64,000 nucleotides of DNA. Source: Branchiostoma floridae. Taxonomy: Eukaryota > Chordata > Leptocardii > Amphioxiformes > Branchiostomatidae. The DNA lies in assembly GCF_000003815.2 (NCBI RefSeq), contig NC_049984.1:17358312-17422311 (forward strand), in the 5' to 3' direction. The notes beneath the pieces are model-generated. The model saw nothing but the letters and a program-made list of their open reading frames with translations, ran no database searches and was not told the DNA's origin. Shown piece after piece: positions 1 through 64,000 of the stretch. Both the position numbers and the translations under genes were made by a program. Position 1 is the first letter of the stretch. Every line of letters starts with the position of its first letter.

Positions 1-923
1 GCAAAAAAGCGACCCCTTACGATCGGACTTCCGAAATTTCAAACAAAATGTGCGTTACTTTCAACACTTGAGTATCATAGTAAAACCCGTGGACAAAAGG
101 TAAAAAGTGTTTTAAGCACCCAAAATTACTTTGTAACTTTTCTACATACGAATTAAGGCTCACCTGGGGGATAACCGCTAACCGCTAAGTGAACCCTTCG
201 GTAACCGCAAAAAAGCGACCCCTTACGATCGGACTTCCGAAATTTCAAACAAAATGTGCGTTACTTTCAACACTTGAGTATCATAGTAAAACCCGTGGGC
301 AAAAGGTAAAAAGTGTTTTGAGCACCCAAAATTACTTTGTAACTTTTCTACATACGAATGAAGGCTCACCTGTGGGATAACCGCTAACCGCTAAGCGAAC
401 CCTTCGGTAACCGCAAAAAAGCGACCCCTTACGATCGGACTTCCGAAATTTCAAACATAATGTGCGTTACTTTCAACACTTGAATATCATAGTAAAACCC
501 GTGGGCAAAAGGCAAAAAGTCATTTGAGTACCCAAAATTACTTTGTAACTTTTCTACATACGAATGAAGGCTCACCTGGGGGATAACCGCTAACCGCTAA
601 GCGAACCCTTCGGTAACCGCAAAAAAGCGACCCCTTACGATCGGACTTCCGAAATTTCAAACATAATGTGCGTTACTTTCAACACTTGAATATCAAAGTA
701 AAACCCGTGGGCAAAAGGTAAAAAGTCATTTGAGTACCCAAAATTACTTTGTAACTTTTCTACATACGAATGAAGGCTCACCTGGGGGATAACCGCTAAC
801 CGCTAAGCGAACCCTTCGGTAACCGCAAAAAAGTGACCCCTTACGATCGGACTTCCGAAATTTCAAACAAAATGTGCGTTACTTTCAACACTTGAATATC
901 AAAGTAAAACCCGTGGGCAAAAA
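1..923 (+). repeat. 206-bp satellite, about 4.5 head-to-tail copies
   Basis: The block starting GCAAAAAAGCGACCCC recurs at positions 1, 207, 413, 619 and 825, an exact 206-bp period, with copies differing by only a few substitutions. Each unit ends with a short internal duplication (AACCGCTAACCGCTAAG) followed by ACCCTTCGGTAACCGC. The array reaches the left window edge, so its true length is unknown. Short ORFs inside it are a by-product of the repeat and I do not regard them as genes. Confidence 0.97.
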
Positions 924-1250
924 AATTGCTTTCCGCCTTCTCGTTACGTGTTGCACTATGGAATTCAAGTCATGAAAGTAACGCACACTTTGTTGAAGAT
1001 TCTGAAAGTTCCATCGTATGGGGTCACTTTGCGGTTACCGAAGGGTTCGCTTGGCGCTTTTTTCGGAGGGGAAACTTCATTCGCTTTCGAGCCTTGTAGA
1101 AAAGTAAGGAAGTAATTTTAGCACTCAAATTGCTTTCCGCCTTCTCGCCACGTGTTGCACTATGGAATTCAAGTCATGAAAGTAACGCACACTTTGTTGA
1201 AGATTCTGAAAGTTCCATCGTATGGGGTCACTTTGCGGTTACCGAAGCAG
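924..1250 (-). repeat. Inverted, diverged arm of the same satellite
   Basis: Two partial copies (from about 925 and 1129, a 204-bp period) read as the reverse complement of the 206-bp unit: GGTTACCGAAGGGTTCGC is the reverse of the CCTTCGGTAACC segment, and GAAAGTAACGCACACTTTG is the reverse of the GTGCGTTACTTTC segment. The array therefore switches orientation near 923, and the inverted arm belongs to a divergent subfamily. It ends at about 1250 in unique sequence. Confidence 0.85.
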
Positions 1251-4200
1251 CTACAACGCACATAGATAGTACGATCTTGGAGATCAGGTGACGAAACCGC
1301 GTTACCGCTATCGCGCACTAATACCAGGAAGTATTGACAGCACCGCGAAATCTGCGCCACCGAGAAATTGAGAGTCAGAACTAAGGTGGTGACCTATGAT
1401 TGGCGTCTTATTTTCAAGGATTACTTTTTCATCTGGTCATATCAAGTTTCGAACCGGAACCTTCAATGCGGATAACCATATTTGGAGCCTAAAACTTCGA
1501 AGGCCCACGCGTACAGTGTTTTCTACTATTTGTGGGTTCTGCAATTATAGAGTTTAAATGCCCGCCCGAAAGGGAGGTGATACATAGCTTGTAGATATAG
1601 AATCAAATATGATACATTTTCTTATTAATTGCATAGTAATAGTTGTTTGCCCTTACCAATGAAACCTATCAAACCTACCAAACTACGGCCGTCTAGATTG
1701 CTTTCTACCAGGTTGATCTCGCTTCAAGACCACCATGAGGATTGTTCCGAAGTTTTAAGACACGTACAAGACTGTGGTAGATATGTCAGCACAGACACAT
1801 ACACTCGCATACAGATAAGACACTGACGACTTTAAATTAGATTGCAGTATCGTTCCTCTTAAACATCCTGAATCGCAATGTCAAGACTCGTAGAGATGTC
1901 CGTATTTATAAAACTGATTGGCATGACTTAGATCCCTCCATTTGAAAGATTGTGAGGTCGGACTAAATATTTGGTTTGACCATCTGAAGATCTGACTGGA
2001 ATATTGGACTGAACTTGAAAATGTTTGTCAAGTCTACATGCAGCATGTACATGTAATATGTTTTATGTCATACCTGGGCCGCGATAACGTTCGATGCAGG
2101 TGTTCCGGGTGTACCACACAGGCTTCGAAGTTGTATCACACAGGCTTCCATCGAATAATTCGAACATACACTGCTCACGATACTAGTAAAGTACCATAAT
2201 TATCTAATTCAATGTTAAATGTAGATTTCTAAATACATATAATAGATAGCTAACGTATGTGTTATTATCAGCGTTAAGGTACTCAGGAGTGGTCGCTGAT
2301 GAGTTTTGGGGGGTGTTTTTGGTGTTTCAAACATACCATCTTAATTAATGTATGGGCATTTATGGACGTTTTCTGTTGTACGTCACCGATTAAAGATAAC
2401 CCATGCAAATTAGTATGACTTCATGATGACGCGATTAAGAATTATATGGCAGCGCTCATTTTAAGACAAAAAGGCTAAAAGATGTTTCCCTTGGCTTGCA
2501 ATACGATGATCATTAACGAAACTTCACAAAAATGTTTATAATAGTGACTTAAACTGAATAGTGTATTTTTATTATATTTTGAAATGCTGATTTTGTTTCT
2601 GAATTTACGTAGATAATTTCATGTTTAAACAAATTACAACGAGGAAGACACCCACCTCAGACATTTTTGTAGCACCTGGCGGCCAGCCGTGCCCTCAGCC
2701 CACACGATTCTTGTTCAAGTGACGAAAATAGTCCTGGTCACGGTACCACGTGCTTGAATTCAATAAAGGAAACCCAGATATATCTTATAAGTCCACAACA
2801 AGTGTCCCCTTCCTCGACTGCAAGCTGAATCCAATTTTGAAGCTAGAATGAGCAAACTAATGCGATTCTCAAAACAACGCAACGTCGGTGTGTTCTGATC
2901 GTCGACCATCTTGGAAATTTCCAAGTCTCGTACCCAGGACACTGCGTGATAATCTAACCTGGACAAGAGAGGAGAGAATAGCTCAAACCAGGGTTCCAAT
3001 TCCTTCAACTTATATATTGCCCGCTTCATTAGCAAGCAGAAAATGACTTTAACATGTTTCAGAAATGGTTGTGGAACGATTATAGCAGGGCAGGTAGACT
3101 TTCACGGTAAGATATTTGGTCCATCCATGAAAGTCCCCCCAACAACTTCTTCCAAATGGAGTGATCTAAATTTTTATGATATAACGTTACATTCTACCTA
3201 TGTCGGTCAATTTATAACGTTATATTATACTTCCTTTCAAAAACGAGACAATGCCAGTATTACTTTACTGAAGCAACATACTGTTATCAACATAATGTTC
3301 CAGATAATGTTGTTTATATTATCATCATTCTTGAATTAGACTGTCTAGTTCCTAATAGCAACTCGTGTAGTTGAATTGTATAAGTTGCTGGGACTTCTTG
3401 AATCTTGAAGAGAGCATCTCGTTATACAAATTACATTTCACAAGAGGAACTAGAAGGCTTTTACAGTAGCGTGTCTGCCTCCCCCTGCGGTTTCCAATGC
3501 TGACGCCGGCCAGAGGGAGGGTGAAGCTTTTGTAGTTTTGCGCCCGTTTATTGAGACACGAAGTCCATGCGGTTCAACCGTTGGACTTCACCCCTGAAAA
3601 GTCCATGCCATGCTGGAATACACCTAAGCTAAAAGGGGCATGAATCTCGCTGGTACTAATCTACACACGCCTGTGGTGTTCACCCCTGACAAGTCCACGC
3701 CAGTGGAATACATCTAAACTGAGAAGACCCCCATGGCTCCCCCTGGTACTAGGGCTGACGATTTGGGTGTGACTTAAAATCCTTGAAAATCCTCATTTTC
3801 CTTGAAAATATTTGCCCAATCTGGAGACTTTTTGAGTTAGAAGGGACATGTAGGGTCTAAGCTGTCCTGTTTTGGTCAAAATTTGTTCAGAGTAGCAGTT
3901 TAGTTGGTGTATTAAAGGACAGGTTTTAGTTGTAAGATGCTACCGGTTGTATCAGGAGGGAACTGGGGTGAATGGTGAGGTTTCTTTTATAGAGCGAGCT
4001 TTTCTCGGAGAATAAGCAGAACAACCCGCTGTTTTCTTTCAATGGTTATAGACTGACTTTCTGGTGAAGAAGAATTTTTAACATTGAAATATGGGTTAGT
4101 ACTTTTTCTGTCTGCCCTACTAATCCATCCACAGACACCAAGTGTACGCCCTAGAGAATGTAATGAGACAAATGTTACACTTTGATGTCATTGGTGTCAG

Positions 4201-5613
4201 AAACACTTTAATGGCAATTTCAAATTTGAACAGTTCACCTAATTAAGATTTGACGTTCAAGCATCCATTACTTATTGCATTTCTGGCAATTATGTAGTTC
4301 AGGGAAAGCTGTAAAATCACCAAATATGATTGTAAGTTGCATGAATATAAAACTGCAATTTCATAATTCTTCAAGATTTTAATCTCAAGACATACCAAAG
4401 ACATTTGTTATATTAATCCAGGTATTCTACAGCATATAAGGTTACACAAAATCTTAATTCTTGATAATAGAAAAACAAAATTTGAACAATAATCTTTGTC
4501 ATATCAGCTTAATCCTGATCGTTTTCATAATACATATCATTGTATCATAATCAATATACACAATTGTATCCACCCTTACATCCACTATTGAATAATCGCT
4601 GTTTAGCCCAAGAGCCAATCGCAAATATCTATTGGTTCATATGGACTACATTATTTCAAATATAAATAAAATACCATTTCTACCATCTTACACAAACCAC
4701 AGTTATTCATCTCACAATAATAAGAGTTAAATTTGAATTTCTATTCCAAACTACAATGTAGCTTAATATAATATGATATAATATAATATTTGATCATTGT
4801 TGCTTCCTTGTAGCTTCAATTTGCTGTAAATTATCCTTGTTATAAGTATAGCAAAAAAGAGGACGAAAATTTTCTGTGATGTAGGGGCAAATATGGACTC
4901 AATTAAACAATAAGATTCACAATGCTATACTAAGTTATATCTTATACCAAATTCCTATGGCCATTCAAAAAGAGCTTAACTTAACCTGCTGCCTGACCCC
5001 ATAATTAATATAAATTTGATGCCAAACAGCTACCTTGGCATACTGAGGGTTATATACAGTCAAGCCAGTATTCAGAATAGTGACAAACAGAAGTGCATGG
5101 CACTGACTAATAGTTAATATGAGACTGACAAATCTGTATTACATCATTTTGTAAAAGAGCTTCACATTAAGGTGGTCTTATTCCTAAATTGAAATTTGGG
5201 CTGCTGAGCGTTAAAGTCTTAAAAATACTGCAAAATAAGTACCTTCACTCGTTTCCAGGAATGAATGTGTAGTGATAGGAATTGTGGTTAATATGTCAAA
5301 GGTAAAGGCCCATGACTTGTAAACAGTTCTCCTCTCGACCATTGACATTGTCATAACAATGTCTAGATGTGTTTTGTTTATGATTCTGGGCCCTTTATCT
5401 TTGACAAGTTATCTACAAATCCTGTCACCACACATGTACTCAGAATCATGAACGTGCTCAAAAGAAGATGTCATCAGATGTTTTCCCAGTGCATTGGTAA
5501 GGCTTGTCACATGATATTGCACCTGTGTACATGGCTTCTGATTGACAAGCCTGTATGAGATGTATGGTTGACTACTCCTCAGCCATGGAATGATAATGAT
5601 GATGATGATGACA
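1251..5613. other. Gene-free region downstream of MROH1
   Basis: I find no coding exon here. The longest ORF (minus, 2760-3035, 91 codons) shows no recognisable motif and no splice context. The right part (roughly 4800-5613) probably holds the MROH1 3' UTR, but I could not fix a convincing poly(A) signal. Two imperfect direct copies of a segment beginning TTCACCCCTGA lie at about 3588-3635 and 3682-3728. 4740-4790 is very AT-rich. Confidence 0.6.
2063..2165 (+). repeat. Dispersed repeat, copy 1 (partner at 48083-48215)
   Basis: The segment beginning GTTTTATGTCATACCTGGGC and continuing through ACGTTCGATgCAGGTGTTCC matches 48083-48215 over about 100 bp, with substitutions and an indel. The two copies lie 46 kb apart on the same strand. 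I see no open frame or terminal repeat, so the class is unknown. Confidence 0.75.
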
Positions 5614-8600
5614 TCAGTACTCGTGCAGCAGACTCATGGCCTCGGCTGCCCGTATCCTGACATGGGGGGAGGGGTCCTTCAAGAGCTGCATCAGGGCTGC
5701 AACAGTAAGCAACACATCTTTAAGTATGCTACTTACTCACAAATGTAAAGGATATGTTGGGGCTCTCAGCTTTTGCTTATCACTTGACTGCTTAGGAAAT
5801 TAAATGTGTAGGTCTCATCATCATCATCCAGGCATGCTGGTTGCACGGATGGACATGACTCTCTCCTTCCATCCTTCCATATCCTCTATAGCCTTGGGCA
5901 TATCCTCTATGTCTGAAGACTCTAAATGTGTCAGTCTGAAGACTCTACAGTTGTACATGTGTACAATGTTGGTCTGAAGACTAAATGACTTGATTGTGTA
6001 GGTATGAAAACTTTAAATGACTGAATGTGTAGGTTTGAAGACCTTACATGTGAAGGTCTTAAGACTAAACATTAATTTTGTAGGTCTGAAGACCCTAAAT
6101 GATTTTGAATTATCTTTTTATACAGCACAAACCTACTTCAAAAGATGATAACAAAAGTAATACATATTTGAAAATTATCATGATGGTTTGACATACAAAT
6201 GTATATACAAAAGATTGAGAAAAATTTTAATCCTCTTATCAAAATTATATTTTCTTGGTACCACAGATAAGACAAGTTTGAAACTTACCTCCACAAACAT
6301 GTTCCTTACTGATGGCCATGTGCTTATCCTGGGGAAGGTTTCCTAGCAAGAACCCTGCAGAACAAAAAAAGCCATAGTTCAAATTTACTTTACTTAATTT
6401 GCAGTTTAATTTGAGTTGAGGACAAATACAATGAGAGATACCCAAAGACAAACCTGTCTTTTCAAATCTGTTACAAAAAAAGTGAAAATCTCTGTTTAGC
6501 TTACTGAACAGCCACTGGTCATGACAGGTAGGACAGTTTTTATGTACAGTTTATACAGCTTATAATAAGTGCACTGGGAAAATCCTGCTAGTTTTTCTGA
6601 AAAGCACACTGAACAGCATGGTTACATCATATCATTTGAACCTTTTTCAGTGGGGTGGGCACAAACAGCTGGGAAATAAACTAGTACCCAATCTCTTAGC
6701 TCTGTAGTAATGTCACAACTACACACAAAACTACCGTGGTAAAAGAAACAACTTTATGTGCACTCCTTACCTATAAACATTGCAGCATTCCCCTTGACCG
6801 TCTCCCATGTACTCTTGAAGAAGGACACACAGCCCATAACATAGAAGTTGATCTTGTCAGAGAAGTCTGTGATCTGTATTCAACATAAATCAGACCTAAT
6901 GCATTTCCCAGTGCTTATTTCACAGGTATGAATACCTAGACTTTTAAGAAAGGCTGATAGACATGGGGAGAACGTATCAAAATATGCAAAACATTGGAAA
7001 GCTATGAATTGCTTAACAAAAGTGTGCATAGTTTTCTCTGTTGGAAGACTCCTTGTCAGCTAGCTATAGTGGGAAATACAGATAAATGTGTGTGGTTAGA
7101 CCAGTATTAAACCATCATGTCTATACTCCTAGTATTCATCCTATTCTAGCTACAGTTTGCTCCTTAGATTCCTTCCCTGCTAAATAGTCTTGCATCCATC
7201 CCCACTTTAATGTTTGGCATTTATGTTACAGTTTTGGGATATAAATAATACGTCGATGAAGGTTAGACATCCAGGTAAAAGATATGCCAAAAAGCAGTAT
7301 ACTGGTATATACTGTTAAAGAAATGTTATAATCCCAAGTGGGGAAAAATTATATCAGGCATTTTACTCAAGCAACTGGATATGATATTGAAAACGTCTTC
7401 AAACAACATCCATTGTTTTTTGGCAGTGTCAAACGGATGTTAGTTGAAACATCTGTTTCCAAAATCATGTCCAGTTGCTTGAGTAAATACTTTTTGGCGT
7501 ACAAAGTAATATTTCTCGGGTGCCAGTCTATTCCACGAGGGACTGATCATAGGAGCGTGTAAGAGCTAGAATAAGATGAAAACCAGTCTACAAATGTCTA
7601 CATTTGAAAAGGAAAATCTAAGGACAGAAAGGAGGGCCAGATGTGCTGCAATTTGCTTTATACTCACATAAGGATCATCATCATCTCGGCGTGAATTTTT
7701 CTGTAGCTAGAACACAGAATCAGCAGCACAAAGTTTGTGATTTGAAGGTGGATCAGACTAGTTTGCACAGAAATCAAGGTAGCAAAATCTCTCTGATTAG
7801 TAGTAGAGATTCATCAAGTGAAAAAAAAAAGATTTAGAGGTTGAAGAACAGAAAATGCAATGTTTGAACATATGCATTCCAACAACATGATCATACATGT
7901 AGTTTTGAGTGTAAATTTCTACTTTTGAATTAATACTTCCTTTTAAGTACTTTAACATTTATCATCCCAATTGCAGACTACACTATTGATTTGGTAATCA
8001 GTATGTGATTTCCCTGGAAAGCTTGAACAGTAATAAGACTTACAATTATACACAAGAAGAGTTAACTAAATAGAACAAAATCACTTATAAAGCTCTGAAC
8101 ATAGATCGGAGGCCAGGTAGGAGATAAGATACAGTAACTATATGAAAAGTAAATTTTAATCATAGTAATTTTATGAAAAAAGCTCTTTGTTTGGATACTA
8201 GTAAATATGTTTACCCTTGTTAAAGAAACATTACCCGGTAGTTTTGCAATGGCTCCAACCCTGAAAATGTTGGGTAATGTGTACTCAGGCTTTAGAATCC
8301 CATTGTTATGACTGGCTGAGCAATTGTAGCTGACTATTTTTTTTAACAAATGGCCTAACTACAACAAACAATGTCTGAGTACCAGAGCCTTGGCCAGGTT
8401 GTTCATGAACTCCCCGTAGTGCAGGTTGGCCTCTTCCAGCAGGTGCTTCTGGAACATGTCGTTTATCACGTCTGAACCAATCAGAGGGCCGAGCTGACGC
8501 AGAGCCGACTTACAACCCTGAGGAAGAAAACCAAATCCAACACTGTAACTGGGAATCAAATACTAGTAACTCATTCCTAAGTAAAATGCCTAAGAACCCT

Positions 8601-11600
8601 TGTGAAATTATTGACAAAATATAACACAATTATGGCCATGTTCCACAACATGCTTCAACCTCAAGCACATGCCATTCTTCCTGATTTCTGGAAATGCACC
8701 ATGTGATACGTATATACAGTATAAACAATGCACTTCCTGCCAGCCTGCCCAAGAAATCTGGATGCAGGCAAGCTCAACCTTTGCATCCTGCCAGTCTCTA
8801 GTTACAACTCAGCCTGGGAACAAACTTGAACGGAATAAAAATAATATGAAATAACCTCTACATAAAAAATCTCTGTTTTCATTGAGGTAAAAAGTAAAGC
8901 TGCAAAGTGGCATTTTACATTGAATACCACGATACGATGATATGGAGATGTGTACCAAACAGGGCTGTCCCCAGTCTGGGATGTAAATTTGCTTGTTGGG
9001 ACTGAAATAATTTTACATCATCTGTCCCCAAACTTTATGACATGAAAGTGTTGAAAATGTATCTTCCCTGGCTTAAATATACACAATTTTCAAGGAAAAT
9101 TAACATGGGCTCCCAAACAATGAGTGGGACGGAAAAAATTTCAAAGCTGAAAAAAGCCCTGGTACCAAATATTCTGATTACTACAATATTGCAAAACACA
9201 AAATAAAAAGGCCTCCCCAACCTTCTTGACTTCATCATCCTCATCGTTGAGATGCAGAAGGAGTGAGATGAAGTTGGTGTGAATCTGCTCCAGGAACGGG
9301 GCCTTGGAGGGGCCGTCTCCAAACCGGGACAGGTTACCAAACAGCTTAAAGGCCTCGGCTCGCACAGAGGACTTCTCCTGGAGAGGGAAAATGTAACAAA
9401 GGATAAGGAATCTTTAAGCTGGTGTGTTACGCCGAAGGGAGGTTATACCGGCTATATTGATACAGATACAGATACAGATACAGAAGGAAGATCACTACTT
9501 TCCATTACTTCGAATAGCTCCGTCAAGTTGGTAAACCAACACAACTGGGTTGTGATATGCCACATAGCAATTACTCACAAGCAACTGGATATGATTTTGG
9601 AAACCGTCAGCAATTTCAGATAGCTTTCCTTTATCTTTTGCCAGTGACCTTGAGTAGCGTTACTTGCTATTTGGCAAAAACAGGATTCTATCTGCCAATG
9701 TTTTCAAATTGATAGTTATAGTTCTAGAGTTCAGTGAAGGGAAGTCACACTGACTCAAAGGTAAAACCATGTTGGCTATTTAGCTATAAGCCTAATTTAT
9801 ACTCAATTTAACAGCTTACAAGATTACAGAAAAGAGTATATTGAGCTCTGGAGATTTATCACTGCAAGCAAAACCTGGAGACACATTTTGTGTTCCCACC
9901 TTCTCAAAACAGGGCCGTATCCTGAGGGTTATGTTGATGAGAATGGCGCGAACATTTCCCTCGTCGATCTCAGCGAGGATTTTGGAGAGGCCGGCCATGG
10001 CCTCCAGCGTGATGTCATCCTCAGGGTCCTCCTTGTCGTCCATTCCCGCCATCATGGCCGACAGAACTGTTGTGGAGTACTTATGGACCTGAAAAGAAAA
10101 CGACTACGTTATACACTGTGTTGTCACATTGTGGCTCAGGCTGTTGAGTCTAGAGGTTCTGGGTTCAAATCTGTAGCAGGCCATGATGTTGTGCCCTTGG
10201 AAAAGCACTTACCATGAACTTCTGATCAATTCCTCACTCGTGGTCGTGGAAATGAGTACCTACCTTTGGTTTGGAAGAGAATTATATACAGCAATACATT
10301 GTACTTGTTAGCCAGGTCCTACCAAAGACTTTAAGAATGGTACATTCTGCTTTAATTTTTCTGCATATCTCCTCATGATCAGCACTGTTGAGTAAGAATA
10401 TGGAAGCCAAACACAATCCACTACACCAGAGGGCTAGCCCCTTCTCTGCACTGTGTGTATGTGTGATCTAATTATAAGGGCACCTCCCTATACACCAAAG
10501 GCTGTATGTGGGAAGGATTTTTAACTACAGAGAACAGAAAAGAACAATGAGGAAGATACCTGTCCATCTCCCACACTTGCGATGTTGCCGAGGCCCCGGA
10601 TGCACAACATGCGCACGATGTGGCTCTCGTCCACCAGCCTTCCCAGCATGCTGTTCACCAGCAACTCCACCAGCATCAGGTCGTTCACACACTTCTGGTT
10701 GATCAGCTGAAAATAAAGATGACCAAAAGAAGATTTTGAGCTTATTTGTTCTGATTGTCAAAAGTTGATCTTTAGCTCTAAGTGTTAGGATTTTACACAT
10801 GCAAACTTGCTCCAGAAAACTCACCTATCCCAGGCTTATCTTCAAAGAGACTGGTATTGACTAGAAAACCTGCTTGCCCAGCCATGGTAGACAAAACCAT
10901 GCTCCCGTTACCCAAGTAATACTGGCAGGTTCATTATTTTACTTTTCTGGGTCTTTTCATTTTCTATGGTGTGAAATGGTATAATAAGTACTTTATCTAA
11001 TCATTCTTGAATATCTAAAGGATTACACAGATAGCCAGGTAGCCTGAACATAATCAGTCTCAGTAAAACTTTGACTCAGACGAAATACATCTATTAGGTG
11101 TACATCAGTCAACATTGGTCTCTTTGGACTCAATACAGTAACTTTCTTGAATTCTTTTTGCTTGTTATCCAACATCGATAACACTGCCACATCTTAGCAT
11201 AGAATCTTTAACTGTGACAATAGATTGTCACCAATGCAAAGAAAACATTCAAGTGTTGGTCTTACCTCTGCAAAGAAGGCAACAACCACGACCCTCTGTG
11301 GCTCAAGCAGACTGGACAGGAAGGAGTTCAGACAGGCCACCACTTGGGCCACATGCTGGACATTGGTGGTGGCCAGTCCCCTGTAAGAAAATGGTAAACG
11401 GTGCATGTTAGTCTTATTACAACCTGTATTAGTGATCAGAACCCAATTGACATCATGGTCAGTTTATTATTATAATTACCATCACACATCTTTAACAGTA
11501 GAATTTGTCATCTTTCTTATTTTTCATCAGCACTTTTCTGTTTGACATGACAGTATATTCTACTAAACTAGACAATGTGCATGAAATATAATCTCATCTA

Positions 11601-14600
11601 ATTGCAAATATTAAGTTTACCATAATCCCATGAAGTAACACTACCAGTGCTTGATAAATCTGTTGCCTAATTCGAGGGTAACCGCTGTCTTGTCCCACTA
11701 TTTGTTCAGACTAGAACTAAATCAGCAGCAGATTCAACTGTGGTTTATACAATCACATGCTATATTTTTCCAAAATGTGACTTTAATATGTATCCAGACC
11801 TGGCCAGCAGCATGATCCCATCCTGGAACTTGTCCACATCCTTCAGCAGTTCCCAGCCTTCCTCCTCATCCATCAACTCCAGGATACCTTCACTCTTACT
11901 CCTGGTCAGGAAGCCCTGCATGAATGTGGGGTGACAACAGTTACTAGATACTTATGACAAACTTTTTTAGGGTCACACAAACAGAAAAAACTCCAAGTAC
12001 TGCCATTGGAAGTATGAGGTTTTCTTTGTTAGTAGAGCCTTCAGTCACCATCATGGTAACAATTAGTGAATTTCATCATAGTACACATGTAATAGTACAT
12101 GTTTAAGAGGATGCATGTGATTAGACAAGCTGAGAGGACTTAACTTTCTGACAGCAAAAATCTGTAACCCATAAAATACAGATATGAAAACTTTTGAAAT
12201 CAAATACACCTATAGTGACCAAAGTCTGTGACAAAAAAAACTGTCGGGGTATTGTTGCCGCTATTTACTTTTCTTTTTGTTTTTCTTTTTTTATATGTGC
12301 AAAAACAAATAAAAAACAAACAGAAATTAGTGTTATACACATCTTCACTTTGCAGTTACTAAAGAGTATACAGCATAAGTCTGAAAAAAAAGATTACTAA
12401 AGTAATAATTGTAGTCCAACTTACCCGCAGGGTTTCAATGGCCTGACCACAAGGATCCAGTTCCTTCTTCTGAGACACAGCACCTGCATCTTTCTTCTTG
12501 GGTTTTGGGGCCGGCTTCTGTTCTGAGCTGGCCTGTTGAATATGATATTATCAAAAGTGAGACTCTAAAATCTATCTTTCACTGATATCATTAATTACTG
12601 TTGTCCATTAAAAAAGATTGAAGATGTAAGAAATTCTGACAAAGACCATTTATAGAATACCTATATATCTTGTGAATTTCTCAATTTCATTCTAAACAAA
12701 GTACCTCAGAAATAACCCCTCTTCTACCCTCTTCACTTCCTGTAATTTCAAAATCTGTGAACTCTCAGATAAGTGAAGAAATCAATAAGCATACAACATA
12801 TTCTTACAGGGAACCTATACATGTACCTGTGATTCCTTGGGTGGGGGTTTGACCCCTGTAGTGGCACCCACCCTGACCATGATGGCAGAGAACAGCCTGT
12901 GGTAGTTACTGATGACAACTTCCTCTGTCTCAGGAACCTGTAAGATCTCAGCAAGGGCACAGGAAGCCTACAGGGGCAGGACAACAATCACACAAATCAT
13001 TCTATACTATCTATATAAATACTATGAATTGGCACATATTAGCGGTAACTTTACGATCATGGTTTTTGTGGTGTCCTATCTCTGTGAGTAATCACACAGC
13101 TACCATTGTGATACTATCAATGGTTGTTTCAATGATGAACTTCAAACACAGCAACCACCTTCTTTCCCCTCATTAATATTGTTACAGTTGGTCTATGTGA
13201 CCTTATTTTTCAATTACATTGTTTCATATACTTCTAGCTCATTCTAGTGCAAAAGTCTACAATTATCATACATGCATTCTTACATATAATTGGGGTGCTA
13301 ATTATAGGAAAGATGTCATAAAAAGATTTTACTGAGCATGCAGATACTTTGTGATCAACTCAGTTTAACCGTTCACACCTCTCCATTTTCAACATTAAAC
13401 AACTTATGGGGGGGGGGCATATCCTTTTGGTTTTTACATTCTTGTATGAGAAATTTGGGTGCTAAGAAACTATTAGTTCTGTGATTTAACTAAGTAACTG
13501 TTACAATGTAGTAGAAATTTGAAATGTACACTCACAGCCATAGGTAGAGCCGTGGCAGTACGCGGAGGTCGTTGTTTCCTGTCCTTCACAGCCTTCTCCT
13601 CGTAGGGAACGTGCCGCGCCATGATCTCCAGCAGGTGGTCGATCAGGTTAGCGGTGAGCTGAGGTTCTGCCGCCAGGATCTTCCAACACTCCACAAGGTT
13701 TCTATGGGATGTGCAAGTCATAAGGCCACACCAATTTAATTTCTTGGTTCACAGATTTTTTCATAAAAAATATGGAGCGAGAGGGCGAAAAATAAAAACA
13801 AAAATTGTAAAATGGTTGGGGTAAAGGTAAGGGCTAATCCAAAACATAAAGAATAAAAAGTTTTCAGCTTGAAAAAAGTACAAAAACACTATTACTGTAT
13901 AGTAGCAGCACCTGTTTGTTGAAAATTACAAAAGTAGTGTCAGTTTTTATGTTTGTTCCATTCTTCATGAATGAAAAATATAACTGCAATAATAATACCC
14001 ACATTTTAAGGGGCTTATAATATAAAGGCCAATTTGCTACACCAGAAAGTTGGTGAATGGTTTCATTAATGGTGCAAGTGTGCTGAGTGGTAATTTTTAT
14101 TTTTATTTTTTTTTTTTCCATAAAATAGGAGCGAGCGAATCCGTGAACCAAGAAATTAAATTGGTGTGGCCTAAGGGTCAATGTCAGGAAACTTCTAAAG
14201 CCTGCATTACACAGTTATTGTAGAGATCTTGATACAGTACAGGTCCAACATTCTGTTACAAGCAGATTCGGCTGCCAGGATCTTCCAACACTCCACAAGG
14301 CTTCTATGTGATGTGCAAGTCATAAGGGTCAATGTCAGGAAACTTCTAAAGCCTGCATTACACAGTTATTGTAGAGATCTTGATACAGTAAAGGTCCAAC
14401 ATTCTGTTACAAGCAGATTCGGCTGCCAGGATCTTCCAACACTCCACAAGATTTCTATGTGATGTGCAAGTCATAAGGGTCAATGTCAGGAAACTTCTAA
14501 AGCCTGCATTACACAGTTATTGTAGAGATCTTGATACAGTAAAGGTCCAACATTCTGTTACAAGCAGATTCGGCTGCCAGGATTGTTCAACACTCCACAA

Positions 14601-17600
14601 GGTTTCTACGGGATGTGCAAGTCATAATAGGAAACTTTTTTTACACAGTTGGGCCACACCAATTCAATTCGTTGGTTCACAGATTTGAAAAAAATATATC
14701 TATATAGTTTTATCAAGTGAATACAGTCATGTTTTCCTCCTTGCCCGTTGCATTTATGATGTCCTCTTGCTATATTCTCACTTTAAAATATCCGCTAACC
14801 AACAAATTAAATTGGTGTGGCCTAATATTTTTATTAGAGATCTGAATACAGGGATTGGCCCACATTCTGTTAAAAGCACTTTGGCAATTCTGATACTTTT
14901 AGTGATACTGTTTTATTATCTAGTGTCCATCATTCTAAAGAATCTTGGTGCTAATGACAGTGAAGTATCATCATTTCATCATCTTGACATCTTAAACATC
15001 TAAAAAAAAGGCTAGAATCAGGTAAAAAAAACACCAATTCAATGACGGAATATAACATCCGTTAACCTTTATTCGTCGAGGTTACCTTTATCCGTCACTT
15101 TAAAAAACGTGTACAACGAGAGATAGAGTGATGCAACATGAATTATTGCTTCAGTTATGCACACATTAGATACTAAGGTTTTCAAAAAAATATCGCGAAG
15201 AACTCAATACCCATGCATGCGAAGAAGACGAGATCAGTTGCCAATCGTCCTCTCTCATGACAGCCGAACTACGTCGTGGGAAGGGGACGTCGCATCCTTA
15301 TCAACAGGAATAGTAAACAAATACTAAACGTACCTTTGGTTTTACCTAATGATGAACAAGAGAGGATGATAAAGTTTATTTTCCTAACCTGAATCATTTG
15401 TGATGATGTGATTTATTTTTAAAAAACGACATGTTCGTGCGACAATTTCTCGCCCTTCGACGAAAATGGAACGCCGCCATCTTTGTTACCCAGAAGGCTT
15501 TGGGTAGCGCTTGACTCTGGAACTTCAGACGGCAAAGGTGGAGTGCTATCTAAAGGACCCGTGTTGCCGTCCCAGGACGGAAAATTACTTGTTGGGACGG
15601 AAAATAATTCACCCACTCTGTCCCAAAATATCTTCATTCATGACATGAAAATACATTTTCGTAAGCTTAAAATGGCAGAAATCGGTCTAATTTTATATGC
15701 AGGCCGCTAGCGCGGTGGACGGAGAACGCATCACGCCCAATTTGTTTCCGTTTTGTAAAAGCCTGAGATGTGTGTGTACTTGTGTATGAACAAGCATGAC
15801 AAGAAAACTTCGGTAATTTTATTCAGTGTTTTATTTTGCATTGCTTATCGGAATCACCCAGCCTTGCACAATTTTAAATCAACACTGACGGGAAAATTTC
15901 AATTCTTTACGAACCTGACTCGGCAGATCAGAGATTATCTTGGTGTCGGAGGCCTCAGTAAACCGTCACACTGGTGATCTTCATAGTTCTACGACCATCG
16001 ACAAAGGAGGTTTTCCCCCTGGTGTAAACTGTAAACAGACGACAAAAACCATATTCTCACCGTCTTCGTCTACGATGTGACGAAACCACGGCCGATTCTT
16101 GCGTCATTTATCTTCAAAAGCACGTTTGCGCTTGAATTTGGGACCGAGCTTGCAGCGCGCAGCTTCCCGTGATAGCAAAGCTCCGCGCCTCTTTGTGATT
16201 GACTTCGTCATACCGCTCTTTCCGCGCCGCTGCTGGCTGTGATTGGCGGAAAGTTGATTGGATTTGTAGAATTATCACGCACGCCATGTCGCATGCGCTA
16301 CTTCAAAAGGCTGCCGCTGGACCTGCTACCATGGTAACGACACGTCTAGCCACATGTACATTTTCCATGCGCGTCTTGTAGTTCACAACTCGCTGCTATT
16401 ACAGCTTACATATATAATTTGCGGCGGAATGTAACGCTGTGTTTCACGGGGAAATGTCGGTCATCAAACTTGTATATTTTTTGCTAATCTTCCACTAAAA
16501 TTATACAGAAATAGCCCGCTGATATAAAATGTAAGTAGGAGACTATTTTCACTAGCAGCTCGCTTCAGGTTTGGCTGGTGGACTGTCGACCCCATTGACG
16601 TGATCCTACCGACAAGTCTAGCCGTGAAAACTATAATTTCTTTCTGCGTAGTTCAGGTTGAGTTNNNNNNNNNNNNNNNNNNNNNNNNNNNNNNNNNNNN
16701 NNNNNNNNNNNNNNNNNNNNNNNNNNNNNNNNNNNNNNNNNNNNNNNNNNNNNNNNNNNNNNNNNNNNNNNNNNNNNNNNNNNNNNNNNNNNNNNNNNNN
16801 NNNNNNNNNNNNNNNNNNNNNNNNNNNNNNNNNNNNNNNNNNNNNNNNNNNNNNNNNNNNNNNNNNNNNNNNNNNNNNNNNNNNNNNNNNNNNNNNNNNN
16901 NNNNNNNNNNNNNNNNNNNNNNNNNNNNNNNNNNNNNNNNNNNNNNNNNNNNNNNNNNNNNNNNNNNNNNNNNNNNNNNNNNNNNNNNNNNNNNNNNNNN
17001 NNNNNNNNNNNNNNNNNNNNNNNNNNNNNNNNNNNNNNNNNNNNNNNNNNTTACTCCTTGTACGGTGTTGGACGACGGACAGGAAGGTGTTCAATTTTAT
17101 CGAGAAATGCACCTTTCTTGATGGATAAAAGAAACAACAACACCAAGTGTCGGGGGGGAGTCGGACCAAAGCTTTTTGTTTCGAGATCGTGTGGTGTCGA
17201 TAGCCTTCTTTGAGGAATGAAATTTTGCTTCTTTTCCCAGGGGCATGCCCCCTAGTTTGGCGAGTCCCCAGCAATGTCGGGGACAGAAATAAATTTCAAG
17301 TTGGAGACAGCACTGGGTGAAAGTCCCTCTGTACTTGGGGCGGAATGGAACGTGCCGACATCGACTTGTCCAAAAAGCTGGTTTTGAGGTGTCACGTAAC
17401 AAAAAGGCGGGAAAATAATGGGACCACGACATTACGGTGTTTTTAATTGTCTTTTAACTTATTTGTGCATGTGTTTGCCTTATTCACCCATTTCTTTTGC
17501 ATTGTTTAGCAGTATTTCATAACAATTTAGAGTGGATTATCCACCGTCAGAAATAACTCTCAGGCCTACGGTCCCCTTTTTCGAAAATGTAAAAGTCCCC

Positions 17601-20600
17601 GGCCCCAGCACGTGTAAACATGTCCCTAAGACGATACCAACCGTCTCAGTATGGGTAACGTTATAGCTTGTTATTACAATTTCGTATCATCAAAATGATG
17701 AAATTTTACACTAGTTTATGTAAAATTGAACTTTAAGTATTCGAGATACCATTCTTTTTACTCCTGGAACAATCATCTGTAACACGAAAGTGGTACATGG
17801 AGGGTCGTTCTCCCCTTCCCCGTAGTGCTGTCTACTGTTGGTACCGGCCGCTGACCTGAGATATCACCTTACTGTTGACGTGATAGCCTGCAGTACGTAA
17901 TTTGCGGACTGCAGTCCAAGTTATGGATAGTTTCTCGCACTTTGATAGCTGTAGCAGGCCCCCAAAATGTTGATACTGTGGTTTACAATACGTTAGGACC
18001 GTGCGATGGAACACAGGAACAGATCTGCCGCAAGGCGATGTTTTTCAGGACCATTTTTTGACTGAAGCTACCGGAAGTGCATCGGCGTGTTGACTGCGAC
18101 ATTTGGTACACAGATAAACTAGTGTTAATGCCTGTCGGTTGACGAAGAAATTAAGAAATTATCGTTGTTCTGAATATCAAAATTAAGGGGAGATAGCGAC
18201 ACTGTTGTATAGTGACGAATAAAGGTTAATCTCTCGTAGAACATGCCCGTCTTCAGCGCTACTCGGCCGTGTATAATTGAGTCCAGTAAATCTCCGTCGG
18301 TGAGACCGGGGGAGACAGTGAAACATATTCAGCAAAAGGGACAAAGGTACTCTATAGTGTCAACATATAAACAGGAAGAAAAGTCTGCTTAGTCTTTAAA
18401 AAATTGGGATCACAAGAGTGTCACTCACGAAAAGTGACGGATAAAGGTTAACGGATGTTATAAGAGAAGAAAGAAGAAAAGAACACAACTAGTCTTGATC
18501 AACCTTATGCCTGTAAAGCTACGGCATTAGCTGTGAGCATTTTTTTTCAAAATGTTAGTGCCACTAGGATTGTCTGTTCTAAGGCTTTAATGTGTTTAAA
18601 TACACATGAAAATTTACCTATCATACCATAGAAGTATGAAAGTTGATTGGGTATCAGAATAGATTTGTTCACTCTAGAGGTTGAGGTACTTTGAACACTT
18701 ACTCATCAAAAGGCAAAGGTTTGTTGAGGAGAGCGTTTGCCACGCCCACGAGATGGTGGGTTGCCATGGTGCGGACCGTACGCAGGGTGCCCTTCTTCGT
18801 CTGCTCCACGGTGATCTCACCCAGCTTCACGTGCAGCGCGTCAATCACATCACGCACCTGGAAAACGTTTTTTCATACGTTTATCATACAACATTTGTAA
18901 CATGTACACAGAGGATGTTAAGCTGGTAGACAGTTTTGAATAGAATAAGTACAACACTCAACATTTTTCAGAAGTTTACAACATCAACAAAAGTGTGCTA
19001 CACCACCTTTACTCACATATATACCTAACACATCTAACCTACCTAAAATTACCACATGTAAATATACTGTTACAGGGGCCATTCCCACTGATTTATTTTG
19101 GCTAGAGTTTGCTTCCAAGACTTTGCTGATTGGGGTCATTATTGAGTGTTGAACCACTGCAAAAGGTAAAAAAGTAAATTCAATCCAATTTAGCTTAACC
19201 CTCTCAGCACGAGAAGCCACTATCATGGCTTTCCCATAGGACACGAGAAGCCACGATGGTGGCTTCAGGTTTAATTCCGGCAGGAAATTCAAACTGACTA
19301 CTGTGAAATGGGAAATTTGGCAGTGTCTGCCAATCAGGATGCTTGTATCTTTGACCAACCAGAAGGGATCTAGCATTTGAGCCCTGTTTCTGAGGCCTCC
19401 AGCGTGTGTTTTGGCTTCAGTTTTCTACAGGTTTATTTAGTAAATTTAGCAGAAACGGAGACAGTTTGGTGGATAATTTTGTTGGAGGCTTACAGGAGTG
19501 ATGACAGGGAAATCCTTGAGGGACAGCAAGGCAAACACCCAGCTGTTTTTGTTGAGATCAAATGAGCTGATATCACCGTGTCTAATGAGTTCTACATGCA
19601 TGCTTCCTTGTTGTTTTTCTTGGGGCAGAAGGAGGTCCAGGTCAGGTCAGATAGGTCACTGGTCCAAATTGACATTTTACATACTCTGATACCTGTTTCT
19701 CTACCCAAGTCATAGTAAATGGATTTATTTGACTCCCTGATATGTGGAGAACATCCAGAAAAATAATTTGCCATTTAGCACAAGGCATATTCATTATTTT
19801 AATAGTACAACTACAGGCGTGGGGAGGGGGGCACAACTGTTTATTGGGGTAACATTTGTTTGTCAACACTGAACTTATTTGAAATCATGCTTTGATTTTT
19901 AGTTTTTGGTCATTCTAACAGCATACCAGCATTGTGTATATATGGTTGAGTATTTCTACATAGTTTTATGATAAATGACACAAAAAACTCAGCCCCTAGC
20001 CAAATGTTTTCTTTTGTGAAACTTTTTTTGGGAGTGATGCAAATGTGTTTTTGAGTGGTTTCCATGACGATTGCTGTCCTCAGATTGATGGTATGATATT
20101 TATTTTGATTGTTTTGGAAAGGCCATTCTGTGAGCTTTCCAGCAATATATAGTTTTCCTAATCTACTCCTTACATAACAGCTGTAATAATAATACACAAA
20201 AAGTACTAATTGACACCTGTATAGACTGAAATTATATGTCGTATATGGTATACAGGAAAAAATTTTATGACGTGTTGAGAGGGTTAATGAAGAGCTTTTC
20301 TTCCACTGGTTATGACAGAGAATCAGGGAATTTTCCTTCCCTCTTTTCAACAAGCAAAACAAACAGGGCTTAACATCCCGTCCTAAGGACTGCAACCATT
20401 ACCAGTAGCATGCATTTTGGTTGAGCGACACAGTTGGAATCAAACTTGTGGCATATAGTTCCAGAAGCAGGGCCACTAACCACTGGACTATGCACAAGTC
20501 CTACAAACAATGAGAAAAGCAGTAAGGTCTGACCTGTTGATGCAGTGATGACCCTCGTGTCTTGACCATACTGTTGAGTACGACACACGCCCCACTGGAG

Positions 20601-23600
20601 GCGTGAGGGTGGACGTCAATCAGACCCTGTAGTACCAGATCCAGGAATGGCAACAACTGGTCTGTCAGAACCTTCTTCACAAGAACCTGGAATTAAAAAA
20701 TACAGCATCTTAAACACAGCTCAACACTGAAATCAAAATGTCCATCATCTAGACTTCACGTATGTTCCATGTTGGTACTTCTCATCTGGGCAATAATATT
20801 TTTCTATATGTAACTTGATCTACATACATAGCCAGCGTGTCATCCTAGTTAGATTATGTTGAGGTTCCAGTACTCGCAAAAGCACTAGCACTTCCAAGGC
20901 TATCATGTACAGACATATGTCTTCAGGCCATTTCCTACCACAACAGAGGAACAGGCATATCACTTACAGTGTGAAAACTTTTATTCAAATTGACCTGATT
21001 GACAGCAACGGTACATGAAAAGAGGGCATTTTACATTTTGTATATGCAGTGTTTTAGGTGAATTATGAAAGGATTGCATGAAATAGTCATAATGATAAGA
21101 CAACTTTGAGCCGTGGAACCAAAAAAGAGGTCTAAACAGGGAGCATTGTCAAAGTCAATAAAAGTTTATTATTGCACAACAATTGTCATGGGAACATGAC
21201 TCACCTTGGCCAGGTCACTGACCACACTGAAGAGGACCTGGGGGTCATCCTTCACCACTCTTTCCTTCAGGGTGGTCAGGGCTTCCACCATCTGGTCCTT
21301 GTAGTCAACTGGCTGGCCTGTGCACACAACAAAAACAAGGTGTTAGAAGAAATGGGGAAATTCTGGTTGCCATTATTGCATACACAAAAAGCTCCCTACC
21401 ATGATTTTCTATCTACCATACCCTACAGTTTAAACCAAGTAAGCAACATATATAGGGGAGCAACCAAAAGGCATTTCAATATTGGTGAAGTTAAATTCGT
21501 AAGGAATTCATAGCACCAGCATTTCAGCACCAAGGAGAGATATATTGTTCCAAAACTTATACTGTGATATGATAACATATAAAAATAGAGAGAGGCAACA
21601 ATGAAAGGTCACAGCATTATGCAGGAAATACAAGTCGTTTGAAGTTTTGTTCTAGATCATTCCAGCACACCATACTAGTTTCAATAAAATCTACATGTAG
21701 TCTTTCAGTCAAGCAGAATCTTTCAGTCAAGCAGATATTAAACCAATAGTGATGAAACAAACCTTCATATCTGAGACCTATCTTGAGAACGACCTGTACA
21801 CAGTCGATGGCCATCTGTCTGACAGTGAGTGAAGGGTCAGTACAGCGGGGGGTCAGTCTGCCCAGCAGGGTACCATGGTTACTGAACACTGTTGGACTCT
21901 GAAAACACAGAAAAAGCGGTTGTTTGTGGGCCATTCACGACAGGTAAAATCAGTTTACTTCTACTGTACATATGATTATGAAGCTCATATCATAAGCTTA
22001 TGTGTATAATGAAACTTTAGCCATTTTGTTTGTAATTGTAGCTGAGGCCACACCAATTTAATTTGTTGGATCACGGATTTTTTAAAGTAAAGATATACCA
22101 AGTGAACATCATAAATGCAACGTGCAGGGAGGATCACTTAAATATGACCATGTGCACTCCATAAACCTGAGTGCACCAAGGCATACACCTGGTCCTTGGG
22201 CTTTGTTTACATGAATCTTTATTCCAGTTAAGCTTTTTCTTAAATCTGTGAACCACAGAATTAAATTGGTGTAGCCGATGGCTTCATATAACACACGTTT
22301 TTGTAACATCTGACGCAATATGTTTATGATACAACAGGAATCTTGGAGGTACAGTTACGCACCAGAGGTCCAAACTCCAGATGTTCCAGATAGCAGTTGA
22401 AGATCTCCAGTGCTGTGTGCATGACTCTCTCCCTCTCGTGGTCCTGAGCAGACACCATCCAAGGTTCCAGATGCTGTTGGGGGAAAAAAATTAACCATAG
22501 TTATTTAAAGTACTGTTTTCCTAGACTACATTTTGCCATGGTTGTACCATGAGTGGTAGTGTTCTAGTCAGTCAGCAATGACCATCTTCAATTATTCCAA
22601 TGACCTACCTATCAGTATCATTTTGGCCACTGTTTTTTTAGCCATCATTCATGAATAGTTGCATCAGGTTGGTACGTCACTGAACATATAGAGACTCCAT
22701 TTTTCACAACACTTGCTTTATTCCCACCAACGTCTCATGTGACTGCCTGTCCCCTTCCTCAGGGCAATTCTGACTGGTTCACATTGTACTGCAGCTATTA
22801 GTGTTGCTCCTTACATTACAGATGCGGTCAGAAATGACATCAAGTCCCAGCCTAACATACACATACCTTGAAGATCTCCTGTAGCCCATCAGGAGTCACA
22901 CTTTTCTTCAGAATCTCCTTCAGCAGGCTGTTCAGGCTGTCCAGGGCCTCCTGCATCATCACCTGAGTGGTAGGAGGATATCATTTGGTAAAACAATCAG
23001 ACTTTAGACTAAGGAAAAGTATGGCAACTTTTGCGGTGCAGCTTAATTTTCTACCCCTCACGTTGTCAGCCAAGCACAACAGGTCACCCCTACTTTTCTC
23101 ACTAAGTTTGTGGGGACTCTTACAAAAAACAAATAACCCTTCAAGAGTGTAAGGCTCATTTCAGTTACTATCACTTGAACACTGGGGCAAAGTACCAGTT
23201 GCTGTTTGAGAAATACAAATGTGCACAACTGACCACCTATGAATAAAGACCTCCTTGGCCAATGACAATGTGGCCACTTTTTGGTGGTCATTTGGGTTGC
23301 GCTTTCAATAACACAGACATGAGTAATCCTGTCTATGGTGACTATTTTTCCAGTAACAACAACAGCAAACATCTCTTGGAAAATCAACCAAAAGTAAAAT
23401 GTACAATAGGTCATAATGAGATCCACAGTATCTTAAGGTTTGCATTTCTCATTTGTTGTTCCTTGTAAATGATTACAAAATTAAATGTGTTCAGACACTG
23501 TCATTCAACTACCCCTCACCTGCAGTCCCTTGTCTCCCTCCCCTCCACTGTCCTCCTTCCCCTTGCCCCCCACCCCACCGTGGGAGGGCAGGCCGTACAC

Positions 23601-26600
23601 ACTGTCTGTGGTGACCTTGATAAGGTCAAAGGTGTCTGCCTCGTTCATCTTGGGATCGAGCTGACTGAGGCCAAGGTCAAGGACAATTCTATCATTTACA
23701 AACCAGCTTTCATTGCTCATTTCAAGCACCTTTTGTTTTGTATCAAACTACTAAGGGTATTTTGCAAGCCTAATTTACATGTTTTGTTTCTCTTAACATC
23801 TATTTAGAATATAGTGCATGATATTGATATGAGTAAAGACATTGTCGAACAGTTGAAGAAATGATAAACATCAAAGTCAGAAGGATACACCAGTGTGGAA
23901 CAGGCATTCATAGCCAGCGCTCTGGTCTCACTGTGCAGGGCTGACATGCTCTCCACTTTGATGTATTCCTGTAGATTCGAAACAAAATAGGTCCTGGAGT
24001 TACTGCTAGTCTTCATCACATCCAACAAACACAGTGTTAATCCTTTTTACAACAAAAATAATGATAAAGATGTCCATGAAGATTGAAAAGCTAGAGACAA
24101 CAGCAGATTACAAATTGACATTTGAGCAGTCATTTCTCCAGTCAGCGTTCATACACTTTTGCTTTGACATATTTCTGGTCTTGTTTGAAGGTAAACAGGG
24201 TGTTTGTATTTCTGGGTGAGTTTGTGGAAAGCATAACTTGAATAGCTGTGAACTGCTCTGTTAATAAGAAATTTGGTATACGAGTAGGTGTCAGTAAGAT
24301 GGCATGTGGGACATCTAGCATCATTCTATGGTACTGCAGCAGAACAGTTTGTTGCATTGTTACCTGCATGTGCGTAATGAGCTCGCCTCTCCTGCTGAAC
24401 TCAAACACTGCGTTGAGGTGGGAGGGGTGCAGGGCCTTGCCGATCAACTCCACTGCACGGATCAAGTTCTGTTTTACACTGGGGTCCTAAAAAAAAGGTA
24501 TGGTACAGACAGTAATTAAGGGTATGGACCAAATGAGGAGACCTTTATCAAGATCCATCAACCATCACATTTATCATAGACACAAGATACTACATAAGCT
24601 TTACATTAGATCACCTTTATCCCTGGGGTAACTTGTATCCATTGTACTTAAAAACATGGTATTTAGGGGTATTAAGTTGACAGACAGTGGTTAAAAAAAT
24701 TGCAATACTTTCAAAATATTGCAGTGTGCGAAATTACCATCTGTCGACTTCATATCCATAAAAATATGCTGTTTTAAGATACAACAAATAACATCGGTAT
24801 AGCTTATTCTGCAGATAAAGGTAGATGCCTTTTGAGCATTATAGTGGCAGATTTCAGCACCAAGGACAAAAACATTAACTTAGCAGTTACTGTAACTACA
24901 TGTAGGTAGTCAAAACCTTTATTGGTTTTCCTACAACCAAAGAGTTGATTCTATTTACTTACAAACACTTTGAGCACAAACATACGTGTATACATTGTAG
25001 TAGATTAAAGAATAGATGAAAGTTGAATGTCTTCTTCTGGATAAATCAAATTTAATTCAGATGTTTCAAACGACATCCGTCGTTCTTCTTCAGTGAAATA
25101 AAAATAAAAGTTTACAACTCTGCGGAATAAGGAATACTTAATAAAGAATCTTCACAAACGTATTGTAGTAGATTGCAAATATGACCTTCTCGAAGTTGTA
25201 GTTAGTAAAAAATCTACCATTTTTCCTGCAATCAAAGGTCCAGAAAAGTAACTTTAACAGATGATTTTCTCACCTTGACATTGGAGAAATGCGGGTTCAT
25301 GGACCGAAGGATGCTGGACTCGATCCTGGAGGTGACCAGGGTGATGGGAGCGTAGAAGGTCAGATAACCATGGCACAGCATCACTGTACTCTTCACTCTC
25401 TCTACGTCAACCTCTGACTTGTCCTGAAGAGAAGAAAAAAGAGTTCAAGAATTAGAAAGACTTTATCATACTATTCATAGCTGAACGTTCTTGCTTTGTC
25501 GATGTGGAAGAATATGAGGGACAAAAATTAGTTTTACTAGATGCTTCCATTTAACTTTTTTAATTTGAATTGGAACCCAATGTTCATGCTGCATGTGTCA
25601 ACAAAATTTTATGTTTGAAGATTGACAGTTGAAGTGTTAAGGAGGTTTTTGCAGTTTGGACAGTTCTGTAGCACAAAATACATGATTTTGCCATGATGGA
25701 TATTCACCATGGAAACAAATAAACAAAACCATCACAAATATTCCAGGATTCACCGTGCATGTATCACAAATCCCAGCAGAAAATAAGACCTAAAAAACAA
25801 AACAAATGGACAACATCAACATTTATGTTGTCTATTTGTTTTGTTTTCTTAGGTCTTTTCTTTACCTTGAGCAACCCCATGAAGCCAGTAGACTTCCTGA
25901 CCATGTCCTTCTTGGCTACATCCTCCAGCTTGGCTATAACAGTGTCCAGGTGTGAGGAGGCGCAGTACCCCACCCCGATGGCACACCCCTCCCCTCTCAC
26001 CTGATTGGTGTGTTTCACAGTGGAGAACAGCAGGTCCAGGTGCTGCTGGACNNNNNNNNNNNNNNNNNNNNNNNNNNNNNNNNNNNNNNNNNNNNNNNNN
26101 NNNNNNNNNNNNNNNNNNNNNNNNNNNNNNNNNNNNNNNNNNNNNNNNNNNACGTTGCTCAACGTTCATATTATCCGAGCAAGTAACACCAGGACACATA
26201 ACAGGTGAAGTTACCAGCACAAGAGACAGAAGATAAAAGGGCACTGGCATCAATGCAAGTACAGCACTAGACAAGCGTATTTTTCAGTGCTAAATTTTCA
26301 TCTTTGTTGTAATCATCTTCACAAAAGAGAACTGGACACAAGTTGGACCTAAGAAAGGAAAAGCTTAATCACCTGACTTTTCCAAGAAAAAATGGCCTTA
26401 CCCATACACAATAAGATAACCATCAGAGTATGTTCTAAAAGTCAACAGTAATTAACTATCTATTAAGCTAAAATGGAGACGGGGCTGTGGAGGAAGGATG
26501 AAATAAATTTGGTGAGGCGGATCTAGGTCATCCGGCTTGGTCCAGTCTCCTGAACTCAAGTAACTAAGGTCACATGGCTCACCGTCACGCGAGAGGTATG

Positions 26601-29600
26601 GGTACTAAATATTTACAATTATCCTGTCCGGAAACTTATTTCAGTAAAAACACTTGGGGTATATACTTAGGTGTAAGTCTATTAAGCATCGTACAGTAGG
26701 TCAGTAGCAGAATAGTAAGGTATTAGTCCTTATATCATAATCTATATTTTCATAACTTTTCACGCATCATGGCCTACCTTCTCCTCAGGATGGTTGTTGT
26801 ACAGGGGGATCTGTTTCCCCATCTCAGTTCCAAACTCCACCATCCAGTCATCATCGTTCACAACCTCCATACTCTTGGACAGCATCTACGACACATGTGT
26901 GCAAGGGTATTTAGAAAAACACAATAAGATATGTGTTAGGATGGGTAAGGGTGGGGCAGTATGATTCACCAATGTCATAAACTTGATAGATATATCATTA
27001 CTACATTCCAAATTGTTCTGTAGTCTGTATGCTTTCATTAGTACTCTCTGGAGTTTGATATTCTTTATTCCTGTTACAAATACACAAATACAATAAAACA
27101 GTATTAGAAACATAGAGGACACATCTAAGGGCACATATCATGGAAGTTGTTCAACCAGTATTGAATCAAATGTGTTCAGAGAAGAAGAAATTTTACCTTC
27201 AGCATCAAATCTTCCCAGGTCTTCTGTGACCACTTTTCTTCATCTTCATCACAGTCTGCAATTTAAAGTAAAGTAAACGTAGCACAAAATTTTAGACGTA
27301 ACATGCAAAGTGCCTTTCCAAGGGCACAAGATCGGTGACTTTGCGGGATTCGAACTGGAGTCCTCTCCCTCCTGAGCCAAACATGCGATCTTACTGGTCT
27401 TGCTGATACAGCTTTGCATAATTTATCTAATACAAAATTATATGTATTTTGACCTTCACATATTAGGCACAACAACTTGCCAGTTGAGTCTCAAGACCAG
27501 AAGCACAGAAGCTCTTTACACGACTAAGGATTAGCTGCCATAAACTTCATATTGAAACAGGAAGGCATACTCACACCCCTCTGGAACAAAGGCTATGCAA
27601 ATATTGTAATTTAGATAGAAAAGAGGACGAACGCCATTTTTTAGTAGAGTGCAGATTGTATGCCGTAGAGAGAAATGAACTGTATAAGGTTATACAAAAC
27701 CAATTTCCGTACTTCATACACCTAAGTTCTGTACAAAAATTCATCTTCCTAATGCAACTAGAGTAGACAAACCACTATAACAGAAAAGTGAGAAGTTGAA
27801 TTTATCCAGCAATAGTCTTATTTTGTATCTGTGCCGAAGAGAACTGTATCTTTTTATCATGTCTTGTTGTGACCTGTACTTAGCCCGGTGTGGCAAAAAT
27901 GTGCAATAAAGGTCTTCATTCATTCATCTAAAAAAAAACTTTCCAATTATCTCTTTATTACAAAAAGAGAATTTTATTCCATGTCCTTCCATATTACAAG
28001 ACCTATGTACCTTCCAGAAACTGGATGAGTTTGGGAATGACAGCATCCCACAGGTCGACAAGGTCAGGGTTCAGGTTGGGGGACAGGCCCTTCATCAGTA
28101 ACAGGATGTGCTGACCACGCCCACCTCCGGCATGGGGCTGTCCTGCCATCACCTGGTAAATAACAAAATCACCAGGATTTTACAAAACACTTCTTGTTAT
28201 GTAAATAGTGTCATCAGGTTGTGTGGCGCACAATGTGGGGTCATGTGTTGCAATTGGCAGGGTGTACCCCAGAACCTCCGTTGATGTGTCACTGATCTTG
28301 TGCCCTTGGGAAAGGCACTATACACGACTTAACTTAGGTCAAAATACTACCTAGCTTCATTTAGGGCCGTCCCATGGATAGGACGTTAAATGGGGGTTCC
28401 GTGTTTGAAGAGAGCAACACTTCAAGCACGTTAGAGAACCCATCACACTTATCGAAAAGAGTATTTGGCCGACCCAATAACAATTATAACAAAAACCAGG
28501 TTGATAAATCAATATGTATACCATACTGAGTTCTTAATATTCTACCAGCTACCGTTTCTAGGGGCAGAAATAAACTTTGCTACTTACCACAAGTCTGGAT
28601 ATCATGGCAGGTGGCTTTGGAATGTTCACTGCAACCAAGAGAACAAAAATGAGCAGGAATTTCAACTTAAAGTTCTCTCTCTTTCACCTGTTAAGCAATG
28701 TAGCATCAAAATCTATACATGTACCATGTCACCATTTATGCAAAAGGTTAGTTGCTGACACTTAATCTAAAATAATCCTACAAAAATGTGACGGGTTACT
28801 GATTAGAACTATCAACATGCAGCATATTTCAGAAGTAAATATACATGAACACCCAAAGTCCATTGAACCAACACAACGCAAACAGCTTCAATTTTCACAT
28901 TGTGCATGCAGACTGCAACATCACAGCAAGAACAAGTGGGATACAGACATAGACATACACAACAATTGGAAGCAGCACAAACATTACCTTTATTATGACC
29001 TGGTTTGATTGAGATGGAGAAGAACATACAGGGAGAGACAACAGATACAATAATCAATGAAAATCAGCATGCTGATAATTATCATGCACTGAATAGATGT
29101 TGTCATTGCAAGAACAATACAAGGATGCAGGACCTCTTGTTTTTCTCAAGAGAAATGTGAAGTTCAAGCACAAGAAAGGATAAACAACTGCAATCAATTA
29201 TTTGAATTAAAAAATGTTTAAAATGTTATCGAAAATATCAGATACATCATTTCTTAAAACTATCATCAGAAGACAAAGACAGCAGACAAGTAATCATGCA
29301 CATGCATACATAATATCATTATTTCTTTAATTTCCACATTTGGTGAATCAACACATTATGGATTGTCATCCATATAAATTATAATGATCTGATTTTTACA
29401 GAAATGGATACCTAAGACCTTCTTGCCCTTTACTTGGGTCAAAAAGATACCAGTCAATTATGCCAGTAACCCATTTGAATTTCCAACAAATCACAATAGT
29501 ACTACACAAGGTTATGTAACTTCAAATTAATCTGCCAAAATTTCATTCACGTCATACCCCTGTAGGAAGGACTTATTACTAATCTTATAAATGGTACCTA

Positions 29601-32600
29601 TTTCCATGTGTCCTACCTGAAACCTCATAGTCCAGCATGTAATCCTCATCATTTGCCTCCCGTTTCTTGTTGGCCAGGTGTGCAGCACAGCGGGCAATGG
29701 AACCAAAGGCTGGTGTGTACTGGGGTGGTCCTAACAGTTCTAATATGTAGGGCCACAGAACCTAGAATGAAAAATTTCTCTCAGGTTAAGACTTACAAGT
29801 ATAACAGTTAGCTCTAACTTAGTATGAAATCAGAATGTCTTTATCTTCACAATTTAAGAAAGGTATATGCATATCAATCAATTTATGCACTTATCTTGTC
29901 TTGCTTATCCTTACGAAGTGGTGTAAAACACAGCTCAACAGAAAGACAGTGAGAGTAATAATATCTTGGGTTCATGTCCAAGCTGGTAAAATTCATCCTG
30001 CAGCAAGATTTGACTATAATTTCTAACACAGTGGAAAAGTTGGACTTACCCATATTATTTGATAGAACAGCAACTATGTTATTCCTTGACAAAGACTGGT
30101 CCTGTTACATTAAATATAGATAGGAAAGTCCAACTTTTCTGTATTGGAAATTTGGAAATAATATTGAACTCCTGCTACAAACACTGTAAGAATGTACTCA
30201 CCCTCTCCATGCACTCTATTGTGGTCGTCACCAGCTGAAGTACGTTCTCACACATAGAACGTAGCATCTCGTTTGTAACAAAGTCTGGATCTGGGGACCT
30301 CTTGCCCTGAAAACAAAAAAGACTTTTACGTCAAACCATGCAGAGGTCAATCTCCACAATCCAATCATTTCAACCTCAAATTACAGTCAAACCTGTACTA
30401 CTGGTAGTGACTGTAAAAGAACAATCTGGCTATTGCAGACACTTTTGGTAGATCTAATCCCTTTAAGTATTTTTGCCACTGGCCTCTAGAGACATTTAGG
30501 ATTCTGTCTATGGTGGCCACTGTGGCCATTTTGTCTGTATCTGCATCTGTATATTTAGGAGAGTTATAGTCATAGACAGACTGACAGTAGTAGTAGTAGT
30601 AGTACAGTGCTGCAGCAGCTGGTTACATTACACATTACACACATAACCTTTGCATATCTAGCTGTAAGTGTTGTTTAAATCCTTCAAATGAGAATGCCAT
30701 GATTACAGTCAAGAGTGCATGGTCACCATACACAGGCTTATTGAAAGATTTGAGAGGATAAGATGCAATCCTGAAGAAACAGGCAGCCCCACACATACAA
30801 TGTTTCTTGCATGATCATCATTTGAAAGAGAAAAATTACAGACAAGCCTGGCAATACTCACATAGTCACCAGTGGGGCTGGTTGGGGTATGGGCCTCCAG
30901 GAAAAGCAGAGTTGGAGAAGTGTGGTGAGTTTTAAAAGCATTCAAACAAGGGTAAAGCATCTATCCTTCACACAAGACTTGAAGGAGACACAAGCATCTA
31001 TCCTTCACACAATATTGTCAAAGAACACGCAGATGACTTCAGTTGTCATTTAGCTTTAGAGTTGTGATGGAGGGACAGTATTATAAACAGGTCAAGAAAA
31101 TAGTCTAAGAATGAATGCAAAATGAGAAGAAGGTGAGAGATACATTGTACTTCTGCATTTGTGCAAGACAACAGTAAAGTTTTCTTCAGAAAGACTTGGA
31201 GAGGTAAATATCTATACTTAACAAGCCTGCAGTCATACAAACTCAAGACAAGAAATATCATACATGTACAAGCTTCATGCAGGGACAGGCACTTTCCGAA
31301 TCAGCCTGGACAGAATTTTTCAAAAAAGACTGTTAGTGGTGCTGTTTATGGTTTCGAAATACCACTTGCATATTCAAGTTTCTGTATTAGTATTAGACAA
31401 TATTTACCCCAACCTGTTCCGGTTCTGTGCTGAGTTCAAGATACATAAACCTTAAGAAGTAGTTAAAGCAGGTGTACTTATGTGTAAAGGTATACAGAAA
31501 AACTATTCTGAGACATGGTATATGGTCCTCTGTGCAGCTGTTGAGACATACAGGAGGACTGTTAGGAAGGGTACACTGTCTGACAGTTGTTAAGACTTAC
31601 AGGAGGACTGTTAGAGAGGGTACACTGTCTGACAAAGTGTAGTTGTTAAGACTTACAGGAGGACTGTTAGGTAGGGTACACTGTCTGACAGTTAAGACTT
31701 ACAGGAGGACTGTTACGAAGTGTACACTGTCTGACAAGGTGCAGTTGTTAAGACTTACAGGAGGACTGTTAGGAAGTGTACACTGTCTGACAAAGTGTAG
31801 TTGTTAAGACTTACAGGAGGACTGTTAGGAAGGGTACACTGTCTGACAGTTGTTAAGACTTACAGGAGGACTGTTAGGGAGGGTACACTGTCTGACAAAG
31901 TGTAGTTGTTAAGACTTACAGGAGGACTGTTAGGAAGTGTACACTGTCTGACAAAGTGTAGTTGTTAAGACTTACAGGAGGACTGTTAGGGAGGGTACAC
32001 TGTCTGACAAAGTGTAGTTGTTAAGACTTACAGGAGGACTGTTAGGGAGGGTACACTGTCTGACAATGTGTAGTTGCTGAGACTTACAGGAGGACTGTTA
32101 GGGAGGGTACAGTGTCTGACAGTTGTTAAGACGTACAGGAGGACTGTTAGGAAGTGTACACTGTCTGACAGTTGTTAAGACTTACAGGAGGACTGTTAGG
32201 GAGGGTACACTGTCTGACAATGTGTAGTTGCTGAGACTTACAGGAGGACTGTTAGGGAGGGTACACTGTCTGACAATGTGTAGTTGCTGAGACTTACAGG
32301 AGGACTGTTAGGGAGGGTACAGTGTCTGACAGTTGTTAAGACGTACAGGAGGACTGTTAGGAAGTGTACACTGTCTGACAGTAACTGTTGTTAAGACTTA
32401 CAGGAGGACTGTTAGGGAGGGTACACTGTCTGACAATGTGTAGTTGCTGAGACTTACAGGAGGACTGTTAGGGAGGGTACACTGTCTGACAATGTGTAGT
32501 TGCTGAGACTTACAGGAGGACTGTTAGGGAGGGTACACTGTCTGACAGTTGTTAAGACTTACAGGAGGACTGTTAGGGAGGGTACACTGTCTGACAGTTG

Positions 32601-35600
32601 TTAAGACGTACAGGAGGACTGTTAGGAAGTGTACACTGTCTGACAGTTGTTAAGACTTACAGGAGGACTGTTAGAAAGTGTACACTGTCTGACAGTTGTT
32701 AAGACTTACAGGAGGACTGTTAGGAAGGGTACACTGTCTGACAGTTGTTAAGACTTACAGGAGGACTGTTGGGAAGTGTACACTGTCTGACGATGAACTC
32801 CACCATCAGTGTGCCCCCTTCCAGCTCCAGGTACTCATGATGCGCCATGGCGATGATCACCTGGCTGGACATCCGCTTCACCTGGGGAAAAATCAGCAAC
32901 TCTTGTAAGCATATCTGAAGAATTGCTGTTGCATCATGTAGGCACAACGGGTGCATGTTTGGACCAGAACCCTGAACCTATTCAAAGCACAAACCATTTT
33001 CAAATTTGGTATTTCCATTATCACTACAGTGATCATGATCATAGAATGAAAAATGGAGTCGAGATCTGGAAGGTTTTCTTTTCACATCAAATGTATGTGA
33101 ATTAATGGGTGGGTGTGACAAGTTTTATCTAGATCTTACAGTAGTATATGGACCATAATGCTTTCTACACTATGTCGATGAGTTAATTACTGTTTTATTT
33201 TGGGTGCAGTTATGGTGACCATACATATCCTTTACCTTGTTGTTGTTTTCTGTCAGGATGGCCTGAAGACCTGATACCACCAGGGGTTTCTTGTCCTCCA
33301 TATATGGGCCTTTATGCAACACAAGAAGAGCTCAAGAGGTCAAGTCAAGAAAGTACAGTGATTCTTGGAGACAGACTAAAATAGTTACAAAAAAGTTTCA
33401 ATGACTATTAATTGTACAGAGTATAATGCTGCTACTGTAGCTATCATTAGTTTTATTTGATGTAGTAGATTTACAAGATGATAGTAAGATACAATGAAAC
33501 ATGTCCAAGAGTGAATACCCATTTATACACAAACATACTTAAAAGCTTGTAGAGTGTATACCCCATCTGTACACAAACAAACATAATAGCTTGTAAACAG
33601 GTCCTAGAGTTTATACCCATCTGCACACAAACAAACATAAAAGCTTGTAGATTGTGTGAGATGTGTCAGAACATGTCATAGCTGTCTACCTGCTGAGTTG
33701 ATGAGATGTTTGATGATCTCCAGAGTTCCTATCCTGTTCTTCTCCGAGTTAACAAGCCCGCCGCTCTCCAACTTCTGCATCAGGAACCCGATAGTTCTGT
33801 CTGAGAATGACCGAGCTGTGTGGAGGGCAAAGAGCAGAAATGTTTGTAGGAACAGAAGTTGTAGCCAGAGTCCAGCCTTGTTGTGCTTATAGTAACTCCC
33901 CATGTGCCTTCGGGGAGCAACTAAAAGCACAACTAGGCTGGACTCCAGGCTACAGAAATTGATTCTTTCTATCCTAAACATTATAGTTATACTATAACAG
34001 AAAAGTTAATCATGGCTTTTATACAATGAATTGATGCATGAAACAACTTTTCCTACTAGTCATAAGCATAGATGTCAACAACTTACTAAGAACGGCAACT
34101 GTCCTTGGTGCTGAAAAGGTGCTACAGTAAAGGTATTTTGCTACCACTTTTATTTCCCAGTACATACTATTTACAGTATCTGGTATTTTACCTCTGAAAG
34201 TTCATATAAAAATATATCCAATATTCCAATTGTATGCAAAGGAAAGAAAAAAAAACAATCTCTTGCTTACCAATTACTGTAAAGCATCTCAGCAGTTCAT
34301 TGTGATTCTTCACAGACATCGCATTGTTGAAGTCAGGCTGGGCACAAACCTGATAGAATGATACAGTGTGTAATAATACTATGTTACAGTAACAATTGAC
34401 GCTGGGGTATCACAAAAAATGGCTTGACAGTGCATGAAGAATAACAGATTAGCCAGAGTATAGAAAGGCACAACATTGCATTGACATGGGAAACAGATCT
34501 CATTATCTGCTCATTGGAATAGCAGCACAGCCTGCTAAGCATATCTTTTTTGTGGTCTGCTTTTCAAAAGTAAGAAGTAGTGTCTTTCCTTAAGATTACA
34601 TTTAACTTGACCAGATCAGTTGCACTGTATCCTGGGATAGAGAATATTGATTGTAACATACCCCGGGATGGAGAGAATTCAGTAGCATGTCGAGCTGCGG
34701 CTCCAGAATGGTGCTCTCTTCTACTGTTGCTGCATCCAGGATCATGCACAGACTCTGGAATATAATGAAGGAACTGAGTATAGAGATTTATACATAATGT
34801 ACAATGTCATTGTCACTATCATTAAGTGCGATATAAAAGTCAAGTACAAGTACATAGACTATATACATTTGTATTCCTGGCCCCAAGTCCCTCAACCTGG
34901 CATGGTCATTGGGGGGACAAGTAAGACCTTCACAAATATACCTGGCCACAAAAGTGTGCTAGTTTAAAACAAAAGGTGCTTTACTTTCCTGTGGCACACA
35001 TGCACAAATGAATACATTCAAGCCTATTGCCCAGCTTTGATTTTATTAGGCCACTATAGATATTGTTGGTATGAAGTTGGAATCATGATCATTTCCAGTA
35101 CTGTTAGGTACAACAGCATAGGTAAAAGCTGACAGCCCAATATAAAGTTCTGTTTTTGATACACAATCCAACTATATCTCTACAGTAACCAATTCCTTGT
35201 CGAACTATGTGGTTTTATGACATTGACCTCTGACCTGTGTGACATAGAAGGGTTCAGGCTGTTTCTTGTACAGTCCCAGAATGCCCTGCACCAGCATAGT
35301 CAGCTGTTCCTCCAGCTTGTCCCGAGACAGGATGTGGCTCATGTGACCAACCGCCTCCACAACAGCCAGCCGCAGCTGTGACATGGGGATAAGTCAGCAT
35401 TAAACGTGTCTGAATTTTATGTCGTGTAGAAATTCAGAGGGGCGAGTAAGAACAGAAAGAAACAACATGCCCCCTACCCGGAATCGAACCGGGGTCGGCA
35501 GATCACAAATCACGAACGCTATCACCGTCGCCACAAAAGCACTAGTGCATTTGGGCAAGGACGATAGGCAGTACTTAAACACCACTGTTACACTACTCCC

Positions 35601-38600
35601 CCTTTTCTTCAAGATTCGTCCTCGAATCTCCGAGTTCGACATCCCTGTGTGGCACATACTAGCCTGTTACTCACAGGGCCAGGATTTGGCGCTCTCACCG
35701 CCAAGGCCCGGGTTCGATTCCCGGTGTGGGAACCATTGTAGAAATTCAGAGGGGCGAGTAAGAACAGAAAGAAACAACATGCCCCCTACCCGGAATCGAA
35801 CCGGGGTCGGCAGATCACAAATCACGAAAGCTATCACCGTCGCCACAAAAGCACTAGTGCATTTGGGCAAGGACGATAGGCAGTACTTAAACACCACTGT
35901 TACAGTTGTATGTGACTGGTACAGTTCTTTTGTGTTTTTGTGTATGTTATCACAGAACACAAAAACAATTTCACCAGGTTGGTAGGTCAAAGGATAGTAG
36001 AGTTTTCTTTTACAAAGCCAGTTAATTTTAACTGCTGATGTTTCGATGTCTAATAGACATCTTCTAGGAGTTCTGCTTCTATATGTAGTCAATATAGGTG
36101 GCGATTTTGTGGCGAGAACACAATCCCAAGTTTGAACCCCCTTACCCTTAAGTTCTTGTGTGTTTTTGCATACTAGTATGTGATCACAGGTACATTTTGT
36201 GTGTTATGATTATCTTGTATATTGTCCTATATTAGCACACTTACATTGCCTGATACATTACCATATTTTCCTGGTCAAATTTCACACTATACATTTTCAA
36301 GTAGGTACCACAAGCAGGCATCAAAGACAGGGTTCAACTTTATTTGACTTGTCGTTTGACTTTAAAAATGTTTTTCTGCTAAGCACTTTTAGTACTTAAA
36401 ATCACACCACTACCAATACACCAACCCCCTGGGCTACAGAAAATGAGATGGGTGCTGCCCTATATATAAAAAAGTTTGGGATGGTTGTTTAACCCACCTT
36501 AGGTTCCTTGGACTGCAGCCACACTTTGAAAAACGTCTCGTAGGCAGAGTAGATCTCACCAGAGAACATCTCCTTCTTCACAGTGGGGTCAGGGGCCTTG
36601 TCAATGTTAGCAACGTAGTCTAGGATGGCCTCGCTGAACTTACCGATAGCTGGACAAGGGTGTATAAAAACCATGATGTACATTGTAGTAAGCATAGATA
36701 GATTGCTTAATCAATGTACACTCAGGTAACATCAAGTTGTTGATTTACAATTTGGAGAACACAGACTAGTAGTAGTAACTCCCTAATCATGTACCGGGTA
36801 TTTGTACTATATAGAGTATAGTCAGGGCTCAAAATTCATTTTTCGGATTAGATGCACTGGTGCACCCAGCTCAAAAAATTGGGTGCACCAAAAAGTTTTG
36901 GGTGCACCACTTCAATTTAAGTAGAATGTCAGAAAAACCTAATAACAAAACTTAGTTACAAGCTTTCAAATTCTTAAACAACTACCATGACAGACATTTT
37001 TATTATCTTTCTAACACTTAGATGTCAAAAATATGATGTATACAAGTATACTTGATATCTTTTCATACATAAACCTAATAAAATATTTAGGTGCACCCTG
37101 TGCACCCATTGAAAATAATTGGGTGCACAGTTCCAATTTTGGGTGCACCTGGGTGCACATGCACCCAGTATTTCGAGCCCTGAGTATAGTACATGTAGTA
37201 CCATGTAGCTTGATATAGGTAAAAAATCTTATGAAGCATTGATTCATATATTAATGATTCATATACTGGTCAGATCTCAAATCATATACCAAATAGAACT
37301 TGCAGGAGAATACAAATGTGGTATAAATTATGTTTCATTTTGTGAACTCCACCTTGCAATAGTTACTTGTATTGCAGTATCTGGCTGCAAAGCAAAGTGT
37401 TAGGCATAGGGACAGACCCAGACAAATTTGGGAGGGCAACATCGTGTGATTTAACATAGTGTCTTACCATGAGCGAAGACCCATTTCATGTTGTCATGTT
37501 TGGCCATCCCCAGCATGGGCAGCATGGTGCCTAACACTGCCGTCAGGAATGGAACCATGCCATACACTGCACAAGAGATGGAATCACATTACAATTATCA
37601 TCTGTCTTGCAGTCCCTTCTGTTTGTAGCAAGATGGCGGACGTGTTTTTGCAATGATCTGGCCATTTTTATCTCGAATGTACTAATAAAATAGGTTGACA
37701 CATTACAGTTACAGTAGTGAACTTCAACAGGTGGATCTTCAACTGCACTTTATAGGACTGGAACATCTCATTGTCATGATGCACCCAGCATGGGTCTGTT
37801 TGAGTATCAATGAAATATCAATGTCAGTCTATATACAAATGCAACTGTTACATCCCGCTAATAGTATGCTAAGTTACACACAGAAATACTGTTTTGGGCT
37901 TACTAGTAATTCACTGGCTACATTTATAGCCATGTGGCACTATCATTAACATTTTCCCTGCTATATATATACGTAATCACGTAACCAATACAGATTTATA
38001 TTTGGGTGCCAAATGGCTACCTCTGACTCAGAGTACTAAAGGTTAGTCACATACATCTACATGATTTAATTAATTAAAGGAATCTATGTGATGTCTACAA
38101 ACTTAAACTACAAAGTACAATGAAATGGGCAGATCATTGACTATTCAAATTCCACAATTTTTCCTTGTATCATTTTAAATGGGACTCCTGGAAGAAAAGT
38201 GATATATCACTAATAGAGATCCCTATAAACCAAACTATTAAAAAACGGAAATTTATTTCTATGCAATATGTCTTAACCCAAGGACAACAGTAAAGACACT
38301 TGCCATTGGCTGAGGCCAGACTGCCCAGTGTCTGCACCACGAAGAAGTGAGGCATGACGCCCGGCTGGAACTTCTGATGGAGACCTTCCATCACCTCATT
38401 ACAGAACCTTGTTCCCATGGCAACCACCACGTTACTGGCTGCAGTCTGCCAGTCAGGCACAATCTCCTGTGAAGGTGTTACAGCAAGATTAACATCAAAT
38501 GGGTTTTCAGCTTCACAACAAAATGAATCTTATCTACGAACACTTTGGTAATCAGGGCTTGATGAACTCTACTATTTCAAACAGGGCTGTCTCAAGCTTT

Positions 38601-40783
38601 AATTTTGTTCCATCTCAATCATTGTTTGGAAGCTCATGTTGTTAGTTCTCTTTGTTAAATCTGTCATTTCAAGCTTATAAGAAAGTGGAATTTCATTCAT
38701 TTTTAGTAATTTCATGTCATACAGTTTGGATTTTTTTTAACACTAGGATTTCAAGAAGTCCTGGGACAGAATGATGGGTAGCTATAGTAGAGACATTCCT
38801 GAATCCTATGCTCGTACCAATCTTGAACAGAGATTTGGGGGATACTGGCATTTGGACTACATCTATAGAATAAAAGGAAATGGCACTGACCTTTGACCTG
38901 GTCATTTCGTCCAAACTCAAGTCGATGAGCTCGCGAGCCAGAGCCTGTGGCATGTCGTCGATGGTGTCCTTCACAATTCTCTCGATGGTGGACAGTAACA
39001 CTACACGATGGCCTTGGGCAAGCTGGGACACATTCAAACAGGTGTCTGGTCACAATTGTTACCAACCTTAATAATGTTAAAAAAAGCAGACTAATTCTCA
39101 CCCAAACAACATTCTTCAAATTGCAATCACGCTCCAGTTAACAGAAGAAGCAGTAGTAGTATTCATTATTTGATTAAACTGCTGCACAGGGGTAGGCAAC
39201 AGTCGGATAGTCTTCACACTGTCCAGTGGGTCCACCCCTGAGTGTTAGATGGCATATCTTGATGTCCCTTCTAACATATTCCACCCAAGAAGGGGTCGCA
39301 TAGTTTCTAATTAGCACTTATAGCTATATTGAGCCTGTCACACAGACTGGTTAACTTTCACCAAGGAGCCTTGCTTTCACCATCCTCAGTAGTTAAGGCT
39401 CAAGTGAGCATGAGTCAGAAAGTCAAGTCAAAACATTTATAACCTAAAACCTATGCTGGGACATTTCCGGGATCTTTGACTTAACCTCCTGTCAGTGTCC
39501 CTTATGTTCCTGAGCACATGGAAATAAAGGTGGAAACATACATGAAACACATGCATACAGACTCACCAAAGTGCACAGAAAACAGTCAAGCCTTGCACCC
39601 TTCTTTTTTGTGTACAGACTGCCACATACATTTGTTCTTCCCAACTTTTGTAACTTTCAGTTTCCACCACAGTTATGGGTAATCACCGCCACCCAACTTT
39701 AGGGTGGCGGGAAAGGGAGTAGCACCCCTGCCTTTGAGGAGCTGCGGGCTCTCTCTTTCAAACACTAAGAAATTCAAACAACAAAACCCTAGCAACCTTC
39801 CCCTCCACACCAAGAGTACCCCCCCCCCCAACATGTCAGTCTTCAATTTAATGAAATTGACAAGTAAACTAAAGAAGAAAACAACACATGAAGGTGAAGA
39901 TTACACAGTACCTTGGCATGTCTGATGAGGTAAGAGTGCAGGGAACTCAGCACCATGACTGGCTGCTTGCGTCCCAGGTCATACAGCGATGTGCCAATCA
40001 AATCTCGCACATTCTCGTTCTTATCATAGGCAGCGTCAATAAGGGCCATCGTGATAACTTGGGAAAATAGGATAATAGTTAATATGTATGGGATCATACG
40101 ATGTCTCTTAGATCATTGCACCAGGATCCCTTATAATATCATTAGAGCACTTTGCTTATAAAAAGCGTGAAGTTGAAGAAAAATACTAATGCATCATATA
40201 TATAAGAAGAAGAATATCCCTGAAGTATGCACATCTCATCATCACCATAGCCGCAGTGCATATCACTGAGGCGGGCAGTCATTGTCTTCCATAGTTTTTT
40301 CATTGCAAAGTAAGTATACATTATACATTTACCCATTGCGCTACTTATCTTATATGTATTGAAAATATATTGCAGGCATGCAGCTTTAACTACCTGTCAT
40401 GCCAGTGTGGGCTTCTTTCCCCGCAAAAACCTTTATCAACTTTACATACTGTATAGGTAACGTTACTACATTTAATTTTACTACTATTGTAGTATTTAAA
40501 CTTATAGTAGCTGCCATCTCTTGGTGAATGTACTTTATAACTATGCAGCAAAATGTGACAGCAGCAAAAAGAAGGCACCAATTGACAAGAGCAGGCATGA
40601 TATACCCGCGACTGTGTATATATTCTGTAACTTAGTGTAAGTATTAAGAAACGCCCCCCTCCCCACTTCCCTTTTTACACAGAAGTGCCAAAACATTAGG
40701 TTTCGCGTTTGGTAAAGAGACTTACCGTCCACCTGTCCACCTGTAGTTCGCACCTCGGGCTCTCCTGCCACCGGCATTATCAT
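5614..40783 (-). CDS. MROH1: Maestro HEAT-like repeat protein 1 (MROH1/HEATR7A), 41 coding exons
   Basis: Joining exons by consensus splice sites gives one open frame from ATG at 40781-40783 (a second ATG lies two codons on) to TGA at 5614-5616. The visible coding length is 4,953 nt, about 1,650 residues, close to the roughly 1,640 of human MROH1. Diagnostic stretches are an N-terminal DAAYDKNENVRDLIGTSLYD, a central QPGVMPHFFVVQTLGSLAS, and the C-terminal VLSAMMAGMDDKEDPEDDIT, HLHYGEF-type and LLKDPSPHVRIRAAEA segments. The whole protein is helical HEAT-like repeats, with no signal peptide or membrane segment seen. The family acts on late endosomes/lysosomes; its worm homologue HPO-27 is described as a lysosome fission factor (recalled from literature). 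A KKK-rich, proline-rich insert lies in exon 32. Exon 19 abuts the N gap, so some residues may be missing there. Exon phases agree throughout elsewhere. Confidence 0.93.
5805..6115 (+). repeat. Degenerate minisatellite in the last MROH1 intron
   Basis: About six diverged copies of a unit resembling GTGTAGGTCTGAAGACTCTA follow each other with variable spacing. The stretch lies within intron 40 and shows no splice-site duplication, unlike the intron 12 array. Confidence 0.6.
7254..7530. repeat. Foldback (MITE-like) element, CAAGCAACTGGATATGATT family
   Basis: ACTCAAGCAACTGGATATGA at about 7364 is inverted at about 7465-7488 (TCATGTCCAGTTGCTTGAGT). Outside it, GTTAGACATCCAGGTAAAAG and GCCAAAAAGCAG face CTTTTTGGCGTAC. 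Related pieces lie at about 9565-9625, 54235-54345 and 63720-63795, so this is a dispersed palindromic family. No coding capacity. Confidence 0.75.
8960..9161. mobile_element. hAT-type MITE with 8-bp target duplication
   Basis: The 202-bp element begins CAGGGCTGTCCCC and ends AAAAAGCCCTG. It is flanked on both sides by GTACCAAA (8952-8959 and 9162-9169), an exact 8-bp duplication as expected for hAT transposition. It is non-coding and sits in MROH1 intron 37, 61 bp from exon 37. Diverged relatives are seen at about 38579-38690 and 15570-15670. Confidence 0.88.
10110..10260 (+). repeat. tRNA-derived SINE fragment
   Basis: It carries a B-box-like GGTTCAAATC and then TTGTGCCCTTGGAAAAGCAC, the same central segment seen in the better preserved SINE at 55251-55746. 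It is truncated and diverged, and lies within an MROH1 intron. Confidence 0.6.
13724..14171. mobile_element. Harbinger-like MITE, copy 1, with TAA target duplication
   Basis: The 448-bp element has terminal inverted repeats of about 30 bp beginning GGCCACACCAATTTAATTTC. It is flanked by TAA on both sides (13721-13723 and 14172-14174). Removing it restores the CATAAGGGTCAATG junction seen in the neighbouring 151-bp repeats, which independently proves the insertion. A 3-bp TWA duplication fits PIF/Harbinger elements. It lies 23 bp upstream (in transcript sense) of the exon 30 acceptor. Confidence 0.9.
14175..14650 (+). repeat. 151-bp tandem repeat carrying a copy of the exon 30 acceptor
   Basis: Units start at 14175, 14326 and 14477 (period 151), and a fourth, broken unit starts near 14628 and resumes after a MITE at about 14825. 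The last 55 or so bases of each unit match 13669-13723, which is the start of MROH1 exon 30 with its acceptor and upstream intron. Each copy thus holds the minus-strand acceptor ACATAG or CGTAG and the codons LVECWKILAA. They diverge after the alanine codons. Confidence 0.9.
14652..14822. mobile_element. Harbinger-like MITE, copy 2
   Basis: Same terminal inverted repeat as copy 1 (GGCCACACCAATTCAATTC at the left, its inverse ending GGTGTGGCC at the right) but only 171 bp long. It interrupts the fourth 151-bp unit. The expected 3-bp duplication is not clean (TTG against TAA), so one side has mutated. Confidence 0.85.
15051..18464. mobile_element. 3.4-kb transposon-like insertion with terminal inverted repeats
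   Basis: TATAACATCCGTTAACCTTT begins at 15051 and its inverse ends at 18464; the match runs about 26 bp with one mismatch. A second, subterminal copy of the motif ACCTTTATCCGTCAC lies at the left end, and AGTGACGAATAAAGGTTA lies inside the right end. The interior is markedly richer in CpG than the introns around it, has CCAAT-type motifs near 16240-16260, and contains the 386-N gap. I find no recognisable transposase, so the superfamily is open. It occupies most of MROH1 intron 29. Confidence 0.72.
16665..17050. other. Assembly gap (386 N)
   Basis: Run of N inside the TIR-bounded element in MROH1 intron 29. Any ORF crossing it is an artefact. Confidence 1.
19195..20287. mobile_element. piggyBac-like non-autonomous element with TTAA ends
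   Basis: TTAA at 19195-19198 is followed by CCCTCTCAGCACGA. At the other end CGTGTTGAGAGGG precedes TTAA at 20284-20287, so the ends read CCCTCTCA(G/A)CACG inwards from a TTAA duplication, the piggyBac signature. The length is 1,093 bp. A short near-repeat of the GAGAAGCCAC motif lies just inside the left end. ORFs within (for example minus 19910-20395) do not resemble a piggyBac transposase. It lies in MROH1 intron 28. Confidence 0.82.
22046..22276. mobile_element. Harbinger-like MITE, copy 3
   Basis: Left end GGCCACACCAATTTAATTTG and right end ATTAAATTGGTGTAGCC match the copies at 13724-14171 and 14652-14822. It is 231 bp long, with no clear target duplication, which suggests an older insertion. 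It lies in MROH1 intron 25. Confidence 0.85.
25787..25855. repeat. Near-perfect 30-bp hairpin next to an MROH1 donor
   Basis: Arms 25787-25816 and 25825-25855 are inverted copies with two mismatches and one bulge around an 8-nt loop. On the minus strand the hairpin starts nine bases into intron 19, directly after the exon 19 donor. It may be a tiny MITE or an RNA structure near the splice site. Confidence 0.85.
26052..26151. other. Assembly gap (100 N) cutting MROH1 exon 19
   Basis: Exactly 100 N, probably a placeholder for unknown length. It removes the acceptor and possibly the first codons of MROH1 exon 19. Confidence 1.
27293..27410 (-). repeat. tRNA-derived SINE fragment (minus)
   Basis: The minus strand reads GTTCGAATCCCGC (B box) and then TTGTGCCCTTGGAAAGGCAC, the same order as in the SINE at 55251-55746. 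A weak A-box-like TTGGCTCAGGAGG precedes them. It lies in MROH1 intron 16, beside the LINE fragment at 27486. Confidence 0.7.
27486..27932 (+). mobile_element. LINE 3' fragment (C-terminal retrotransposon ORF and tail)
   Basis: From about 27498 the plus strand encodes RPEAQKLFTRLRISCHKLHI, then ETGRHTHTPLEQRLCKYCN and a C-x2-C-x(12)-H-x5-C pattern (CKYCN...HFLVEC), ending at TAG 27763-27765. This order is typical of the C-terminal tail of CR1/RTE-like reverse transcriptase ORFs. The sequence after the stop ends AATAAAGGTC(TTCA)n with short ATTC repeats, a LINE-type 3' end. It is 5'-truncated. It lies in MROH1 intron 16, in the opposite orientation to the gene. Confidence 0.8.
28215..28450 (+). 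repeat. SINE fragment, same family as 55251-55746
   Basis: It shares CCCTTGGGAAAGGCACTATA, CACGACTT, ATAGGACGTTAAATGG and TTAGAGAACCC in the same order with the intact copy at 55251-55746. The tRNA-like head is degraded. It lies in MROH1 intron 15. Confidence 0.8.
30022..30170. repeat. Foldback element related to 46229-46500
   Basis: AACACAGTGGAAAAGTTGGA is inverted at about 30125-30145 (GTCCAACTTTTCTGT). The interior has GACAAAGACTGGTCCTGTTA, similar to the CAAAGACTGGTGCTGTTCAG arm at 46420. The class is unknown; it looks like a small MITE in MROH1 intron 13. Confidence 0.6.
31540..32795. repeat. Minisatellite made of exon 12 3' end plus splice donor, 24 copies
   Basis: CAGGAGGACTGTT recurs 24 times (31551 to about 32760) with spacings mostly of 49 or 56 bp. 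Read on the minus strand, each unit is the end of MROH1 exon 12 (codons VRQCTLPNSPP, nearly all synonymous between copies) followed at once by a donor: GTAAGT in 20 copies, GTACGT in three (near 32136, 32346 and 32611) and GTATGT in the outermost. The rightmost copy is the real exon end (32759). The other 23 follow it inside intron 12. Confidence 0.96.
33510..33655 (+). repeat. Short imperfect tandem repeat (about 65 bp, 2-3 copies)
   Basis: ACACAAACAAACATAA(T/A)AGCTTGTA with the following TATACCCATCTG segment recurs two to three times within MROH1 intron 10. No splice-site content. Confidence 0.7.
33860..33954. repeat. 95-bp stem-loop (MITE or hairpin RNA)
   Basis: The outer arms read TGTAGCC-AGAGTCCAGCCT on the left and the inverse of TGTAGCCTGGAGTCCAGCCT on the right. 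Pairing continues through GTTGTGCTT and CTCCCC to a 9-10-nt loop, about 42 paired positions with four or five mismatches. It lies 45 bp upstream (transcript sense) of the MROH1 exon 10 acceptor. Confidence 0.8.
35425..35592 (-). repeat. 168-bp tRNA-like repeat, copy 1
   Basis: Starts TGTAGAAATTCAG and ends CACTGTTACA; copy 2 (35737-35904) is the same length and differs at only one or two positions. The minus strand holds a B box and T-arm (CCCCGGTTCGATTCCGGG) and an A-box-like TGGCGACGGTGATAGCG, but the anticodon stem does not pair well. It is a tRNA-derived repeat rather than a functional tRNA. Confidence 0.85.
35679..35734 (+). pseudogene. tRNA-Glu(CTC) 3' fragment
   Basis: AGGATTTGGCGCTCTCACCG, followed by CCAAGGCCCGGGTTCGATTC and CCGGTGTGGGAA, is the 3' two-thirds of a tRNA-Glu: anticodon stem GGCG/CGCC with loop CTCTCAC (anticodon CTC), a T-arm, and the 3' acceptor strand. 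The matching 5' acceptor and D-arm (TCCCACA...GGTCTAGTGG) are absent, so it cannot fold as a tRNA. It lies between the two 168-bp copies. Confidence 0.85.
35737..35904 (-). repeat. 168-bp tRNA-like repeat, copy 2
   Basis: Nearly identical to 35425-35592 in the same orientation, with 144 bp between them. The near identity implies a recent duplication or gene conversion. Lies in MROH1 intron 6. Confidence 0.85.
36823..37182. mobile_element. hAT-type MITE with 8-bp target duplication
   Basis: The 360-bp element begins CAGGGCTCAAAATTC and ends ATTTCGAGCCCTG, flanked by AGTATAGT at 36815-36822 and 37183-37190 (exact). The interior has many copies of GGGTGCAC in both orientations, giving strong internal palindromes. 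The same end motif is seen at 52301-52671. Lies in MROH1 intron 5. Confidence 0.93.
38579..38690. mobile_element. Diverged relative of the 8960-9161 MITE
   Basis: CAGGGCTGTCTCAAGCTTT, then CATTGTTTGGAAGCTCATGT, matches the reverse complement of 8960-9161. The right end is not well defined and no target duplication is visible. Lies in MROH1 intron 3. Confidence 0.6.
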
Positions 40784-41817
40784 GGGCGGGGGGTTCGCTC
40801 TACCAAAAACAAAATTGCTAAACTCGACGAAGGCAACTTTTCAGGGGGCAAAGTTTGTTTCACAAAACTGTGTCACTCGACCAGTCCCCTCTGGACTGTG
40901 TGACAGGCACTAGTGAAGAAAATTTAGCTAGAATTTAGGCGTTCAACAACAGATCAACCCTAGGAATGCCATGTGTCAGGTTGAAGAAGTCATAATCGCG
41001 CGTTTACAACATTTCTGGGATTAAAAAAAACACACACTTTCTTCCAGCTGGCATAGGACCGTCACATGACGGGTCAGAGGTCAAAGCTCATTTCACCAAT
41101 TTGTACATCAAATAGTGTCTAAGCTACACAGACGGCACGACAGTGGGGGAATGCATTGCAGGTGTCAGAGCACTTTTCCATTTGCAGACAGGCTTGTTGA
41201 TGCCTTGTGTTGGAAAATACATTAACAAATTAGAAATAAGGTATATTGATTAAGAAATATTAACTACCATATGAACTTTTTCCTGTGTAGAGCCTTTCGA
41301 TATCATGTGGATGAGGAAATCTTAACTATTACTGTTGATACAAAAATCGATAGTTTGCTAAATTTTTCCTTGTTACTTATGCAAATGAAGTCAGCCTTAA
41401 TACCTTCACTTATGCGCATTTTGACCCGTCACCACCTACAACCCATAAATCATCAGAACGTAATTCTGCCAAGTCGACCTTCTTCACAAAAACGCCCCTG
41501 TACTTCCAGAAAAAGCTGCTGGCAAGACAAAAGCTCTGTCACTTATTTCACACATTACTTTCCATCAAATCAATTCTCTTTAACTTTCGACCATGAATTA
41601 TGCAAAAGAAGCATATTAACACTTTTATCCATACCATCACCCACAACCCCCAAATCTTGCTAATCTGTCAACCCCATTACTGGTCTTGCAAATTCAATTT
41701 TTCATACAAACGTGCCCCTGAACTACCATGCAAGCTGCTAGGAGTCCCAAACATTTGTCAATCTAAGACTTGCCTACCAATTTTAAGACTACTAACATCT
41801 ACTCAATGACCTGCAGT
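40784..41817. other. MROH1 5' flank and start of the spacer
   Basis: No coding exon found. The first few hundred bases should hold the MROH1 5' UTR and promoter, including the CLEAR-like site at 41061-41070. Between about 41400 and 41800 two loosely similar direct copies (CACCACCTACAACCCATAAA... and CATCACCCACAACCCCCAAA..., both ending near AAGCTGCT) suggest an old repeat. Confidence 0.55.
41061..41070. promoter_or_regulatory. CLEAR-like E-box upstream of MROH1
   Basis: GTCACATGAC differs by one base from the CLEAR consensus GTCACGTGAC bound by TFEB/TFE3/MITF. It lies 278 bp upstream of the MROH1 ATG. On its own a single E-box is weak evidence. Confidence 0.4.
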
Positions 41818-42166
41818 GATGCCCTCTCCCTGAAAGGAGGAGGAACAACCGCCTCACCTTTTTTATAACCTCGTTATAACAGGATCAACATAGATACACG
41901 GAACTTGCTCAAACCAAACCAAGGGCGGACTCGGGGTAGCCACCATCTCAAGTCCCAGCCAATTTTTGCACGTACAGCCGCATACAGATTCTCATGCTTT
42001 CCCAGAACAATTCCGGAGTGGAATTCCCTGCCTGGCACGGTAGTACATGCTCCCACCGTTGAGTGCTTCCGTGCCAGGCAGGAGGGCTGCCCGCCCTAAC
42101 CCAGGACCTCAACCCCCCCTACTTTGCCCCTTGTGGGGTCATCTGGGGTTATTTAGGATGATGATC
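41818..42166 (+). mobile_element. LINE 3' fragment (reverse transcriptase C-terminus)
   Basis: The plus strand encodes PERRRNNRLTFFYNLV, then (shifted frame) NLLKPNQGRTRGSHHLKSQ, YRFSCFPRTIPEWNSLP and GTVVHAPTVECFRARQ. This is the tail typical of CR1/L2/RTE-like reverse transcriptases (FFPRTI-x-WN-x-LP...APT-x-x-F). At least one frameshift separates the parts. The 3' flank ends near GGATGATGATC. It is dead and 5'-truncated. Confidence 0.82.
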
Positions 42167-42687
42167 TTTAAAACAAAAACCGGAAGATTTCACAAGCTCC
42201 ACAAAAATACTATAAAAAGCCACTAGAAGGCCCAAATTTGAACTCATTCCAGCTGTCACTAAAATCTGGTACACCAAAACACACAACAAACCAGGCAAAA
42301 ACATTACCCTCAGCCTTTGGTGATGACAAATAAAACATGTTGAGCTTCTGGTTCAAAACCCACACAGAAGACTGACGAAATCAGAGCTATTATATAATTT
42401 ATAATTCCACCCCAAAACAACTTCTAGAGTATGTCTTTTTTTCCAGAAGTATACAATACATGTATATGTCATCTTGTGTATCAGTGACAATGGTAATCCA
42501 TTCCACACAATTCTAAAAAAGGACAATGCCATTAGTTTGAATCCTACTTCAATCAAACTAAAAAAAAATGAGGAAAAAGATGACAAAATCTCCTACACAT
42601 CCATGTAGGACTGCACTGCATTACAAATTCATTTTTGTTCCCTTACACAGTATCTGTAAACACATGTGTAAAGCAGATCAAAGACAA

Positions 42688-42869
42688 TACAGTCAAACCT
42701 GTATTAGGGGCCACCTCTACAGAGGGGCCACCTGTCCATAGTGGCCACTTTTTGTCGGTCCCTTGGGTATTTTATCTACAAGTTACCACCTCTATACAGA
42801 GGCCACCTGTCTATAGTGGCCAAATTTGTCCGGTCCCTTGAGTGGCCGCTATAGACAGGTTTGACTGTA
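42688..42869. mobile_element. MITE with TACAGTCAAACCTGT ends
   Basis: The 182-bp element begins TACAGTCAAACCTGTATTA and ends TAGACAGGTTTGACTGTA. The interior has repeated GGCCACCTCTA / TATAGTGGCC blocks that pair with each other. The TA at each end could be a TA target duplication. A diverged copy starts at about 30385 and similar pieces occur near 23215-23345. Confidence 0.82.
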
Positions 42870-44481
42870 TTTGTAAAGAAAAAAAGAAAGAAAAGACATT
42901 TGATGAACTATTTCATTTCACCAAACCATTTTTTCCCTACCAACATTTAGCAATAATTTCTCTTACGCATTTCAATAATGATACAGAGGACAAAGACAAA
43001 AAATGTTATGGAGTTTCCATAAGTGATGCAATTACAGACAGAACTTGTCTTCTTGTCCTAAAAAAATTCATACAGGTCATTCTGCAATATTTTAATGACA
43101 AATAGAAACATAACGATCAATTAATGACACAAAATTATTATGAAAAAAGGTGTGGCTTTATATAATGGACTGATGAACTTAGTAAGAATTGTGACTTACA
43201 ATGTACATGAAATCCATTTCTTAAATTATCAAACACTGAATATATTGTCAAGATACAAATCAAGTTATGAGGCTTCAAGTATGAATAGAAGTCTATTTCT
43301 GATAGGAAGTCAGACATTTCTAGCAAAACAATGCATGGTAAAGAGAAGTATCAACATCAACTATGAAAATACATTTGAAAATGTAATGCAGAACAATTCA
43401 TAGTAATGCAAATACAGAAAGACAAACAATGCAAATCACTAAGAAGTAGTGAATTTCATGTAATATATACAAGCCTTTATCCTCTTATTCTTTTACAATA
43501 TGAAGACACTGCAGAATTGGTGCATCATCAATAAGAAACTTCTTGTAGACATATATAGAATAAGGATAACTTCAGGACTTCTTGAGTCGGTACTGGGGCT
43601 TGGGTCTTTTTTTACAATCTTGAATATACCAGCGTCAAAGTAAATTCGAGATATATAATATATACCAATTCTTCTATACTGTGAATTCACTTACTTTCTT
43701 AGTGGTTTTATTTTGAAGTAGGACGGAAAAGGAGTTTTTTGCAGTGTTTCAAATTCTCAATTGAAACAGTTATATTTGCGGGGATATATTTGCACAGGAG
43801 AGGTCTCTGTCAATACAAAACCACCGTAAAAGATCTACAGTATTCTCATTATCTGGACTTTGCGAACCAATGAAAAATTGGCAGTCTGATGAGTACATTT
43901 CTACAGCAGCGTAACATTTCAGTATCAAAATTAAAAATAGGCATTTCTGCATACTAGCAATCACTGATCAACTTTGTGAAGAAAAGTCTCCATCAAAGTA
44001 GTCCTAATACATTCTCGCATTCAAATTGTGAACAATTTCAATCCATTTCTTTCTGTATTTTTAGCAAATCATTTTTAAAACAATCATGCAAATAAGGAGT
44101 TTAAGTTACCCATGAGCAGTGTGCTCACGTCAATTGATAGCATTTTTTTACATACCTTATTCAGACAAAGTCATCCAGAGCAATATACATATATTATACA
44201 TAAGTCACAGTCATACAGCAATATGTCATACGATGAGGTCTTAGAAGATAAATTATACCAAGGAGGTTAATCATACAGACTGTGGTCTTGTTTTCTGATC
44301 ACAATTTGCATCAATTTGGGTACAAATAAGATTAAAAGAGCAGTTACACAACTTTAACCTTTGCATTTCTGGGCCAGTATAGTTTATTCTGCAAGTTAAT
44401 CCACCCCATCCTTATGCTCTTGGTGATGTGATCCAACCCCTATTAGGGGACATCTTCTCCAGTGGACTGGTCCATGTTGTC
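42870..44481 (-). other. PIP4P 3' UTR region
   Basis: No coding exon found. On the minus strand AATAAA lies at 44383-44388, about 95 nt after the PIP4P stop codon, so a short 3' UTR is likely. The rest (42870-44380) is AT-rich unique sequence in which I see nothing else. Confidence 0.55.
44383..44388 (-). terminator. Candidate poly(A) signal AATAAA for PIP4P
   Basis: Canonical hexamer on the minus strand about 95 nt downstream of the TGA at 44482-44484. No other evidence of the cleavage site. Confidence 0.5.
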
Positions 44482-47400
44482 TCAGGGGGAGGTCTGGATG
44501 TAGCTGACCTTCAGGGTTCCGTAGTAACATGCCCGGATCAGGAACAGGATCCCGATGATGAATGCACCTGAAAATCAACAAAATAGAAATGGCTCCATGC
44601 CTAAGGCATTGCAAAAAATGCAGGTCTTTAAATATCAAAGGAAAAAGTAAAGCAATTTAACTTTTTAAATCAGTCAACCCCAAATCATGCTTGCTGTCGA
44701 TGACAAAGGAAAGAGGTATAAGCGTTCAGTTGCCTGTAGGCTTAAAAAAGCTAGACATGTAGTTTGTGAGCATGACTGAGGTTTAGCACAGAAGCACATA
44801 GCAGGGCATGTTACATGTACAGATGTTGATACATGTTGGTAGACCCCCATCCCCAGAGCTCCATTATGTAACATAACATGTACATCAAACACAGAGTAAA
44901 GCCTTAGACACTTACCAACCCATGCAAAGTAGATCCCTCCTTGTTGTCTTGCCAACTCATAAGTTCCCACCTGGTTATGAAGATGACAGTGTTAAATATA
45001 TACAGCTGCACATCACTTTTGACTATTCACCTAAACATTTGTGCAAAGCTATGGAGGCAAAGATGCTATTATACATTATAACAAATTTACTACTGAATGT
45101 TAGTATACATGCAAGCTATTCTTGAAATTTACATTTTGAGTATCAGAAAAAACATTTACTTCCAGATTCCTTCTACAAATCTGAACAAGAGAAACATTAA
45201 TTTCCAGATTCCTTCTACAAATCTGAACAAGGGAGACGATAATCTAATACATCATGTTACGCACTTAAATCTTTTTTCTTTGTACCTTATTATAGTTTGG
45301 GTGCATTTGTGGCCCTATTCTCCTAAATAAATTTAACTTCGAAAATCTTGCAGTATATTTCTTACCGTGACCCCGATTCCTGCTAAGATGAAGATCATGC
45401 CCAACACAACACAGATGGTGCACTTCCTTCTGGCATAACTGCTTCCGACAGACGACCTACAGTATAAGACAGGAGTCACAACGTTATCATAGTGCCTACT
45501 AGCTATCCAACCTACTATTCATCCTATTCTAGCTCCTTTCTACTCCTATGATCGTTTCCCTGCCAAAGACATGTAGTCTGACATTGGTTCATACAGAAAT
45601 GACTCACATCTATATATTCCTGTAAAATACACACAAGAGCTCACATGAAGATGTGCACCAATACTTACACTTTTCTGCAATGAGGACACCTTGACAGGGC
45701 ATTTGTTGTGGATGTAAACTGTAAATAGATAAAAGATGATCAGTTCAGTTAAAAGAACTGTTATGAAAACAATTATGATACTAACAGAAACAGAGGTTCA
45801 GAAAATGCTAAAACAAAGTCTGAAGAATATGGCAAAGCAAATAATTAACCAGTTTTTCTATAATTAGTAACTAGTGGAAAATGACTCAGATTTTCAGCCA
45901 GGTCATCCCTTCTCTTATTGATAAGTATGCTGAACTTATTTCTAAATGTCCTACCCTTGCAAGACAGGGAACACTGGACACTAAACCGGATCGTAATAGT
46001 GATAATTTCTACATGATAATGATTTCTAAATGAGCTGGTTTTCTCAAAACTCACCATGAAGGTCATACTGCAGTGTCCACAGATAACTCTGGTCCCACCT
46101 GCAGGAGGGATGGGAGGGGCCATGGCTCCACCTCCGCCATCCAGGCTGATGATCCTCTTACTGTCAATAACAACAACAACATCAACAAATCTTAGCTTGA
46201 TGGCTCATCTGTGTTCAACAGTTGGTATCATTTATTCTAGAGCAGGAGTGAACCACAATTTCCAACACAAATGGAAAATGGGACTTTTCGACTGAACAGC
46301 ACCAGTCTTTGTCAATGAATGAGCAATTTGCTGCTTCCTTCCTTGACTAACGTTGTATTCTTCTTGCATAAAGTAATGTCATCTATGTATAGAAGTTACA
46401 GATCACTCATTCCTTACCAAAGACTGGTGCTGTTCAGTTGTAAACTTCAGTGCCATTTTCCCTTTGTGTTGGAATTTATAGTTTCATCATTCATCACAGT
46501 AAAAAAAATATCTTTACACTATATCATTATTTCACATCATGGAGTTCAAGATAAAGTAAAGGAAGACATGTACACATGTCTAAAGATTGACATATTTTCT
46601 AACTTCTCACCAGTTTGGTCTTGGGCAAGCGATCTTCCTGGAGGTGCTCTTACAGATCAAGAGACAGTTGCATGGGCAGCGCACATACTTCTTGCCAGGG
46701 GGAGCTGTTTTGATGGGCTATATGATAGGAAAGCAAACAAAATGGGTTACTCTCACCTCTCAAATAAACGTACCGGTACGTTTATTTTTTTCCGCCTCAA
46801 AATCCACCCGGTACGTCCTTATTTTAGACGGTACGTTTATTTTTTTTTTCAAATTGGGGCTTTCTTTACTAACCAGGAACCCCAAAAATATTGAAAGTTT
46901 GGTATTTTCTGCCCATATTTCCGCTGTATTTTTGCTTAATATTCACTATTTCGGACGAGGCATCGCGGATTTCCATGCCGCTAGCGCTATGACCCAAACA
47001 TAACTAGGGATGCGTACCGGTACGCAGGACCAGTTCTGGACTTGCAAAAACGTTTCGGTTCAGGTCCAAAAATACCGGAACACAAGTGATTCGGCACTGG
47101 ACTCGTAAAAAAATATATCCTTTTCGTTTTAGACCATCTTTAACCTTCCAAAAATCTTGAAATGTTGCGCTGAACAAAGACGAAAACATCGAGGTCACAT
47201 GCTACACACACAGTCGCTTACTTCCGTAAATTCTCTATCAAAACACAGAAATTAACCACCAACCAAACAAATTAAAAAGTTACCAATACTTTTCCACTAT
47301 TTTTCACCCGTAGTCAACTTGTTTTAATGTTCCAGCAACGAAAAAATCATTCCAAAACAAAGCATAGCGATCAATCGGCTCGAAAAGATCCGCCATGTTG

Positions 47401-50400
47401 GATTCATCAACTCACGCCGAATCTCGCGGTAATGCGTGAGAGAATCATGTATTTTCTGCAGTACCGGTATTTCTCGATAGGGGGCAGTGTCTATGACCTT
47501 GGTTTCTGCAACATTGAAAATAGCACAAGTGGTGAATAAGGTATTCTAAGTTGGAATGTTTCTTCAAAATGTTATTTTGTAACAATGATTATAAAATAAA
47601 CTTTTTTTTTTATTTCTTCAATTTTTATTTTCATTCATTTTTTTACTTTTATTTTAATCTTTGTTGATGGTGTGACACTCAGATAAAGAAAATATGTGCA
47701 ATAACATAGGAATTATTCTGTTCATTATTTATACAATTAACTGATATGGTAATAAAAAAAAAATAACTGATATGGTATTGAGGCATAAATAAATAAAAAG
47801 AGCCTAGTACCTGCTTATCATCTTCTCTTGGACTGAAGTAGCATGGGCACAGTTTACATGTCAATTTGGTATTTTTCCGGGGGGTACTTTTATTCCAGGG
47901 GGTACTTTTATTAGATTTTGAAGATTTGTCCGGGGGGTACTTTTATTCCAGGGGGTACTTCTATTTGAGAGGTGAGAGTACATACTTTTGTACAATATCA
48001 TGTACATGTCTATTCTGTATGATTATAAGATTCATAGCATTGTTGTACAACTACAAGTTGCCATCTGTTGTATCATAAACAGTTTTATGTCATACCTGGG
48101 CCACGAAAACGTTCGATACAGGTGTTCCGGACCGTGTGATAACTTTCTGTATTACAGGGGTTCTAAGTTGTATCACACGGGCTTCCTTCGAGTAAATCGA
48201 ACTATGTATTTTGAACGGGCCAAATACGGCATGGTTGAAAATTTGAATACCTGATTCGGACGTTTGAATTGCTGCTGTTGCAATCTTTTGTTCGAGGACA
48301 CATTATTTTCTCTTAACTTCTGGTGCATTTCCCATCGAAACATGTGTTTTCTCAGGTGGGTATGACATAAATAAAATACAACACGGTGTATTCCGTATCA
48401 CCCGAGGTACAAGCCTGACCGTGGGAAGGATTGCCCGACGGCTGAAGTCATTGAAAGCCCTGTGTTCTAAAAACATCATAGGAACTTTATGATATATGTT
48501 TCAACTCCTTTTCAAGTCAAGTTGGAAATAAGAGACACTGAGTGCAAATATCACGCCAGGCTAACTTTGCCACAACATTAACCAACCCATCGGCAATGTA
48601 ACCAACACAACAGTGCAAAATTTTTGACGGCTGTCTGGAATGTGCTCCTCCTTTAGTGATTAACTTGGTCAAATACATACCTCAAACATGAACTTGAGCA
48701 TGGAACTAGGAATAGTCTATGTTTACCACATAAAGGGTGTCCACCAAACCAGGACAAATAAGGCAAGGTAATACTGAGATTTGTAGCTGTATAGCTGTAT
48801 AGCTGGTATAACCGCCCTTTCACACACAGCACAGCATCAGTTGGTTATATAACACTGAACCACCTGTCACACCTACATGTAGCTTTTGACAGCTGTAAGT
48901 TTTGTTGTTACTAAAGCTTAGAATCTAGTAAGGATGTTTATACTGTGCTTGGTGGAAATATGACCCAACATAATTCAATTACTGTACAAGGTAGTGAAGT
49001 ACCATTCTTTCCTTTCAATCATCTCAGTATCACCTTCGAAATCAAATCAAGTCAAGTCAATCCTTAAAGTTAAAGTCTTCAAAATGTTCTTGTTTCAAGG
49101 CAAGTTCAAGTCACAGTTCCCAGACCTGAAGTATTTTCTTGCTCTAAATTTCTGACTTCTGGCAAGCCCTGTGATATGGTTGCTCTAACATATTGTGAGT
49201 TCGTCAATGCTTTGTTTACATAGACGACAGTACAAATACCTTTCTTCTTCTAACACTACACTAAAAAACTTCTCCGACTATAAAAAATTTGCATTACTTC
49301 ATTCAAACTTACAGTGGCCTCATTACAACTGGTACACTTTACGACATGCTGGTGTAGTTTGCCCTCCAGTGACACGGGCGCCTGGCAGACCCTACAGTTG
49401 ATGGTTGGAATGCCTCCGTCTGCTGTGGGAGTGTAGGGCGGGGGCTGCTCGTCAGGCAAGATGGGGGGGACGGGGCCGACCGGGATGGACGATGGAATGC
49501 CTACAGGAAAAAACAGACAACTCTTTTACTGTACAATACATCTTGAAATGTTTGCATTAGTTTTAATTTCACAATTTGTCCAGTGACCTCTCCAGTGTGA
49601 ATGGCTTGAATATGCATTTCCAATGTATTACTACAGTAACTGTACTATAGAATTATTTCAACCGCAACTTTAAAATCAATGCAAAAACCTATTTTCCCCT
49701 TGTAAAACAAAATTAAGTCCCTATGAAGACAAATAAACCTACAGTAATATCAAATAGTCTTTGTTTTTCAAGCTTAAACAGATATAGTGCACAAAATAAC
49801 CCACAGAGATCAGTGTCAGATGTCTTTTACATATACATTTGTAGATAAAATGTGGCTCATATTATACAAGCTAAAGATTCTGACTCTACTCTAAATAGGA
49901 TTAGGAGTTGAAAAGATCATTTTCATGATATTGACATGATAAGGATACTGAAGTATTTTTCATTATAACAATATGAATCTCAATCTACCCAAAGCAAATC
50001 AAAGCAGATCTACATTTACAATGCAAAACACTTTGCTGTTAAATTATGCAAAGTTTTCATCTGTAACGCAATCAACAAATAATGTTTGCATCTTTTTTCC
50101 ATCTGTTTTTAGGCAGGAAACCAAATTCAACACTTTAAGTTTAACAGTTTGTGATCAGCTTTTCAGATATTTCATGACTCTATCACATCACAGAGATGTT
50201 TGGTGCAGATGTACAACTATGAGAATGAGAATGCGTCATGGTAAACAAAACAAAAACAGACTAATTATGTCTCGCGCGGAACATGTGACACTGACAGTTC
50301 CTCTAGTCTGAGTACGTATGAAACTAAAAGTGTTCACAAACAAGTCAACATGCGTGTCTGTGCACCGCAAAGGCTGTACCAAACCGGCGATTCTAGCGTT

Positions 50401-50740
50401 CTCTTCCAACAAACATACTGACAAAGCCAGTAGCACCGTAATAAGTCTGGTCAAACCTACTTCATTAAATATTTACACCGACATCTGCTGACTGCCACAC
50501 ACAGCTAAAGTAGGGAGAGCAAATGTTTTCGCACTAGCTTGTCTGCGTACACACATGTTATCTGCTAGGATACGCTCCGTTTCGCCAGAATAACTGGATG
50601 AATCTAGCTTCAGTGTAGTCTCAGACTTATATTCTACCGTTCCCACCTGAAGAGGGGTATCCCGGAGGCGACAGAGGAGCCTGCTCGGGACTTTTCTCTC
50701 CGCCAAGCAGAGGAGAGCGCTCTTCTTCTCCGTCCGCCAT
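44482..50740 (-). CDS. PIP4P: TMEM55/PIP4P-type phosphatidylinositol-4,5-bisphosphate 4-phosphatase family, 258 aa
   Basis: Exons in transcript order: 50647-50740, 49313-49500, 46611-46717, 46055-46160, 45669-45718, 45366-45456, 44916-44970, 44482-44567. Total 777 nt, phases consistent, 258 residues; human PIP4P2 is of similar length. The start [14 protein letters not shown] has a dileucine-type acidic lysosomal sorting signal. A proline-rich segment follows, then Zn-binding-like CxxC pairs ([36 protein letters not shown]), then two C-terminal membrane spans (residues about 190-213 and 228-243) and a short tail. The family acts on late endosome/lysosome membranes. It defines a CX5R active-site motif; here the segment is CKSTSRK (residues 116-122), so the arginine is lysine. 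Vertebrates have two paralogues, and I cannot say which is closer. Confidence 0.95.
46229..46500. repeat. Long foldback element
   Basis: CTGAACAGCACCAGTCTTTG at about 46293 is inverted at about 46420-46438 (CAAAGACTGGTGCTGTTCAG). The pairing extends outward through CCAACACAAATGGAAAATGG and its inverse CCATTTTCCCTTTGTGTTGG, so the arms are roughly 75-80 nt. It is a MITE-like hairpin in PIP4P intron 3. Confidence 0.8.
46748..47980. mobile_element. 1.2-kb TIR element with TA ends
   Basis: TACTCTCACCTCTCAAATA at the left (46748) is mirrored by TATTTGAGAGGTGAGAGTA at the right (ending 47980). Inside each end lie GTACC-centred palindromes; the right end has GGGGGTACTTTTATTCC in four tandem variants. 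The outer TA dinucleotides would fit a TA target duplication (Tc1/mariner-like). I see no transposase. It lies in PIP4P intron 2. Confidence 0.72.
48083..48215 (+). repeat. Dispersed repeat, copy 2 (partner at 2063-2165)
   Basis: GTTTTATGTCATACCTGGGC and AAGTTGTATCACAC are shared in order with 2063-2165. Lies in PIP4P intron 2, just right of the 46748-47980 element. Confidence 0.75.
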
Positions 50741-50746
50741 TTTGAG

Positions 50747-50754
50747 TCATGTGA
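50747..50754. promoter_or_regulatory. M-box-like E-box (TCATGTGA)
   Basis: TCATGTGA lies 7 bp upstream of the PIP4P ATG and 15 bp from the CLEAR box. MiT/TFE factors bind such sites. It may be within the 5' UTR. Confidence 0.45.
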
Positions 50755-50768
50755 ATCTGACCTGTCCG

Positions 50769-50778
50769 GTCACGTGAC
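50769..50778. promoter_or_regulatory. Perfect CLEAR box (TFEB/TFE3 site) upstream of PIP4P
   Basis: The palindrome GTCACGTGAC matches the CLEAR consensus exactly and lies 29-38 bp upstream of the PIP4P ATG. Vertebrate TMEM55B is a reported TFEB/TFE3 target (recalled), so the site suggests conserved lysosomal-stress regulation. Confidence 0.7.
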
Positions 50779-52081
50779 AAGAGCAATACTTCAGCCTTGA
50801 AAACTCTGTAAAAATTAGGATTTCCGAAGATTTATTGCAATTTTTGCAGCTCTAATATCGAAAAAAGGAAGAGAATCTGTTCAAAGTTGACATAATTCCT
50901 TGTAAGAAAGTTTGCTCTTGATGTGGCTGCATCTGGTCTCGCGAGAGGTTGCGAGAGTGTGGCTGTAGACGAGAGGTTAGTGACCCCAGGTGAGTCAGTT
51001 GGAATGTGAGGATCGATCCGTCATTGTTGGGCACACGTAACGCCAGGTGTGCCTCGTGACTGGCCGGTTCTGTAGGGCACGCTCTTAAGGCGGGGGTTTT
51101 GAAAGGGCACACGTTCACACCGGTCCGTTCACACCGGCAGTGAAGCTGTGGCCATGTGGTGAACAGTACAGTGAGCATCTACCAGTAGAGGGTCGAAGGT
51201 GTTCACAAGTTTTCATCAAAATTCAAATGGCACCCAGGCTAGATTGTCAACATTAACTGTTAACTTGTTATACAATGTAATACTTTCCCCCGGTATTGAT
51301 AGGCTAACACTAACATTTATATAATCCTAACGCACAAAAATTGTCTAAAATGGTACAAAATAGGAATTTTTTTCTTCTGTTGACAGGACTGAGGTTAAAT
51401 CTTATGAATAACACATAATTACCGAATTAACACGTTACGATAACCAGTACCCAAACCCTGAGGATGATCCTGTAGATCGATTGGTGTAGAAAGACTTATT
51501 GACATTCCTGAGTTAAAATAATCAGTTATTGAATGTTAAAAACAAAACAAGGTACTTGTATGTTAAAAATTGTTATGATATCGAGGTTTGAGCCAACAAC
51601 CCATACAAGGCCTAACATAACCCACACTAAATGGTTAGTGTCATTTGTTGATTCAATGGGACTCCCAAAAGTTGTGGAAAATCCACAAAAGACTGATAGA
51701 GGATTAGTCGATGTTGAATTTGGCCACTCCACTTTCATTTTGAACTTAAGTACCTAACATTACATATGTCTTCAAACTTTCTCTTCAACCTTAACGTTAT
51801 TATGCAACAATTGTGTTAAACTAAACATTTTTGTACATGATGAGGGTATGTCAAAAAATTAACTTGTATTAAAACAATTTTTCTACTCATACTTTAAGTT
51901 TTAAAGATTTTTAATGATAATGTAGATGCTCAAGAAGAAGAAAGTGATGTTTCATTCTTTGGTGGTATTTCTTACTAGTATTTCTAGCCACTTTCTTAGA
52001 CATTGATTCAACATCACCATTATGTGCTATTAAATTACATAACGTTATACATGTTTTGTTTTTTTTAAGTTGGAGGACCCA

Positions 52082-55000
52082 ATGGCTACAGGATCAGGAG
52101 AGTCCAAGACTAGATCCAAGAAGCTTTTTTACATCAGAGACTCAGTTGTGGAAGTGGAGGAGGACTTCAACCATGAGTTCAAAGGTCATCGTAATCTTGC
52201 GGTGGAAGAGCTGCCATCTTGGTGCTATCAGCCCGGCAGTGAGCGTAGGTCACGCAGGGCCATTTCAAGGTCAGCGCGCCACATCAGAGAAATGAGATTT
52301 CAGGGTTCGAAATACACATACTTAACTTGCAATTTGCACATAATTTTTGAGATTTGCATGTAAAATCATTCTGAACTTGCAATCTTGCATGTTCAAAATA
52401 CCTGGCCTATTGGAAAAATACTGAGGAATTAGACCCCCTACTCTTAGACAAAAAGACAAATGGATGTGTGTCTTTATCCTTTCTTGTTTTTGCCAGTAAC
52501 TTTCTCCGGTAACTTTACTAGATGTAATCAAAATTCACCGATTCAAGCTAGCGATACTCGTCGCCACCGCCGCCTAGTTGTATTTTGCATGTAAATTTTT
52601 CAAATTGCACGTAAAATTTTTGCCAAGTTGCAATTTTGCATGTAGCAAAAAAAAAAGTATTTCGATCCCTGGATTTGCTTTCTTATATTTAGGAGTTATT
52701 TGCATCAGTGCATCTACTTTTACCTTTAGCTAAACTCTCATCTGTTCTAAATTTTTGTTATCAAACAAACAAATATAAGCAGAATACAGATAGCATTGGC
52801 CAGTGTTATTGATCTTTAGTTTAGCCGTTGTTATGCATATGTGTTGGTTGAAAAGATTTGCCTTTTTTCAAGTTCCTTTTCTGCATGCCAAGAAAATTTG
52901 GTGTCAACATAATATCCTTGGTGTCAATGAGTATATTAACCTTAAACACCAAAATGTCTTTCATTTCTCTTGAATGATTAGCCTGTCATCACTCCCTTAA
53001 TTTGTTCATAGAGCCTTGAATGCCTTCCTGAACACTGGGAAAGGAGGAACGGTATACTTGGGGATAACAGACGACGGCCGTGTGAAGGGGATCAGGCTCA
53101 CACAGTACCAGGTATAAGGGACACCATGTCTTTCTCTGTCTACCTTCACTTTTCCAGAAGCAAAACTACTAGCCATTGTAACACATTGCGTGGGTATGGA
53201 CACTACTGGGGGTTCAAATATTATTTCAATTATGGATACAACTGGTGGTATGGACCTTACTGGGGGTACTGATACCACAGGGGGTATATTATATAACCGG
53301 TAGCTGCTCTCCAACAAGATCTCCTAAGTGCCACTGACAAAAGATTAACATGCATTGGCATAATACCGGTCATAAGCCTTATACCGGTCGATTAAAAATA
53401 GTGGAACTTAAAGAGATCTACACATGCAACAATAGTTATTTCTGAGGTATGCACACTTCAGACATCTAGGTGTCCAATACATAATTTACAAAGCATCGAT
53501 AACAATGCATTCGAAGACAACAAGGCCAAAAGTTTTCAGGTCATTTTCGGGGCAGGCGAGCTCGTCGTGGGACAAACACACTGTCACGTTCATCGCCAGA
53601 TTTGTAGATAATAATCACATGTGCTCACGGCACAAGACGAGCATGATTCAACAGCAATCTTGAATTTCTTTTGGTGACCTACAACTCGTGTAAAAGTGTG
53701 AGGAACCGTTGCATTATCGCCCGGATCTACGGCTGAATGGGTCAAATTGAACGTACGCCGCCATTTTCCCCGCCATTTTTAATGCTACGGCCAGCAGTAA
53801 AGTTTTACGTCATAGCGGTTGTGACGGACCAAAATTAAATGAAAATTCTTGTCAGTATACGCCCATTTTCTCATGACTTTTTGTATGCTCATGCAGATTT
53901 TTGTTTTGTGCAACTACTAACAGGAAAGAAAGGAACAACAGAGGATGTATAAAGGTACATAGCGGCAGTTAATTGTGCCGTGTTTCGTTCGGCCAGTATA
54001 GTGCACCCCCTTCCAACCACGCGCCCGTTCTCCGTGCGATTCCGCGGTGTGTTCCAATTACCATATTATGTTTTTAGCAGGACCAGAGAGACAAAATAAT
54101 TTACACAGAAGAAGTGGCAAAGGTAAGCTGTAACAGCAACATGCAACTGGAGAAAATGATGCGTTGATCATTTGCCAAATTAGCATTGCTTGAGAAGTTG
54201 CAGTAAACCGACCGGTATTATGCCAATGGATGTTACAGATGTTATCCGAAACATCTAACTGTTTCCAAAACCACATTTAGTTGCTTGAGTTATTGCTTTT
54301 TGGTGTACATGTACTTGGATTTCTAACCTTCATCGACATATTACTTTAAATGTTGCTTCCAAAATAAGAACACAGAATATGACTAGTAAAACTGATGTCT
54401 TTTCCCTCTCCAGAAGGACCATGTTGTGACAGGCATGGTGGACCTGATGGGGAGGTACAATCCTCCTGTAGCCAGGCACCGCTGGAAAATCAAGTTTGTC
54501 CCCGTTGTGACTTTACGAGAAGAAATAGAGGCTGGAAAGGGTGCAGATGTTAGGTATGCCATATTATTTCGAGATCATTTACATTATTCGTGACCCCCTC
54601 TGTTGATTGTACAAGACTTTTATACTAATTGACACATGTAGTCAAGCTAGACATGGTGACTTTGTTTTAAGCAGTTATCACACATTCTGGACCTATCCAC
54701 AACCTAAATGAGCACTGGGTCCAGAGTATCTTGGAATCCATTCTATTCTAGGTCCAGTTCACTTATGATTTTCCTAACTTTGATTTTTCAAAATTCATAC
54801 AACTGTAGCTGGCTGATGCAGACATCTAACTTTAGATCAGTAACTACTGTAGTGCATCCTTACCAATCGACACCTAACCATGTAGATGACCTTGCACACA
54901 ACTAACTCCCAACCATGGCCTGAAGAAGGTCCGGCCATGGTTGGCAACTTGCATATGTGTAACAGAGGATTAATTCCGAACCATGGTCTGGAGAGGGTCA

Positions 55001-57792
55001 GGTCAAGCCATATGAGTGTTGGACCCCAAACCATGGTCTGGAGAGGATTGAGAGGCCATGGTAGGCTACATGTACATTGTAGTAGAGGGGTAACCCTCCT
55101 TTCTTCTGTGTTTTAAGGGAGGGTCTTGACGAAGCGACCAGACAGCGGCCCCACCTCCTGAGGACTCCTGACTACTGCTGGTGTGACAAGGATGCCCTGG
55201 CACAGTTCAACATGGTACTTAAATACATTAAATTTTTATAACAACTGTTGGCCGCATAGCACAGTGGTAGTGTATTCGGCCCGTGACCGAGAGGTTGCCG
55301 GTTCGAATCCGCCTACCGTGTTGCCGGTCTTGTGGCCTTGGGAAAGGCACTTTACACGACTTCCCTCACTTTACTCAAGTGAAAAATGAGTCGTCCCTCG
55401 GATAGGACGTTAAATGGAGGTCCCGTGTATGGGGAGAGCCATACCCCATGCATGTTAAAGAACCCCCACACGTGCGATGGTGCGGTGTGCATTGGTGCAA
55501 ATCCTTCTGTCGTGAGTTGGTGATTCACTTCAAATCACCCGGATGGAGGCCTGGCGACCTCTGTCTCGTATCAGCCACATGGTGAATTACATCATTCACC
55601 CGGACGGAAGACCTGGCGCATCCCCGTCTTGTAATTAGCCATACGAAAGGGTATGTCACCCCGTAAGGGGCGGTATAACCCTGTCGTGTGTAAACATGTG
55701 CGAACATGTTTACATTTGATCACGTGGACCAATGATGATGATGATGAACAACTGTTGCCTTTTACTTAGTCTGTTAAACTATTCTTGTTGTACTAGTATT
55801 GTAGCCTGGGTACCATGCTATTTCTATTGGTGCTCTCACACTCTTTGGCCTGAAAGATTTTTCAGGACAGTGAGTGGATGGTTCATATACATGTACAGGC
55901 TACTAAGTACAGAATTGGTACATCTAATGAAGATTTAGCCATCAAGTTCCTTCTTCTCCAACCAGTTTATAAGACTTAGTGTTTGTTTGGAATGGAAGGA
56001 TTACAAATCTCATTGAAATAAGTTTTGAAGGACATTCCATGTTCAATTTGATTCTTGACCTCAAAGATGTAAAAGTGACTTCCAGCCATCAGGTTCCATG
56101 AATGTATATCATGTGAAAGGAGCATATCGGTGAAATTCAATTAGTAAGACTTACAAAATCAAAACTCCAGTCTTGCCTTCTAAAGGAATAAGATTCATTT
56201 TTTATTCTCTGTCAGCTCGCTATACAATGTCTATAGCTGATGGAGTTAACCATGAATGCCAGAGTTTCATATTGAGAAACAGTCAATGTTTGACATACTC
56301 CAACATTGCAAACTCTGACTATGAAAGCTCCTCTCATAAAAATGGTTGCCAACATACTTGATCCATGCCTTTTATTGCCCACTATTTATATCTACTGTAA
56401 ATTCATTTATTTTTGCAGCAGAAGGGAAAGGAAGGCTTTGCAGTTGTTTCTAAGTTGTAACAATTATGTAGAAGTAATGCATATTCACTTTGTCATGTAT
56501 TCACAGTGGAGTGGAGATTGCAAATTAAGTAAAACTGCAGAAGATTGATAGTCATTCTTCAGTGAGTTTGTTTTGTTTCTCCGCAGGGTTTTGTTGCGCC
56601 AGACTATGTAGTTGAGATCACTGTCCTGCCCTTCGATGTGTCCAACCCTGGAGACGAGGCGGCTCACCCCGGAGGTGTTGTGCTCTATCCCATACATGAA
56701 GACGAGGAGGGCCACGCCTACTTCCGCAGACAAGCATGTATATATGCTGTGAGTATAGTACATACAGGGTGACTTGAAGTGATCATTTCTCATGTACAGT
56801 GTAAACTTTAGCTATATATAAGGTTGGGCAAGAGTAATGCATGTACAGTTGACTGTGGTGATACATGTAGGGTATTGGTTGCCTACAGTAGCTTACTAGT
56901 ATGTGCATGACATGATCACCGTAGCATTGCAAAGTAAGGGGGAAATTCAATGTATTTTCTGAGAAGACTCCCGTAGACATGCAGTACTGCATTTCAGACC
57001 AGGAGGAAATACAGACAATTAAGTAATGTAGACTTGCCAATGTAGACTTGTCAAATTAAAGTTGTTATATGTCATTGATCATCTACCCTGTTCTCTTAAT
57101 GACCCAGTGTTAAAATCTATGTCCCTTACTGTGAGACAGTAGTAGTCAAACACTGCCCCGTTTTTAGATACTTTGCGCTGCATCATTAAAATTAAATGTG
57201 CATCTCCCATGCAACAGTATACCATGCAGGAAATCAAAGAACTGACAGTGCAACAAGTCCGAGAGCACTATCAGCCAACTGTAGACAGGTGGGTGTGATA
57301 AGGCATGCAATCATTATGCCAGGAATAGAGTTGCAAGTTTGCAACTTTATGTTCCATTGACTTTGAACATCATACAGCATGTTCTAAAACTATCTGTCTC
57401 TTTTTGATCCAGTCATTAAATGCTTGATTCTCAAAATAGAGCCGACACAGGAACTGTAGGAGTGACCATGGTGATACATGAAGTAGTTTCATCACAATGT
57501 GTGCACAATGTTTTCCATGATTGTACATGTAACTGTGCCCCTATCGTTTTTCTTTTATTATTCGTAAATAGTCTTTTCTGCCATCATGTTTGGAATAATC
57601 GTTTCATCCTAACTTACCTTGTGCACTCTGAAGATCCATATGGTGAAAATTACACTATACATGTGACTCTTTTGTTTGTATATTGTTGACCAACAGGCAT
57701 ATTTCTCTTGCAGTTTAAGGAAACGTCTTTATGCATTGCGGAGCCAGAGCTTGCAGCAAAAGTGTCCGTCACCCAATCAGATGTCAAAGTAG
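52082..57792 (+). CDS. Schlafen AlbA_2-domain protein (SLFNL1-like), 278-292 aa
   Basis: Exons: 52082-52269, 53012-53111, 54081-54122 (uncertain), 54414-54553, 55118-55214, 56587-56748, 57218-57288, 57714-57792. Phases agree and the stop is TAG at 57790-57792. Residues about 26-96 carry the AlbA_2 pattern: acidic EVEEDFNHEFKGH, then a helix, then FLNTGKGGTVYLGITDDGRV. The later RYNPPV...IKFVPVV segment fits the second half of the domain. A VVEITVLPF strand and a GHAYFRRQACIYAYTMQEI stretch follow, and a basic SLRKRLYALRSQ tail ends the protein. Schlafen-family AlbA domains bind or cut RNA/DNA in some members; activity here is unknown. There is no helicase or other domain. The ATG is the first in the exon (MATGSGESK). 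Confidence 0.85.
52301..52671. mobile_element. hAT-type MITE, older copy
   Basis: Begins CAGGGTTCGAAATACAC and ends GTATTTCGATCCCTG, matching the ends of 36823-37182. The interior repeats TTGCA(A/C)-rich blocks in both orientations. The 8-bp duplication is not intact (TGAGATTT against GATTTGCT). It starts 32 bp after the first AlbA_2 coding exon. Confidence 0.8.
53353..54228. mobile_element. Possible 876-bp TIR element enclosing an AlbA_2 exon
   Basis: CATTGGCATAATACCGGTC at 53353-53371 is repeated exactly in inverse at 54210-54228. The interior is richer in CpG than the flanking introns. The candidate 42-nt exon 54081-54122 lies inside. I find no target duplication, so two independent solo copies are also possible. 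Confidence 0.5.
54230..54345. repeat. CAAGCAACTGGATATGATT-family repeat
   Basis: AACATCTAACTGTTTCCAAAA, TTAGTTGCTTGAGT and TTTTTGGTGTAC, then TTCTAACCTTCATCGAC, match one half of the foldback at 7254-7530 in inverse order. Lies directly right of the TIR element, in an AlbA_2 intron. Confidence 0.7.
55251..55746 (+). mobile_element. Full-length tRNA-derived SINE with 11-bp target duplication
   Basis: The 496-bp element starts GCCGCATAGCACAGTGGTAG (A box) and has B box GGTTCGAATCC at 55300-55310, both as in a pol III tRNA promoter. A body follows with CCTTGGGAAAGGCACTTTAC, an internal duplication of CACCCGGAtGGAgGcCTGGCG, and an (ATG)n tail. AACAACTGTTG flanks it exactly (55240-55250 and 55747-55757). 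Fragments of the family occur at 10110, 27293, 28215 and 62845. It lies in an AlbA_2 intron. Confidence 0.93.
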
Positions 57793-58766
57793 CTTGCAGC
57801 CATCCTTTTCTTTGCTTGACAGTAACTTAAAGATAGTATGACATCAAGATAACTAACTCATTTATATGTTAACTGATCCTGTAACATCAACCTATCAAGG
57901 TTTACACAAAACATTTGTACCTAGTGAATGAAGTTGTTCAGTAAGTAAATGTTTTACCCTTTTTTATCTACTCAAGTTCAAAGACGTGACAGACATAGTT
58001 TTAACCGTTTTGGTATGAGCAATATTTTACATTTTACTCAGCCACAAATCAAGTGGCGCTATATGAACATGATTAATTGGAATATTAATGATATTTACAC
58101 ATGTAACTCACACGTTGTTGGTGAGTTATAATTTTAACCATATCTAACAGTTGCTAAGCAGTAGCTGATTAATGTGTTTTTAAAGGAATTTTTGGGAAAC
58201 TGTTATCATACATTTTATCTGTTATTGTTAATCATTGTTAATGTTAGTAGTATATATCTTATGTTACAAGCTTGCAATGCATTGAAAGTGCCTTGACAGT
58301 ATAAGCAGCATGTTTTGTTTTTTTATAAAGACATTGTTGTGACATTGCGTTTGTTGTTGCCTGTTGTGAGCCATAGTGAGGGCAAATTGAGGATGACAAA
58401 AGAACTTGGCCACTGGCCACACAAAACAAGACACCTATGGTTTTAGCCTACCGAGCTGGCTATGTCACTATTAAAGCAGCAATCATTGACCAAACCAAAC
58501 ACTGAAACAGTTTATAGTAGCAGTCAGACTTCTTGTTTATTATTAGATAAAGAAGGTTTCAACTGTCTTTCTATCTCCATTTCTGTTAAAAACGAAATAA
58601 CTGAAATAAATGGTATCGCCATAATAGTTACATCGCAGCAACTTTCCAGGCGTTCACATTTTCTACAAATTTTCACATTTATTCAGGGTTTTAATACTTT
58701 TGTGAAGCCATTTGTGTATAGTTACAATATCCATCAGTTCAAAATGAAACCTTATAATAAATTTGG
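57793..58766. other. Convergent 3' spacer between AlbA_2 and BRD7/9 genes
   Basis: The two stop codons are 974 bp apart and face each other, so the 3' UTRs may overlap. Candidate plus-strand poly(A) signals are AATAAA at 58615-58620 and at about 58756; minus-strand ones lie at about 58534 and 58677. No coding exon seen. Confidence 0.55.
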
Positions 58767-61700
58767 TCATGTGGAGATGTCCATAGTTTCATCTCTTTCC
58801 CCTTCTTGTTGGCCACTTGGCGATTCTAAAAATTCCCTCAACTCCTTGTCAATCTTGTCTTCTGCTTCGCTCTCATTGGCTGACTGAGTGGTGCTGGGGG
58901 CGGGGTCTGAGGCAGCAGGTGTTTCAGCTGGGACATCTGAGGGCGTGGCTGCCGTGGAAACGGGCAGAGTAGTGATGCCCATGGCCTTGCGGATGTCGGT
59001 GACTTTGGTGACTTCAGCTGGAGAAACCTACAAAACAATTAGAGTATACAGTCAGTTCCTAAACATGAAACCACTAACAGGACAGTACACAATGTTCTTC
59101 TTTACCTCCGGTCTCCACATGCGATTGCCTCTTGTGGGCCCTAAAACAACTTTTAATGCATGTATTGCTCTGTAATGTGAAATATCAGCCCTTACCTTTG
59201 ATGTAAGCTCTCTTAGTCCCTGGGTGAGTTTTTGTGCTGTAGGAAAACAAAAAAAATTACAATTGTTGTTGCCAACATTACCTCGTAAACTAAATACATG
59301 TAGCATTTTTTTTTACAAAGTTAGACAAAAGATTTGTCTAACTTCTCACAAACTAGCTACAATAAAACGTCTGTACATATATTTATTTTTCTGCCTTCCT
59401 TTATCATTTACTTCAGAGAGAAGTGTAGTCACATAAGAAAGACTAACAACAGTCTACTTACCTATCTGAAGTTCTTTCTGAGTTGGTCCTGGTACAAAGC
59501 TGAGGTTTGAAGGAGGTTTGGCGCTCAGTCTCTCGTGTTGTGTTCTCTGGAGGTCAGCAATCAGAGCCATGTTCTCATCCAGACGCTGTTGTACAGCACT
59601 GTAGGGTAAAATGGAACAAGAGAGCTTTTGAAAAAAGCTGTACAGTGCATATTTTGGGAAAACAAGCCTGGATGTTAAGCAAAATCACATGAAAGGAGAG
59701 CAGTTAAACATCAAAGACTTGAATTTGCCTATTTTCTATCAAAAAGACATTACATGGGATTTGTTGAACAAAGCAAAAACACTAAGTCTTTTAAAGGTGG
59801 GGTTCGCCCCCAGGTTCTAACCTACGCCTTCAAGATCAAACTGCGACCTGAACGCAGCACCTTAGACCGCTCTGCCATCCTCACACATAACAATGGCATT
59901 TGGAAGGGCCTTTAGAAGGGGTAGGTTAAATTGACCTACAAAACAATCCATCAAAACCAAATGATCCATCAAAACCAAATGAACCGCGACAATCAATTCA
60001 GTAGCGCCGGCAACAAAATGTATGATTAGGTCAAGAATGACATATTACAATCTGTGGACTAGAAGCACTCAAATATCATTAACGAAAACACAACAACTCA
60101 AAATTATGATCCATTTTGTGTATCAAACCTAGCACCTACCATCAAGTCAACGTGACCAGTGACAGAGCTAGCTTTGAATTTTCTTTTGTCCATTGCGAAA
60201 CCTGGGAAGAACAGAATGCTGGCAGACAGTTGTCAAGCCAAGCATCTACCAGGCATTAGGATGGACGAATAAAGAACACCAACAATTCTAGCGTAAATGT
60301 AAGCAAAAAAAAGTAAAGGCTCCATAGCCATTCTGAGGCCATAGGAGCGATAGGTGTCTTGTGTATGGTATCGGAAAGTAAAGCCCATCCTTCTACCTTC
60401 TAAGGTTTGTAATGGCCTTTGTGGCTGAAAGTGCGCAAGTTAGAAATCATTCTGGGAACACAAGTTAAACAGTTCTTACCTTGAATCTGGCTCCCTCTTC
60501 AGTTCAGTCTCTGTGAACAGGGAAGGAAATTATGAGTCCAATGACAGCATGTATACATGAAAACTTTCAACACAGACCAACTGGTAGAATGACTATAAAC
60601 TCTCCTCTAATTTGCTTGTTTTTTTCTTGGACCAGTATAAAGCGCCAGAAACGTGAACAACTTTCGGTATAATCGTTCATTTTCTACTTGGTCCAAAATT
60701 GTTTTTAAAAAAATGACATCTTTTTCTGGACAGGTCCAACAAGAAAAATCTGTCTAAGCCCTCAGAGAAAACTGTCTGAACTGTTAAAACCAAAAGATCA
60801 GAAGTAGCTGATTTATCTGATATACCCACCATATTCCTTACACTAATACAGTTAAATTTGAAATTTTATTTTCCCATGATACAACAATATTTCTATGTTA
60901 CGGAGAGAAGAAAACTTCAGTATTTACCTAGTCCTTCAAGAAATGACATGTCGATGCCTTCTACAGACAGTGACCTCAGAGAATCAAAGTCAACATCTGC
61001 CACATCTGCAAAAATAATTATATGAAAGTTAATGATAGTAACAATGGCAACCAGGGCTTTAGCCAGCTCGAATTTTTTTCCGTCAGCCAATTCCAATCGT
61101 CGTGAAAACCGCGAAAATTAATTTTCCCTATGACAGTACAAAGTAGTTAATGTTGACATTGAGACCTTGAAAAACCGGTTTTAATGAGATTATCGTATTC
61201 AAAAGAGCGCCGACACACATTGGCAACAATCATAGTAATAGCAAAACAAACAGTGTGTGGCTTTCACCGCCGTGGACAGCGTCCCCAAGCTTCCCGTGGC
61301 TTCCACCAAGGATTTTTGTCCTTCAAGGTTGACGGATTGGTTTTAAAATTTTTCCGTCAGACGCATCAAATTTCTGTCAATTGACGGAAAAATGGACGCT
61401 GGCTAGAGCCCTGATGGCAACTGTTGTCAAGTTCAAAATGACAATTATGATTATCATGCATCTCATTGCTTATTGACCTCTAACAAAATGGTAAGAAAAC
61501 AAGCTGGCAGTAAGAAATCTTCTACTCGACCTTTACGTCCCTAGCTGACACCCTAACCACTAGACCAACAACATCTACCAATGCCCAGTAATGATTAGAA
61601 ACATAATGAATCTGATGTTACTTACTGAAGTCCTCACCACCACTGCTACTTAAAGTGTTCTCATTCTGTAAGACACAGGCAGGCATGAAGTCACTTTTTA

Positions 61701-63584
61701 TAAAAACTTTCAAAAACTGTTTGGGATAAGTAAGCAGTCAAACACTGTTTATGGATATCTCACTGATATTGACTCTTCTGCTCTCAACAAGCAGTTCCAA
61801 AAAAAGGAGAAATTTTATTACACAGCATTTAATTAACAAACTGAAAAGAAAATGAATACATACCTGTTGACAGCTCTTTGTCTCTTCATTGTTTGTTTCC
61901 TTCTTAACCTCTCCCTGGGCCATGGGGCAAACAAATAAAAATCCTCATAATCTACTGTACAGTTGTGTTATACAAATTTTATCTTAAGAGTTATATTTGG
62001 TACTATTGAATGAAGCTTGATCAAATGCCTTACAGTAGTTTTAGAACCCATGCTTTAGATTGGTGTTAGAAGCCATCTCAATGTCACCATGTGTACTCCA
62101 CTAGGACTTTTCCTGAATCGTATCTGTATGCCTGTACTTAGCCCGACAGGGCATGGATTTTCAATAAAGGCAATTATCATTATAGTAAGAGATACTCAGA
62201 TAGAAACCCAACATGCATGCCTACCTGTTCTCTCTGCTGTTCCGAGCTGTCCTGTGCTGTCTGCTGTTCTGATCTACTGGCTGTCTGTGCTGCAGTGTTC
62301 TCTGATGACACAGTGGGTTCCATCTTGCCATCTTTCTGTTCTGCTGCTGCTTTTTTCTCCTTTTCTGTTTTCTCTTTCTGTGAAGAAAAGGAGAATACAA
62401 TGTCCACAGATGTATTCCAGCATACTGCATTTCTAGACAGATGCAAGGAATTCAACAACAACAGCTTAACAATTTTACAGCTAATACAAACCAGGTTTCT
62501 ATTTACATGACATTGTACCTAATACTTAAACTCAACACTTTTCAAAAAGAGTAGGGGTAACCGGTGGTGCTTGGCCATAAACGCAAGCCGTAGCAAAGTT
62601 GCATTGCAACTTCAGTTATGGACAAAGTATTACCATTCGTTTCCGGCATTATACTTTACTTTTAAGGTAAAATGACTTGGATAACTAACCTCTAAGAGTT
62701 GCTTCATAGCCTTGGAGTGTTCCCCTCCAGTTAAGGAGTCGAGGAGATGGTCCACTACATGTACAGCATCTGCACCAGCATCCTTCACAAAGGACATTAT
62801 GCTGGGGAAAAAAAATATGTAAGGCAAGGAGGTAAGGAGGTGACCTCATGTGTACGGTTGTTGATCTTGAATCCAAACATCCTGGGTTTGAAACACTAGC
62901 AGGCCACATCACAGTGCCCTTGGGGGAGGTGCATTTTTCCAAAAATGAATACCTATCTTTGGGTAGAGACGGGTCCCATATGAGCAAAAAGTTGAGACTG
63001 TTAAAGACCACTAATTGATAATACTTCTGGTGTGAGTGGATCAATTCTATGTGTCTGGTCTTATACAGCTTGACTGGAGTGTTACTTGTAGAGGTGGTTT
63101 ACCAGTTTTGCGATACAAACAATCTGGTAAAGACTGCATCATAGTTATTATGTTTTCCCAAAGGAGAAAACATATCGTTTTTGCTGTGGTGTGTTCTTTT
63201 TCTTTCTTCCTCCTAGCAGAAAGGGTTTGCAGAAAAGGCTCGGCTGTGCACCAGGCCTGTCTAACTTGGCTGGCTATCATGTCAGGCTACTCAGATACCC
63301 AAATTCATAGCCCCAATTTTTTTTTCACTTGCACACACCACTTTGGGGCAAGCCTACTTGTATAGTATTGTATGCGAGTAGGTTGACACAAGGCCAGAGG
63401 GAAAATATTCTACATTTCTGCAAAAAATGTTGCCTTTCTAGTTGATACCTCTGTGCATACTGCACCCCGGCTTCATCTCCATAGGTAGACAGCAGAAGGT
63501 CTGACTCTTCCTTGCTCAGGTTAGCGAACGTTGAGTCGTACTGAGGGGCGTGGGTTCCAAATGGTCCATACATCAGGTAGGACA
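58767..63584 (-). CDS. BRD9: BRD7/BRD9 bromodomain protein, 3' ten coding exons (partial)
   Basis: Exons in transcript order: 63449-63584, 62690-62801, 62225-62377, 61864-61914, 61626-61665, 60928-61005, 60480-60510, 59462-59598, 59196-59236, 58767-59027. They give 345 residues ending at TGA 58767-58769. FGTHAPQYDSTFANLSKEES and LLSTYGDEAGVQYAQS match the segment following the bromodomain in both paralogues, then DHLLDSLTGGEHSKAM and RLDENMALIADLQ...ERLSAKPPSN (DUF3512). The DEAGVQ.AQ and LTGG.HSK motifs favour BRD9; the LQQ/PGP-x-Q-K-E-L and VSPAEVTKVTDIRKAMGI motifs favour BRD7, so it is probably the single pre-duplication BRD7/9. The family sits in ncBAF/PBAF chromatin remodellers. Two exons (62225-62377, 61864-61914) encode a Lys/Glu/Gln-rich linker. 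The bromodomain lies beyond 64000. Confidence 0.9.
59800..59884 (-). pseudogene. tRNA-Leu(CAG)-like sequence, degenerate
   Basis: The minus strand reads GAGGATGGCAGAGCGGTCTA, then AGGTGCTGCGTTCAGGTCGCAG. This is a tRNA-Leu D-arm and a perfect anticodon stem CTGCG/CGCAG with loop TTCAGGT (anticodon CAG). A variable arm follows, but the T loop is damaged (GGTTAGAACC for GGTTCGAATCC) and the 3' acceptor strand does not pair. It is a pseudogene or SINE head, in a BRD7/9 intron. Confidence 0.85.
61052..61413. mobile_element. hAT-type MITE with 8-bp target duplication
   Basis: The 362-bp element begins CAGGGCTTTAGCCAGC and ends GCTGGCTAGAGCCCTG. It is flanked by ATGGCAAC at 61044-61051 and 61414-61421 (exact). 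The interior has repeated CCGTCA/TGACGG blocks in both orientations. It lies 46 bp from a BRD7/9 exon. Confidence 0.93.
62097..62190 (+). mobile_element. LINE 3' tail
   Basis: TGTACTTAGCCCGACAGGGC, then CAATAAAGGCAATTATCATTAT, matches the 3' end of the LINE fragment at 27486-27932 (TGTACTTAGCCCGGTGTGGC... AATAAAGGTC). Only the tail is present. Confidence 0.7.
62845..62960 (+). repeat. SINE fragment, same family as 55251-55746
   Basis: B-box-like GGGTTTGAAAC, then CAGTGCCCTTGGGGGAGGTGC, in the same order as the intact copy. Diverged, in a BRD7/9 intron. A further scrap (GCAGATTCAAACCCC... ACCAAAGACTTTAA) lies at about 63815-63910. Confidence 0.6.
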
Positions 63585-64000
63585 CTGGGGGGAAAGCAGC
63601 AGATGTAGTCAGTCCTCAGGATGTGAAAAATTGATTTAGCCAAGTTCATTCTCCAAAGAAGAATTTAAACTTTTAGAAAAAAAAAACGGTTTGTGCAATA
63701 GTTAACATCTAGGTGACGATGATGTAGGTTAGACATCCAGGTAATAAGATACACCAAAAAGCAGTGAATCAAGCAACTGGATATGATTTTGTTTTTTGAT
63801 AACATTTAGGAGGTTGCAGATTCAAACCCCTCCAAGGTCATACCAAAGACTTTAAAATACTAATCTTTTCCTCCTTGGCACTCAGCACTTAAAGCAGAAG
63901 AATATGGTAGTTGAACACACACCACTGCCTGTAGATAGTACCCTGCTTCAGTGCCTTTATAACTTTGTATCCCACTAGCTATAGATGCAGATATAAGCAC
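63585..64000. other. Upstream BRD7/9 intron, window edge
   Basis: No coding exon found. 63720-63795 is a copy of the CAAGCAACTGGATATGATT repeat, and 63815-63910 resembles SINE sequence at about 10290-10400. The gene continues past 64000. Confidence 0.6.

Follow-up and report, generated by a model that had tools for sequence, protein, structure and literature searches.

A 24-unit minisatellite built from an exon end of an amphioxus MROH-family gene, a further case of 'mirage' repeats

A long run of closely spaced splice donors behind an exon of an amphioxus MROH-family gene raises the question of where such an array comes from and whether it alters splicing of its host. In the window (the whole 64,000-nucleotide stretch of Branchiostoma floridae DNA that was analyzed), TRF reported 24.0 copies with a period of 56 (or 161) at positions 31532–32791. 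Unit-by-unit listing of the minus strand from 32791 to 31532 yielded a minisatellite of 24 head-to-tail units, each containing 33 nt of exon end and 13–23 nt of intron start with a donor. The unit corresponds to the final 11 codons (33 coding bases) of an MROH exon plus its donor and extends into the next intron. Donors were present in 24 of 24 units (20 GTAAGT, three GTACGT and one GTATGT) with a spacing of 46–56 nt across the array. Unit lengths were 49 or 56 nt, except for one of 55 and one of 46; the last unit is without a natural end and its length was set to 56 by script. This listing confirmed the preliminary description, which had claimed 24 tandem donors, 20 of them GTAAGT and the rest GTACGT or GTATGT, in a unit made of the exon's last 11 codons and donor. 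Compared with the 20 GTAAGT motifs of the array, the rest of the minus strand of the window contains 25 (0.40 per kb), indicating that the repetition of donors is not due to chance. A genome search with the array returned one match, the window itself, and a dispersed repeat was rejected on this basis, a single match being no proof of rarity. When 283.5 kb around the window were scanned (period 20–250, at least 2.8 copies, with the first of any overlapping TRF rows kept and the others dropped), 24 tandem arrays were found, and a donor motif (GTAAGT or GTGAGT) occurred in the consensus unit of one of these, the MROH array, this being a measure of donor motif rather than of exon map.

The host gene belongs to the MROH (Maestro HEAT-like repeat) family, an assignment at family level, according to its matches with the Pfam profile PF23210, whose domain is named 'MROH2B-like'. 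The putative seed exon of the array (32759..32881, minus strand, as are all features below) comprises 41 codons with phase 0 at both ends and matches PF23210 at 31.5 bits alone, its last 11 codons adding 13.1 bits to the match. Directly upstream is a 74-nt exon (33236..33309, ending ...LTENNNK) with a donor GT at 33235, and before that another exon (33690..33815, RSFSDRTIGFL...), identified from sequence, frame and the joined match. Downstream are a 35-codon exon (30202..30306) with acceptor TTTTTTGTTTTCAG and donor GTGAGT, and a following exon (29617..29761, VLWPYILELL...) with donor GTAGGA. Singly, the exons at 29617..29761 (24.6 bits) and 33690..33815 (21.8 bits) fall below the PF23210 cut-off of 27 bits; when spliced, the exons match the profile continuously over positions 92–273 with 168.5 bits, and the array exon joined with the following exons does so over positions 154–273 with 109.1 bits. 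PF21047 matches were also found downstream. Joined exons gave sub-threshold matches to unrelated families, for example PF10566 (E=0.02), with four such in the longest join, and these were taken as chance matches. The introns flanking the array exon measure 354 nt (33235 to 32882) and 2,452 nt. The authentic donor, GTAAGT at 32753..32758, has its GT at 32758-32757, as previously claimed, and exons joined across it match PF23210. The authentic exon boundary thereby forms one edge of the array, with copy 1 representing the exon end. Since the conserved MROH profile extends over this exon end, the array derives from the exon and not the reverse.

Minisatellites built from exon–intron boundaries are known in amphioxus as 'mirages', and it has been proposed that new introns can originate from them (PMC3087553). 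The title of the preliminary description suggests a novelty that is unsupported, the phenomenon having already been described and named in the same animal group; the MROH array is a further case of amphioxus mirages, notable for its copy number. Boundary-spanning repeats were also present at two of nine globin matches in the same 513-Mb genome, with a side and unit length fitting the published BflGb6 and BflGb9 mirages and marking the genome as Branchiostoma, probably B. floridae; the nine matches came from 14 candidates scored, the published set comprising 15 genes (PMC3087553). Globin matches L027 and L028 lie 42 kb apart and head to head, and BflGb5 and BflGb9 of the draft genome are also head to head at approximately 40 kb, an orientation doubted by the paper itself (PMC3087553). 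Two further repeats, an 81-nt repeat at L031 (116 nt apart, downstream of the exon match) and a 17-bp array upstream of the match at L027, were left out of the count, which required spanning of an exon–intron boundary.

DNA identity between the array units is approximately 94%, and multi-unit blocks recur exactly, with lengths of 151 nt (216-nt offset) and 149 nt (210-nt offset). An identical twin was found for 13 of the 24 full units, all within copies 4–18, a clustering this tight having P=3.7e-4 if twinned units were placed at random. When the comparison was limited to the 45-nt core, six units, copies 1, 3 and 21–24, lacked a twin. The largest mean distance to the rest (3.78) was that of interior copies 10 and 14, not of edge units. 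Judged from these sequence comparisons, the interior of the array is homogenized and its edges are excluded, a pattern by which mirages are recognized, and the earlier claim of recent or homogenized copies was borne out. Inflation or collapse of the copy number by assembly is very improbable: the BflGb6 mirage of the draft genome does appear aberrantly assembled (PMC3087553), but the MROH units are heterogeneous, the array contains no N run and the genome search found it in one place only. A coding or splicing constraint that keeps the unit sequence as units rotate through the exon position would be compatible with the 15 of 24 units that match the real exon end in both peptide and GTAAGT and could thus be exchanged with it, and with an excess of diversity at third codon positions (0.115 vs 0.011; one-sided column permutation P=0.031). 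Two columns contribute most of this excess, and the hint of coding constraint that it gives was judged weak. Exon and donor/intron parts instead vary alike (six of 33 and three of 12 variable columns, respectively; Fisher P=0.68), three of the six variable exon columns change the residue, and the C at unit position 21 is private to the exon copy among the 24 units. Such a constraint is decidedly unlikely, and coding constraint on the units was rejected. The codons had been described as almost unchanged, which holds in that 19 of 24 units encode VRQCTLPNSPP (with two S, two H and one R variants), but this reflects the overall DNA identity rather than a demonstrated selection on the codons.

The consequences of using a later donor can be read from isoform translation. 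An in-frame TAA at 32722-32720 (32720..32722) follows 12 sense codons, being the 13th codon after the real donor, and is contained in all 23 distal-donor isoforms, in agreement with the previous claim for any distal donor. Copy-number-dependent use of distal donors, producing stop-containing transcripts subject to NMD and thereby tuning MROH expression, could draw on these 23 stops, on GTAAGT at 20 of 24 donors and on the authentic donor itself, whose modelled U1 pairing of -5.4 kcal/mol (vs -11.5 and -10.7 kcal/mol at the donors of the two exons that follow) indicates weakness on the exonic side and therefore possible leakage to later donors. Downstream donors are also preferred in approximately 60% of human competing pairs overall, upstream donors being preferred (60%) only among those of near-equal strength (PMC9225289), and human IFI6 uses two downstream repeat donors (PMC4526556). 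However, in exon-definition minigenes, whose introns of 365 nt compare with 354 and 2,452 nt on either side of the array exon, splicing went exclusively to the upstream of two CAG/guaagu donors that were identical and separated by 52 nt (PMC9225289). Amphioxus data likewise suggest that mirages leave regular splicing undisturbed (PMC3087553), and distal donor use would produce exons of 172 to 1,330 nt. This regulatory reading is quite unlikely, and the proposal in the preliminary description that copy number tunes splicing or feeds NMD is unsupported by these minigene and amphioxus data; by analogy with them such tuning is unlikely and the array most likely leaves normal splicing undisturbed. 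RNA accessibility was rejected as a basis of donor choice, the modelled 9-mer unpaired probability being 0.008 at the real donor vs a median of 0.014 in other intron sequence (0.002–0.092 across the 24 donors).

It is extremely improbable that the array supplies micro-exons, either a 24-nt in-frame CTLPNSPP or 7-nt inserts, between two real exons. A pyrimidine-rich CCCTCCCTAACAG does precede TCCTCCT in 11 of 24 units, as the suggestion of an acceptor had it, with TAAC branch-like motifs 32–39 nt before that AG in five of seven units inspected, but the 7-nt micro-exons suggested with it shift the frame, as do 28-nt inclusions, and both reach a stop (one unit). The 24-nt exon (ACAG/TGT..., one unit) is in frame and retains the profile match (162.7 vs 168.5 bits with and without the insert), yet its acceptor context is without a pyrimidine tract (one unit) and only 42–49 nt separate donor and next AACAG in the seven units inspected.

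These data are probably best explained by a neutral cephalochordate mirage seeded from an exon end and expanded by unequal exchange, in which the first donor would be chosen through exon definition. The array would have begun as a tandem duplication covering the last 33 nt of the MROH exon together with approximately 16–23 nt of adjoining intron sequence in which the donor lies; growth to 24 units would then have come from slippage or unequal exchange, presumably shifting multi-unit blocks. From published rules and precedents, the first unit would serve as the working end of a 123-nt exon, and the later units, which sit in the 2,452-nt intron, would normally be spliced out with it because the exon pairs with its nearest donor. 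This proximity rule derives from human data and is applied to the amphioxus array by analogy. Rare use of a later donor would be expected to give a transcript with an early stop that is degraded. With 15 of 24 units preserving peptide and GTAAGT, the exon would keep a functional end after most exchange contractions, and the array may be tolerated for this reason. An extension of this scheme to a renewable reserve of exon ends, in which exchange feeds the translated slot, selection acting through that slot keeps peptide and donor in most units, and immunity of the gene to array length is combined with a length-dependent loss to NMD from weak use of later donors, is unlikely.

The MROH array adds a high-copy case to amphioxus mirages and offers a natural test of spliceosome choice among 24 nearly identical donors 46–56 nt apart. 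If the first donor alone is used, the rule of proximity across exons, measured in human cells, would gain support from a distant animal; use of distal donors would make array length a splicing variable.

A mirage in amphioxus Adh3 was reportedly described by Canestro et al. in 2002, a human minisatellite carrying several splice donors, in IFI6 (6-16, G1P3), is said to have been described by Turri et al. in 1995, and Zhuo et al. reportedly treated introns from tandem arrays in 2007. The IFI6 unit is 12 bp, in approximately 26 copies. The MROH array shares with amphioxus mirages a unit spanning an exon–intron boundary in a cephalochordate genome but occurs in a gene other than Adh3, BflGb6 and BflGb9. 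Its 49/56-nt units lie within the 10–72 bp given for the Adh3 mirage, and its 24 donors compare with six and three units in BflGb6 haplotypes (PMC3087553). IFI6 resembles the MROH array in having its donors repeated by a minisatellite at the end of an exon; distal donor use is reported for IFI6, whereas for MROH it is donor motifs that were identified. Novel splice patterns or introns can arise from internal tandem repeats at exon–intron boundaries, the cases described being human paralogues in segmental duplications, whereas the MROH array lies in an existing intron (PMC2812944). Another published case resembles the MROH array in a tandem duplication across an intron–exon boundary with inherited splice signals, but that duplication is single and accompanied by a new intron, whereas in the MROH gene many donor copies lie within an intron already present.

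The preliminary description had claimed a tandem array of splice donors whose near-unchanged copies are recent or homogenised, and both parts of this claim were confirmed. The minisatellite lies on the minus strand at 32791–31532 and consists of 24 head-to-tail units, each comprising 33 nt from the exon end (encoding VRQCTLPNSPP) followed by an intron start. Intron tails measure 16 nt in 10 units, 23 nt in 11, 22 nt in one and 13 nt in one, with the last unit having no natural end and its tail set at 23 nt by the script. Donors are spaced at 46–56 nt and are GTAAGT in 20 units, GTACGT in three and GTATGT in one; the 20 GTAAGT motifs within the 1.26-kb array compare with 25 (0.40 per kb) across the rest of the window's minus strand.

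Mean identity of the 45-nt core units is 94.3%. An exact twin exists for 13 of the 24 full units, all 13 falling within copies 4–18 (P = 3.7e-4 for twins to be confined this tightly if placed at random), the unique full units being copies 1–3, 8, 17 and 19–24; for the 45-nt core only, the six twinless units are copies 1, 3 and 21–24. Exact repeats of 151 nt at a 216-nt offset and 149 nt at a 210-nt offset inside the array indicate that multi-unit blocks were copied. A C at unit position 21 is unique to the exon copy and absent from the other 23 units, and mean distance to other units is highest in interior copies 10 and 14 (3.78), with values of 3.13 and 3.17 for copies 1 and 24. As judged from the unit sequences, this pattern is the usual picture for unequal exchange with the edges excluded. 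Variable columns were alike in the exon part (6/33) and the donor/intron part (3/12; P = 0.68). Third codon positions are more diverse (P = 0.031), a signal derived mostly from two columns and weakly hinting at coding constraint on the units.

The array exon (32881–32759, 41 codons) produced a match of 31.5 bits to the Maestro HEAT-repeat (MROH) family PF23210, and of 18.4 bits without its last 11 codons. When joined with the two exons that follow on the minus strand (30306–30202 and 29761–29617), it gave an unbroken match to PF23210 positions 154–273 (109.1 bits), and addition of two upstream exons extended this to positions 92–273 (168.5 bits); single MROH exons fell below the cut-off in some cases (24.6 and 21.8 bits). 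A 74-nt MROH exon (33309–33236, minus strand) lies directly upstream, and the introns flanking the array exon are of 354 and 2,452 nt. The unbroken match across joined exons indicates that the first donor (32758–32757) would yield the expected protein and that the array derived from the exon end. On these profile matches the gene carrying the array is assigned to the MROH family, and its array exon is genuine and older than the array. A PIP4P-type gene (matches to Transmembrane protein 55A, about 46049–46720) lies upstream on the same strand. A 100-nt N run at 26052–26151, probably a scaffold gap, adjoins an MROH exon match at about 26057–25857, and a second N run occupies 16665–17050.

Further repeats are present in and around the window. 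Direct repeats at 35425–35592 and 35737–35904 (168 bp, 99.4% identical, 312 bp apart) lie in an MROH intron; the tRNA-like stretch GGGAATCGAACC immediately follows the first repeat, and a purine run precedes the second (minus strand). We take the pair (35425–35904) to resemble a small non-autonomous LTR element (TRIM-like). At 14172–14627 a 151-bp tandem repeat (three copies) is flanked by inverted arms of 36–37 nt, with a third copy of the arm at 14790–14825, so that 14138–14825 forms a palindrome-ended element enclosing a tandem repeat. A 206-bp satellite occupies the window edge (1–922, 4.5 copies), and two more arrays of this period lie within 7 kb outside it. Two clusters of three minisatellites each, about 39 kb apart (C6:17559306–17560726 and 17598879–17600849), have units of 54 and 41–42 bp in common, suggesting a duplicated region with internal repeats.

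Use of any of donors 2–24 would include the TAA at 32722–32720, 12 sense codons past the real donor, in agreement with the early in-frame stop previously proposed, and would give an exon of 172 to 1,330 nt rather than the normal 123 nt. In the one unit tested, micro-exons of 7 nt (TCCTCCT) and 28 nt shifted the frame and reached a stop, and a 24-nt micro-exon (CTLPNSPP) remained in frame with a PF23210 score of 162.7 versus 168.5; the acceptor examined for the latter, in one unit, has no pyrimidine tract. In human minigenes under exon definition, only the upstream one of two identical CAG/guaagu donors spaced at 52 nt was used; weakening both donors led to skipping of larger exons, and smaller exons kept the upstream donor (PMC9225289). 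Of the competing pairs surveyed in that study, about 60% favour the downstream donor overall, and 60% the upstream donor at near-equal strength. Since the MROH array resembles these minigenes in spacing (46–56 versus 52 nt) and flanking introns (354 and 2,452 versus 365 nt), and 20 of its 24 donors are alike, the first donor is expected to prevail, with the rest of the array acting as silent intron. Modelled U1 pairing of the real donor is −5.4 kcal/mol versus −11.5 and −10.7 for the donors of the next two exons, and this weaker predicted pairing makes some leakage or exon skipping possible. Most array-shortening exchanges would leave a working exon end, since peptide and GTAAGT are both retained in 15 of the 24 units, and the array may be tolerated for this reason.

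No earlier report of the MROH array was found among the matches listed in one open-licence library for papers linking minisatellites to splice donors, for tandem duplication as a source of introns, and for MROH1 (the first 10 of 81 papers), and the phrase 'mirage minisatellite' had no match there. The donor minisatellite belongs to a known kind, the amphioxus mirages, with a second precedent in the human IFI6 minisatellite, described as giving rise to several splice donors (Turri et al. 1995; PMC4526556). Mirages are minisatellite-like tandem duplications across amphioxus exon-intron boundaries, first reported in Adh3 with units of 10–72 bp; homogenisation is reported to spare their edge units and the data suggest no disturbance of regular splicing (PMC3087553). 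The same paper places mirages on the acceptor side of BflGb6 exon 2 (150–160 bp; 6 or 3 units, depending on the haplotype) and the donor side of BflGb9 exon 2 (157 bp). A globin search of the window's genome (513,431,437 bases, 431 contigs) gave nine hits. One of these (L032, 954–1601) contains a 158-bp array of 4.2 copies spanning the acceptor of a globin exon, as in the BflGb6 mirage, and in another (L028, 1642–1904) an exon end with its GTAAGT donor is recopied 157 bp downstream (88.7% identity), as in BflGb9; the other seven hits showed no boundary-spanning repeat. L028 and a further hit, L027, are head to head and 42 kb apart; BflGb5 and BflGb9 are described as head to head at about 40 kb in the draft, with the orientation doubted from trace data (PMC3087553). 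These globin repeats mark the genome as that of a Branchiostoma, very probably B. floridae, with which its size also agrees. In the mirage features that could be tested, the MROH array agrees with the published mirages.
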